Source: an uncultured Gammaproteobacteria bacterium
GTDB lineage: Bacteria; Pseudomonadota; Gammaproteobacteria; JAADHQ01
Assembly: GCA_947258755.1 (NCBI GenBank)
Contig: CAMYJO010000006.1
Location: 94,426-143,609 of the forward strand
Length of the DNA stretch: 49,184 bases
Reading direction: 5' to 3'
Part shown: positions 1 through 49,184 of the stretch, one piece after another
How the letters are laid out: the number at the start of each line of letters is the position of its first letter
Position numbering within the stretch: the stretch's first letter is position 1
Program-made: the position numbers and the translations under genes
Notes under the pieces: generated by a model
Seen by the model: the letters and a program-made list of their open reading frames with translations, nothing else
The model's database searches: none
What the model was told of the DNA's origin: nothing

Positions 1-53
1 AGCTCCGATGTTCACAAATGCCTTCCTGGCATTTGTAGTCGAACCTTCTTAAC

Positions 54-76
54 GGTTCTAATCCTTGTTCCCCAGC
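54..76 (+). repeat. Inverted partial copy of the tRNA-Gln 3' end
   Basis: These 23 bases match the T-arm and acceptor 3' strand of the tRNA-Gln gene at 114-136 in inverted orientation at 22 of 23 positions. The one difference is T59, where the tRNA has the G of its TTCGAAT loop. The CCA is not conserved here. The two arms are 37 bp apart and enclose the terminator. It may be a scar of a recombination or integration event at the tRNA, or a partial duplication. Confidence 0.7.
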
Positions 77-102
77 AAAATAAAACCCGCCGATGGCGGG
101 TT
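77..102 (-). terminator. Rho-independent terminator after tRNA-Gln
   Basis: A perfect 8-bp stem (AACCCGCC 84-91 with GGCGGGTT 95-102) and 3-nt loop is followed on the minus strand by a T-rich tract (77-85), just beyond the CCA end of the tRNA. The plus direction also has a T-rich tail (101-112), so it may work both ways. Confidence 0.75.
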
Positions 103-111
103 GTTATTTTT

Positions 112-185
112 TGGCTGGGGAACAAGGATTCGAACCTTGATTAGAGGAGTCAGAGTCCTCTGTCCTGCCGTTAGACGATTCCCCA
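112..185 (-). tRNA. tRNA-Gln (anticodon CTG)
   Basis: A 74-nt cloverleaf with encoded CCA. It starts TGGGGAA, the unusual U1 start typical of bacterial tRNA-Gln. The acceptor pairs GGGGAA with TTCCCC. The anticodon stem GAGGA/TCCTC encloses the loop CTCTGAC, giving anticodon CTG for CAG codons. The T-arm reads AAGG-TTCGAAT-CCTT. It is the last gene before the terminator at 77-102, and its 5' end lies 6 nt from the repeat element at 192-634. Confidence 0.95.
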
Positions 186-191
186 ATAATT

Positions 192-634
192 CAGTAGCTA
201 GTTGCTAGGGACGAGTAGCTAGGCTTTATTTAATTCTGTAGTTCCTTGTAGTGCTTTATCAAACCAAAAAGCATTTTAGAGATTTCTTTGGCTTCCTTCT
301 CTAAGTATTTTCCCGTGTCAGAGGTCACGAAACCTGCTTTCCTACCTATAAGTAACTGTGTCCAAAGTTCTCCACATGATCCCTTAGCAATCGTTAGATA
401 TTGAACGCAACTCTTCAATGAGTCTCTCTCATATCCTTCAGCTATATTTGATGGGATCGATAATGCAGAACGCGTTACCTGATCTTTAAAACCGTAATCA
501 CTACATGAGTGCAATGATTGATAAACATCTACCGATAACTTACAAGCACGCTTCCAAACTTCCAGATTTTCTAACGCATCCATGCGCCATCTCCTGTTTT
601 ACCTAGCTACTAGCCACTCGCTACCAGCTACTAC
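192..634 (-). mobile_element. Inverted-repeat element carrying a four-helix-bundle gene
   Basis: The left arm (192-223) and right arm (602-634) are imperfect inverted repeats, matching at about 25 of 32 positions. They enclose one 117-aa ORF. The same arms in the same orientation recur at 48297-48392: left arms agree at 31 of 32 positions, right arms at 27 of about 28, and there they have no gene between them. This two-arm, one-gene layout resembles the intervening sequences (IVS) of some 23S rRNA genes, which also carry four-helix-bundle ORFs. Here it lies between tRNA-Gln and rpsI. No transposase or target-site duplication was recognised. Calling it mobile is an inference from recurrence. 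Confidence 0.5.
230..583 (-). CDS. Four-helix-bundle protein (23S rRNA IVS / S23-like family)
   Basis: 117 aa, the usual length of the family of small four-helix-bundle proteins encoded in 23S rRNA intervening sequences, related to the Avd accessory protein of diversity-generating retroelements. Family hallmarks are visible: LEVWKRACKLSVDVY near the N-terminus, then FKDQVTRSALSIPSNIAEGY (residues 32-51), and a long C-terminal helix. Biochemical role is not established; Avd relatives bind nucleic acid and partner proteins. The start is supported by AGGAG upstream. It is the only gene inside the inverted-repeat element and lies outside any rRNA gene. It may be the element's own accessory protein. 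Family assignment is firm, function unknown. Confidence 0.85.
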   Translation of the reverse strand: MDALENLEVWKRACKLSVDVYQSLHSCSDYGFKDQVTRSALSIPSNIAEGYERDSLKSCVQYLTIAKGSCGELWTQLLIGRKAGFVTSDTGKYLEKEAKEISKMLFGLIKHYKELQN

Positions 635-659
635 TCGAAACGTATTAACGTTTCGAGTA
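632..659 (-). terminator. Perfect hairpin spanning the rpsI stop codon
   Basis: A 12-bp perfect stem (632-643 with 648-659) has the rpsI TAA (645-647) in its loop. The last codons of rpsI form one arm and an inverted copy after the stop forms the other. The T-run is short (three T inside the arm), so termination strength is uncertain. The repeat element begins directly after it. The nusG end (48394-48421) has the same design. Confidence 0.5.
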
Positions 660-1040
660 CTGCGGAGCCTTACGTGCCTTGTGCAGACCGACTTTCTTAC
701 GCTCAACCTTACGTGCATCACGAGTAACATAACCAGCTTTACGCAGAGGTGAACGCAGGCTTTCATCGTATTCCATCAGTGCGCGTGTGATGCCGTGTCG
801 GATTGCACCGGCCTGGCCGCTAATGCCACCGCCAGTAACATTGACATAAACATCAAACTTGTCAGTTGCTTCAACCAGCTCCAGCGGCTGACGTACCAGC
901 ATCCGCGCCGTTTCACGACCGAAGTACTGTTGCAGACTGCGTTTGTTGATCTGGATATCGCCTTTTCCAGGACGCAGGTAAACGCGTGCGGTTGAGGTCT
1001 TGCGACGACCGGTAGCGGAGTATTGTTCTTTAGCTGCCAT
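645..1040 (-). CDS. rpsI: 30S ribosomal protein uS9 (RpsI)
   Basis: 131 aa, normal length. The [12 protein letters not shown] start, [19 protein letters not shown] core and the basic tail ending QYSKR are diagnostic of S9, whose terminal Arg reaches toward P-site tRNA. It is the second gene of the universal rplM-rpsI operon, 42 bp after rplM. The ATG start gives the standard N-terminus. The stop codon sits in the loop of a perfect hairpin. Confidence 0.98.
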
Positions 1041-1082
1041 AAATTATTCCAAAATTGCGCTATTAATAAAGTAAGTACTGTT

Positions 1083-1511
1083 CTAGATGTCCAGCGGCTG
1101 CGGCTGCTGCGCGGCATGTGTATGCTCGCCACCAGCAAAAACCTTCAGCTTTTTGTACATAGCCCTACCCAGCGGGTTCTTCGGCAACATACCTTTAACT
1201 GCTTTTTCTACCGCAGCAGTCGGTGACTTCTGCAGTAATTTTTCCAGACTGATGGATTTTAGATTTCCAATATAGCCAGTATGGTGATGATACAGCTTCT
1301 GCTTCATCTTGTTGCCGGTCACGCGGATCTTTTCAGCGTTGATCACGACAATATAGTCGCCTGTATCAACATGCGGCGTGTATTCAGGCTTATGCTTGCC
1401 ACGCAAGCGACGCGCTATTTCTGTGGCCATACGCCCCAGGGTCTTGCCCTCGGCGTCGATAATGTACCAGTCACGTGTCACTTCGGCCGGCTTTGCACTA
1501 AAGGTTTTCAT
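1083..1511 (-). CDS. rplM: 50S ribosomal protein uL13 (RplM)
   Basis: 142 aa, the standard length. [20 protein letters not shown], the [17 protein letters not shown] stretch and the [17 protein letters not shown] region are classical L13. It assembles early on domains II and VI of 23S rRNA. A GGAG Shine-Dalgarno precedes the ATG and a good sigma-70 promoter lies at 1559-1587. It is first gene of the rplM-rpsI operon; in E. coli L13 represses this operon through its mRNA leader. Confidence 0.98.
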
Positions 1512-1558
1512 TGAATCCTGCTCCGAAAAATATAAACCTATGGTCTAGAGAGCCGGAA

Positions 1559-1587
1559 ATTCTACATAAGAAAGGCGTGATACTCAA
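1559..1587 (-). promoter_or_regulatory. Sigma-70 promoter of rplM-rpsI
   Basis: On the minus strand TTGAGT (1582-1587) is followed after exactly 17 nt by TAGAAT (1559-1564), about 50 nt upstream of the rplM start. Assignment is by motif and spacing. Confidence 0.7.
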
Positions 1588-1647
1588 GCATTAATCACCG
1601 TTTTGGCTGTTATTATGGTGAAAAAGCCGAAAACTCGAATTTCAGGC

Positions 1648-1681
1648 AAAAAAAAGCGCAGCAAAGGTAGGAGCTACGCTT
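1648..1681 (-). terminator. Rho-independent terminator
   Basis: A 9-bp stem (1654-1662 with 1673-1681, one G-U pair) and 10-nt loop is followed on the minus strand by eight T (1648-1655). It ends either the candidate small RNA or read-through from the lipoprotein gene at 1914-2420. Confidence 0.75.
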
Positions 1682-1746
1682 AAAGATATCCACCAAAGGA
1701 GGATGGAGGAGTCAGATCAGCCAAATGAATAGCTAATCAGTATGTA
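1648..1746 (-). ncRNA. Candidate small RNA with C/U-rich anti-Shine-Dalgarno motifs
   Basis: In the 402-bp gap upstream of rplM, the minus strand has a TTGACA (1773-1778), a TAGAAA -10-like box (1752-1757, spacer 15), roughly 100 nt of sequence with no ORF, and then a strong intrinsic terminator (1648-1681). The putative transcript contains CTCCTCC and CCTCCTTTGG, the second in the loop of an ATCC/GGAT hairpin. Both could pair with Shine-Dalgarno sequences. The spacer is shorter than ideal. The terminator could instead serve the lipoprotein gene at 1914. Inferred from signals only. Confidence 0.35.
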
Positions 1747-1751
1747 AGAAT

Positions 1752-1778
1752 TTTCTAATATATTTGATCGAATGTCAA
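1752..1778 (-). promoter_or_regulatory. Possible sigma-70 promoter of the candidate small RNA
   Basis: A perfect TTGACA at 1773-1778 is followed by TAGAAA at 1752-1757 with a 15-nt spacer. The spacer is below the optimal 17 and the -10 box is imperfect, so this is tentative. No protein-coding ORF lies between it and the terminator at 1648. Confidence 0.35.
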
Positions 1779-1874
1779 CCCCTGCATTGAAATCAAACTA
1801 GCGTCTACTATTATTAACCACTTTATTATAATAGGATATGTGGGGCATCAGTAAACTGGAGTCATCAAACGCGC

Positions 1875-1909
1875 CTAGCCACTAGCCACTAGCCACTAGC
1901 CAATGGCCA
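1875..1909 (-). repeat. 7-bp tandem repeat related to the dispersed GCTAGT element
   Basis: Four perfect CTAGCCA units (1875-1902) and a degenerate fifth (1903-1909) lie four bases after the stop codon of the lipoprotein gene. The unit matches the core of the arms at 602-634 and 48363-48392 in the same orientation relative to the upstream gene. It may be a third, simplified relic of that element. Confidence 0.55.
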
Positions 1910-1913
1910 CTAA

Positions 1914-2420
1914 TTATATCTCCCCCAGAATACGCTTACGCGTCTCCCTGTATTCGTCTTGAGTTATGAGCCCTTTCTCATACAATCCTTTTAGTTCGCT
2001 GAGTCGCTTCTCTATTGCAGAAACAGGTTTCACTACAGGTGCCGTAGCCGCTTTTTTCTTTTCGTTCTCAGCTACAGGCAGTACCTTCTTGTCCTCTACG
2101 ACCTTGCTGCACTTCAGTTGCGCATGGATGGGCTTACTAAGGATGTAATCATTAACCCTCAACATAAAGTCCTCGCAATCCGCCATCTTCACCATCAGCA
2201 TACCTGTGGCAGAATACTGCCAGTCACTCCAGCCGGCTGGGAAGGCCTTATAAAGGTTCTGCCGCAATGGAGTCACACCGATTTTCACTCCATTTGCATA
2301 AACGCTCGCGCCGGTAGGAGTGGAAGTTACATTGGCTGGCTCGCCCTCCTTTACCGAGGAGCCTGAGCAACCTTGTAATAATATAACCGCACCAAAAATC
2401 ATTCCCGTTACTTTAAGCAT
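1914..2420 (-). CDS. PEGA and SHOCT domain lipoprotein
   Basis: 168 aa from the ATG at 2420. An in-frame GTG two codons upstream is less likely because AGAGG lies 5 nt before the ATG. A short signal peptide ends in the lipobox LLQGC, so it should be lipidated and envelope-anchored. A PEGA-like segment follows (STPTGASVYANGVKIGVTPL), then a Lys/Ala-rich linker and a C-terminal SHOCT motif (roughly residues 135-168, EKRLSELKGLYEKGLITQDE). PEGA domains are thought to mediate surface or wall contacts and SHOCT oligomerisation. The specific function is unknown. It is separated from the upstream porin by a terminator. Confidence 0.8.
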   Translation of the reverse strand: MLKVTGMIFGAVILLQGCSGSSVKEGEPANVTSTPTGASVYANGVKIGVTPLRQNLYKAFPAGWSDWQYSATGMLMVKMADCEDFMLRVNDYILSKPIHAQLKCSKVVEDKKVLPVAENEKKKAATAPVVKPVSAIEKRLSELKGLYEKGLITQDEYRETRKRILGEI

Positions 2421-2467
2421 GATCACCTCTAGATCTTGAAATTCACGTTACCAGTGTTACAAATAAC

Positions 2468-2490
2468 AAACCCCGGATAAACCGGGGTTT
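2468..2490 (-). terminator. Rho-independent terminator of the porin operon
   Basis: A perfect 9-bp stem (AAACCCCGG 2468-2476 with CCGGGGTTT 2482-2490) and 5-nt loop lies 34 bp after the porin stop. The minus-strand tail is T-rich but interrupted. It separates the porin from the lipoprotein gene. Confidence 0.7.
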
Positions 2491-2524
2491 GGATTACACA
2501 GATAAATAACACTTATATCATTGA

Positions 2525-3937
2525 TTAGAAAATATGAGTCAACTGTAATGCATAACGATTATCAACACCGTCAAGATTACTATTTGGACCTGCACCGGAA
2601 GCAAAGGTTACTGCTTCGGCCTCATTCTTTGAGATATTTAACGTCAAACGTGTCTTCCTGTTTACGTGATACTGTACGCCCAGCGTCAACTCAGTGAATT
2701 CAACCTCTGGCGTAACATTGGTAAACGGCCCGAAACTGGTCGGCGTCTGGTTATCCATACGATTGAACTTGGCGTATCTCAGATCCAGCTCCCACTTTGT
2801 GTTGGGGATCAGATAACCACCCTCGATATACCAGGACGTGGCTTCGGCATCAGAATTCAAACCACTAAATGAATGGTTTGGACCAGGACCTCCAGCAACT
2901 GTACATGGTCCTAACAAACAAAAGCTGGGTTTATCCGGACCCTGAAAGATAACCCCTTCAGCCTTTATCCATTCTGCAGAAACACGGAAAGGTAATTTGT
3001 AGTACTTGGTACCAACGCCATATCGTTTACGTTCATATTCGACAGGATTATGAACCGAGTCATTGGAACCATCGATAAAACGATCACCCGTGGTGTACCA
3101 GGCAAAGGTTTTCCAATCCTGCCTACGAGGACCTGCGCCCGAGAAGATCTTGGTAGCATTCACATACAGATGATAATCCTTATTTTTGTCATTATCAGAG
3201 CTATTGATGCCGTTACCATTTTCGGCCATGAATGAATAGCCAACCTCCCAGTCAGGCGCTACCTTCACGGTATTAAACAATTGCGCACCTATACCACGCG
3301 CCGCAGCAACTGAATCTGTAAATCCATTTAATGAAGTACCGACTGGTAATGACTGCGGGGGAGTATTGCCTGTATAGTTTCTGTTCGGCACACGCTCAAG
3401 TAACAACTGATTTGTACCTGCTGTAAAGTTCACATAATCAAACAGTGCGATACCCTGATAGATTTCTTCAGCCATCGGGATCTTGAATTGCCCGGCACGG
3501 ACACGCGCGATATCCTTGAAGTGATTCAGGGTAATACTGGCATCGGTAATCTTAGCAAACGAGTTACCCGGATTGGTGATTGCATTATTGCCAAACTCCA
3601 CAAGGAAGAAATAATTGACATTGGAATCAATGGGCATACCGGTACCACGCACACCAATACGCGCACGGTTGATATTAAATGCAGATTGACTATCCAGATC
3701 AGGACCAATCATTTTGGGTGGCACATAGAGCCCCGCATTGGGGCTTGTTCCGGCATCACTGGCATCATGCTGATACTGCGCCTGGATAAAACCCCATACC
3801 TTGGCGCGACCTGCCGTATGATAGTCTTCTGCTCCCTGCAACATCAGCCAATCGGCCGCCTGTACTGCTGTACCCATACCGCCTAACGCTGCTGCACACG
3901 AAGTCGCCAACAGCGTCTTCTTTAACATTTTTTTCAT
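2525..3937 (-). CDS. Outer-membrane porin (OprO/P-like)
   Basis: 470 aa from the ATG at 3937, chosen over an upstream ATG because GAGGAG lies 6 nt before it and the protein then begins with a clean signal peptide (MKKMLKKTLLATS, likely cleaved after AVQA). The mature part is rich in alternating beta-strands (INRARIGVRGTG, ARVRAGQFKIPMAEE) and ends with phenylalanine (LTHIF), as expected for a BAM-inserted barrel. The pattern fits the phosphate-selective-porin-like superfamily, but the substrate cannot be read from sequence. It lies 54 bp downstream of the periplasmic DsrE-like gene and probably shares its ECF-type promoter. Confidence 0.8.
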   Translation of the reverse strand: MKKMLKKTLLATSCAAALGGMGTAVQAADWLMLQGAEDYHTAGRAKVWGFIQAQYQHDASDAGTSPNAGLYVPPKMIGPDLDSQSAFNINRARIGVRGTGMPIDSNVNYFFLVEFGNNAITNPGNSFAKITDASITLNHFKDIARVRAGQFKIPMAEEIYQGIALFDYVNFTAGTNQLLLERVPNRNYTGNTPPQSLPVGTSLNGFTDSVAAARGIGAQLFNTVKVAPDWEVGYSFMAENGNGINSSDNDKNKDYHLYVNATKIFSGAGPRRQDWKTFAWYTTGDRFIDGSNDSVHNPVEYERKRYGVGTKYYKLPFRVSAEWIKAEGVIFQGPDKPSFCLLGPCTVAGGPGPNHSFSGLNSDAEATSWYIEGGYLIPNTKWELDLRYAKFNRMDNQTPTSFGPFTNVTPEVEFTELTLGVQYHVNRKTRLTLNISKNEAEAVTFASGAGPNSNLDGVDNRYALQLTHIF

Positions 3938-3991
3938 TATTATCTCCTCAGACATAATTTTTATTCTGTTTGGTGTTTATCTATGAAATTA

Positions 3992-4438
3992 TTAAGGCTT
4001 TACGAGTACGTAACCCTCACCGATCAACTGGAGAATTTGTACAATGCCAGCCTTGACCTTTTTGGCATTGGAGTTCAGCGCTGGCTCATCGCCCAGTTTT
4101 TTACCAAAATTGCGGATAGTGTTAGTACAGGCACTGAAGGTAACACCTTTTTGTGACAAACCTTCGATACGATTGGTATTGGCATTACCAGTCATTAACA
4201 GTCGCAGACCAGGGCCAAAGGCGACGATTTCGATAGCGACATCATCTTCACCATAATGTTTGATCAGGTTATTGGCAACATTCAATATCAGAGTTTGCTT
4301 GAAAGGGTTTGGGTCACTGATTTGCAGTACGATTTTATGTTTTGCGAAGGATTTCGACGCTGCCTGTACGGTAAACGCGCCTAAAGATAAAGTGGCTGCG
4401 ACCAATATGGCTGCCAGCTTCAACATCGGGTTTTTCAT
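3992..4438 (-). CDS. Periplasmic DsrE-like protein
   Basis: 148 aa. A signal peptide (residues 1-26, ending TVQA) directs it to the periplasm. The rest is a DsrE/DsrF-like fold: strand HKIVLQISD, helix, strand VAIEIVAFGPGLRLL (residues 67-81), and the conserved FSACTNTIRNFG with the only cysteine, C104, then GYVLVKP at the end. Cytoplasmic DsrE proteins carry sulfur on cysteine; for periplasmic relatives the role is unclear. The C-terminal domain of the anti-sigma factor encoded divergently is its paralogue. An ECF-like promoter (4543-4570) precedes it. Fold is confident, function inferred. Confidence 0.82.
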   Translation of the reverse strand: MKNPMLKLAAILVAATLSLGAFTVQAASKSFAKHKIVLQISDPNPFKQTLILNVANNLIKHYGEDDVAIEIVAFGPGLRLLMTGNANTNRIEGLSQKGVTFSACTNTIRNFGKKLGDEPALNSNAKKVKAGIVQILQLIGEGYVLVKP

Positions 4439-4542
4439 ATGACTGACTCCTGGGTGTAATAATAATAGTAATATTTAAACATCCCCGTTAAATACCCGCA
4501 GATCATATAGAACCAGCAAGCCACAAAGATGTTATAAATTAC

Positions 4543-4570
4543 TAGACGCAGGTAGCATACGTTTTATTCC
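4543..4570 (-). promoter_or_regulatory. ECF-type promoter of the DsrE-like/porin operon
   Basis: Minus strand GGAATAA (4564-4570) is followed after 15 nt by CGTCTA (4543-4548), about 105 bp upstream of the DsrE-like start. The same arrangement occurs on the opposite strand before the sigma gene. GGAA-type -35 and CGTC-type -10 elements are typical of ECF sigma promoters. Confidence 0.7.
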
Positions 4571-4639
4571 ACGTTTATGGAACAATGATAATTTATTACA
4601 TAGTTACTATATTATTATTTTCTTATCTTATTTGTTAAT

Positions 4640-4667
4640 GGAATAATTCACTTCATCATCACGTCTT
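4640..4667 (+). promoter_or_regulatory. ECF-type autoregulatory promoter of the sigma/anti-sigma operon
   Basis: Plus strand GGAATAA (4640-4646), 15-nt spacer, CGTCTT (4662-4667), about 50 bp before the sigma start. Both boxes and the spacer length match the divergent promoter at 4543-4570, suggesting recognition by one sigma factor, most simply the one encoded here. Confidence 0.7.
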
Positions 4668-4718
4668 AGTATTATAGGCGTACAGTCCAACTATAATAAA
4701 TATTAAACAGGTACTCGC

Positions 4719-5273
4719 ATGAATCCGTTATTGCACTACTGCAAAGAGAAAGAACTAAAAAAGAGAATAGCCGACCAGCGCAGTCGTCTGTATCGCATTG
4801 CCTATTCGTGGTGCCATAATGAAGCACTCAGTGATGACCTGACCCAGGAAACATTGACCAAAGCCCTGAAAAAATCGTCCAGCCTGAAAAACCCCGAGTC
4901 CCTGAACTGTTGGCTATACGGTATTCTCAACAACTGCTGGCGCGACCATTTCCGCCGTGAACGCGAATTTGATAATATTGAAGAATGTGTTTTTACTGTC
5001 GATGAAACACCCGAGTCTCAATACAACCGTCAGTACATCACCGATACCATATTAAGCGCGGTGGCCGAACTACCCATTAAGCAACGTCAGACTCTGACCC
5101 TCGTTGACCTTGAAGGCTTCAGTTATGCCGAGGTTGCCGAAATACTGCAGACACCCATTGGTACGGTCATGAGCCGTCTCTGTCGTGCACGTAAATGCCT
5201 GACCAAACAACTTTTGAATTTGAAAACACAATCCAGGGATGATCAATCACCCTTTCTCAGGAGAGTAAAATGA
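4719..5273 (+). CDS. ECF-family RNA polymerase sigma factor
   Basis: 184 aa, the two-domain ECF layout. Region 2 contains RLYRIAYSW, the DDLTQETLTKAL helix and WLYGILNNCWRDHFRR, which bind core enzyme and the -10. Region 4 (about residues 115-165) contains LPIKQRQTLTLVDLEGFSY and the helix-turn-helix AEILQTPIGTVMSRLCRARK for the -35. It overlaps the anti-sigma gene by 4 nt (ATGA), implying translational coupling. It likely transcribes itself and the divergent DsrE-like/porin operon. The ECF subgroup cannot be assigned here. Confidence 0.93.
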   Translation: MNPLLHYCKEKELKKRIADQRSRLYRIAYSWCHNEALSDDLTQETLTKALKKSSSLKNPESLNCWLYGILNNCWRDHFRREREFDNIEECVFTVDETPESQYNRQYITDTILSAVAELPIKQRQTLTLVDLEGFSYAEVAEILQTPIGTVMSRLCRARKCLTKQLLNLKTQSRDDQSPFLRRVK

Positions 5274-6007
5274 AACACAGTAATGATTATTCCGATGAGT
5301 TCCTGAGCGCCTATCTTGATGGCGAACTAGACCCGGAAGAAACGGGACGCTTGCTAAGCGAGATACGCTATAACCATGCCTTGAGTGCACGCATCACCGA
5401 CCTACAGAAAGTTCGCGAGATGATTCGCTATGCTTATCACGAAAAGGTCCCTGCTGAACAGGCAAGCCATGTTAAAACCGGTACCGTGAAAAAATCAAGA
5501 ATGGCCATCGCAGCCAGCATCCTGCTGTCACTTGGAGTAGCGCTGGGCTGGAGCTTACATCTGAATAGCCAGTCAAATAATGGCCTGATGGATATTGCCC
5601 AAGCCATGCAGATCAAAACCACCACCAGTGCCACCGATAACAGCATTAAACTGGTTCTGCATGTGACTTCAGGCAGTCAACATAAACTCAGGACGGTGCT
5701 TGATGAAACCGAAAGTTTCCTGAACCAATACCAGGATTCAGCTCAAAAGGTGCAGCTGGATATACTAACCAATGGTAGTGGGCTGAAACTACTGCGCGCC
5801 GATCATTCGCCTTTTAGTCAACGTATTAAAGCGCTCCAACAACGTTATCAAAACCTGACGTTCAAGGCCTGCCAAAACGCAATCAAGCGAGTTCAGCAAC
5901 GCACCGGCAAACTACCGACAATGCTGCCTGAAACAGTCACGGTCCCATCCGCGCTGGGTGAGATCATGAAAAAACAGCAGGAAGGTTGGTCTTATATTAA
6001 GATTTAA
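5270..6007 (+). CDS. Membrane anti-sigma factor with periplasmic DsrE-like domain
   Basis: 245 aa. The N-terminus has the anti-sigma pattern DEFLSAYLDGELDPEETGRL (residues 9-28) but lacks the HxxxCxxC zinc motif. One membrane segment spans about residues 78-97. The periplasmic part (124-245) matches the DsrE-like protein at 3992-4438: KLVLHVTS against KIVLQISD, GSGLKLL against GPGLRLL, FKACQNAI against FSACTNTI, and GWSYIKI against GYVLVKP. C201, the only cysteine, aligns with C104. It presumably holds the sigma factor until the periplasmic domain senses a signal. The DsrE-like fusion is by eye but consistent over its whole length. Confidence 0.82.
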   Translation: MKHSNDYSDEFLSAYLDGELDPEETGRLLSEIRYNHALSARITDLQKVREMIRYAYHEKVPAEQASHVKTGTVKKSRMAIAASILLSLGVALGWSLHLNSQSNNGLMDIAQAMQIKTTTSATDNSIKLVLHVTSGSQHKLRTVLDETESFLNQYQDSAQKVQLDILTNGSGLKLLRADHSPFSQRIKALQQRYQNLTFKACQNAIKRVQQRTGKLPTMLPETVTVPSALGEIMKKQQEGWSYIKI

Positions 6008-6067
6008 AGGCAGGGTAAAGATACAAGATAAAAGCAGGGGAAAGATATAAGATAAAAGGTTAAAGGA

Positions 6068-6259
6068 GTGGGAGCGGCCCTTGGCCGCGATATATTTTAA
6101 AAACACCTTATTGCGCACCTTTTATCTCATTGATATTGATTAATTCTCTCTGATGTTTTATTGCTGCACCAGGAACGAATTGCCGGTCTTTTTAGATTGT
6201 GTTCATACAGTGGAACAAAGGGGAAATATTAATAAATCGCGGCCAAGGGCCGCTCCCAC
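6068..6259. repeat. REP pair (REPIN-like) 1
   Basis: Two inverted copies of a 24-bp REP-like unit, GTGGGAGCGGCCCTTGGCCG plus CGAT, at 6068-6091 (one base differs at the head) and reversed at 6236-6259. Each has a GCGGCC/GGCCGC stem after a GTGG-type head, the form recognised by REP-associated tyrosine transposases. Outer purine-rich arms with GATACAAGATAAAAG-like words (6005-6060) are mirrored at 6260-6299. The gap between the anti-sigma and ferredoxin genes is entirely this repeat. No transposase gene is in the window. Confidence 0.75.
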
Positions 6260-6283
6260 CTTTTTATCTTGTACCTTTCCCCT

Positions 6284-6601
6284 TTACCCTGCCTTTATCA
6301 CCAACCGCTCAACCACATTGCCCTTTTGTAAATGCTCATCAAGAATTTCATCCAGATCGGCCTTGTCCACATAGGTATACCAGACATCCTCAGGATAGAC
6401 GACGATAACCGGGCCTTGTGCACAGCGGTCCAGGCAGCCTGCGCTATTGATGCGCACACCACCCGTGCCTGACAAGCCGCGCTCCTTGATGGCGGACTTC
6501 ATATACGCACGCATTTCAACGGCATCAAAATCCTGACAACAGGCGCGTCCGTCTTCGCGTTTATTGGTGCAGAAAAAAACATGATATTTATAATAGGACA
6601 T
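6284..6601 (-). CDS. Thioredoxin-like [2Fe-2S] ferredoxin
   Basis: 105 aa. C11, C21/C22, C56 and C60 (VFFCTNKR, GRACC, AGCLDRCAQGP) fit the thioredoxin-fold [2Fe-2S] ferredoxin family, related to NuoE and Shethna-type proteins. It should be a soluble cytoplasmic electron carrier; its partner is not encoded nearby. The last codons and stop (KAG-stop) lie within the pyrimidine/purine repeat arm, so the repeat supplies the 3' end of the gene. No clear Shine-Dalgarno precedes the ATG. It is flanked by REP pairs on both sides. Confidence 0.88.
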   Translation of the reverse strand: MSYYKYHVFFCTNKREDGRACCQDFDAVEMRAYMKSAIKERGLSGTGGVRINSAGCLDRCAQGPVIVVYPEDVWYTYVDKADLDEILDEHLQKGNVVERLVIKAG

Positions 6602-6655
6602 AGAAAAATAGATTAAAGGTTAAAGATACAAGATACAAGATAAATGATTAAAAAT

Positions 6656-6787
6656 GTGGGAGCGGCCCTTGGCCGCGATAAATAAGGCGATGAATGCAAG
6701 AAGGCCTGAAGAATGAAAAAGAGCCAGATTCATGATTCTTTTCGCCTCACTAGCAAACTGTTTTTCGCGGCCAAGGGCCGCTCCCAC
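6656..6787. repeat. REP pair (REPIN-like) 2
   Basis: A second inverted pair of the same REP unit at 6656-6679 and 6765-6787, with purine-rich (6611-6655) and pyrimidine-rich (6788-6850) outer arms. It fills the gap between the divergent ferredoxin and coq7 genes. A pyrimidine-rich fragment of the same arm type recurs after coq7 (about 7515-7560). Confidence 0.75.
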
Positions 6788-6857
6788 CCTTTACCCTTGT
6801 ATCTTTTACCTTTACCCTGCTCTTGTTTCTTTTATCTTTTACCTTTACCCTAGATTT

Positions 6858-7502
6858 ATGAGTAACAGACATTACAGCCCGGCCGACCAGCTACTGATTA
6901 ACGCTGATAAAGCTATCCGTACCCTGTTCGGTAAACCCGAGATCACCGAGCGCCCCTATCCGGCCCAGGACATTGAGGATACAGAGATCAATGAGACGGA
7001 CAGGAGCCATATCGCGGGCCTGATGCGGATCAATCACAGCGGCGAAGTCTGCGCCCAGGCCCTGTATCAGGGACAGGCACTGACGGCCAAACTACCCAAG
7101 GTGCGCCAAAGCATGGAACGCGCGGCCCAGGAAGAAAACGATCATCTGGACTGGTGCAACAATCGCCTGCAGGAACTCGGTAGTCATACCAGTTACCTGA
7201 ATCCCTTATGGTATGCCGGCTCTTTTGCCATTGGCGCCACCGCCGGCATGATCGGCGATAAATGGAGTCTGGGTTTTGTGGCCGAAACGGAAAACCAGGT
7301 CGTCAAACACCTTGAAGGCCATTTACAACAACTACCCGAACAGGATGCTCGCAGCCGTGCCATCCTTGAGCAGATGCAGCAAGATGAAGACCAACATCGC
7401 ACAACGGCCATCAAGGCCGGCGGCGCCGAACTCCCGACCCCGATCAAGAAGCTGATGACAATCACCTCAAAAATCATGACCACCCTCGCCTACAAACTAT
7501 AA
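6858..7502 (+). CDS. coq7: 2-polyprenyl-3-methyl-6-methoxy-1,4-benzoquinone monooxygenase (Coq7)
   Basis: 214 aa from the ATG at 6858 (SNRHYSPADQLLINADKAIR), which matches the family N-terminus. The longer ORF from 6732 translates repeat sequence. The di-iron ligands appear as INHSGEVCAQALY, AAQEENDHLDWC, VAETENQVVKHLEGHL and QQDEDQHRTTA. The enzyme catalyses the last ring hydroxylation of ubiquinone synthesis, the step done by UbiF in E. coli. No Shine-Dalgarno is visible, since the upstream bases are pyrimidine-rich repeat. It converges on speD. Confidence 0.95.
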   Translation: MSNRHYSPADQLLINADKAIRTLFGKPEITERPYPAQDIEDTEINETDRSHIAGLMRINHSGEVCAQALYQGQALTAKLPKVRQSMERAAQEENDHLDWCNNRLQELGSHTSYLNPLWYAGSFAIGATAGMIGDKWSLGFVAETENQVVKHLEGHLQQLPEQDARSRAILEQMQQDEDQHRTTAIKAGGAELPTPIKKLMTITSKIMTTLAYKL

Positions 7503-7556
7503 GACGATCATACACCCCTTGTATCTTTAACCTTTTCCCTTTTATCTGCTTTTAAT

Positions 7557-8363
7557 TTACCTGCTTTTACTCATATTCCTACCATAAAATATCTCTGACA
7601 TCTCATGCTGTAGCAATCCGGTTATGCGTTTTTGCTCCTTGGCCGTTAATTCATCGGAACCTGCGCCGAACAGATAGCGATCAATATCAAATTCCTTCAG
7701 CATCATCTTGGTATGAAAAATGTTTTCCTGATAAACATTCGCATCCATCAAGGCATACAGATCACGGCTATCGCGTGACAGAAAGTTCTGAATAGAATTA
7801 ATATTGTGATCGATGAAATGTTTCTTGCCGCGCGTATCACGGGTAAAACCGCGCACACGATAATCGAGAATAACGATGTCTGATTCAAAGCTATGAATCA
7901 AATAATTCAAGGCCTTCAATGGCGACACGCGACCACAGGTAGATACATCGATATCCGCGCGAAAGGTACTGATACCATGATCGGGGTGACTCTCCGGATA
8001 GGTATGTACGGTAATATGACTCTTATCAAGATGGGCAACAACTGCATCGGGCAAGGGCCCGGGGGCTTCCGTATTCGATAGTTCCTGCGAGATCACCGGC
8101 TCCTCGGAAATCAGCATGGTCACACTGGCACCCTGCGGATCATAGTCTTGATGGGCTATATTCAATATGCTCGCGCCGATAATATTAGATACATCTTCAA
8201 GAATAGCGGTCAAGCGGTCAGCATTATATTCTTCATCAATGTACTCAATATAATCCTGGCGGTGTTTTTGACTATCGGCATAACAAATATCGTAGATATT
8301 GAAACTTAGCGTCTTGGTCAGGTTATTAAAGCCATGCAGCTTCAGTTTCTTTTCACGTGCCAC
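7557..8363 (-). CDS. speD: S-adenosylmethionine decarboxylase proenzyme, E. coli type
   Basis: 268 aa, normal for the proteobacterial class 1A enzyme. The self-cleavage site is in [14 protein letters not shown]115 would become the pyruvoyl group of the alpha chain. Other family blocks are [20 protein letters not shown] and [20 protein letters not shown]. It makes decarboxylated SAM, the aminopropyl donor for spermidine; speE is not in the window. It lies 18 bp after the VOC gene and the two may be cotranscribed. Confidence 0.95.
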
Positions 8364-8381
8364 TAGATAAACTCCACACTG

Positions 8382-8774
8382 CTAGGAAATAGGCGGATGA
8401 TAGATGATCTGCACCGTATTTCCGGCAGGATCAAAACAATAAAAGCTGCGTGCACCGTCCCTATGTGTTTTAGCTTGTGTGCGCATCTCAACACCTTCGG
8501 CTTCAAGAAATGCAAACCAGTCATCGACATCTTGCGGCGTTTTCAGAATAAAACCGATGTGATCAAGAACCTGATCACCTTGCGGATTAAAACCTTCCTT
8601 CGCTCTATGCAAGGCCAGGTTGTCATTACCCGAGGTCAGGTAAACATTGTCTGCATCCGGACGCCACTCAACCACCATACCCATCAGGTCGACATAAAAA
8701 TGTTCGGCACTGGATAAATCTTTGATGTACAAGGCCACATGGCGCAGGCCGGATGTTGGATTAGGTTTTTTCAC
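8382..8774 (-). CDS. VOC-family (glyoxalase-like) protein
   Basis: 130 aa, a single vicinal-oxygen-chelate unit with two beta-alpha-beta-beta-beta modules. Candidate metal ligands are H12 (LRHVALYIKD) and H72 (LDHIGF). The usual final Glu is replaced by Q122 (NTVQIIYHP). Substrate unknown; the family includes glyoxalases, dioxygenases and resistance proteins. It sits between the OsmC and speD genes on the same strand, 34 bp from OsmC, probably one operon. Confidence 0.85.
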   Translation of the reverse strand: MKKPNPTSGLRHVALYIKDLSSAEHFYVDLMGMVVEWRPDADNVYLTSGNDNLALHRAKEGFNPQGDQVLDHIGFILKTPQDVDDWFAFLEAEGVEMRTQAKTHRDGARSFYCFDPAGNTVQIIYHPPIS

Positions 8775-8808
8775 ATGAACTCCTCAAATTTTACACATCA
8801 ACAGCACA

Positions 8809-9231
8809 TTATGCCCCGGTGTCGATAACCTCATAATCATGTGTGACCTTGGCCACTTGCCCGAGCATGATCGATGCGGAACAGTATTTTTCTGCCGACA
8901 GGGTAACCGCCCTTTTCACTTGCGCCTCTTTAAGTCCTTTGCCCGACACAATAAAGTGAGCATGTATCCTTGTAAATACCTTCGGCACTTCATCGGCACG
9001 CGTTGCCGATAACTCAACGACGCAATCATCCACCTGCTGTCGCGATTTCTTCAGCATATGCATAACATCAAACGCACTACAGCCGCCCATGCCGAGCAGT
9101 AACATTTCCATCGGTCTTGGGCCCATGTTTTGACCGCCATTTTCCGGTGCTCCATCCATTAGCACGGCGTGTCCACTCTCCGTTTCACCTACAAACTTTA
9201 CCTCGTCAAGCCACTTGATTCGCGCTTTCAT
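8809..9231 (-). CDS. OsmC-family protein (YhfA-like)
   Basis: 140 aa. The redox cysteines of the OsmC/Ohr fold are C51 (GMGGCSAFDV) and C117 (AEKYCSASI). The GPRPMEMLLLGMGGC block is typical of the YhfA subgroup. OsmC/Ohr proteins detoxify peroxides, but the YhfA branch has no settled substrate. It is divergent from crp, the same neighbourhood as yhfA-crp in E. coli, which supports the assignment. Confidence 0.9.
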   Translation of the reverse strand: MKARIKWLDEVKFVGETESGHAVLMDGAPENGGQNMGPRPMEMLLLGMGGCSAFDVMHMLKKSRQQVDDCVVELSATRADEVPKVFTRIHAHFIVSGKGLKEAQVKRAVTLSAEKYCSASIMLGQVAKVTHDYEVIDTGA

Positions 9232-9483
9232 TAAGACCCATCTCCCGATTTGCTAACTACTATTTAACAACCATTTATCTGCCCACGCAGACCAACTAGC
9301 GGTTAACACCCTTAAGTCTTGGCAAGATTAACCGTTAACGTAGTATTATACGGCAGCTTTTCGCCAAGAACATGGAACATTCAAAGACTTCTGGCCCTAA
9401 GAGTGAACTAAATAAGGATGATAGTGCCTACTAGATTTCAGGTATTATGTATATATAAAGTGAAAGAGAAGGTTTTTTGATAT
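9232..9483. other. Divergent OsmC-crp intergenic region
   Basis: 252 bp without an ORF. A GGTTAA...TTAACC inverted repeat spans about 9301-9334. A possible plus-strand promoter, TTGGCA (9319-9324), 16 nt, TAGTAT (9341-9346), could drive crp. I found no clear TGTGA-N6-TCACA site for CRP autoregulation. Confidence 0.35.
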
Positions 9484-10119
9484 ATGGCTAAACTACCAAC
9501 CCAAAAAAGCGCAAATCCGGTCATAGAGCGCTTCCTGTCACACTGTCATACGCGCAAGTATGGCGCTAAAAGCGTCATTATCCATGCCGGCGACACGCCA
9601 GATGTACTCTATTACATCATCGATGGCTCGGTCAGTGTCGTCATCGAGGATTCCGATGGCCGTGAAATTGTCCTGGCCTACCTGAACAAAGGTGACTTTT
9701 TTGGTGAAATGGGCCTGTTCCAGGAAGCCACGCGCAGCGCTTGGATCAAGACCAAGGTCTCTTGCGAACTGGCCGAGATCAGCTATGAAAGATACCGTCA
9801 GTTGGCCAATGAGGACCCTGAGATCCTGTTCGAACTAGCCTCACAAATGGCCATGCGCTTAAGGAAGACCAGCCGCAAGGTCAGCGACCTGGCCTTCCTG
9901 GATGTCACTGGACGTATTGCCCGCACCTTGCTCGACCTGTGCAAGGAGCCCGATGCCATGACCCATCCGGATGGTATGCAAATCCGCATCACGCGTCAGG
10001 AGATAGGCCGTATCGTCGGCTGTTCACGAGAGATGGTCGGTCGCGTGCTCAAAAACCTGGAAGAACAAGGACTCATTTCGGTCAGTGGCAAAACCATTGT
10101 TGTTTTTGGAACGCGTTAA
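9484..10119 (+). CDS. crp: cAMP receptor protein (CRP/Vfr)
   Basis: 211 aa, colinear with E. coli CRP from [10 protein letters not shown] to the shared C-terminus TIVVFGTR. The cAMP pocket is intact: GEMGLF with E75, then R84-S85 (TRSAWI) and T130-S131. The helix-turn-helix [19 protein letters not shown] (171-189) keeps the DNA-contact residues R, E and R of CRP. It acts as a global cAMP-dependent activator. Start ATG is preceded by AGAAGG at a somewhat long spacing. Confidence 0.96.
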
Positions 10120-10148
10120 AAAAAGCACTTCACGCATTGCCACTCCTA

Positions 10149-10871
10149 TCATTCGATCAATATTGCGTCACCAACGCTGGCATTGAATTGCTGGCAGGCA
10201 CTAGCCTGGTTAAGCGCAATTTCGAGTAAGCCATTCGAATTCTCATAGTAAAAGGCCTCGCCGATGGCAACATCCGAAAAGGTACACGCCTTATCAACAA
10301 CAACTCCATTTAGAGATACGCGTGCTTGCGGTGGCAGTGCTTGATAGCGGTAGCCACTGATCAGATTACCGTAATGATCAATATAAACAATCTCGGCCAG
10401 ATCATCAGGCCAGACAGCCGTAAGGGTCGGCGCCTGCATTTTCTGTAGTCCACCTGTGTCACCCCGAGCCAATCGCGACGCTACCGGCGCGAATACATCG
10501 CGACCATGAAATGTCATCGAGATATTTTCATCGGCAGGGACAATCTTCCACCACTCCGCTTGTTGACTGCGCTGTTGTAATACAGCAAACAAACCGTTAT
10601 CGGGGCCGACAAACCAACGCTGATCGATCTGTGCCACACACGGGATACGCTCACCACCCACCCCGGGATCAACTACACAAACAAACACAGTATTGAGCGG
10701 AAATTCATTCACGTAGGCCGGTAACAGATAGGCGGCCGCACGGATGTTATAATTCGGCACATGATGTAATAAATCGATCACGGGCACAGCGGTGGCATGT
10801 TGCGCTAACACCGATTTAAGCTGACCGACGTAAGGGTCCTGATAAGCAAAGTCAGTAAACAACACAATCAT
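10149..10871 (-). CDS. SAM hydroxide adenosyltransferase (DUF62 / chlorinase-fluorinase family)
   Basis: 240 aa. The N-terminal active-site region FTDFAYQDPYVGQLK, the VVDPGVGG motif and VGPDNGLF are characteristic, followed by the C-terminal beta-barrel with DHYGNLISG. Archaeal and bacterial homologues hydrolyse S-adenosylmethionine to adenosine and methionine using activated water; the halogenase loop of fluorinases is not evident. It converges on crp with 29 bp between. Biological role in SAM turnover is uncertain. Confidence 0.9.
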   Translation of the reverse strand: MIVLFTDFAYQDPYVGQLKSVLAQHATAVPVIDLLHHVPNYNIRAAAYLLPAYVNEFPLNTVFVCVVDPGVGGERIPCVAQIDQRWFVGPDNGLFAVLQQRSQQAEWWKIVPADENISMTFHGRDVFAPVASRLARGDTGGLQKMQAPTLTAVWPDDLAEIVYIDHYGNLISGYRYQALPPQARVSLNGVVVDKACTFSDVAIGEAFYYENSNGLLEIALNQASACQQFNASVGDAILIE

Positions 10872-10933
10872 TATTGCCTCGCATCAATGCTTTGTACCGA
10901 ACATGGGCCGCAACAGCATAAACTGCAACAGCT

Positions 10934-13900
10934 CTACTTTGCTATCGCCTTGGCGTGGTCCTTGGCGACCAACATATAGATCGAAGGTACAACAAACAAT
11001 GTAAATAGGGTACCGATGAACATACCTCCCACCAACACCAGGCCGATCGAATTACGCGCTGCCGCCCCTGCACCGGTGACCAGCACGAGTGGGAAATGTC
11101 CGGCAATGGTCGCGGCCGTGGTCATCAGGATCGGGCGCAGGCGTGTTAGTGAAGCCTCGCGTACCGCCTGAATTTTACTGTGACCTTGTAATTGCAATTT
11201 ATTCGCAAACTCGACGATCAAAATACCGTTTTTAGCGACCAGGCCGACCAGCGTTACCAACCCCACCTGCGAATAGATGTTCATGGTCGTGGTCCAACCC
11301 TCGGTCCAGAACGGTGTGTTCGGATCCGGTATTTTCAGGAACGTAAAAATAAGTGCGCCAAACATGGCCAATGGCACTGAACCGGCCAGGATCACAAATG
11401 GATCGCGGAAGCTGTTGAATTGCGCTGCCAATACCAGGAATATCAGCAGTAGCGCCAAGGTGAAGGCAGGCAAAAATTTATTGCCCTCGACCCGGAGCTG
11501 ACGTGACTCCCCGGTGTAATCGATAACATAGCCCACGGGCAGAATTTTTGCGGCTTCATCTTCAAGATAGCGCAGGGCCTCATCAAGCGGGCGCACTGCA
11601 ACACCACTAATCTTGACCGCGTTGAGTTGTTGCATGCGATTGAGCGAACGCGCGACGGTTGAATTACGAATACTGGCCACAGTACTCAACTGCACAAGAC
11701 CACCATCCGGTCCGGTAATGTATATATCTTTAAGTTGTTCAGGGGTCAGTCGATCCACACGCTTGATTTGCGGGATAACCTTGTAGCTACGCCCTGATAT
11801 ATTGAAACGATTAACGAAGTTAGCACTCAACATCGCCGCGATGTCCGCACCAACCTGCTCAAGACTCAAACCGATATCCGCCACTTTTTCACGATCAATA
11901 ACGATTTCTGCCTGCGGCTGGTCAAACTTGACATCAATTATCGGCGGAAACGCAAACATGCCGCTTTGGATCGCTTTCTCCTGAACTTTCTGAGCAAACT
12001 CCAGGACCTGTTCCGGTTCGGCCGTGGATGCAATAACAAATTCAACCGGGAAGTCGCCACCACCCGGGAGCGCTGGTGGCGTAATAGGTAATATCCGTAT
12101 GCCGGGTATTGCTGCTATTTTCTGCTGCACTTCCGGTAATATTTCGAAAATGTTGCGCTCGCGCTGATCCCATGGCCGCGTCACCAAACCACCAAATCCC
12201 GAGGTCGGGTTGGTCAACTGGAAGGTGAAATCTGTTTCCGGCACAGACATAAAAATGTCGTTGGCAGCTGCGGCAAAACGGCTCGTCTGGTCAAGCGTCG
12301 AATTGGCCGATGACTCGACAATGCCGAATATAACCCCCTGATCTTCCATAGGTGCCAGCTCTTTTGACGACATTGTAAACATTGGAATAGTCAGCAGACT
12401 AATGACGATCCAGACGATATAGACTGCCGGGCGTGAGGCCAGAGTAACATCCAGCCAGCGGCCATAGGCAGCACGTAAGCGCTGAAATAAATGGGCTATC
12501 TTACCTGCAAGACCATGCTCTTCAATGCCCGGTACCAGCAACCTGGAAGACATCATTGGTGACAATGTGATCGCTACCACGCCGGAAATAGTAACGGCAC
12601 CGGCCAACGTAAAAGCAAATTCACGAAATAGCGAGCCGGTCAGCCCACCTTGCAAACCGATCGGTAAATACACCGCTGCCAGGGTAACGGTCATCGCGAT
12701 GATCGGACTAACAAGTTCGCGCGCACCATACAACGCAGCGTCGATAGGTGTCTGCCCTTCGCTCAAGTGACGCTCGACATTCTCGACGACTACAATCGCA
12801 TCATCTACGACCAGACCCACAGACAACACGATAGCCAGTAAAGTCAGCAGATTAACGCTAAAGCCAAAGGCCTGCATCAGAAATATCGCACCGATCAGTG
12901 AAATTGGAATCGCGATCACCGGTATCAATACCGAGCGGAACGAACCCAGGAACAGGAAGATGATAATCACCACAATCATCAAGGTCTCACTCAGGGTAAT
13001 AATGACATCACGGATAGAGGCGTCAATGTACGAGGTGGCATCGTAGGCGATGCGCGCCTGCATACCGCTTGGTAATCTATCCTGTATTAAGGCCATCTGC
13101 GTACGCACACGCTTGATCACATCCAGTGAATTGGCGTTTGGTAGCGGCCATATACCCATAAATACCGCTGTCTGCCCGGAAAAGCGCACCTCGGTATCAT
13201 AGTCTTCGGCCCCCAATACGACATCCGCTATATCTTCGATGCGTATGAGCGAACCTCCCTGCTCACGCACAATCAGTTTCCTGAACTCCTGCACATTGCG
13301 CAGGCTGGTATTGGCGACCAGATTAACCTGGACCATGGAACCACGGGTGCGACCGACGGCGGCAAGGTAATTGTTGGCGGCCAGTGCCTGACGAACCTGA
13401 ACCGGGGTGATATTCAATGCGGCCATACGCTCGGGTTTGAGCCAGATGCGCATCGCAAAGGTCCTGGCGCCGAGAACGTCTGCACGCTGCACGCCCTCAA
13501 GTGCAGTAAGACTGGGTTGTACTACCCGGGTAAGGTATTCGGTGATCTCGTTTTGCTTAAGAATATCAGACGTAAAACTGAGATAGGCGGATGCAAAACG
13601 ACTGTCGGCGGATTCTATATTGATGATAGGCACTTCTGCCTCAGGCGGTAAATCATTACGCACCTGATCCACCTTGGAGCTGATCTCGGACAAGGCCTTG
13701 GTCGGATCGTAATTGATCTTCAGGCGAATGTTGATGGTCGACAGGCCTTGCGCACTTTGCGACTCTATATAGTCTATGCCATCCGCAGCGGCGATCACCC
13801 GCTCCAATGGCGTTGTAATAAAGCCTCGAACCAGCTCGGCATTCGCGCCGACATACGCGGTCTTGACCGTGACCAAAGAAATATCACTACGGGGATATTG

Positions 13901-14005
13901 ACGCACATTAAGCGAAAAAATCGCTTGCACACCGGCAATGATAATCAGCAAGCTAATGACGATCGCAAGCACCGGGCGTTGTATGAATAGATCGGTAAAT
14001 TTCAT
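10934..14005 (-). CDS. RND efflux pump inner-membrane transporter (HAE1, MexF/AcrB-like)
   Basis: 1023 aa, full length for a HAE1 transporter. It begins FTDLFIQRPVLAIVISLLI, and the proton-relay pair D401-D402 lies in SVGLVVDDAIVVVENV on TM4. The TM10 lysine is present in GLVAKNGILIVEFANKL. Two large periplasmic loops follow TM1 and TM7. It should form a homotrimer exporting drugs or other amphiphiles by proton antiport. The adaptor gene precedes it by 51 bp. No outer-membrane factor is encoded here, so it would use one from elsewhere (TolC/OprM type). Confidence 0.95.
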   Translation of the reverse strand: MKFTDLFIQRPVLAIVISLLIIIAGVQAIFSLNVRQYPRSDISLVTVKTAYVGANAELVRGFITTPLERVIAAADGIDYIESQSAQGLSTINIRLKINYDPTKALSEISSKVDQVRNDLPPEAEVPIINIESADSRFASAYLSFTSDILKQNEITEYLTRVVQPSLTALEGVQRADVLGARTFAMRIWLKPERMAALNITPVQVRQALAANNYLAAVGRTRGSMVQVNLVANTSLRNVQEFRKLIVREQGGSLIRIEDIADVVLGAEDYDTEVRFSGQTAVFMGIWPLPNANSLDVIKRVRTQMALIQDRLPSGMQARIAYDATSYIDASIRDVIITLSETLMIVVIIIFLFLGSFRSVLIPVIAIPISLIGAIFLMQAFGFSVNLLTLLAIVLSVGLVVDDAIVVVENVERHLSEGQTPIDAALYGARELVSPIIAMTVTLAAVYLPIGLQGGLTGSLFREFAFTLAGAVTISGVVAITLSPMMSSRLLVPGIEEHGLAGKIAHLFQRLRAAYGRWLDVTLASRPAVYIVWIVISLLTIPMFTMSSKELAPMEDQGVIFGIVESSANSTLDQTSRFAAAANDIFMSVPETDFTFQLTNPTSGFGGLVTRPWDQRERNIFEILPEVQQKIAAIPGIRILPITPPALPGGGDFPVEFVIASTAEPEQVLEFAQKVQEKAIQSGMFAFPPIIDVKFDQPQAEIVIDREKVADIGLSLEQVGADIAAMLSANFVNRFNISGRSYKVIPQIKRVDRLTPEQLKDIYITGPDGGLVQLSTVASIRNSTVARSLNRMQQLNAVKISGVAVRPLDEALRYLEDEAAKILPVGYVIDYTGESRQLRVEGNKFLPAFTLALLLIFLVLAAQFNSFRDPFVILAGSVPLAMFGALIFTFLKIPDPNTPFWTEGWTTTMNIYSQVGLVTLVGLVAKNGILIVEFANKLQLQGHSKIQAVREASLTRLRPILMTTAATIAGHFPLVLVTGAGAAARNSIGLVLVGGMFIGTLFTLFVVPSIYMLVAKDHAKAIAK

Positions 14006-14056
14006 TGCAATGCGGTATCAACGATGAAAAGACCTAAAAATATGGCTTCAATCACG

Positions 14057-15187
14057 TCAGGAATCGTCCGGCTTTGGCTTAAGCTTGAACTCCGGGGCCA
14101 GCTTGTTATTGACAACAACAGCCTGACCATTATTTAACTTAAAGACACCGGTGCTAACGACCTGCTGACCTTCCTTGAGCCCGTCCTGGACCACGACAAA
14201 ATCACCTTTTGACTCGCCAAGACGTACAAATTGTTGCCGTGCTATCAGACTCTCAGCATTCCCTTCTCTTCCCTGCTGTTCCTCGATAACAAACACAGAG
14301 TCGCCATAAGGCGCATACAGTACCGCTGTAGCAGGCACAACAATCAGGTTCTTAACTTCAGGCAACACCAGACTAACGTTGGCAAACATGCCTGGCAGCA
14401 ATTGCTCATCCACATTTTTGACTGTCGCCTGTAATTGAATATTACGCGTAACGGCGCTGACCTCAGGGCTTATACTGGTAATCTGCCCCTGCACAACCCG
14501 ACCGGGCAGTGCATCGGTTGTAATGCGCACATCAAGGCCGGTTTTCAGCTGTGAATACTGTTGCTGTGGAACAGAAAAATTAACGAATATAGGGTCCAAC
14601 GATTGCAATGTTACAATCGCATCGCCTTCGCGCAAATCCTGTCCGAGATTGACCTGACGGATACCAATGCGGCCAGAAAATGGGGCACGAATATTCTTCT
14701 TGCCAATCAGGCTGCGTATATTATCAGATCGAGCCACCGCTTCCTTGAGTTGAGCATCGGCCGCATCAAAATCCGCTTGCGACACGGCTTTGGTGGCCAG
14801 TAATTTTTTAATGCGCCGCAGGTTTATCTTAGCCAATGAGACCTTGGCCTCAGCCTCGCGTAACTGGGCCTTTTCTGAGCTTGTATCCTGCTGTAGCAAT
14901 GGCGCACCCGCCTTGACCGTGGTCCCGGGGTCCAACAGAATGCGGTTCACCTTACCCGGCAGCTCAGCCGTCACCATCACACCTTCGACCGCTTCAAAGG
15001 TGCCAACAGCAGACAAGGTCGACTCCCAGGCCAGCCTGGTAGATTTGGCAGACGTGACCACTTCAGGAGGCGGCTTAAATTGCTCGCCCATGGCGATCAT
15101 TTCAGATATTTGCAGGCCTTTAATGGCAACCAGCACACCGATCACCAGAACAATCCCCAGCACCGCAATAAAAATACGTTTTTTCAT
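14057..15187 (-). CDS. RND efflux periplasmic adaptor (membrane fusion protein)
   Basis: 376 aa. One N-terminal membrane anchor (KRIFIAVLGIVLVIGVLVAI), then the lipoyl-like half-motifs (GKVNRILLDPGTTVKAG and IRAPFSGRIGIRQVNLGQ), an alpha-helical hairpin between them (about residues 105-165), and beta-barrel and membrane-proximal domains (PGMFANVSLVLP). It bridges the RND trimer and an outer-membrane channel. There is no lipobox, so it is anchored by the transmembrane segment. It is the first gene of the two-gene efflux operon. Confidence 0.94.
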   Translation of the reverse strand: MKKRIFIAVLGIVLVIGVLVAIKGLQISEMIAMGEQFKPPPEVVTSAKSTRLAWESTLSAVGTFEAVEGVMVTAELPGKVNRILLDPGTTVKAGAPLLQQDTSSEKAQLREAEAKVSLAKINLRRIKKLLATKAVSQADFDAADAQLKEAVARSDNIRSLIGKKNIRAPFSGRIGIRQVNLGQDLREGDAIVTLQSLDPIFVNFSVPQQQYSQLKTGLDVRITTDALPGRVVQGQITSISPEVSAVTRNIQLQATVKNVDEQLLPGMFANVSLVLPEVKNLIVVPATAVLYAPYGDSVFVIEEQQGREGNAESLIARQQFVRLGESKGDFVVVQDGLKEGQQVVSTGVFKLNNGQAVVVNNKLAPEFKLKPKPDDS

Positions 15188-15489
15188 AGTCTGTTTAATT
15201 TATTGTTGATGTTATGACATTCAGAAATACGATCCACTTATCTTATACGCTTCCTTCCGTAATTTCATTAACCATCCTGACACCATTGCAATAACAATGA
15301 AGCACTGAAAAAGGAAAGCCATTGGATTTGTGTAATATTATCACACGCTTATGTACACTAGGCAAAATACACGCAAAAAGTGACCTAGCTAGTAAAGCAC
15401 AAACAAACGCCATTGCCATTACATTGCTTATTGGTATATCTTTAATTCACGGCTAAATGCTATACCACCTACAATTAAGTGAATAATAA
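15188..15489. other. Divergent region between the efflux operon and the C92-like gene
   Basis: 302 bp, AT-rich, no ORF. A near-perfect 17-bp palindrome, GTGTAATATTATCACAC (15330-15346, one mismatched pair), could be an operator for the efflux operon or the divergent gene. It resembles a CRP half-site pair, but the spacing does not fit. No strong sigma-70 promoter could be singled out. Confidence 0.4.
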
Positions 15490-17022
15490 ATGCCCCTGTT
15501 TTCATCGTTACAAATCAAAAATATTTACGATAAGCGCATCACGCAATCTTTAGCTCTTATCTTTCTGATGGCCTTGTTTTTGATGGCGTCGGCGAACGCC
15601 GCTAGCTCTGCTTGCGAAGATCACCTGATTACACATCTGAGTAATGATTACAGCAATATCACACTGGATAAGGAAGTTGCTGAGTTCCAAAAGCTTATTG
15701 AGGAATCGCTGGTATACAGGACAATCAGCATCGACATTGCTAAAAAAATCAAGGCAAGAATCAGGGCCAACCTGCCTTTGTCAGGTGCCGATCTGCATAC
15801 ATTGAACAACGGTCTGATTGCACATCTGGATTTACGAGAAAAATTATATCATTTCGCAGAAATACATGAATGCTGGCTGGATTTATCAGATATCCCAAAC
15901 GCTAAATACCTGATAACGCCGTATACCCGACTCCAGGGCGTCATGCTTTCCCTGTCCGCCGCACTCACGCTTTATGATAATTATCTGCTTGCCATTTCGA
16001 TTTTTGAAGAGGACGACAAATTGCGTCGCTTTCTGAATAACGAGGACAAGGGCTACAACAAAAGCTATGATAAACTCGCTGCCGTCACTGAATCCTACAA
16101 CTCTATAAACAATCGTAGCCGGGTTCGCAAGGCCATACATTTTTATGAAGCGAAATATCGGCAACTGCCACGGCGAAAACAATTCAGACGTTTCGCCTAT
16201 TTAAATCTACTCATCAATCAGAGCCCCTCCTATAACCTAACGCGCGAGTATGCGCCCTATCGCGTACTCAATAATAAACTAAAGTTTTATGAGGCCGTCA
16301 CAAATGACACCATGGCGACACTAAAAAAAGATGGCGTTAATGTTTTTAGCATGTTGTTTGGTAATGCCCTTGGACTGATTGAGAGCAGAAAAGGAAAATT
16401 ACATAAAAATAATAAAATTATTACTCAGGTTAAAAATAAGCTCAGAGCAGGCGACATATTACTGGAAAAAACCCCGTTCAGATTAACCGATAAATTCATT
16501 CCAGGCCATTGGGGTCATGCAGCCATCTGGATAGGCACTGAAGAGGAGTTAAAAGAATTAGGTATCTGGAACCATCCATTGGTGCAAAAGTACCGGAAGC
16601 ATATCCGCAAAGGGAATGCCGTCATTGAGGCCTTGCGCAATGGCGTGGTCATGAGTCCATTGAATCATTTCATGAACATCGATGACTTAGGTGTACTACG
16701 GCTTAAACAAGATAAACAGGCCGATAAAGCCGATATTATTTTATTGGCATTACGGCAAATTGGTAAGGAGTATGATTTTAATTTTGATATCGAGAGCACT
16801 GACAAAATTGTATGCTCAGAACTGATTTACGTCACTTTCACTAACATCGATTGGCCCACTGAAAACATGTTGGGTCGCTATACAATCAGCCCTGATAATA
16901 TCGCCAAAAAAACACTTGGCGATGGCCCCCTTGATTTAATCATGCTCATTCATGACGGACAAATAATTAACGACCAGGCAAACATAACCATGGCAAAATT
17001 ATTGCAAGACAGCAATAAGTGA
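15490..17022 (+). CDS. Exported YiiX/YebB-like NlpC/P60-superfamily cysteine hydrolase
   Basis: 510 aa. A signal peptide ends near residue 37 (MASANA). About 280 residues of helical sequence with no recognised domain follow, then a permuted papain-like domain: LRAGDILLEKTP (about 318-329), H343 in GHWGHAAIW, E380 in AVIEAL, and C442 in IVCSELIYV. This order of His before Cys fits the YiiX/YebB (peptidase C92, DUF830) family. Such enzymes act on peptidoglycan peptides or acyl/amide bonds; the substrate here is unknown. It is AT-richer than its neighbours. Confidence 0.75.
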   Translation: MPLFSSLQIKNIYDKRITQSLALIFLMALFLMASANAASSACEDHLITHLSNDYSNITLDKEVAEFQKLIEESLVYRTISIDIAKKIKARIRANLPLSGADLHTLNNGLIAHLDLREKLYHFAEIHECWLDLSDIPNAKYLITPYTRLQGVMLSLSAALTLYDNYLLAISIFEEDDKLRRFLNNEDKGYNKSYDKLAAVTESYNSINNRSRVRKAIHFYEAKYRQLPRRKQFRRFAYLNLLINQSPSYNLTREYAPYRVLNNKLKFYEAVTNDTMATLKKDGVNVFSMLFGNALGLIESRKGKLHKNNKIITQVKNKLRAGDILLEKTPFRLTDKFIPGHWGHAAIWIGTEEELKELGIWNHPLVQKYRKHIRKGNAVIEALRNGVVMSPLNHFMNIDDLGVLRLKQDKQADKADIILLALRQIGKEYDFNFDIESTDKIVCSELIYVTFTNIDWPTENMLGRYTISPDNIAKKTLGDGPLDLIMLIHDGQIINDQANITMAKLLQDSNK

Positions 17023-17421
17023 ATAAGGCATGGCCTTGAAGAACACTACTAAATTATAACTACATGTTTTAAAAAGACTTATTGATTTATTGAGATAGAA
17101 TACTAAACAATATCCATTCCGCTATTCGACACTAGATAGTGCTCGCCTCTGTTTTGTATGCGTTAACAATCGACATAATAACCCACCTTACTCAATACAC
17201 AGAAGCACTTGCACTTTAGGCATTAATTCACAAAACAAACCCTACTTAGATTACAGCGAATACCCCGCAGCTCATGCAACATGACAACTGTACGAGCAGG
17301 GAAGCCTTTTATCTCCTGGTCGCCAGAGAAACGTTAGCCGATGACCTATGCATGCCTTCTGATGAACCTGCATAAGCTCACAGCAAACACGTCCTGAACA
17401 CAAATTGAGAGAGAGAAAGCC
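17023..17421. other. Intergenic region, no gene seen
   Basis: 399 bp with no credible ORF. The first 200 bp are AT-rich. The last 150 bp before the lipoprotein start are more GC-balanced and contain small hairpins (CTGG/CCAG near 17320; ATGC-rich near 17347-17372), so a structured leader is possible. No known riboswitch consensus was recognised. Confidence 0.4.
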
Positions 17422-18048
17422 ATGAACACATCAAACATTAATACTGACAGGGGTACCTCATTGCACGAGGAAAGTCACAAGACCCGCGCGAAGAAAGTAG
17501 CCGCGAAGGCCGTCAAAATACTAGGCGTTAGTACCGCCTTGTTAGCCTTAAACGGTTGCTTGCTAACCAGCCCATACTGGAACCAGCAATTCAGTGACCA
17601 CACCGCAGCAATTCCACTACAGGCCTGGACAACTGAAAGGAACAAGGCTGTTAAATTCGAATGCGCCAAGGCATACCATGGCGGTTTGTATCCGTTCGGT
17701 GGCCCCGTGAACTGGATATCAGTTGCAACGATAAATTCTCAAGGACAAGCCTTGAATGACCCCCTCGGCGGCAAGATCTATGGTGCAGGCTTAAAAACCA
17801 CATTACCTGCTAATTGCTGGCGCCAGGACCCCGGAAATTCCGTTTGGTATGCCGCAGTACGCGCCAAACATGTCTCTGGCAGCAGAACAATTTCATACCA
17901 AACCTTCGATAAAACCGGCCTTGAATGCCTCGGCCGTGAAAACGGCAAGGCCACAAGTTGGTTTGGATGGATCAATAAAGGTTGCACCAAGACCTATTCT
18001 GGATCGTCTACAACAATACCTTACGTGATCTTCAGAGCCACGTCCTGA
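17422..18048 (+). CDS. Putative lipoprotein of unknown function
   Basis: 208 aa. A basic N-region of about 33 residues precedes a hydrophobic stretch and the lipobox LLALNGC (cysteine at residue 46). The n-region is long for a signal peptide, so a later start is possible, but the upstream AGAGAGAGAAAG favours this one. The rest is rich in Gly, Trp and aromatic residues with four further cysteines (ECAKAYHG, NCWRQDPG, LECLGREN, KGCTKTYSG), which may form disulfides in the periplasm or outside. No family recognised. Confidence 0.65.
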   Translation: MNTSNINTDRGTSLHEESHKTRAKKVAAKAVKILGVSTALLALNGCLLTSPYWNQQFSDHTAAIPLQAWTTERNKAVKFECAKAYHGGLYPFGGPVNWISVATINSQGQALNDPLGGKIYGAGLKTTLPANCWRQDPGNSVWYAAVRAKHVSGSRTISYQTFDKTGLECLGRENGKATSWFGWINKGCTKTYSGSSTTIPYVIFRATS

Positions 18049-18083
18049 TCCCGGGCTGCACTTTGCAGCATGGAACTGGCGAG

Positions 18084-18112
18084 TGCCGGGTATAGAAATA
18101 CTATACCCGGCA
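18084..18112 (+). terminator. Perfect hairpin after the putative lipoprotein gene
   Basis: A 12-bp perfect stem (18084-18095 with 18101-18112) and 5-nt AAATA loop lies 36 bp after the stop. No T-run follows, so it may be an mRNA-stabilising or Rho-assisted end rather than a classical terminator. Confidence 0.4.
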
Positions 18113-18186
18113 ACAATGAGTCTTGATTCACCAGAAAGCTACAAGAAGCTAACTAACAAATTAATTCCGATAGCAAGGAGAACATC

Positions 18187-18939
18187 ATGAATAAACCAGG
18201 CATGATCAGCGCAGCAGCCATAGGCATGCTCGCCATTAGCATTTGGGTGTTAACCCCAGCACCGACTGCAAAATTGAACAAAAACCCTTCAAATCTGAGC
18301 GAATCGCACACAAAACCTGAACCCGCTGCAACTGTAAAGACAAGCGAATCAGTACAGTCGGCCAATAAGCATCAGGGCATCAACGAAAACAGCGCCAAGC
18401 CGGTAATATTCAAGCACAACGAACCTGAACCTGAGGCTGCTGTCATTGACAGGGTCGGCACACCTGAAGGAGAGGATATCAACAATCCTGCCTCTAGCGC
18501 AGTTTTAACGCCATGGCATCACACAGATGACCCTACTTTCGATAGAGAAGCTGAAGACCAGCAACACACAGTGAGTGAGGATCAGGATAAGCACGAAAAT
18601 CGTGTTGCAGTGTTACAGGCGCAACTCCAGTCTGAAGCATACGACAGCACCTGGGCAAGTACACAGGAACAAGAACTGGTGAATCAATTCTACGAACTAA
18701 GCCCTGAAGGAAATCTGCTATCTGACGCAATATGCCGTAGTACATTCTGCCGTATCGATATTACCCATATCAATGCGGAGGCTGAATTACAATTTCTTGC
18801 TGAATTTGCGACCAAGAAGGCATTCATCAATGATGAAAAACAAGGCTTCTATCAGCGAATGGAAGATGAGAATGGTAGCGCACGAACTGTATTTTTCTTC
18901 GCACGTAAGGGGCATCAGCTGCCTGTGCGAAAGCTATAA
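18187..18939 (+). CDS. Membrane-anchored protein of unknown function
   Basis: 250 aa. An N-terminal membrane segment (about residues 5-24) is followed by a long, low-complexity, Glu/Pro/Asn-rich linker to about residue 120 and a compact C-terminal domain. The C-terminal part has a CRSTFC motif (about 181-186) followed by RIDITH and ends with a beta-rich segment (RTVFFFARKG). Similar C-x4-C motifs occur at the C-terminus of many uncharacterised proteobacterial envelope proteins, but I cannot name a family. A strong AAGGAG supports the start. Topology suggests a periplasmic C-terminal domain. Confidence 0.65.
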   Translation: MNKPGMISAAAIGMLAISIWVLTPAPTAKLNKNPSNLSESHTKPEPAATVKTSESVQSANKHQGINENSAKPVIFKHNEPEPEAAVIDRVGTPEGEDINNPASSAVLTPWHHTDDPTFDREAEDQQHTVSEDQDKHENRVAVLQAQLQSEAYDSTWASTQEQELVNQFYELSPEGNLLSDAICRSTFCRIDITHINAEAELQFLAEFATKKAFINDEKQGFYQRMEDENGSARTVFFFARKGHQLPVRKL

Positions 18940-18955
18940 AATCGACACTATATTG

Positions 18956-19001
18956 AAAAACGGGGCCAGGGAACAATAATTGTTATCTGACCCGGTTTTT
19001 G
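18956..19001 (+). terminator. Probable terminator after the membrane-anchored protein
   Basis: AAAAAC-GGG pairs with CCC-GGTTTTT with a one-base bulge and encloses an internal AACAAT/ATTGTT palindrome, 17 bp past the stop. The T-tract forms the 3' arm of the stem. Confidence 0.45.
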
Positions 19002-19003
19002 CT

Positions 19004-19136
19004 TGTGCTCTCGCGACATAAGCACAGCCCCTAGCAAAGTCGCTCCGCACGTCCATGTGCTCTCGCGACATAAGCACATCCCCTAGCAAAGTCGCTCCGC
19101 ACGTCCATGTGCTCTCGCGACATAAGCACATCCCTG
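19004..19136. repeat. 52-bp tandem repeat, about 2.5 copies
   Basis: Units at 19004-19055, 19056-19107 and a partial one from 19108 differ at only one or two positions. Each contains GTGCT...AGCAC pairing around a TCGCGA palindrome, so each unit can form a hairpin. The block lies between the convergent ends of the gene at 18187 and rplQ. Small ORFs across it only translate the repeat. Confidence 0.9.
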
Positions 19137-19138
19137 TG

Positions 19139-19166
19139 CAAAAAAAAGCCGGGGTAAACCCCGGCT
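19139..19166 (-). terminator. Rho-independent terminator of the ribosomal array after rplQ
   Basis: Stem AGCCGGGG (19147-19154) with CCCCGGCT (19159-19166) and a TAAA loop, followed on the minus strand by eight or nine T. It lies 32 bp after the rplQ stop. Confidence 0.9.
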
Positions 19167-19197
19167 CTTTGGTGATTCTTGATCTGACTAGCGCTTG

Positions 19198-19581
19198 CTA
19201 CTCTTCGTCGGCCTCTTCTTCGATAGGACGATCAACCAGCTCAACGTAGGCCATCGGTGCTGCATCACCTGGACGGTAGCCGCATTTGAGAATACGCAGA
19301 TAACCACCTGGACGGGATTCGTAACGTGGGCCCAGTTCGGCGAACAATTTACCAACCATTTCCTTGTCACGCAGACGTGAAAATACCAGTCGACGGTTGG
19401 CAACGCTGTCTTTCTTAGCCGTAGTAATCATTGGCTCGGCAACACGGCGCAGCTCTTTCGCCTTGGCCAGTGTGGTGCGAATGATTTCATGACGAAACAG
19501 TGACGCAGACATATTACGGAACATGGCAGTGCGGTGAGTGCTGTTCCTGTTTAACTGACGGCCTGAATGATGATGTCGCAT
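19198..19581 (-). CDS. rplQ: 50S ribosomal protein bL17 (RplQ)
   Basis: 127 aa, as in E. coli. [20 protein letters not shown] and [19 protein letters not shown] are diagnostic, and the acidic tail EEEADEE is common in gammaproteobacteria. Last gene of the alpha operon, 46 bp after rpoA, followed by a strong terminator. Confidence 0.98.
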
Positions 19582-19627
19582 AGCTATAACCCTGAATTCT
19601 AAATTTATTTAAACTATATTGCTGTAA

Positions 19628-20626
19628 TTAAACAACGGCAGTTTCGTTTTCACGCAAACTGGCAGGTGGCCAGTTCTCGAGTCGCATACCCAAAGACAGG
19701 CCATGGGAAGCGAGTACGTCCTTGATCTCGGTCAGTGATTTCTTACCCAGATTAGGCGTTTTCAGCAACTCGACTTCGGTGCGTTGAATCAGATCGCCAA
19801 TATAATAAATACTTTCTGCTTTCAGACAATTCGCAGAACGGACTGTCAGTTCCAGATCGTCTACCGGGCGCAGCAGGATAGGATCGATGTCCGATTCCTT
19901 TTCTTCCGGTTGCTCAACATCCTTACCTTGCAGGTCAACAAACACAGCTAACTGTGATTGCAGGATACCGGCCGATTGGCGAATGGCTTCTTCCGGATCA
20001 ACGGTACCATTGGTTTCGATACCAATGATCAGCTTATCCAGGTCGGTACGCTGTTCAACACGGGCGCTTTCGACATTATAAGTAATACGATAAACCGGGC
20101 TGAAAGTCGCATCCAGTAACAACTGACCGATGGGACGATTTTCCAGGGTCTTGGCGCGAACCGTGGCAGGTACATAACCGCGACCACGCTCAACCTTTAA
20201 GGTCATGTTGAGCTCGCCATCCTGAGTCAGGTTGGCAATCACATGATCAGGGTTGATGATTTCAACATCGTGGTCCAGGGTAATGTCACTGGCCAGCACC
20301 GGACCCTGCCCTTTTTTGCGCAGTGTCAGTGTTGCTTCATCACGTGCATGCATGACGATAGCCAAGCCCTTCAGGTTCAGCAGGATCTCAATAACGTCTT
20401 CCTGTACACCTTCAATAGCAGTGTACTCATGCAGAACGCCCTCGATTTGGGCTTCAACAACAGCACAACCAGGCAGTGATGATAATAATATCCTGCGTAA
20501 GGCATTACCTAAGGTATGACCAAAACCGCGTTCGAGCGGCTCCAGTGTTACTTTGGCTCTGCGCTCATCTGTAACCTGTACATCTACCACACGTGGCTTA
20601 AGCAAATCTGAAACGAAACCCTGCAT
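19628..20626 (-). CDS. rpoA: RNA polymerase alpha subunit (RpoA)
   Basis: 332 aa. The N-terminal assembly domain contains [20 protein letters not shown] and the linker leads to the C-terminal domain with [20 protein letters not shown] and [13 protein letters not shown], which contacts UP elements and activators such as the CRP encoded at 9484. Alpha dimerises to nucleate core polymerase. It lies in the alpha operon between rpsD and rplQ. Confidence 0.98.
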
Positions 20627-20646
20627 CGATTACCCTCTCTATGACT

Positions 20647-21273
20647 TTATTTTGAGTAAAGTTCAACAACCAAATGTTCATTGATATCTGAAGGAAGATC
20701 GCTACGCTCAGGTGCGGCTTTGAACACACCTGTCATTTTCTTCACATCAACATCGATCCAGTCAGAAAAACCACGTTGCTGGGCCATATCTAATGCACCC
20801 TGAATTCGACCCTGATTGCGGCCCTTTTCAGTAACGGTGACAACATCATTATCTTTCAACTGGTAGGAAGGTACATTGACCTTTCTGCCATTAACTTCGA
20901 TTCCTTTATGACGCACTAATTGACGTGCTTCATCTCTGGACGCTGCAAAACCCATACGGTAAACAACATTGTCCAGACGACTTTCCAGTAACTGCAACAG
21001 GTTTTCACCGGTCGAGCCCTTCAGTCGGGCTGCTTCCTTATAGTAAGTTCTGAACTTGCGTTCCAACACACCATAGGTACGACGTAATTTCTGCTTTTCA
21101 CGCAGCTGTACTGCGTAATCAGATAAACGTGTACGGCGAGTACCATGAACTCCAGGAGGAGTTGGCCTGTTTTCAATTGCACACTTGGAGGAAAAACATT
21201 TCTCTCCTTTCAAGAACAGTTTGGTACCTTCTCTACGACACAAACGGCACTTTGGACCAATATATCTAGCCAC
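20647..21273 (-). CDS. rpsD: 30S ribosomal protein uS4, zinc-type (RpsD)
   Basis: 208 aa from a GTG at 21273, chosen because GGAGG lies 7 nt upstream and the protein then begins (M)[11 protein letters not shown] as in the family. The longer reading frame has no support. C9, C12, C26 and C31 form a likely zinc site, the 'C+' version of S4 absent from E. coli. The S4 RNA-binding domain follows ([20 protein letters not shown]). S4 is a primary 16S binder and, in E. coli, the translational repressor of the alpha operon. Confidence 0.96.
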
Positions 21274-21289
21274 TGAATAACCTCCGGAA

Positions 21290-21670
21290 TTAAACTCTGC
21301 GCCGTTTCGGCGGGCGACAACCATTATGTGGGATCGGCGTAACATCAGTGATGTTAGTGATCTTGAAGCCCAGCGCATTCAATGCCCTGACAGCAGATTC
21401 ACGACCAGGACCTGGACCCTTGACCATAACTTCCACGTTCTTCATACCATATTCCTGGGCAACCTTACCGGCGCGCTCCGCAGCCACCTGGGCAGCAAAC
21501 GGTGTGCTCTTTCGAGAACCCCTAAAACCGGAACCACCAGCAGTAGCCCAAGACAAGGTATTACCTTGACGGTCTGTGATAGTCACAATTGTGTTATTAA
21601 AAGAAGCATGTATGTGGGCGACCCCATCGGCTACATTAATCCTCTTTTTGCGAACTGCTGCCTTTGCCAT
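21290..21670 (-). CDS. rpsK: 30S ribosomal protein uS11 (RpsK)
   Basis: 126 aa. [33 protein letters not shown] and the C-terminal [12 protein letters not shown] are hallmark S11 sequences. It sits on the platform of the 30S subunit and helps select correct codon-anticodon pairing. Between rpsM and rpsD in the alpha operon. Confidence 0.98.
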
Positions 21671-21713
21671 ATCCTGATTACCTGAAATAAACTTGAATTT
21701 TTAAATACGCTAC

Positions 21714-22070
21714 TTAACGCTTGATTGGCTTGCGTGGACCCTTACGCGTACGCGCATTGGTCTTGGTACGCTGACCACGAAGCGGCAGTCCGCGACGATG
21801 ACGAATACCACGATAACAACCAAGGTCCATCAGACGCTTGATATTCATGGTCACTTCACGACGCAGGTCACCTTCAACAACAAACTTGCCTACTTCGGCA
21901 CGCAGTTTTTCCAGATCCGCTTCATCGAGTTCAGCAATTTTGGTCGTCGGTTTGATACCCGTTTCGGCACAAATAGCCCTAGCGCGAGTCGTACCAATCC
22001 CGTAAATCGATGTCAGTGAAACCACTGCATGCTTATGGTCTGGTATATTGATACCTGAAATACGTGCCAT
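21714..22070 (-). CDS. rpsM: 30S ribosomal protein uS13 (RpsM)
   Basis: 118 aa. [33 protein letters not shown] and [19 protein letters not shown] are diagnostic. The basic tail contacts P-site tRNA and the head domain forms bridges to the 50S subunit. First gene of the alpha group; AGAGGAAG precedes the ATG and a 7-bp hairpin lies at 22100-22119 in the leader. Confidence 0.98.
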
Positions 22071-22099
22071 TTAAATCTTCCTCTTGCACAAACGCTAAC

Positions 22100-22119
22100 T
22101 GCCGGAGACTGTTCCGGCA
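22100..22119 (-). promoter_or_regulatory. Hairpin in the rpsM (alpha operon) leader
   Basis: A perfect 7-bp TGCCGGA/TCCGGCA stem with a 6-nt loop, 30 nt upstream of rpsM in the 95-bp rpmJ-rpsM gap. E. coli has an S4-binding pseudoknot in this position. Equivalence here is only suggested by location. Confidence 0.35.
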
Positions 22120-22165
22120 AACGCGCAATGATAGCTTAAAACTGTCTTAAAATAAATACTTAAGG

Positions 22166-22279
22166 TTAGCCCTGACGCTGTTTATGGCGTGGTTCCTTAC
22201 AAATAACCCGCACAACACCGTTACGGCGTACAACCTTACAGTTACGACACATTTTCTTGACGGATGCGCGAACTTTCAT
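22166..22279 (-). CDS. rpmJ: 50S ribosomal protein bL36, zinc-type (RpmJ)
   Basis: 37 aa, found by reading the gap between secY and rpsM on the minus strand. It begins [14 protein letters not shown] and ends PRHKQRQG. C11, C14, C27 and H32 form the zinc ribbon, so this is the zinc-binding version, not the zinc-independent paralogue used under zinc limitation. It is the last gene of the spc group, as in E. coli. Confidence 0.96.
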
Positions 22280-22348
22280 TTGCCTACTCCACTCACTCAA
22301 AAATCATCGCGAAATCACATAACGCTATGATATTAAAACAAAAAATAT

Positions 22349-23692
22349 TTACTGCAGACCGGATCGACCATAACCCTTAAGGTTGGCCTTCTTCATCAGT
22401 CCTTCATATTGCTGTGACATCATATGGGCCTGCATCTGCGCCATGAAATCCATCACAACCACTACAATAATCAACAGTGACGTACCACCGAAGTAAAATG
22501 GCACATCCCAGTACAAAATTAAAAATTCTGGCAGCAGACAGACCGATGTAATATAGATCGCCCCGGCCATGGTTAATTTTGACAATACGCCATCAATATA
22601 CTTGGCGGTCTGCTCTCCCGGTCGAATACCCGGTATAAAAGCCCCTGATTTTTTCAGGTTATCTGCCGTTTCCCGCGAATTAAACACCAACGCGGTGTAG
22701 AAAAAGCAGAAAAATATAATCAACATCGCATACACCAGCACATACAGAGGCTGGCCCGGTGACAATAACTGTGCAAAATCACCCAGCCATGACATCCCTT
22801 CCGAACTATTGCCAACCCACTGACCCATGGTCGCCGGGAACAGGATCAGGCTGGAAGCGAATATCGGCGGGATAACCCCGGACATATTCAGCTTCAATGG
22901 TAAATGGCTGCTCTGTGCTGCATACATCTTACGACCCTGCATGCGCTTGGCATAATTTACCGTGATCCTGCGCTGCCCTCTTTCGACAAAGATCACGAAT
23001 GCGGTGACTGCGATTGTCAAAATGAACAATATCAGCACCGTGAAAATACTCATTTCACCGGTATTGGCCAGTTCCAGTGTGGTGCCGATGGCACTGGGCA
23101 ATCCTGCGATGATGCCGGCAAAGATCAACATCGAGATGCCGTTACCAATACCGCGCTCGGTGATTTGTTCACCCAACCACATCAGGAACATGGTCCCGGT
23201 GACCAGGATAATCACAGTCGTAAAATAAAAGCTACCCGGATCAATCGTGACCAATCCCGGCTGCCTGGATAAACCAACGGCCACACCCAGTGCCTGGAAC
23301 GTGGCCAGTACTACCGTGCCGTAGCGCGTGTACTGTGTAATCTTGCGGCGTCCGGCTTCGCCTTCTTTTTTCATCGCTTCCAGCGACGGAATCACGACCG
23401 TCAATAACTGCATGATAATCGATGCAGATATATAAGGCATGATACCCAGAGCGAAAATCGACAGTCGCTCTAATGCCCCGCCTGAGAACATATTAAACAT
23501 GCCCAGGATCGTATTACGCTGTGACTCAAACAACTGCGCTAGTTCAGCCGGGCTCAGTCCAGGTACGGTAATAAAAGTACCCGCACGAAATACAAACAAG
23601 GCACCCAACACAAACCACAACCTGCGGCGAAGTTCCTTACCTTGTGATGCTCCGCCGAGTCCACCCGGCAGTGATGTGCCTGCTTTAACCAA
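22349..23692 (-). CDS. secY: Preprotein translocase subunit SecY
   Basis: 447 aa, ten membrane segments. Family blocks include [20 protein letters not shown] and the cytoplasmic loop region [13 protein letters not shown]. It forms the protein-conducting channel with SecE (48945) and SecG. The reading frame begins at a TTG (23692) one base after the rplO stop; no ATG exists near it that preserves the expected N-terminus, and AAGG lies upstream. The TTG start is unusual for an essential highly expressed gene and may tune SecY output relative to ribosomal proteins. Confidence 0.95.
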
Positions 23693-23693
23693 C

Positions 23694-24128
23694 TTAGTCT
23701 TCTACCTTTCCGCCGGCTGCTTCGATCGCTGCACGCGCACCCTTTGTAACCGGTACACCTTTAACAGTCACTGCCTTTTCGACCTTGCCAGAGGCAATAA
23801 TCTTGGCACGCAGAATGCGGTCAGTAATCAGACCTGATTTTTGCAATGAAAGCATATCAACAACATCACCTTCTACCAGGTGCAGTTCTGATAAACGAAT
23901 TTCGTCAGTGCGCTTTGCCTTGCGTGAACGGAAGCCGATTTTAGGCAAACGACGCTGCAATGGCATCTGACCGCCTTCGAATCCGACCTTGGTAAAGCCA
24001 CCGGAACGAGATTTCTGACCCTTATGGCCGCGACCAGCAGTCTTGCCGAGGCCGGAACCGATACCACGACCGACGCGTTTAGCGTTCTGCTTACTGCCTT
24101 CTGCAGGCTTGATCGTATTCAAACGCAT
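23694..24128 (-). CDS. rplO: 50S ribosomal protein uL15 (RplO)
   Basis: 144 aa. [20 protein letters not shown], the [18 protein letters not shown] glycine/basic extension and [18 protein letters not shown] are diagnostic. It binds 23S rRNA late in 50S assembly. Its stop is one base from the secY start, implying coupling. Confidence 0.98.
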
Positions 24129-24129
24129 A

Positions 24130-24315
24130 TCAGACTTCCTCTACCTTAAGCATATAATAGGCTTTGTTGATCATGCCGCGGTTTTCAGGTGTGCCATCAA
24201 CAACAACAGATTGACGGATCTTCCTGAGACCCAGACCTCTAACGCTAGCCTGGTGGTTTTTCAAACGACCATTCAGGCTTTTAATCAATGTAACTTTCAG
24301 TTTTTGCTCAGACAT
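24130..24315 (-). CDS. rpmD: 50S ribosomal protein uL30 (RpmD)
   Basis: 61 aa. [20 protein letters not shown] and [20 protein letters not shown] match the short bacterial L30. Tightly packed between rpsE (3 bp) and rplO (1 bp) in the spc group. Confidence 0.97.
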
Positions 24316-24318
24316 GGC

Positions 24319-24825
24319 TTAACCCAGGATATCTTTGACTTTTTTACCACGTTTTGCAGCAACAGATTCGGGTGACGCCATTTCGGTCAATCCACGAATG
24401 GTTGCTCGCACAACATTAATAGGATTACGTGATCCTATGCATTTGGCCAGTACGTTATGCACACCAACTACTTCGAAAACTGCGCGCATTGCACCACCGG
24501 CGATAATTCCGGTACCTTCAGATGCTGGCTTCATGAATACCTTGCTGGCGCCATGTCGGGAGGTAATATCGTACTGTAAAGTACCCTCACTCAATGCAAC
24601 CTGCTTCATATTCTTGCGGGCCTTTTCCATCGCCTTCTGGATGGCGACAGGAACTTCCCTCGCCTTACCGTAGCCGAAGCCAACCTTGCCATTACCATCA
24701 CCGACTACGGTCAGCGCAGTGAAGCCGAATATACGACCACCCTTGACGACCTTAGCCACACGATTGACGGCGACCAGTTTTTCTAATAATTCATCACCTG
24801 AATTTTTAACTTCAGCTACTGACAT
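24319..24825 (-). CDS. rpsE: 30S ribosomal protein uS5 (RpsE)
   Basis: 168 aa. The double-stranded RNA-binding-like N-domain ([20 protein letters not shown]) and C-domain ([20 protein letters not shown]) are typical. It lines the mRNA entry and influences accuracy; the loop around VVKGGR, where spectinomycin-resistance changes arise, looks wild type. In the spc group after rplR. Confidence 0.98.
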
Positions 24826-24836
24826 ACTATTTACCC

Positions 24837-25190
24837 TTAAAACTCAAGCCCGTTTTCACGTGCTGCATCTGCCAAGGCCTTAATTCGACCATGATATTTA
24901 AAACCGGAGCGATCGAATGCAACTTTTGATATACCAGCTGCCTTTGCTCGTTCTGCAATCGCCTTGCCTACCTGACTTGCTGCATCAACATTACCTGTAC
25001 TCTTCACATCAGTGCGAAGCGTCTTATCCAATGTAGATGCACTTGCCAATACTTCACTGCCTGCTGGTGAAATCACCTGGGCATAAATATGGCGTGGTGT
25101 ACGGTATACACACAGTCTCATTGCACCCAACTCGCGGATCTTGCTGCGAGCTCTGCGTGAACGTCTTATACGTGCAGATTTTTTATCCAT
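24837..25190 (-). CDS. rplR: 50S ribosomal protein uL18 (RplR)
   Basis: 117 aa from the ATG at 25190, equal to E. coli. An in-frame GTG one codon upstream is less likely. [20 protein letters not shown] and the C-terminal [20 protein letters not shown] are diagnostic. It carries 5S rRNA to the central protuberance together with L5 (26513). Confidence 0.97.
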
Positions 25191-25206
25191 CACTTACACC
25201 CTTACC

Positions 25207-25740
25207 TTACTTTTTCTTGGCTTCTTTACGGAGAATCTGCTCATCGGCATACTTAACGCCCTTGCCCTTGTATGGCTCAGGCGGTCTAAAAGCACGAATT
25301 TCCGCTGCTACTTGCCCAACCTTCTGTTTGTCACAACCACTAACAACGACTTCGGTCTGGCTAGGCGTTTCAATCTTGATACCTTCCGGTACCTCATAAT
25401 CAATCGGGTGTGAAAAACCCAGCGCAAGATTTAAAACCTTACCCTTGGCCTGAGCACGATAACCAACACCGACCAGCAGTAGTTTTTTCTCAAAACCCTC
25501 GCTGACGCCGTTTACCATGTTACTTACCAGTGAACGCATCGTTCCTGACATGGCCCATGCCGACTTACCACCACCACGAGGACTGAACGATAACACATCA
25601 CCATCCTGAGTCATCTCAACGGCGTTATGCAGGTCCATACTCATCTGACCCTTGGGTCCCTTGATACTCACTGAGTTACCAGAGAGATTTATCTCAGTAC
25701 CCTTGGGTACACTAATTGGATTTTTCGCAATTCTGGACAT
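25207..25740 (-). CDS. rplF: 50S ribosomal protein uL6 (RplF)
   Basis: 177 aa, two repeated L6 domains. [20 protein letters not shown] opens it and [20 protein letters not shown] closes it, near the binding site for elongation factors and the sarcin-ricin loop. Between rpsH and rplR. Confidence 0.98.
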
Positions 25741-25762
25741 CTTTAATTTACCATTTACCCGT

Positions 25763-26158
25763 TTACGAAACCGTGCAGATCACTTCGCCACCTTCACCGG
25801 CGGTTCGTGCTGCCTGATCTGTCATAACACCTTTAGAGGTAGAAATAATCGCTATACCCAGCCCACCATTAACCTTCGGCAGCTCGGTCTTACCTTTAAA
25901 GATACGTAATCCAGGCCTGCTGACACGCTTGATCTTGTCGATTACAGGCTTGCCCTGGTAATAGCGCAACTTGATATTCAACGTTGCTTTACCTTCCACG
26001 TCACTAACCGCATAGCTATCGACATAACCTTCGTCTTGCAATACTTTTGCGATTTCAACCTTAAGCTTGGAGGAAGGCATGGCAACCTCTGCCTTATTAG
26101 CTGACTGCCCATTTCGTACACGGGTCAGTAAATCAGCAATTGGATCAGTCATACTCAT
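25763..26158 (-). CDS. rpsH: 30S ribosomal protein uS8 (RpsH)
   Basis: 131 aa. [18 protein letters not shown] matches the E. coli start, and [19 protein letters not shown] the C-terminal RNA-binding signature. S8 is a primary 16S binder and, in E. coli, the translational repressor of the spc operon. Confidence 0.98.
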
Positions 26159-26196
26159 ATCACATACTTCCTCAATAAGATCCTATCTATTAATTC

Positions 26197-26502
26197 CTAC
26201 CAGCTAGCCTTACGCAGACCTGGCACATCACCACGCATAGCCGCTTCTCTGAGCTTATTACGTGACAAACCAAACTTGCGATAAAAACCATGTGGCCTAC
26301 CCGTCAATCTACAACGATTACGTTGCCTGCATGGGCTTGCATCTCTTGGCAAGGCCTGCAGTTTATTGACTGCAGCAATCATCTCTTCATAGCTTGATGC
26401 CGGGCTTTTTATGATCGCTCTCAGTGCTGCCCGCTTAGCTGCATATTTATTAACAGTACGGGTGCGCTTCTTCTCGCGGTTAATCATGCTCGATTTTGCC
26501 AT
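26197..26502 (-). CDS. rpsN: 30S ribosomal protein uS14, zinc-free long form (RpsN)
   Basis: 101 aa, the C-minus form typical of gammaproteobacteria: [20 protein letters not shown] has no four-cysteine zinc ribbon. It sits in the 30S head. In the spc group between rplE and rpsH. Confidence 0.97.
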
Positions 26503-26512
26503 CTAAATTTCC

Positions 26513-27052
26513 TCAGCCCTTAAACGGGAAGTTAAACGCCTTTAATAAGGCTCTTCCTTCATCAGCGTTGCGCGCAGTGGTGGTGATAGTAATATCCATA
26601 CCTCTTAACGCATCAATTTTGTCATAATCAATTTCAGGGAAAATGATCTGCTCATTAGTTCCCATGCTGTAGTTTCCGTGGGCATCAAATGCCTTCGGGT
26701 TCAGGCCGCGGAAATCACGAATACGTGGAATAGCGACACTGATCAACCTATCCAGAAACTCATACATCTGCTCTTTACGCAGAGTAACCTTACAGCCAAC
26801 AGGCCAGTCTTCGCGCAGCTTGAATCCGGCAATGGATTTGCGTGCCTTGGTAATCACCGCCTTTTGACCGGTGATAGCTTCCATATCATTGACCGCATGC
26901 TCAAGCACTTTCTTATCTGCCAGCGCTTCACCAACACCCATATTGACAGTGATCTTGGTAATCTTGGGCACTTCCATTACATTCTTCAGGCCCAGCTCTT
27001 CTTTAAGCTGACTCACCAAAGTTGTCTTGTACAATTCTTGTAATCTAGCCAT
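26513..27052 (-). CDS. rplE: 50S ribosomal protein uL5 (RplE)
   Basis: 179 aa from the ATG at 27052 ([16 protein letters not shown]). A GTG two codons upstream is better spaced from AAGGG and cannot be excluded. [18 protein letters not shown] and [13 protein letters not shown] are diagnostic. It binds 5S rRNA and contacts P-site tRNA. Confidence 0.96.
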
Positions 27053-27066
27053 CGTCACATCAACCC

Positions 27067-27384
27067 TTACGCATCAATCACTTCGTCATTCGATTTGAAA
27101 TAACGAACTTTTCTGCCATCTTCCAGGACTTTGAATCCTACCTTGTCACCTTTGTTGGTGGCCGGGTTTAGCAGCATGACATTGGAGCCATCAATTGGCA
27201 TCTCTTTGTCGAGAATCCCGCCAGCAACACCCGCATTCGGGTTCGCCTTGGTGTGCTTTTTAACAACATTAATATTGTCTACCAGCACACGGCCATCATC
27301 CAGGACATTACTAACCGTGCCAGTACGTCCCTTATCTTTACCGGTAATTACAATTACCTCATCACCTTTCTTAATTCTGCGCAT
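27067..27384 (-). CDS. rplX: 50S ribosomal protein uL24 (RplX)
   Basis: 105 aa. The KOW motif is at the start ([20 protein letters not shown]) and [15 protein letters not shown] follows. It initiates 50S assembly and later lies by the exit tunnel. GGAGACAGG precedes the ATG. Confidence 0.98.
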
Positions 27385-27398
27385 AATCCTGTCTCCGA

Positions 27399-27767
27399 TT
27401 AAAGCACTTCAGGTGCAAGTGAGATAATTTTCATGAATTTCTCACCGCGCAACTCGCGTGTCACAGGGCCAAAAATACGTGTACCAATTGGTTGCAAATT
27501 CGCATTCAGCAATACCGCGGCATTACCATCAAAACGAATCAGTGAACCGTCTGTACGGCGAACACCCTTGCGCGTACGAACAACAATGGCGTTATAGACC
27601 TCACCCTTCTTGACCTTGCCTCGAGGAATGGCTTCTTTGACACTAACTTTAATAATGTCACCAATTCCGGCATAGCGTCGGTGTGAGCCTCCCAGCACTT
27701 TAATGCACTGTACACGGCGTGCTCCACTGTTATCTGCCGCATCAAGTACTGTTTGCATCTGTATCAT
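27399..27767 (-). CDS. rplN: 50S ribosomal protein uL14 (RplN)
   Basis: 122 aa from the ATG at 27767 ([20 protein letters not shown]), the exact family start. A longer reading frame upstream is intergenic. It contacts 16S rRNA in an intersubunit bridge. First gene of the spc group, 70 bp after rpsQ, with GGAAG upstream. Confidence 0.98.
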
Positions 27768-27837
27768 GGCTAACTTCCAAATACTTAAAAATTTAAAATC
27801 TGCTGTTACCTGCCAGTAGCAGACAACCACCTAATCC

Positions 27838-28098
27838 TTAATCTACAACCTTGACCAAATTCCAGTTTTTGGATTTGGACATTGGGCGGCATTCCTGAAT
27901 AATAACAACGTCGCCTTCTTTACACGCATTATTCTCATCGTGCGCATGAACCTTGGTAGAGCGCCTGATGAACTTACCGTATAAAGGGTGCTTGACCTTA
28001 CGTTCGATCAGCACGGTGATGGTTTTGTCCATTTTGTCGCTGACAACACGCCCTGTAATAGTTCGCGTATTCTTTTCTACCTGGGCAGCTTCACTCAT
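27838..28098 (-). CDS. rpsQ: 30S ribosomal protein uS17 (RpsQ)
   Basis: 86 aa. [20 protein letters not shown] and [20 protein letters not shown] are the S17 OB-fold signature. Primary 16S binder. Overlaps rpmC by 4 nt (ATGA). Last gene of the S10 group. Confidence 0.98.
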
Positions 28099-28298
28099 GA
28101 TGCATCACCTGTACTCGCTTTTTCATTTAACACAGTCTTGATACGAGCAATATTGCGGCGCACTTTTTTCATTTGATCAGGCTTGGCCAGCTGACCGGTG
28201 CCCTGCTGCATACGCAGGTTGAATTGCTCGCGCAACAAACCATCCAGCTCTTTGGACAGCTCTTGCTCATTTTTCTGACGAAGATCACTTGCTTTCAT
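28095..28298 (-). CDS. rpmC: 50S ribosomal protein uL29 (RpmC)
   Basis: 67 aa, two long helices: [20 protein letters not shown] and [12 protein letters not shown] are typical. It lies at the tunnel exit beside L23, near the trigger-factor and SRP docking site. It overlaps rpsQ by 4 nt and rplP by 1 nt. Confidence 0.98.
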
Positions 28299-28711
28299 TA
28301 CATCACCGTCCGACTAACAAAAATGGTCTTGATAGGAAGCTTGGCACTGGCCAGACGAAATGCCTCGCGTGCAATTTCTTCAGAAACACCTTCCATCTCG
28401 TACAACATTGAACCCGGCTGAACCAGGGCAACCCAGTATTCCACGTTACCTTTACCTTTACCCTGACGCACTTCCAAAGGCTTCTTGGTAATAGGCTTGT
28501 CCGGGAACAATCTGATCCAGACCTTACCGCCACGTTTGATATGACGTGTCATCGCACGACGAGCCGCTTCGATCTGGCGTGCAGTAATACGGCCACGATC
28601 GACGGCTTTCAGACCGTACTCACCAAAACTGACTTTATTGCCAGCCTGAGCCAGGCCGCGGTTACGACCTTTCATCTGTTTACGAAACTTTGTTCTCTTT
28701 GGTTGTAACAT
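28298..28711 (-). CDS. rplP: 50S ribosomal protein uL16 (RplP)
   Basis: 137 aa. [19 protein letters not shown] and the central [20 protein letters not shown] are diagnostic. It lies by the A-site tRNA elbow and completes the peptidyl-transferase region late in assembly. The conserved Arg hydroxylated by RoxA in E. coli is in [10 protein letters not shown]. Confidence 0.98.
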
Positions 28712-28725
28712 TATTCAGAACTCCG

Positions 28726-29397
28726 TTAGCTGGCTGCAGCTGTTTGTGCGCCGGCTTCTTTCTCAGCACCTTCAAAGACTTCACCCTTGAAGATCCAAAC
28801 CTTGATACCAATGATGCCGTAAGTCGTGTTGGCTTCGGCCGTACCGTAATCTATATCAGCACGTAAAGTATGCAGTGGCACGCGACCTTCGCGGTACCAT
28901 TCAGCACGCGCAATTTCAGCACCATTCAAACGACCCGATACATTGATCTTGATACCCAATGCACCTAGTCTCATCGCATTCTGTACAGCGCGCTTCATCG
29001 CGCGACGGAACATAATTCTGCGTTCCAACTGCTGAGCAACACTTTCGGCAACCAGCTCTGCGTCCAGCTCAGGCTTACGTATTTCTTCGATATTGACCGT
29101 AACAGGTACGTCCATCATCTTGCCTAACTCACTACGCAGTTTTTCGATATCTTCACCTTTCTTGCCGATGACCATTCCAGGCCTGGCGGTAAAGATAGTA
29201 ACGCGTGCACTACGGGCAGGCCTTTCGATCTGTATGCGACTGACTGAAGACTGGGCCAATTTCTTTTTCAGGAACTCACGTACCTGAAGATCTTGTTCCA
29301 GTGTATCTGCAAATGTATCTGACCCGGCGTACCAACGCGCGGTCCAGTCTTTTGAGATACCCAATCGAATACCAGTTGGATGTACTTTTTGACCCAT
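28726..29397 (-). CDS. rpsC: 30S ribosomal protein uS3 (RpsC)
   Basis: 223 aa. [18 protein letters not shown] opens it, a type-II KH domain follows ([20 protein letters not shown]), then the C-terminal S3 domain ([18 protein letters not shown]). It forms the mRNA entry site with S4 and S5 and aids mRNA unwinding. Confidence 0.98.
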
Positions 29398-29411
29398 TAG
29401 GTCCTCTCCTA

Positions 29412-29741
29412 TTACGACTCTGCCACAGTCACGCTAATGTGACTGGTGCGCTTAAGAATTCTGTTACCACGACCCTTTGCTCTGGCTCTCCAACGCTTAT
29501 GGGTTGGCCCTTCATCGACAAAGATGGTCTGGACTTTCAGTTCATCGATATCTGCACCATCATTATGCTCGGCGTTGGCGATAGCAGATTCGAGTACTTT
29601 CTTAACCAGCGTGGCGGCCTTCTTATTGCTGAATGTCAGCAAATCAAGTGCACGCTCTACCGGCATACTGCGTATTTGATCTGCCACGAGGCGGACTTTT
29701 TGCGCAGATATTTTTGCATTTGTTAACTTAGCAGATGTCAT
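29412..29741 (-). CDS. rplV: 50S ribosomal protein uL22 (RplV)
   Basis: 109 aa. [20 protein letters not shown] and the tunnel hairpin [20 protein letters not shown] are diagnostic. The hairpin tip, where macrolide-resistance changes occur in other bacteria, is intact. Confidence 0.98.
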
Positions 29742-29753
29742 GTCAACACTCCG

Positions 29754-30026
29754 TTACCTGACCTTACGGTCGCCTGAGTGACCCTTAAAAGTACGGGTCG
29801 CCGAGAACTCACCCAGCTTATGCCCAACCATATTATCCGTGATCAAAACAGGCACATGCTGACGGCCGTTATGAACAGCAATGGTTAATCCAACCATATC
29901 CGGCAAAACCATAGATCGTCGTGACCAGGTCTTGATCGGTTTTTTACTATTTGTTGCCCTTGCCTCATCCACCTTCTTTGCCAGGTGTAAATCAACAAAT
30001 GGACCTTTTCTTACTGAACGTGGCAC
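29754..30026 (-). CDS. rpsS: 30S ribosomal protein uS19 (RpsS)
   Basis: 90 aa, GTG start with GAGGTGA upstream. [19 protein letters not shown] and [19 protein letters not shown] are diagnostic. With S13 it forms the head of the 30S and bridges to the 50S. Between rplB and rplV. Confidence 0.97.
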
Positions 30027-30042
30027 AGTATCACCTCAGCCC

Positions 30043-30870
30043 TTACTTTTTAGTACGACGGCGTACGATCAAGCGATTAGTGCGCTTGTTCTTACGAGTT
30101 TTATAACCTTTTGTAGGCACACCCCATGGCGTCACCGGATGACGACCACCTGAAGTACGGCCTTCACCACCACCATGCGGATGATCAACCGGGTTCATGG
30201 CAACACCACGAACAGTCGGCTTAACACCACGCCAGCGACTGGCACCGGCCTTACCTAACTTACGCAGACTATGCTCATCATTGCTAACTTCACCAATGGT
30301 GGCCATGCAGTCTGCCAATACTTTTCTCATCTCAGTCGAACGCAGCCTTAATGTAGCGTAGGCGCCTTCACGAGCAACGATCTGTGCAGAAGTGCCGGCA
30401 CTACGTGCAATCTGCCCGCCTTTGCCTGGCTTCATTTCAATATTATGCACAGTAGAACCAACCGGTATATTGCGCATCGGCAATGCATTACCGGCTTTGA
30501 TGGGTGCATCGCTACCAGACATGATCTGGTCACCGGCACGCAGGCCCTTAGGAGCAATAATGTAGCGACGCTCACCATCTGCATACAGCACTAAGGCAAT
30601 ATGCGCGGTACGATTCGGGTCATATTCAATTGTTTCAACGCGAGCCGGAATACCGGTCTTATCACGCTTGAAATCGATGACACGATAGCGCTGCTTATGT
30701 CCGCCACCATGATGACGCACAGTAATCCTGCCGTTATTGTTACGACCGCCATGCTTACTCTTTTTCTCAAGCAAAGGCTCGTACGGCGCACCCTTATGCA
30801 GGTGCGGTGAGACAATCTTTACCAGGCCACGGCGGCCGGGTGATGTCGGTTTTACTTTTACTATCGCCAT
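30043..30870 (-). CDS. rplB: 50S ribosomal protein uL2 (RplB)
   Basis: 275 aa. The peptidyl-transferase-associated C-terminal region has [20 protein letters not shown], including the conserved histidine important for activity, and ends RRRTKK. Essential for subunit association. S10 group. Confidence 0.98.
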
Positions 30871-30908
30871 GATCGTTCAACCAAAATTCGATTCATTAAA
30901 TCCAGTTA

Positions 30909-31211
30909 TTAAGCAGTCTCGCCGCCCATAAAATCTATGTCCTGACCTTCCGCCAGTGTCACATAGGCCTTTTTCCAATTCTTTCTGCGGCCGATGCTTT
31001 GACCGAAGCGCTTCAACTTGCCCTTCATGTTCGAGACCTGAACAGCATCAACTTTAACTTCAAACATCAATTCAACCGCTTTTTTGATCTCGGTCTTACT
31101 GGCGTCTGGCAGTACCCTGAAAACCACCTGATTAGCCTGATCGGCAACCCGCGTGGTTTTTTCAGAAACATGTGGCGCTAAAATCACCTTCATCAATCTT
31201 TCCTGGCTCAT
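30909..31211 (-). CDS. rplW: 50S ribosomal protein uL23 (RplW)
   Basis: 100 aa. [20 protein letters not shown] and [20 protein letters not shown] are diagnostic. It forms the trigger factor and SRP docking site at the tunnel exit. Its ATG overlaps the rplD stop by 4 nt. Confidence 0.98.
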
Positions 31212-31825
31212 CCTAGCAACTCCTCTATGCGCTTGACCGCTTCAGCCGTCATCACAACCTGCTCCGCACCAACCAGATTGACAGGATTCAGCCCATCTAC
31301 ATCTTCGATCTCAATATAAGGCAGGTTACGTGCGGCCAGAAACAAATTAACGTCATCCGCTTCCGTAACTATCAATGCCTTGTCACTCACGCCCAAGCCC
31401 GATAGCTTCGCTAACAGAGCCTTGGTCCTGGGTGCATCTACAGCAAAATCTTCAACAATCGTCAGACGTTCCTGGCGCACTAATTCTGACAGAATTGACT
31501 GCATCGCAGCACGGTACATCTTCCTGTTCAGCTTCACCGAATGGTCCTGACCACCCGAAATAGCGAAGGTTTTACCGCCGCCCTTCCATATCGGGCTGCG
31601 AATTGTACCAGAACGCGCACGCCCTGTCCCCTTTTGTCGCCATGGTTTTATACCACCACCACTGGCTGTCGAGCGGCTTTTGTGTCCACGTGTACCGGCC
31701 CTTGCTGCTGCAAGATAGCCGACGACCGCCTGATGGACGAGACCTTCATTAAAATCACGACCAAATGCAGCATCAGAAACAGTCAGTTTCGCACTACCTT
31801 TGGCTTTTTGCATTTGCAGATCCAT
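31208..31825 (-). CDS. rplD: 50S ribosomal protein uL4 (RplD)
   Basis: 205 aa. Two adjacent ATG codons exist (31828, 31825); the second is better spaced from [25 protein letters not shown] is the tunnel-lining loop. In E. coli L4 also represses the S10 operon through a leader RNA, but here the gap before rpsJ is too short for one. Confidence 0.97.
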
Positions 31826-31838
31826 CATCTACTCCTAA

Positions 31839-32477
31839 TCAAGCCTTTACTGCAGGGCGAATGATCACATCACCGCCCTTGGAGCCAGGCACTGCGCCTT
31901 TGATTAATAACAGGTTGCGATCGACATCGACACGCACTACCTCGACATTCTGTGTAGTACAACGCGCATTACCCAGATGACCGGCCATTTTCTTACCTTT
32001 GAAAACGCGTCCTGGCGTCTGGTTCTGACCAATAGAACCGGGCGCACGATGCGACAGCGAGTTACCATGCGTCGCGTCCTGCATATGGAAGTTATGACGC
32101 TTAACACCACCGGCAAAACCTTTACCGATTGACGTGCCAGTCACATCAACAATCTGACCCGGCTCAAATATATCTACCTTGATCTCGGCACCGACTTCCA
32201 GCTCTTCGCCTTCGCCATCATCCAGACGTGATTCCCACAAGCCGCGACCAGCCTCAACACCTGCCTTGGCAAAATGTCCGGCAGATGCCTTGTTCACATG
32301 TGAAGCCTTACGCTGTCCTACCGTCACCTGCACGGCGCGATAACCATCAGTCTCATCTGCCTTCATCTGCGTAACCCGATTAGGCTCAACTTCTATGACA
32401 GTAACGGGAATAGAGTGACCTTCTTCTGTGAAGACACGTGTCATTCCTGCTTTTCGACCTACTACACCAATAGTCAT
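31839..32477 (-). CDS. rplC: 50S ribosomal protein uL3 (RplC)
   Basis: 212 aa from the ATG at 32477 ([20 protein letters not shown]); a TTG two codons upstream is rejected. [20 protein letters not shown] contains the glutamine methylated by PrmB in E. coli. L3 starts 50S assembly and reaches the peptidyl-transferase centre. Confidence 0.98.
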
Positions 32478-32505
32478 TACCAAACCCCAGTTGCTATATT
32501 CGCAA

Positions 32506-32817
32506 TCAATTCAGTTTAATCTGTACATCTACGCCAGCGGCCAGATCCAGTTTCATCAGCGCATCCACAGTCTTGTCTGTCGGATCAACAATATCCATCA
32601 GACGCTTATGTGTACGCAATTCGTACTGATCCCGCGCGTCTTTGTTGACATGCGGAGAAATCAGGATCGTAAAACGTTCCTTCTTCGTTGGCAGCGGAAT
32701 AGGACCGCGAACCTGCGCACCTGTGCGCTTGGCGGTTTCTGCTATTTCAACGGCAGACTTGTCGATCAGTCGATGATCGAAGGCCTTCAGTCGGATACGT
32801 ATTCTTTGCTTTGACAT
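32506..32817 (-). CDS. rpsJ: 30S ribosomal protein uS10 / NusE (RpsJ)
   Basis: 103 aa. [19 protein letters not shown] and [20 protein letters not shown] are diagnostic. Besides its place in the 30S head it is NusE, the partner of NusB and NusG in antitermination. It begins only 6 bp after tuf, so the S10 group is cotranscribed with the str genes. Confidence 0.98.
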
Positions 32818-32823
32818 AGTCTT

Positions 32824-34014
32824 TTACTCGATTATTTTCGCTACAACACCGGCACCAACAGTACGGCCACCTTCACGGATCGCAAAACGCAGTCCGTCTT
32901 CCATCGCGATCGGTGCAATCAAGGTAACAACCATTTGCACGTTATCACCTGGCATGACCATCTCGATACCTTCCGGCAGATCACAAGCACCGGTTACGTC
33001 CGTGGTACGGAAGTAAAACTGTGGACGGTAGCCATTGAAGAATGGTGTATGACGACCACCTTCATCTTTACCCAGTACATACACTTCACATTCAAACTTG
33101 GTGTGCGGTGTGATCGATCCTGGTTTTGCCAGTACCTGGCCACGCTCCACTTCTTCACGCTTGGTACCACGTAACAGGATACCGACGTTGTCGCCTGCCT
33201 GACCTTCGTCGAGCAGTTTGCGGAACATTTCAACACCGGTACAAGTAGACTTTGCAGTGTCCTTGATACCCACAATCTCGATTTCATCACCGACGTGGAT
33301 AATGCCACGTTCGATACGACCCGTGACAACCGTGCCACGACCGGAGATAGAGAACACGTCCTCAACCGGCATCAGGAAGTCACCATCCACAGCACGTTCT
33401 GGCTGTGGGAAGTAAGTATCCATCGCTTCAACCAGTTTAATGATCGCTGGCGCGCCAATATCGGAGGTATCACCTTCCAGCGCTTTCAGCGCGGAACCGA
33501 TAACAATCGGTGTGTCATCACCCGGGAAGTCATAGCTGTCGAGCAGCTCACGCACTTCCATTTCAACCAGTTCCAGCAGTTCTTCGTCATCGACCATGTC
33601 GGCCTTGTTCATGAAGACCACTATATAAGGTACACCGACCTGACGTGACAGCAGGATGTGCTCACGCGTTTGTGGCATCGGGCCGTCTGCGGCACTCACT
33701 ACCAGGATCGCGCCGTCCATCTGCGCTGCACCGGTGATCATGTTCTTGACGTAGTCAGCATGGCCCGGGCAGTCAACGTGTGCGTAGTGACGGTTTTCTG
33801 ATTCGTATTCCACGTGCGAGGTCGCAATCGTGATACCACGCTCCCTTTCTTCCGGGGCGTTATCAATTTCGTCGAACGCTTTCGCTTCGCCACCCATGGC
33901 TTCGGCCATGACCTTGGTTATCGCGGCCGTTAACGTCGTCTTGCCATGGTCTACGTGACCAATCGTTCCCACGTTGACATGTGGCTTATTACGTTCAAAT
34001 TTTTCCTTAGACAC
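32824..34014 (-). CDS. tuf: Elongation factor Tu
   Basis: 396 aa. P-loop [10 protein letters not shown], effector region with [36 protein letters not shown] and [10 protein letters not shown] are all intact. It delivers aminoacyl-tRNA to the A site. The start is GTG, as is common for tufA, with AGAGG upstream. Only one tuf is in this window; a second copy often lies upstream of secE. Confidence 0.98.
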
Positions 34015-34058
34015 GGCACGCTACCTCTTCTGTTCTATTAAGTTAGTAACCATTAAAA

Positions 34059-36149
34059 CTATTTCTTTACAGCTTCTGTCACACTGGCAGGAGCCTCACT
34101 ATACTTCTCAAATTCCATCGAATATGTGGCCCTGCCCTGCGTCGCTGATCGCAAATCAGTGGCATAACCAAACATCTCTGACAAAGGAACCTCAGCCCTG
34201 ATGATTTTGCCAGCGGGACTATCATCCATCCCCTGCACAAGACCACGACGTCGATTCAGGTCGCCCATGACATCGCCCATATTCTCTTCAGGCGTCACCA
34301 CTTCGACCCTCATGATCGGCTCCAGTAAAACAGGGTCAGCCTTCAGAGCACCTTCCCTGAATCCCATCGATCCGGCAATCTTGAACGCCATCTCGTTAGA
34401 GTCCACATCATGATAGGAACCGTCATACAGTGTGACTTTTACATCGACGACGGGATAACCCACCAGCACACCACTCTGCATTTGTTCCTGTATACCTTTA
34501 TCTACCGCCGGTATGTATTCCCGTGGAACGACACCACCGACGATATCATTGACAAATTCGTAGCCAGTTCCGGTTTCCGCCGGTTCGATCTTCAACCACA
34601 CATGGCCGTACTGACCACGCCCGCCTGACTGACGTACAAATTTGCCTTCCTGTTCTACTGCTGCGCGAATGGTTTCGCGGTATGCAACCTGCGGCTTACC
34701 GACATTCGCTTCAACATTGAATTCACGCTTCATGCGATCAACAATGATTTCCAGGTGTAACTCGCCCATCCCGGAAATAATGGTTTGCCCCGACTCTTCG
34801 TCCGTATGTACACGGAAGGACGGGTCCTCCTGTGCCAACTTGGACAAGGCAACCCCCATCTTCTCCTGGTCGCTCTTGGTCCTGGGTTCGATCGCTATCG
34901 AGATAACCGGATCCGGAAACTCCATGCGCTCTAATGTGATCACTTCTTTCAGGTCACACAATGTGTCACCCGTAGTCACATCTTTCAAACCAACTGCTGC
35001 CGCTATATCACCGGCGCGTACTTCTTTAATCTCTTCGCGGCTATTGGCATGCATTTGTACAATACGGCCAATGCGCTCTTTCTTGCCCTTGACCGGGTTA
35101 TAAACCGCGTCACCTGTATTGATGACACCCGAATAAACCCGAAAAAAGGTCAATGTTCCTACAAAAGGGTCGGTCGCAATTTTGAAGGCCAATGCTGAAA
35201 ATGGCTCATCATCCGTTGCGTGTCGCTCTGCCTCGCTTTCATCCTTGTCGTCGAGGACACCCTTGATTGCCGGCACATCAATCGGTGACGGCATGTATTC
35301 TATAATCGCATCCAGCATTGCCTGGACACCCTTGTTCTTGAATGCAGTACCGCAAAAACAGGGCACTACTTCATTAGTCAGGGTACGTTGACGAATTCCT
35401 TCGCGAATCTCGTCTTCGCTAAGCTCGCCCTGCTCAAGGTACTTATCCATCAGTGTTTCGTTGGCCTCAGCAGCGGCTTCTACCATCTGCTCACGCAACG
35501 CTTCACATTTGGCCTGCAATGCTGCCGGAATTTCGCGGGCTTCGTAAGTGACTCCGCGGTCCGCTTCATTCCAGTAAATAGCCTGCATCCGCACCAGGTC
35601 GACAACACCCTCGAAACCCTCTTCCGCACCGATATTCAACTGCATCGGTACCGGGTTACTACCTAGCCGGTCGCGAATCTGTTCTACAACGCGTAAAAAG
35701 TCAGCGCCGGAACGATCCATTTTGTTAACGAAGGCCATTCTCGGCACTTCATAACGCGTCGCCTGTCGCCATACTGTCTCAGACTGCGGCTCGACACCGC
35801 CGACGGCGCAAAATACAGCACAGGCGCCATCAAGCACCCGCAGGGAACGTTCAACTTCTATGGTGAAATCAACATGTCCCGGAGTATCGATAATATTAAC
35901 TCGATGCTCATCGAACTGCTGATCCATGCCTTTCCAGAAACAGGTCGTGGCCGCTGAGGTGATCGTGATACCTCGCTCCTGCTCCTGTTCCATCCAGTCC
36001 ATGGTGGCCGCGCCATCATGAACTTCGCCAATCTTGTGCGAGACGCCCGTATAAAAAAGCACTCGCTCAGTGGTGGTAGTCTTCCCGGCATCGATGTGTG
36101 CCATGATACCGATATTCCGGTATCGCTCTATGGGAGTTGTACGTGCCAC
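34059..36149 (-). CDS. fusA: Elongation factor G
   Basis: 696 aa, five domains. P-loop [49 protein letters not shown] and the domain IV segment [15 protein letters not shown] are all present. It drives translocation and, with RRF, ribosome recycling. Start is GTG at 36149; a Shine-Dalgarno is weak. Classic str-group position between rpsG and tuf. Confidence 0.97.
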
Positions 36150-36175
36150 CTCATCAAAATTCCATTACTACCCTG

Positions 36176-36646
36176 TTACCAACGATAATGTGCAAAGGCC
36201 TTGTTCGCCTCAGCCATACGGTGGGTATCTTCTCTCTTCTTGACAGCAGAGCCACGACTCTCGGCGGCATCAACTACTTCTCCCGCCAGACGGCGCGCCA
36301 TGGACTTTTCACCACGCTTACGTGATGCTTCAATCATCCAGCGCATCGCCAGTGCCTGACGACGGTCAGCCCTGACTTCAATAGGAACCTGATAAGTTGC
36401 ACCACCAACGCGGCGAGACTTAACCTCGACATGTGGGCTAATATTATCCAGCGCCTTTTGAAAAACCTCGACAGAATCTCCCTTGCTCTTGTCAGCAATG
36501 GCGTCGAGTGCAGAATAAACGATTTTTTCTGCTGTCGATTTCTTGCCATCAACCATAATCATATTGACAAACTTGGCCAGCATCAGGCTGCCAAATTTAG
36601 GATCTGGAAGAATACTTCGTTTACCGCTTTCTCGTCTTCTGGACAT
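36176..36646 (-). CDS. rpsG: 30S ribosomal protein uS7 (RpsG)
   Basis: 156 aa. [20 protein letters not shown] and [20 protein letters not shown] are diagnostic. It nucleates the 30S head and, in E. coli, represses the str operon by binding the rpsL-rpsG junction; here that junction is 31 bp. Confidence 0.98.
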
Positions 36647-36677
36647 GGTTGTCTCTCAAAATCTCTTGTTTAACTCA

Positions 36678-37052
36678 TTAACTCTTCGGACGCTTGGCAC
36701 CGTACTTGGAACGACCCCTTCTGCGTGATTCCACACCAGAGGTATCCAGACTTCCGCGAACGATGTGATAACGCACACCAGGCAAGTCCTTTACACGACC
36801 GCCGCGCAGCAACACAACCGAGTGCTCCTGCAGATTGTGGCCTTCACCACCGATGTAACTGGTCACTTCAAAACCGTTTGTCAGCCGCACACGAGCTACT
36901 TTACGCATGGCCGAGTTAGGCTTTTTCGGTGTCGTTGTGTAGACACGTGTACACACACCGCGTTTTTGGGGGCAACTTTCCAAAGCGGGAACGTTACTTT
37001 TTTCCTGCTTACGCGTTCGCGGCTTGCGCACCAACTGATTGATTGTAGCCAT
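36678..37052 (-). CDS. rpsL: 30S ribosomal protein uS12 (RpsL)
   Basis: 124 aa. [20 protein letters not shown] and [17 protein letters not shown] are intact, so lysines linked to streptomycin resistance (K43 and the one in GRVKDLPG) are wild type. S12 controls decoding accuracy. It opens the str group behind a near-consensus promoter (37135-37163) and a terminator-like leader hairpin. Confidence 0.98.
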
Positions 37053-37083
37053 TAAAATCGTGCTCCGACTGCATAATTCTGCT

Positions 37084-37123
37084 AAAAAAACAAAAGACAG
37101 GCCAGATTTGAATCGGACCTGTC
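37084..37123 (-). promoter_or_regulatory. Terminator-like attenuator in the rpsL leader
   Basis: A 28-nt hairpin (37096-37123; 12 pairs, one mismatch) followed on the minus strand by TTTTGTTTTTTT (37084-37095). It starts about 5 nt after the predicted transcription start and lies 32 bp before the rpsL ATG. In form it is an intrinsic terminator between the promoter and the first gene of a highly expressed operon, so read-through must be regulated or the hairpin is bypassed. No obvious antiterminator partner was found. Confidence 0.6.
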
Positions 37124-37134
37124 AGAGCCGAGGA

Positions 37135-37163
37135 ATATTAGAGTTTAGGCATGCCTATGTCAA
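37135..37163 (-). promoter_or_regulatory. Strong sigma-70 promoter of the str-S10-spc-alpha array
   Basis: TTGACA (37158-37163), 17-nt spacer, TAATAT (37135-37140): a near-consensus promoter about 80 bp upstream of rpsL. Downstream, no gap of promoter size appears until rplQ, so it may drive the whole 18-kb array. Confidence 0.85.
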
Positions 37164-37234
37164 GGGGGTAATTGCCTTTTTTGGCAATTTTTCCCGGGCA
37201 GCGGCCAAAACCTGTTATTCCACCATACTTCACC

Positions 37235-37271
37235 CAAAAACAAGCCCCATTTTGAATCCAAAATGGGGCTT
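37235..37271 (-). terminator. Rho-independent terminator after rpoC
   Basis: A perfect 13-bp stem (37242-37254 with 37259-37271) containing AGCCCCATTTT is followed on the minus strand by TTGTTTTTGGG. It lies 30 bp after the rpoC stop and separates the rpoBC operon from the str promoter. Confidence 0.85.
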
Positions 37272-37300
37272 TTACGGTCATTGACGCGGCGCTTGAGAAA

Positions 37301-40300
37301 CTAGCTTTCGCTGCTCTCGGTAGCGACCTCGTCAGACGAGCCACTTTCCGCGGCAATCATCTGCGCTGCATCCAGCATTGGCTCCGGCTGATCTTCCTTG
37401 CCGCGGCGACGGCGCCTGTCTTCGTGATAAGCCAGCCCGGTACCAGATGGGATCAGGCGGCCAACGATGACATTTTCCTTAAGTCCTCTAAGGTCATCAC
37501 GCAGGCCACGTACCGCGGCATCAGTGAGCACTCGAGTGGTTTCCTGGAACGAAGCGGCAGAGATAAAGGAATCCGTTGCCAGCGAGGCCTTGGTGATGCC
37601 CAGCAGCAATGGCTCGACCAGTGCCGGCTGTTTGCCTTCACTAATCAATTGCTCGTTAGTCTCTAACACGCTGAAACGCTCCAGCTGCTCACCCTTGAGG
37701 TAAAGAGAATCACCCGGATGCTTGATTTCGACCTTCTTCATCATCTGACGGGAAATAACCTCAATGTGCTTGTCATTGATTTTTACACCCTGCAGACGAT
37801 AGACGTCCTGGATTTCCTTGACCAGGTAATCCGCCAAAGCATTGACGCCCAGCAGCCTGAGGATATCATGCGGATCCAGCTCGCCTTCGACGACCACTTC
37901 CCCGCGTTCCACATGCTCACCTTCAAAAATGGTGACATGACGCCACTTATGAATCAGCTCTTCATGTTGCTCACCATTCTCGTCGGTGATGACAAAGCGT
38001 TGCTTGCCCTTGGTTTCCTTACCGAAACTGACCGTGCCCGAGTATTCGGCCATGATACAGGGGTCCTTCGGCTTACGTGCCTCAAACAGGTCGGCAACAC
38101 GCGGCAGACCACCGGTGATATCACGGGTCTTGGATGACTCCTGCGGTATACGCGCAAGGACGTCACCCACCTCAACGGCGGTGTTATCGCTAACCGAGAC
38201 AATCGCACCGGCCGGCAAGGCATATTGTGCCGGGATCTCGGTACCGGGTATAAAGACATCCCCACCCTCATCGTCAACCAGTTTCACCATCGGCCGCAGG
38301 TCTTTACCGGCGGTGCCACGGGTCTTCGGATCAGAGACCGTCAGGCTCGACAGTCCGGTGATTTCATCGGACTTGGTGTGCACACTAACGCCTTCAATGA
38401 AGTCGATAAATTTCAGCGTACCGGCCACCTCGGTAACAATTGGATGCGTATGCGGATCCCAGTTCGCCACCACCTGACCGGCATTAACTTCGGCGCCATC
38501 ATCAACACTAATAATAGAACCATAGACAACCTTGTAACGCTCGCGCTCACGACCGTGATCATCCTGTATGGTCAATTCACCAGAACGGGAGATCGCAACA
38601 TAATGTCCGTCACGATTCTTAACCGTCTTCAGGTTATGCAGTTTGATACTACCATTGGATTTCGCTTCGATATTATTGACCGAAGCGGCACGTGACGCCG
38701 CACCACCAATATGGAAGGTACGCATGGTCAGCTGTGTACCCGGCTCACCGATAGACTGTGCAGCAACCACACCGACAGACTCACCCATGTTGATGCGATG
38801 ACCACGAGCAAGATCACGTCCGTAACACTGCGCACAAACACCGTGTCGGGTTTCACACAAGATCGGCGACCTGACCATCAACTGGTCAACACTCATCTCT
38901 TCCAATTTGGTTACCATGCGCTCATCCAGCAAGGTGCCGGCAGCAATAGCGACTTCATCAGAATCAGGCATGAAAATATCTTCACCGAGAACACGACCGA
39001 GAACACGATCGCTCAGGGATTCAATAACGTCACCGCCTTCAACGACTGGCGTAATCTTCAAACAATTTGTCGTGCCACAGTCTTCTTCGGTAACCACCAG
39101 GTCCTGCGCCACATCGACAAGACGACGGGTCAGATAACCGGAGTTGGCCGTTTTCAAGGCCGTATCAGCCAGACCTTTACGTGCACCATGCGTGGAAATA
39201 AAGTACTGGATAACGTTCAGGCCTTCGCGGAAGTTAGCCGTGATCGGCGTTTCAATGATCGAGCCATCCGGCTTCGCCATCAGACCACGCATACCGGCCA
39301 ACTGACGAATCTGCGCGGGACTACCACGCGCACCAGAATCGGCCATCATGTAGATGGAGTTGAATGAACTCTGAGCAACTTCCTCACCCTCAGCATTTTT
39401 AACTCTTTCGGTACCGAGTTTATCCATCATTGCTTTGGAAATCTGATCATTGGTATGTGACCAGATATCGATAACCTTGTTATAGCGCTCGCCCTGGGTG
39501 ACCAGACCGGATTCATACTGGTCCTGGATTTCCTTGACCTCTTCCTCAGCCTTGGCAAGGATGCTGGCCTTCTCTTCCGGAACCACCATATCGTTGGAAC
39601 AGATAGAAACACCGGCACGGGTCGAGTATTGGAAGCCCATATACATCAATTGGTCAGCAAAAATAACGGTTGTTTTCAGGCCCAGGCGACGGTAACAAAT
39701 ATTGATCAGGCGTGAGATCGCCTTCTTGCTCATGTCATCATTAATCAGATCAAATGACAGTCCCTTAGGAATAATTTCATACATCAGGGAGCGACCAACA
39801 GTCGTATCGACGATCCTGCTGGATGAATGCATCTCGCCGTCTTCATCGAGCACGGATTCCTGAATACGCACCTTGATCTGGGCATTAAGATTGACTACGT
39901 TGCCTTCGTAAGCACGATGCACTTCGGTGGTATCGGCAAACACCATGCCTTCACCCTTGGCATTGACACGCTCGCGCGTCATGTAATAAAGGCCCAGGAC
40001 CACGTCCTGTGAAGGTACAATAATCGGCTCACCATTAGCAGGTGACAATACATTATTGGTCGACATCATCAGTGTGCGTGCTTCAAGCTGTGCTTCGATT
40101 GACAGCGGTACATGTACAGCCATCTGATCTCCATCGAAGTCCGCATTGAACGCAGAACAAACCAATGGATGCAGGCGAATCGCCTTACCTTCGATCAGCA
40201 CTGGCTCAAAGGCCTGGATACCCAGTCGATGCAAGGTTGGCGCACGGTTGAGCATGACCGGATGTTCACGAATGACGTCTTCAAGGATATCCCAGACTTC

Positions 40301-41518
40301 GCCACCTTCACGTTCGACCAGCTTTTTAGCCGCCTTGATGGTGGTCGCCAGACCACGCAGCTGTAATTTATTAAAGATAAACGGCTTGAACAGTTCCAAT
40401 GCCATTTTCTTCGGCAGACCGCACTGATGCAATTTCAGTGTTGGGCCAACTACGATAACGGATCGACCAGAGTAATCGACACGCTTACCGAGCAGGTTCT
40501 GACGGAAGCGACCCTGCTTACCCTTGATCATGTCCGCCAGCGATTTCAATGGGCGCTTGTTGGTACCGGTAATAGCACGTCCACGACGACCATTATCCAG
40601 CAAGGCATCCACAGACTCCTGCAGCATACGCTTCTCATTGCGCACGATAATATCCGGCGCATTCAGCTCCAGCAGACGTTTGAGGCGATTATTTCGGTTA
40701 ATAACACGTCGATACAGATCATTCAGGTCCGATGTCGCAAAGCGCCCACCGTCCAAGGGTACCAGCGGCCTTAAATCAGGCGGCAATACCGGCAGTACAT
40801 CCAGGATCATCCATTCCGGCTTGTTACCGGATTCCAGAAAGGCTTCAACCAGCTTGGAACGCTTGGTCAGTCGCTTGAGTTTGGTCTCGGAGTTAGTCGC
40901 CTGGATCTCTTCGCGCAGCGTAACCGCTTGCTCCTTAAGATTGATGGAGCGCAGTAATTCCAATACGGCCTCGGCACCCATGCGTGCATCAAACTCATCA
41001 CCGTGTTCTTCAATCGCTTCGAGATAGGCTTCATCAGAAAGCAACTGCCCCTTCTCCAGCGTAGTCATGCCTGGATCAACGACAACAAAGGCTTCGAAAT
41101 AGAGCACACGCTCGATATCACGCAAGGTCATATCAAGCAACAAACCGATACGTGATGGTAATGATTTCAGGAACCAGATATGGGCAACCGGGCTGGCCAG
41201 TTCAATATGACCCATACGGTCACGACGTACCTTGGCCAGTGTGACTTCGACGCCACACTTCTCACAGACTACACCGCGATGCTTCAGGCGTTTGTATTTG
41301 CCGCAGAGACACTCATAATCCTTGACTGGGCCAAAAATTTTGGCACAGAAAAGTCCGTCACGTTCAGGTTTGAATGTGCGGTAGTTGATTGTTTCCGGCT
41401 TCTTGACCTCACCATAGGACCATGAACGAATCATATCGGGTGATGCTAATCCGATCTTGATTGCCTCAAAGTCCTCTACATTCCCCTGTAATTTTACCAG
41501 ATTGAGTAGGTCTTTCAT
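37301..41518 (-). CDS. rpoC: RNA polymerase beta-prime subunit (RpoC)
   Basis: 1405 aa, normal for gammaproteobacteria. The N-terminal zinc site is visible ([21 protein letters not shown]), as are the catalytic Mg-binding [18 protein letters not shown], the trigger-loop segment [12 protein letters not shown] and a second zinc site ([19 protein letters not shown]). The C-terminus is acidic and serine-rich. It forms most of the active centre with RpoB, 48 bp upstream. GCAGGAGAAG supports the start. Confidence 0.98.
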
Positions 41519-41566
41519 GTCTTCTCCTGCCTGCTAAAGCGTTTACTGATTATTAACCCTGGAACC

Positions 41567-44500
41567 TTAGTCCTGGGTCAATTCAATATTAATACCAAGG
41601 GAACGAATCTCTTTAACAAGTACATTAAAGGACTCGGGCATTCCTGCCTCCATTTGATGATTACCATCAACGATGTTCTTGTACATCTTGGTTCGACCAT
41701 TGACATCATCTGATTTCACCGTCAGCATTTCCTGCAAGGTGTACGATGCACCGTAGGCCTCCAGTGCCCAGACTTCCATTTCTCCAAAGCGTTGACCACC
41801 AAACTGCGCCTTACCACCCAGAGGTTGCTGTGTGACCAGACTGTAAGGACCAGTCGAACGTGCATGCATCTTGTCATCGACCAAATGGTTCAACTTGAGC
41901 ATATGCATAAAGCCGATAGTCACCGGACGCTCAAAGGATTTGCCGGTGCGTCCATCATAGACGGTCGCCTGACCGGTCTCGGGTAAGTCAGCCAGACGCA
42001 ACATGTAACGCAGCTCTTCTTCCGAACAGCCATCGAATACCGGCGTTGCCATTGGCACACCACCGACCAGGTTGCGACACAGCTCGATAATTTCATCATC
42101 ACTGAAACTATTGAGATCTTCCTTCTTACCGCTGTTGTTGTAGATCTTGTCGAGCAATCCGCGCAGTTCCTTCACATTGGATTGCGCTTCCAGCATCTTG
42201 CCAATCTTGATACCAAGACCCTTGGCGGCCCAGCCCAAATGACATTCGAGGATCTGGCCCACGTTCATACGTGAAGGTACACCGAGTGGGTTAAGAACGA
42301 TATCAACCTGGGTTCCATCTTCCAGGTAAGGCATGTCTTCAACCGGCACGATCATCGAGATAACACCCTTGTTACCATGACGTCCGGCCATCTTGTCACC
42401 CGGCTGGATGCGGCGCTTCACAGCCATGTAGACCTTAACCATTTTCAGCACGCCTGGAGCGAGATCGTCGCCAGCGATGATCTTGGATTTTTTCTCTTCA
42501 AATAATTGCGAGAAGTGCTCCTGCATACCCTTAAGCTGATCAGCCATGACTTCAAGCTGCTTGTTGGCGTCTTCATTATGCAGACGAATCTCGAACCACT
42601 TATCACGCGGAACTTCAGCCAGGTATGCCTTACTGACTTTGCTGCCGGAGGCGAGCTTATTAGGACCGCCATCGGCGACCTTACCAGTCAGCAATTTCTC
42701 GATACGATCAAACAGGTCTTCTTCCATAATGCGACGCTGGTCACCCAGGTCCTTACGGATTGCCTCAAGTTGATCTTCCTCGATTTCCAGTGAACGCTTG
42801 TCTTTCTCGACGCCGTCACGGGTAAATACCTGCACATCGATGACCGTACCGTCCATACCTGATGGCACGCGCAATGATGTATCTTTTACATCAGAGGCCT
42901 TTTCACCGAAAATGGCACGCAGTAGTTTTTCTTCCGGTGTTAGCTGGGTCTCACCCTTCGGTGTGACCTTACCCACCAGAATATCACCAGGCTTAACCTC
43001 GGCACCGATATAGACAATACCGGACTCATCCAGCTTGGACAGCGCGGATTCACCGACATTAGGAATATCAGAACTGATTTCCTCGGAACCCAGCTTGGTA
43101 TCGCGAGCGACACAGGTCAATTCTTCGATATGGATCGTGGTCAAACGATCTTCCTGAACCAAACGCTCAGAGATCAAGATGGAATCCTCGAAGTTATAAC
43201 CATTCCACGGCATGAAGGCGACCATCAGGTTCTGACCCAGGGCCAGCTCACCCATGTCGGTGCTGGGGCCATCGGCAAGCACATCACCACGCTGAATAGC
43301 ATCACCTGGTTTGACCAGAGGACGCTGATTAATGCAGGTGTTCTGGTTAGAACGTGTGTACTTGATCAGATTGTATATATCGACACCTGCCTCACCGGCA
43401 GCAGCCTCGTCATCGCTGACACGGACGACAATACGACCGGCATCGACAGAATCAACAACACCGCCGCGCCGTGCAACCACGGTCACGCCCGAGTCGATGG
43501 CTACCGTTCTTTCGATACCGGTACCTACCAATGGTTTATCAGAGCGCAAGGTCGGTACGGCCTGACGTTGCATGTTCGAACCCATCAGGGCGCGGTTGGC
43601 ATCATCATGCTCCAGGAATGGAATCAATGCCGCAGCAACGGATACTACCTGACGTGGCGATACGTCCATGTACTGGACGTTTTCGGCAACCGTCAAGGTA
43701 AATTCATTCTTATGACGACAAGCGACCAGCTCATCTGACAGTTTGCCTTTGTTATCAATGCTCGCATTCGCCTGGGCGATAACGAACTGGCTTTCCTCGA
43801 TCGCAGATAAATAATCCAGATCCGCAGTCACCTTACCATTAACCACTTTACGGTAAGGTGTTTCCAGGAAGCCGTATTTATTGGTTCTTGCATACACCGC
43901 CAGCGAGTTGATCAGACCGATATTCGGTCCTTCCGGCGTTTCAATAGGACAAACTCGACCATAATGCGTTGGATGTACGTCACGTACCTCAAAGCCGGCA
44001 CGTTCGCGGGTCAGGCCACCTGGGCCAAGGGCCGAGATACGGCGCTTGTGCGTCACTTCCGACAGCGGGTTATTTTGGTCCATGAATTGTGACAGTTGCG
44101 ATGAACCAAAAAATTCCTTAACCGCTGCGGCTACTGGCTTGGCATTAATCATTTCCTGAGGCATCAGGCCTTCAGACTCTGCCAGACTCAGGCGTTCCTT
44201 GACGGCACGTTCAACACGGACCAAACCAACACGGAAAACATTCTCGGCCATTTCACCAACACAGCGAATACGGCGATTACCCAGGTGATCGATATCATCG
44301 ACTTCACCATTACCATTGCGGATATCGATCAGGATGCTAAGCACGCCGATAATATCTTCATTGGATAACACGCCGACGCCTTCGTCTTCATCGCGACCGA
44401 TACGACGATTAAACTTCATCCTGCCTACTGCGGACAGATCATAACGATCTGCATTGAAGAACAGGTTGGTAAACAGATTCTGCGCAGCCTCTTTTGTTGG

Positions 44501-45643
44501 CGGCTCACCTGGGCGCATCATGCGGTAGATCTCGACCTGCGCTTCCAGTTCGGTTGTAGTGTTATCGATTCGCAGTGTATTTGAAATGTATGGACCGTGA
44601 TCCAGATCATTAAAATAAATAGTATCGAGCTCATCAACGCCAGCTTCTTCCAGCGCCTCAATCAATTCTTCAGTCAGTTCATCATTAGCATTGGCAACCA
44701 CTTCACCGGTTTCAGTGTTGATAATGTTTTTCGCCAATACCTTGCCAAGCATGTAATCCGTCGGCACCAACAGTGATTGCACACCCTTCTTCTCAAGCTC
44801 GCGAATAACACGCGCGGTAATACGTCGACCTTCTTCAACAATGACCTTACCTTTGACAGCTATATCAAAGGCCGCTGTTTCACCACGCAGTCGCTCTGGC
44901 ACCAGATCAAGCATGACGCCATCGCTGGTCAGGGTGAAATGATTGGTATCGAAGAACATCTCCAGGATTTGTTCATTGTCATAACCCAATGCGCGCATCA
45001 GGATAGTCGCCGGTAATTTGCGACGTCGGTCTATACGAACAAATACAGAATCCTTGGGATCAAACTCAAAATCCAGCCATGAGCCACGATAAGGAATCAC
45101 ACGCGCATTGAACAACAGTTTACCTGAGCTGTGCGTCTTGCCTTTATCATGATCAAAGAAAACACCCGGAGAGCGATGTAATTGCGATACGATAACGCGC
45201 TCGGTGCCATTAATAACGAATGTTCCATTTTCAGTCATCAAGGGTATTTCACCCATGTAGACTTCCTGCTCTTTTATGTCCTTAACCACCTGCGTATTGG
45301 CAGGCGCTTCCTTATCATAAATAACCAGGCGTACTTTTACTCGTAAGGGTGCGGAATACGTCATTCCACGCAACTGACATTCGCGTACGTCGAATGTAGG
45401 TGTTCCCAGTCGATAACTGACATATTCCAGCTGTGCATTGCCGGAATAGCTGACAATCGGGAATACTGATTTTAAGGCAGCATGCAATCCCATATCGTCT
45501 CTTGTCTCGGGATCCATATTGTCCTGTAGAAACTTACTATAGGAGTCCAACTGAATCGCGAGCAAATAGGGGACTTCAAGGATACTAGCTCGTTTACCGA
45601 AATCCTTACGGATACGTTTCTTTTCGGTGAAAGTATAGGCCAT
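41567..45643 (-). CDS. rpoB: RNA polymerase beta subunit (RpoB)
   Basis: 1358 aa. The rifampicin-pocket region [20 protein letters not shown] and [12 protein letters not shown] is identical to the sensitive E. coli sequence. The conserved segments [15 protein letters not shown] and [15 protein letters not shown] are present, as is the C-terminal [21 protein letters not shown] lies 7 nt before the ATG. The leader holds a 25-bp tandem duplication and, further up, an attenuator hairpin separating it from rplL. Confidence 0.98.
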
Positions 45644-45652
45644 TGTGTACCT

Positions 45653-45702
45653 CAGTTATCGTTCAACATCTATGTTTCAGTTATCGTTCAACATCTATGT
45701 TT
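45653..45702. repeat. 25-bp tandem duplication in the rpoB leader
   Basis: Two perfect copies (45653-45677 and 45678-45702) lie 10 to 59 nt upstream of the rpoB start, next to the Shine-Dalgarno. On the transcript each copy contains ATAGATG and GAACGATAACTG. Perfect identity suggests recent duplication or selection. Confidence 0.95.
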
Positions 45703-45782
45703 GTAAATATCCATTTCGCTTGCTAATCACATCTGTAACCAGATCAACAAGCCAGAAAATCATCCATGTAAATGTAAACAGG

Positions 45783-45815
45783 AAAAGGCCGGCGGCTTTT
45801 TACAAGCCACCAGCC
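45783..45815 (-). terminator. Attenuator/terminator between rplL and rpoB
   Basis: A 12-bp stem (45787-45798 with 45804-45815, two G-U pairs) and 5-nt loop, followed by TTTTCC on the minus strand, 48 bp after the rplL stop. E. coli also has a partial terminator here, which sets the ratio of L12 to beta subunit. Confidence 0.7.
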
Positions 45816-45863
45816 ATCCTGCTTTCAGCAATACAGGCTGCTGCATGCAACCATATGCAAGCT

Positions 45864-46241
45864 TTACTTGAGCTCGACGCTAGCGCCTGCTTCTTCAAGT
45901 TGTTTCTTGATGTCTGCTGATTCGTCCTTGCTGGCGCCTTCCTTAACTGTGCCCGGAGCACCTTCAACCAGTTCCTTGGCTTCCTTCAGACCCAGACCAG
46001 TCACCGCGCGAACAACCTTGATGACAGCAACCTTGTTAGAACCAAAGCTGGTCATAACAACATCAAACTCATCTTTCTCTTCAGCGGCTGCGGCTTCACC
46101 ACCAGCGGCGGCGGGTGCTGCAGCTACAGCGGCAGCTGCAGTTACGCCAAACTTCTCTTCCATTGCGTCGATCAGATCAACAACATCCATTACAGTCATG
46201 TTGGAAATAGTTTCCAGTATATCTTCTTTTGAAACAGCCAT
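45864..46241 (-). CDS. rplL: 50S ribosomal protein bL12 (RplL)
   Basis: 125 aa. The N-terminal dimerisation domain is followed by an Ala/Gly-rich hinge ([20 protein letters not shown]) and the factor-binding C-domain ([20 protein letters not shown]). It forms the stalk that recruits translation GTPases. AGGAGATAG gives a strong start, fitting its multi-copy stoichiometry. Confidence 0.98.
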
Positions 46242-46324
46242 TGCTATCTCCTAAATTTTAAATAGTTACTTGGTATTGAAAACAGTCTCGCGACCATTCT
46301 CTACCACCTGCATTGCTTAACAAA

Positions 46325-46855
46325 TCAGGCGGCGCCCTCTTTTTGGTCCCGTACCGCAGCGACAGTTCTAACCAGTTTGCCAGGCACTTCATTAAGCGTA
46401 CGCGCGAACTTGTCGAGCGGTGCTTTCATGACTGCCATCAACATACTGATTGCCTGATCACGAGTAGGCATTTTCGCGAGTCTTTCCAATTCGGAAGTTT
46501 CAAGCAATTGACCACCGACAGAGACCAGCTTAACTACCAGCTTGTCATTGTCCTTGGTAAATTCCTTGATTACTCTGGCTGCAGCGCCCGGATCTTCCTG
46601 TGAGAATGCCAGTAGCAATGGACCAACCAGCCCATCCTGCAAACATTCAAAGTCAGTTCCTTTTACTGCACGACGTGCCAGCGTATTCTTGACGACGCGA
46701 AGATACACACCCTCATTACGTGCCTTAACACGCAAATCAGTCATCTCTTCTACGGTCAGGCCACGATACTCAGCTGCAACCGCAGAAAGCGCATTGGATG
46801 CTACCGATGCGACTTCTTCAACTACAACTTTTTTCTGATCCAGATTGAGTGCCAT
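46325..46855 (-). CDS. rplJ: 50S ribosomal protein uL10 (RplJ)
   Basis: 176 aa. MALNLDQKKVVVEEVASVA and AEYRGLTVEEMTDLRVKARN are diagnostic; the C-terminal helix carries the L12 dimers. It is expected to repress its own operon by binding the leader at 46860-47060. Confidence 0.98.
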   Translation of the reverse strand: MALNLDQKKVVVEEVASVASNALSAVAAEYRGLTVEEMTDLRVKARNEGVYLRVVKNTLARRAVKGTDFECLQDGLVGPLLLAFSQEDPGAAARVIKEFTKDNDKLVVKLVSVGGQLLETSELERLAKMPTRDQAISMLMAVMKAPLDKFARTLNEVPGKLVRTVAAVRDQKEGAA

Positions 46856-47127
46856 ATATGCTTTTCTCCTGGAATAGCCTTCAACAAACCCCGTCAGCGA
46901 CAGCGATGCCGATGACGAAGCAACCTTTTTGGCAGCCCCAAGTATTAAACTTGTTGAGCGTTGCCATCTACGCAGGATGGTTTCCCTATTAAGCCTGTAC
47001 AGACACCTACGGTCTTTGATGACCTTGTGCGGTTAACACAAGGCTCAAAGTTCTTTCTCAGTTGAACCTTTCTATGCTGCCGAATTCACGGCTGCGATAG
47101 CAATGCCCAACTGCTTAACTCTATTTC
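46856..47127 (-). promoter_or_regulatory. rplJL leader region (probable L10 autoregulatory RNA)
   Basis: 272 bp without an ORF between rplA and rplJ. On the minus strand it has a CCTTGTG/CACAAGG hairpin (near 47022-47045) and the segments GACCGTAGGTGTCTG and CCTGCGTAGATGG (46964-46976), which look like the conserved core of L10-leader RNAs. Assignment rests on position and remembered similarity. No clear sigma-70 promoter was picked out. Confidence 0.5.
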
Positions 47128-47817
47128 CTACAACGAGGCCTGGTCTACAGAGATGCCAGGACCCATGGTCGAAGTAACGATAATTTTCTTAATATACTGC
47201 CCTTTCGCCGTTGCTGGTTTGGCCTTGTGCAGGTCAGCCAGCAAGGTATCCAGGTTTTCACGCAATGCCTTGACATCAAACTCTATATTGCCTATCGGGC
47301 AATGAATGATGCCAGCCTTATCTGTGCGATAACGTACCTGACCGGCCTTGGCATTCTTGACTGCCGTTTCAACATCCGGCGTCACCGTACCTACCTTTGG
47401 GTTAGGCATCAGGCCGCGTGGACCCAGGATCTGTCCCAGCTGTCCAACAACACGCATGGCATCTGGCGTCGCGATAACGACATCAAAATCCATATTGCCT
47501 TTCTTGATGTCTTCGGCAAGGTCTTCAAAACCAACAATGTCTGCGCCTGCAGCTTTTGCCTTATCGGCATTCTCACCCTGGGTGAATACTGCGACACGAA
47601 CATTTTTACCCGTTCCATTCGGCAGGATCGTGGAACTGCGCACGACCTGATCGGACTTCCGCGGGTCAACGCCAAGGTTGACGCACACATCGACTGACTC
47701 AGCGAATTTTACGCCCGGCATATCTTTCAATAATGCGATGGCATCTTCAACCGCGTAAAGCTTGCCATGTTCAAGCTTTTCATTAATTGCTTTTTGTCTT
47801 TTACTTAACTTTGCCAT
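47128..47817 (-). CDS. rplA: 50S ribosomal protein uL1 (RplA)
   Basis: 229 aa. [19 protein letters not shown] and the signature [17 protein letters not shown] are diagnostic. It forms the mobile L1 stalk that handles E-site tRNA and, in E. coli, represses the rplKA operon. Four bases separate it from rplK. Confidence 0.98.
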
Positions 47818-47821
47818 GAGC

Positions 47822-48250
47822 TTAACCCTCTACGTCCAGACCCATACTACGGGCTGTACCCGCGATGGTTCGTACCGCTGCATCCAGACTGGCCGCTGTA
47901 AGATCCGGTTCTTTGGTCTTAACAATCTCTTCCAGCTGTGCGCGTGTTACCTTGCCAACCTTAGTGGTATTAGGTGTACCACTCCCTTTTGGCACGCCTG
48001 CCAGTTTCTTCAACAGCACGGCTGCAGGAGGGGTCTTGGTAATAAAGGTGAAACTGCGATCACTGTAGACGCTGATAACGACAGGAACAGGCATACCCTG
48101 ATCCAGCTTTTGCGTCTTGGCGTTAAATGCCTTACAGAATTCCATGATGTTAACACCATGCTGACCTAATGCAGGCCCCACGGGTGGACTTGGGTTAGCC
48201 TGTCCCGCCGGCACCTGTAGCTTGATATAAGCTTCGATTTTCTTTGCCAT
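47822..48250 (-). CDS. rplK: 50S ribosomal protein uL11 (RplK)
   Basis: 142 aa. [20 protein letters not shown] and the C-terminal RNA-binding end [15 protein letters not shown] are diagnostic. It forms the GTPase-associated centre with 23S rRNA and is needed for RelA activation. CAGGAG precedes the ATG. The repeat element lies immediately upstream. Confidence 0.98.
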
Positions 48251-48296
48251 TTTCTACTCCTGTGGGTGCGAACGCCTCTCGGCTCCCCTGTTAAAA

Positions 48297-48392
48297 CAGT
48301 AGCTAGTGGCTAGGGACGAGTAGCTAGGTTAAAACAAAATGCGACTTTGTCGCATCTCATACCCTAGCTACTAGCCACTCGCTACTAGCACC
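48297..48392 (-). repeat. Gene-less copy of the inverted-repeat element
   Basis: Arms at 48297-48328 and 48363-48392 match those at 192-223 and 602-634 almost perfectly and in the same orientation. Only 34 bp separate them, containing a small ATGCGAC/GTCGCAT hairpin (48339-48355). It interrupts the nusG-rplK intergenic region directly after the nusG hairpin. Probably a minimal, non-autonomous form. Confidence 0.8.
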
Positions 48393-48393
48393 T

Positions 48394-48421
48394 GTCGAAA
48401 AAAGCGTTAGCTTTTTTCGAC
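48394..48421 (-). terminator. Perfect hairpin spanning the nusG stop codon
   Basis: A 12-bp stem (48394-48405 with 48410-48421) has the nusG TAA (48407-48409) in or at its loop. The 3' arm contains TTTTTT, so it can act as a terminator between nusG and rplK. The same layout occurs at rpsI (632-659). Confidence 0.6.
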
Positions 48422-48940
48422 TTGACCAAAACCAAGCTCGACCGGTGTTGAACGGCCAAAGATCAACACAGCTACAACCAGCTTGCTCTTTTCATAATTC
48501 ACTTCTTCGACAACACCGTTGAAGTCATTAAATGGACCATCGGTAACACGGACCACTTCGCCGGGCTCGAACAGTACTTTCGGCTTCGGCTTGTCAACGC
48601 CTTCCTGCACACGCTGCAGAATCTGATTGGCTTCCTTATCGGTAATCGGCGCCGGCTTGTCACTGGTGCCGCCGATAAAACCCAATACCTTGGGCGTGTC
48701 CTTGATCAGATGCCAGGTGTCATCGTTCATTTCCATCTGTACGAGTACGTAACCGGGAAAGAACTTACGCTCACTGCGACGCTGCTGACCCTCTTTCATT
48801 TCCACAACTTCTTCAGTGGGCACGAGGATCTCACCGAAGTAGTCTTCCATTTGGTAGCGCTTGACGCGCTCAATTAGGCTCAGCTTTACCTTATTCTCAA
48901 AATTTGAATAGGCATGTACCACATACCAACGCATCGACAT
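48407..48940 (-). CDS. nusG: Transcription elongation/antitermination factor NusG
   Basis: 177 aa. The NGN domain ([34 protein letters not shown]) is followed by a C-terminal KOW domain ([19 protein letters not shown]). It links RNA polymerase with Rho or ribosomal S10. GGGAG supports the first of two close ATG codons. Four bases after secE. Confidence 0.98.
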
Positions 48941-48944
48941 TGCA

Positions 48945-49184
48945 CTATGCTCCCTGACCGGTTAATAGCTTAACCACCCATAATAGAAAGGAATCCATGA
49001 TCCACAATATTACGCCGACCAGAATTACCATAATGATTACTATCAATGTCGTCTGCATTGTTTCTGCACGTGTTGGCCAGATAACTTTCCTGACCTCGGT
49101 GCGCGCACTACTTACAAAGCTCCACGCATTTCGGCCTCGCTCCGATTGCAAAGCTATAAATATTGCGACGCCTGCCACACCTAG
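48945..49184 (-). CDS. secE: Preprotein translocase subunit SecE (5' end outside window)
   Basis: The last 79 or so codons are present; the frame runs off the window, and the GTG at 49178 is just an internal valine. The conserved amphipathic helix and membrane segment are intact: [20 protein letters not shown] followed by [20 protein letters not shown]. SecE clamps SecY (22349). It has an upstream hydrophobic stretch, as expected for the three-segment gammaproteobacterial form. Confidence 0.95.

Follow-up and report, generated by a model that had tools for sequence, protein, structure and literature searches.

We found that a gammaproteobacterial ECF sigma factor is paired with a membrane-anchored anti-sigma factor whose periplasmic domain has the DsrE fold. 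We consider an ECF/anti-sigma switch that reports on periplasmic sulfur chemistry to be the best explanation of this pair, with a probability of roughly 0.58. The genes lie in a stretch of 49,184 nucleotides from an uncultured gammaproteobacterium (contig CAMYJO010000006.1). This whole stretch is called the window, and its relevant features are as follows.

2525..3955, minus strand: outer-membrane protein of the Porin O/P family (Pfam PF07396, E 1e-10)
3992..4438, minus strand: secreted free DsrE-like protein, 148 amino acids, single cysteine C104 (codon 4127-4129); from the open reading frame and a structure model
4545..4570, minus strand: predicted ECF promoter GGAATAAAACGTATGCTACCTGCGTC ahead of the divergent dsrE and porin genes; from the same de novo motif as the next
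4640..4665, plus strand: predicted ECF promoter GGAATAATTCACTTCATCATCACGTC ahead of the sigma and anti-sigma genes; from a de novo motif
4719..5273, plus strand: ECF sigma factor, 184 amino acids (Pfam Sigma70_r2, 3e-12; Sigma70_r4_2, 1e-17)
5270..6007, plus strand: anti-sigma factor, 245 amino acids, with a fused periplasmic DsrE-fold domain; from the open reading frame, an AlphaFold model and relatives
5270..5497, plus strand: cytoplasmic anti-sigma domain, residues 1-76, with the SDEFLxAxxD motif and without a zinc motif; from weak Pfam matches
5498..5569, plus strand: membrane helix, residues 77-100; from the AlphaFold helix and a hydrophobic stretch
5639..6004, plus strand: periplasmic DsrE-fold domain, residues 124-245 (pLDDT >90; PDB structure matches)
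5870..5872, plus strand: codon of C201, the sole cysteine of the anti-sigma factor, invariant in 64/64 distinct fused proteins

The sigma factor is placed in the ECF group by the presence of both region 2 (PF04542, 3e-12) and region 4 (PF08281, 1e-17) in a short protein of 184 amino acids. The start of the anti-sigma gene overlaps the stop of the ECF gene by ATGA. On the opposite strand, the porin gene lies 3' of the free dsrE gene after a gap of 36 nt, and the two are probably co-transcribed. The porin cluster was found in 8 named loci, each time beside dsrE, and a porin-like gene is directly preceded by the promoter motif (below) in other genomes. Elsewhere in the window, GTGGGAGCGGCCCTTGGCCGCGAT and its reverse complement are repeated between genes (6064-6090, 6235-6260, 6655-6680 and 6766-6790) as an interspersed palindromic repeat.

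The first-pass annotation of this DNA had proposed a DsrE-like domain in the anti-sigma factor, and structural comparison bore this out. An AlphaFold model built with 37 relatives had a pLDDT >90 for most of residues 124-245. The ten best PDB matches of the domain in VIA-align were all DsrE-family proteins (Z 11.4-17.7), including MTH1491 (1L1S, Z 17.7), TusD (2D1P, Z 12.3), DsrE (2HY5, Z 12.2), ST0148 and YchN. The six top Foldseek matches were also of the DsrE family. Pfam DsrE (PF02635) scored 22.0 bits on the anti-sigma factor, just under the curated cut-off of 22.7 (E 1.9e-4), and NCBIfam gave no match of the DsrE kind on this protein; Pfam and NCBIfam alone would therefore miss the domain. 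PF02635 matched 7/37 relatives at E <= 0.001. A chance resemblance to DsrE is ruled out by the exclusively DsrE-family top structure matches and by the recurrence of the pairing in many families.

In the AlphaFold model, C201 ends a strand (residues 196-201) and stands before a helix. Exactly one cysteine was present in the last 125 residues, in the same column as C201, in all 64 distinct fused proteins. The residues around Cys78 of E. coli TusD (ALNIC-VAAALRRG) resemble those around C201 (FKAC-QNAIKR). Because hhalign gave no sequence alignment of the domain with E. coli TusD, the equivalence of C201 and Cys78 rests on fold and position. The fold, and a cysteine that ends a strand before a helix, are shared with DsrE/TusD and MTH1491-like proteins (PF02635). 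Those proteins are usually free, whereas here the domain is fixed in the periplasm by its fusion to an anti-sigma domain, and sulfur transfer is putative. In A. vinosum DsrEFH, sulfur is bound at DsrE-Cys78 (PMC3397948), and by analogy we infer that C201 could be loaded with sulfur. Neither thiosulfate nor glutathione persulfide served as a direct source of sulfane sulfur for A. vinosum DsrEFH (PMC3397948), so loading may require a protein as donor. A precedent for a thiosulfonate is M. cuprina DsrE3A, which accepts thiosulfate from tetrathionate (PMC4175335).

The N-terminal part of the anti-sigma factor (residues 1-76) matched zf-HC2 (E 0.0012) and RseA_N (E 0.0056) weakly, in both cases under the curated cut-offs. 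The SDEFLxAxxD motif was conserved in the N-termini of 37 sequences. This protein had been described as having no zinc motif and a single membrane segment, and both points held. HxxxCxxC, the criterion for the ZAS subgroup, was found in 0/64 distinct fused anti-sigma factors (the window protein and 63 others) within the N-terminal 70 residues examined, and the AlphaFold model has one membrane helix, at residues 77-100. Basic residues ahead of the helix fit an N-terminus on the inside. The gene lies directly downstream of an ECF gene in 58/58 loci having enough flanking DNA, which together with the single helix fits a membrane anti-sigma factor; the protein would bind and inhibit its cognate ECF sigma. 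Membrane anti-sigma factors such as RseA, which acts on sigmaE, have a cotranscribed ECF gene, a cytoplasmic domain, one helix and a periplasmic sensing part. The pair described here has the same arrangement as RseA-sigmaE, down to presumed autoregulation. What sets it apart from RseA is the DsrE fold of the periplasmic part, with its single invariant cysteine.

The pairing extends well beyond the genome in which it was noticed. We collected 65 distinct fusion loci in many families, all of them Gammaproteobacteria. Full-length fusions were present in 65 genomes within a 369-genome sample of the class, and among 398 genomes of the phylum they were confined to Gammaproteobacteria. The profile for the collection scan was made from five closer sequences. 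Relatives occurred in 14/56 kin genomes, and 34 full-length loci were in named genomes (e.g., Ectothiorhodospiraceae, Chromatiales, Acidiferrobacterales and Sulfuricella). Alphaproteobacterial-type profile matches in other classes were free secreted or single-domain DsrE proteins and were rejected as fusions. Two loci (L049 and L050) have tandem ECF/anti-sigma-DsrE pairs, which lie between a divergent free DsrE and a downstream one. Downstream of the anti-sigma gene, at ~2.5 kb, 14/34 named loci (L041-L063) encode a fatty-acid-desaturase-like protein, which may be mere synteny.

We found a second ECF/anti-sigma-DsrE pair in the genome from which the window comes (L004 5020-6293, C12), with no adjacent free DsrE. 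A 423-amino-acid secreted protein with no Pfam match is encoded 3' of this pair, and the arrangement is repeated in locus L020. Upstream of the pair, in both L004 and L020, is GGAATAA-N14-CATCTATAGTA, which has another -10 box and another spacer than the promoters in the window. This difference may keep the two circuits of the genome apart.

The annotation had aligned the periplasmic domain with the free DsrE-like protein and had placed their single cysteines, C201 and C104, in one motif. BLASTP confirmed this alignment (residues 35-147 of the free protein and 127-244 of the anti-sigma factor are 25% identical across 118 aligned columns; E 4e-12, valid for this one comparison), and both cysteines fall within the aligned FKACQNAI/FSACTNTI. 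The free protein has an N-terminal helix like a signal peptide, and its model (pLDDT 88.6) has the same topology as the fused domain. Its profile matched 1L1S (E 2e-22) with the cysteines aligned, and C104 aligns with a cysteine of both 1L1S and 2PD2. A C-terminal proline was present in 21/21 aligned free proteins and in 0/37 fused proteins. In a phylogenetic tree, the fused domains formed one clade (96/94), the divergent free DsrE proteins another (99/92), and the downstream free DsrE proteins a third (100/100). The free protein is therefore no recent copy of the sensor domain, and the tree indicates that free DsrE proteins of two separate kinds have come to adjoin the same circuit. A free DsrE was adjacent in 31/58 fusion loci (16 divergent, 14 downstream, 1 both). 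The remaining 27 loci had none, so a neighboring free DsrE is not always needed. Where present, the free protein may have a role in the circuit; the annotation had suggested that it might compete for the ligand or deliver it.

A different role for it defines an alternative in which the signal is not sulfur. The fused domain might form hetero-oligomers with the secreted free DsrE or with some other envelope protein, and this partner would control release or proteolysis, much as RseB does for RseA. DsrE-fold proteins are known to oligomerise (TusBCD, DsrEFH), and both kinds of free DsrE repeatedly adjoin the circuit under the same promoter motif. We consider this alternative quite unlikely as a full account, because in 27/58 loci there is no adjacent free DsrE and because it leaves the invariant cysteine and the association with sox genes (below) unexplained. 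It can be combined with the sulfur switch.

We searched blindly for two-box words in 54 regions ahead of ECF and free dsrE genes and so obtained a shared motif de novo. GGAAT-N17-CGTC was present in 42/54 upstream regions, compared to 4/54 for the best word in shuffled sequence; it preceded 34/41 ECF genes and 8/13 free dsrE genes. The promoter consensus is GGAATAA-N15-CGTC, which in the window stands ahead of each of the two divergent units and is likely to be the promoter of the circuit's own ECF sigma. A GGAA-type -35 and a CGTC-type -10 stand before the ECF gene itself, which at the sequence level predicts autoregulation. In G085 and G101 (loci L112 and L114), the divergent gene under the motif encodes a secreted SoxB-like metallophosphoesterase and not a free DsrE.

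The motif is enriched where the fusion is present. The genome of the window contains four GGAATAA-N15-CGTC sites and no reversed-control sites, and two of the four are inside the window. The third precedes a gene for a secreted TPR protein (L103 1005-1030), as it does in a congener (G002; L111 1501-1526), and we count this gene as one more conserved member of the predicted regulon. The fourth is antisense inside a FadL-like gene (C2:70300) and probably reflects chance. Chance may also account for the matches that lie in relatives within or ahead of isocitrate dehydrogenase, nudix and mobA genes. GGAATAA-N15-CGTCT had 44 matches in 42 fusion genomes (2 for the reversed control), compared to 7 matches in 80 non-fusion genomes (17 for the control), and the motif is about ten times commoner in genomes with the fusion than in those without.

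Genes of sulfur oxidation lie behind the motif in some fusion genomes. These include soxB (736 bits, cut-off 550), soxX (101, cut-off 61) and a TsuA/YeeE-type gene for sulfur transport (PF04143, 238 bits), along with genes for porins, for a thioredoxin-like protein, and for SoxB-like and SoxH-like proteins that scored below their cut-offs. We scanned the 550 nt upstream of sox family matches with a weight matrix built on 26 ECF promoters (score >=12). Sites were found upstream of soxB in 8/30 fusion genomes (0 on the opposite strand) and in 0/30 non-fusion genomes (Fisher p 0.005). For soxX, 7/21 fusion genomes had sites (1 on the opposite strand). The loci scanned were the best-scoring sox genes and not a random draw. 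The same scan gave no recognisable site at soxB in 22/30 or at soxX in 14/21 fusion genomes. The upstream regions of soxB and soxX in the window's own genome had no promoter site, so sulfur control is supported only indirectly for the locus in the window.

SoxB was present in 64/65 fusion genomes (SoxX in 63/65) and in 30/80 non-fusion genomes, the latter picked by hand at approximate intervals along the sample of the class. Counted by family, SoxB was present in 39/40 with the fusion and 21/66 without (p 2e-12). Lifestyle may explain part of this co-occurrence; the predicted promoters at sox genes point to a direct link. The evidence for the sulfur link is thus the shared promoter motif, the sox promoters in other genomes and the co-occurrence with SoxB. 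Of the earlier interpretation, the DsrE fold, the circuit and its conservation stood, and the sulfur link was added by the promoter and SoxB data; the sensing of a sulfur or thiol species at C201 is putative.

These data bear on two other explanations. C201 might sense thiol redox state, electrophiles or soft metals (oxidants, hypochlorous acid, copper, mercury), and sulfur oxidizers would then have the switch on account of the thiol stress to which they are exposed. Chemistry of this sort is compatible with a single cysteine, one of the genes behind the motif in a relative encodes a thioredoxin-like protein, and other ECF systems answer chemical stress, as is reported for S. meliloti RpoE1/RpoE4 and sulfite (PMC3511301). 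We think this unlikely: the domain is a sulfur-carrier fold, the motif precedes soxB, soxX and a sulfur transporter, and a single cysteine precludes an intramolecular disulfide switch. The pair could also be an RseA-like switch for general envelope stress, the DsrE domain being a structural leftover and the porin of the divergent operon pointing to envelope homeostasis. The weak RseA_N-like match and the porin are in keeping with that notion. It is highly improbable given that the single cysteine is invariant across a divergent family, that the fusion is almost wholly restricted to Sox-bearing genomes, and that the motif stands ahead of sox genes in some of them.

Our results are most consistent with a sulfur-responsive switch that would work as follows. 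The ECF sigma would be held by the anti-sigma factor on the cytoplasmic side of the membrane, and the periplasmic DsrE-fold domain would display C201 like the sulfur-carrying cysteine of DsrE/TusD. Loading of C201 with a persulfide, or with a thiosulfonate from thiosulfate or tetrathionate, or a change in its loading, would release sigma; both this release and the direction of the signal are putative. Freed sigma would transcribe from GGAATAA-N15-CGTC promoters, including that of its own operon, giving positive feedback. Further targets would be the divergent secreted DsrE and porin and the gene for the secreted TPR protein; other genomes would add soxX, soxB or a sulfur transporter to these. 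A more specific version is possible but doubtful: that persulfide or thiosulfonate loading directly frees sigma, that the free secreted DsrE relays or draws off sulfur, and that this is a main means of periplasmic sulfur sensing in many Sox-type Gammaproteobacteria.

The annotation had noted the anti-sigma-DsrE fusion as not known from earlier descriptions, and we found no description of it in the literature searched, which covers few subscription journals. The parts are of known kinds; we found no precedent for the combination, and an earlier description is possible. The only ECF-sox precedent found was Arcobacter butzleri sigma2, an ECF factor that activates sox genes (PMC3445524); in contrast to the present case, its host is outside the Gammaproteobacteria and the paper names no DsrE domain. 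SoxR, sHdrR and SqrR also exert cysteine-based control of sulfur-oxidation genes, but they are ArsR-type sulfane-sulfur repressors with two cysteines (PMC10451225), whereas the pair described here would be a transmembrane sigma switch.

How sulfur oxidizers sense inorganic sulfur compounds has been described as little known, and the sensors described there are of the ArsR type (PMC10451225). The switch may be how dozens of sulfur-oxidizing Gammaproteobacteria sense sulfur compounds outside the cytoplasm. With a widespread anti-sigma family, a sulfur-carrier fold, one cysteine and a readable promoter motif, the question of sulfur sensing becomes directly testable with one residue and one reporter.

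Follow-up and report, generated by a model that had tools for sequence, protein, structure and literature searches.

A conserved terminator-like hairpin behind the rpsL promoter of Gammaproteobacteria: a candidate attenuator of the str-S10-spc operon

Many gammaproteobacterial genomes carry, shortly past the -10 element of the rpsL promoter, a hairpin with an adjoining U-tract whose stem sequence, pairing and position are conserved. Sequence comparison leads us to favour, with moderate confidence, the view that this hairpin acts close to the promoter as an intrinsic attenuator of the str-S10-spc operon, in which the share of polymerases reading through would be regulated. It probably restrains the expression of ribosome genes in earnest, and attenuators of this sort have been predicted in other species.

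S12, S7, EF-G and EF-Tu are products of the str operon, which in the DNA analysed here – 49,184 nucleotides from an uncultured gammaproteobacterium, hereafter the window – continues into S10-spc. Control of this operon is described, in the accessible part of PMC10931766, as little studied outside Escherichia coli. A 2010 survey of rpsL leaders reported no feature shared among them; the hairpin described here can be searched for in many gammaproteobacterial families with a single model.

Anatomy of the rpsL leader

The window contains the elements singled out by an initial annotation – a near-consensus promoter, followed by a hairpin with a T-run and then by rpsL – and all of them lie on the minus strand. 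The features that matter to the argument are these:

37301..41518, minus strand: rpoC, the upstream neighbour in the same direction (TIGR02386, 1813.5 bits)
37242..37271, minus strand: a second terminator-like hairpin, just 3' of rpoC and 5' of the rpsL promoter (terminator scan; its counterpart in the sister genome G001 has changed arms)
37158..37163, minus strand: TTGACA, -35 element of the predicted rpsL promoter (promoter scan and sequence)
37135..37140, minus strand: -10 element TAATAT of the rpsL promoter (17-nt spacer from the -35 element)
37125..37129, minus strand: expected transcription start (estimated from the distance to the -10 element, 6-10 nt)
37096..37123, minus strand: 11-pair terminator-like hairpin GACAGGTCCGATTCAAATCTGGCCTGTC, built as GACAGGTC-C-GAT-TCAA-ATC-T-GGCCTGTC (RNAfold; matched by covariance models R1 and R2, see below)
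37084..37095, minus strand: U-tract TTTTGTTTTTTT, of the form T4-G-T7 (from the sequence; the 8-nt T profile is kept in relatives)
37063..37066, minus strand: probable Shine-Dalgarno element GGAG of rpsL (read by eye)
36678..37052, minus strand: rpsL, encoding S12, the first gene of the str-S10-spc run, with its ATG at 37052 (TIGR00981, 230.5 bits)
34059-36149: presumed fusA (from place and length)

The gene context is also as first described: profile matches, obtained for each gene, give a run in one direction that comprises rpoC and then rpsL, rpsG, tuf, rpsJ, rplC, rplD and rplB. The hairpin itself stands, with a smaller number of pairs than the 12 originally counted, as RNAfold yields 11 pairs and one C-U mismatch. 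Its stem begins 11 nt past the -10 element, so that transcripts starting between 37125 and 37129, as expected from the promoter, would have 2-6 nt of RNA 5' of the stem.

The 79-nt leader folds with a z-score of -3.16, and none of 200 shuffled sequences was equally stable. At -13.7 kcal/mol, the window hairpin is weaker than the median of the leader hairpins (-20.0). By an approximate terminator score, the window leader reaches 20.2 and the window's rpoC hairpin -11.9, with values above 0 in 69 of 90 leaders. Taken singly, the window makes a weak and unremarkable case, because simple scans return about as many sites in it as in shuffled sequence (18 terminator sites against 16.6, and 21 promoter sites against 21.0); the strong evidence is comparative.

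Conservation among gammaproteobacterial leaders

The comparison covers 175 leaders from gammaproteobacterial genomes (55 loci from S12 searches and 120 fetched stretches). This is a non-random sample, drawn nearly entirely from the top of the ranking of S12 matches, which were obtained in 320 genomes, and it omits a few listed places, such as the contig-edge G079 and second copies (for example G330:C195). Every leader except one contains a promoter-like site that exceeds the working threshold. In 92 of the 175, a hairpin followed by a T-rich tail begins no more than 30 nt from the -10 element, compared with 0.7 +/- 0.8 in dinucleotide shuffles, which excludes a chance fold; in 85 of these 92, the stem starts 8-14 nt past the -10 element. 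At the working threshold, the signature is missing from 83 of the 175 leaders, and the hairpin is thus dispensable in many lineages.

Nor does the element reflect a general habit of ribosomal-protein promoters: among leaders with good promoters in a set of relatives, the same scan detected it in 14 of 29 for rpsL, in none of 24 for rplU and in none of 7 for rpsP, the last of these numbers being small. The threshold is reached by 21 of 80 named loci, including those of Pseudomonas, Marinobacter, Kosakonia and Citrobacter and, within the Xanthomonadales, Arenimonas, Lysobacter and Pseudoxanthomonas. From the betaproteobacterial, alphaproteobacterial and more distant named loci, one (L071, from a Rhodocyclaceae bin) lies exactly at the threshold.

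Identity between the window and its sister genome G001 amounts to 90% in the promoter, 82% in the hairpin, 75% in the T-tract and 81% in the leader 3' of the T-tract; the rpoC-side stretches show 58-63%. Behind rpoC, the terminator hairpins of the window (37271-37242, minus strand) and of the sister-genome locus L002 have kept their pairing with changed arms.

When promoter and 5' arm were the sole criteria for picking leaders, a matching 3' arm was present in 73 of 82, against 12.0 in 200 shuffles (highest 20). When 63 leaders were aligned, 94.1% of cells were paired and two-sided changes numbered 58, as against 13.3 in shuffles, which ignore kinship. The core of the element, compensatory changes included, can be written GACAGGCC...GGCCUGUC-UUUNUUUU, and the alignment consensus (C)GACAGGCCGG-loop-CCGGCCUGUC(G)-UUUNUUUU. 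The comparison of relatives envisaged at the outset thus finds structure, U-tract and position behind the -10 element preserved across many families, with compensatory changes.

The GACAGG/CCTGTC arms are conserved not only in their pairing but also in their sequence. A sequence-conservation control against rpoC-side terminators, comprising 5 genomes only, gave an 8-nt arm identity of 0.54 vs 0.85. Conserved arms would also suit a DNA operator, the palindrome then being a repressor site that overlaps the transcription start, yet we hold this to be highly improbable: the span of the palindrome varies between 20 and 33 nt among leaders, which fits an RNA hairpin and not a site for a dimer on DNA, G-U pairs have been retained, and the T-run is found on one side only.

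This one-sidedness is also seen in 89 stems chosen without requiring T. The T fraction over the first eight positions of their 3' flank is 0.79, 0.80, 0.71, 0.60, 0.78, 0.71, 0.81 and 0.70, falling to 0.43, 0.31 and 0.12 past position 8, and the A fraction of the 5' flank is only 0.03-0.13. A T-rich 3' flank combined with an A-poor 5' flank is the signature of a one-way terminator. Position 4 of the U-tract is G in 28% of leaders, a break that may tune the element toward partial termination.

So sharp a U-tract, 8 nt long and touching the stem, would not be needed if the hairpin were a 5' stabiliser, with the stem shielding str mRNA against decay that depends on the 5' end and with the U-run serving as a stand-by site for a protein or the ribosome. 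That the stem begins a few nucleotides from the expected 5' end favours such a role. However, pairing between the 5' end and the Shine-Dalgarno element, seen in the single-sequence fold, was rejected as a conserved feature, since 5' ends pair with the Shine-Dalgarno region of their own species no better than with that of another (-3.08 vs -3.09 kcal/mol), and we regard stabilisation as quite unlikely.

Two further observations concern sequences around the hairpin. The stretch between the -10 element and the stem is strongly pyrimidine-rich, often reading CCGCTTCTTT or CCGCCTCCTT, a bias that may stem from initiation, from stringent control or from the RNA. The one leader searched for a boxA motif, L020 (genome G031), has within the last ~15 nt before rpsL the boxA-like sequence TGCTCTTTAACG.

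A covariance model restricted to rpsL

The conserved element was captured in two covariance models: R1, built from 63 leaders chosen for having the hairpin, the window included, and R2, from which the window's genus was left out. R1 matches the window at 37085-37134 with 41.0 bits, and R2 still gives 33.7 bits (E 2.5e-9). When run on 369 whole genomes from the class, R1 produced 92 matches at E<=1e-5, 91 of them directly 5' of rpsL and one at a contig end. The 64 with listed rpsL coordinates all lie 13-186 nt upstream of the gene on the same strand, and 27 further matches have S12 downstream. Genomes with R1 matches span 54 of the 182 GTDB families to which the searched genomes were assigned (counted by hand). 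The best match away from rpsL (G153:C57, 1.2e-5) has no S12 nearby and resembles a simple terminator at a 3' end.

The window's own genome contains one R1 match, at the rpsL site. A regulon of GACAGG hairpins in this genome was considered and rejected: the bare palindrome occurs at 7 places, a T-run stands beside the stem in 1 of the 6 others, and R1 finds rpsL only. An occurrence of the element outside the class was likewise dismissed, as a draw of 200 genomes from the phylum returned 7 same-phylum matches in other classes (E<=1e-4), none of which precedes rpsL and all of which look like ordinary terminators; a stray S12-like motif of 4 residues near one of the out-of-class matches (L378) is taken as chance.

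Probable attenuation and a possible role at the operon boundary

Because hairpin, U-tract and position are conserved with compensatory changes, attenuation – as the initial annotation had proposed – is the best reading of the leader, with termination itself a prediction. A polymerase leaving the rpsL promoter would make the hairpin almost at the 5' end of its RNA; at the U-tract, ~40-46 nt in, some polymerases would halt and let go of a very short leader RNA, and the remaining ones would continue into rpsL. Read-through might be set at the polymerase, by its speed or pausing or by Nus factors, ppGpp or UTP, or else by a factor recognising the conserved stem, comparable to the modulation of GraL discussed below.

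All five nascent-RNA folds computed for the presumed starts at 37125-37129 contain the same hairpin, and no alternative antiterminator structure was seen in them. As 2-6 nt 5' of the stem would leave no room for a classical 5' antiterminator, an aptamer or a sensor domain, any control would need to target the polymerase or work through a stem-reading factor, and the leader is most simply read as a terminator that is fixed and partly efficient. If the hairpin does terminate, it would provide a simple and testable case of early-elongation control without an antiterminator. A bolder proposal, to which we give a low probability, is that of a class-wide attenuator that dispenses with an RNA switch: the stem sequence GACAGGCC/GGCCUGUC would be under selection and read by an elongation factor, by the polymerase or by a product of the str operon, and operon yield would be set in the first ~45 nt by the early elongation state.

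That the window keeps its leader hairpin despite a separate terminator-like hairpin behind rpoC counts in favour of attenuation; against it count the modest stability of the window hairpin, the many leaders that lack the signature and the cost of a terminator on so strong a promoter, unless read-through is high.

The main rival is a terminator at the operon boundary, selected to stop rpoBC read-through into str, with rpsL transcripts escaping by virtue of early elongation or of a hairpin placed at their extreme 5' end. The rpoC stop was placed in 41 of the 55 loci examined. Where placed in hairpin genomes, it lies a median of 46.5 nt from the -35 element, with a separate terminator in between in 2 of 26; over all 90 hairpin leaders, a terminator-like hairpin is found upstream in 8 (5 by a stricter scan). 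The leader hairpin is thus usually the first terminator after rpoC, and selection may be for the boundary role.

Several features nonetheless weigh against this explanation, which we consider rather unlikely on balance. The hairpin's position is locked to the -10 element; the window, G001 and G017 carry both an rpoC terminator-like hairpin and the leader hairpin; and in Kosakonia and Citrobacter, where the gene upstream of rpsL is presumably not rpoC, a shorter hairpin occupies the equivalent position. Leaders that lack the hairpin have a separate terminator in 13 of 81 cases, and in 4 of the 15 with a located rpoC stop. Being mostly without a separate terminator too, they give no clear sign that one replaces the other. 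Attenuation and a boundary function may, moreover, both hold.

The links to NusG, S10 and growth rate that were initially suggested for the attenuator find no support in this analysis. The sole outside hint comes from stationary-phase enteropathogenic E. coli, in which an rpsL 3' end, either premature or processed, is reported and was checked by northern blot; it may or may not fall within the leader (PMC10687069). The main text of another E. coli 3'-end study does not contain rpsL (PMC7815308).

Comparison with known systems

The P26 motif (RF00630), expected to adjoin S12, was tried as an identity for the leader and rejected: it has no match there, and its match in the window's genome is at rplL-rpoB instead (45786-45860, below the cutoff, with 27.1 of 36 bits). 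The same rplL-rpoB gap holds a strong hairpin with a T-run (45815-45787, minus strand), which looks like an attenuator between L7/L12 and rpoB.

The Pseudomonas leader described as rpsL_pseudo (RF01773) shares with the present element its gene, its place after the promoter and the combination of hairpin and U-tract, and yet its covariance model finds no match at 36950-37400 of the window even at E<=10. Four Pseudomonas loci (L049, L050, L056 and L059) pass its 70-bit threshold, and L041 scores 54.4 bits. In the four passing leaders, the 5' helices of RF01773 overlay the predicted -35 and -10 elements and may therefore represent conservation of promoter DNA rather than of RNA.

Control by S7 in E. 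coli concerns the same operon but, according to the accessible part of PMC10931766, is exerted on translation, with the rpsL-rpsG junction rather than the 5' end as its site. A closer parallel in anatomy is the greA leader of E. coli, the source of GraL, whose terminator stem extends from +19 to +48 and whose regulation by GreA requires the stem sequence, as stated in the available sections of PMC6829880. Both have a hairpin of the intrinsic-terminator type within the first ~50 nt; GraL, however, belongs to another gene, has 18 nt before its hairpin and has demonstrated regulation by GreA, whereas for the rpsL leader the likeness is one of anatomy only. By analogy, GraL offers a precedent that early-elongation control via a stem can exist.

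Premature intrinsic terminators 5' of rpsL have been predicted in Pseudomonas, Xanthomonas, Listeria and Rickettsia by Naville and Gautheret (2010, PMC2965389), who cite Merino and Yanofsky for 24 species. In its available text, their paper reports no globally conserved sequence or structure in rpsL leaders and draws antiterminators. As far as that text goes, a predicted premature intrinsic terminator upstream of rpsL is what their attenuators and the present element share; the differences lie in the single sequence-conserved stem found here, in its fixed distance from the -10 element, in its spread over many families and, if transcription starts as expected, in the lack of room for a 5' antiterminator. 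The window element would thus be a broader form of the predicted rpsL attenuator, with a stem sequence of its own and, given the expected start, a geometry that disfavours an antiterminator.
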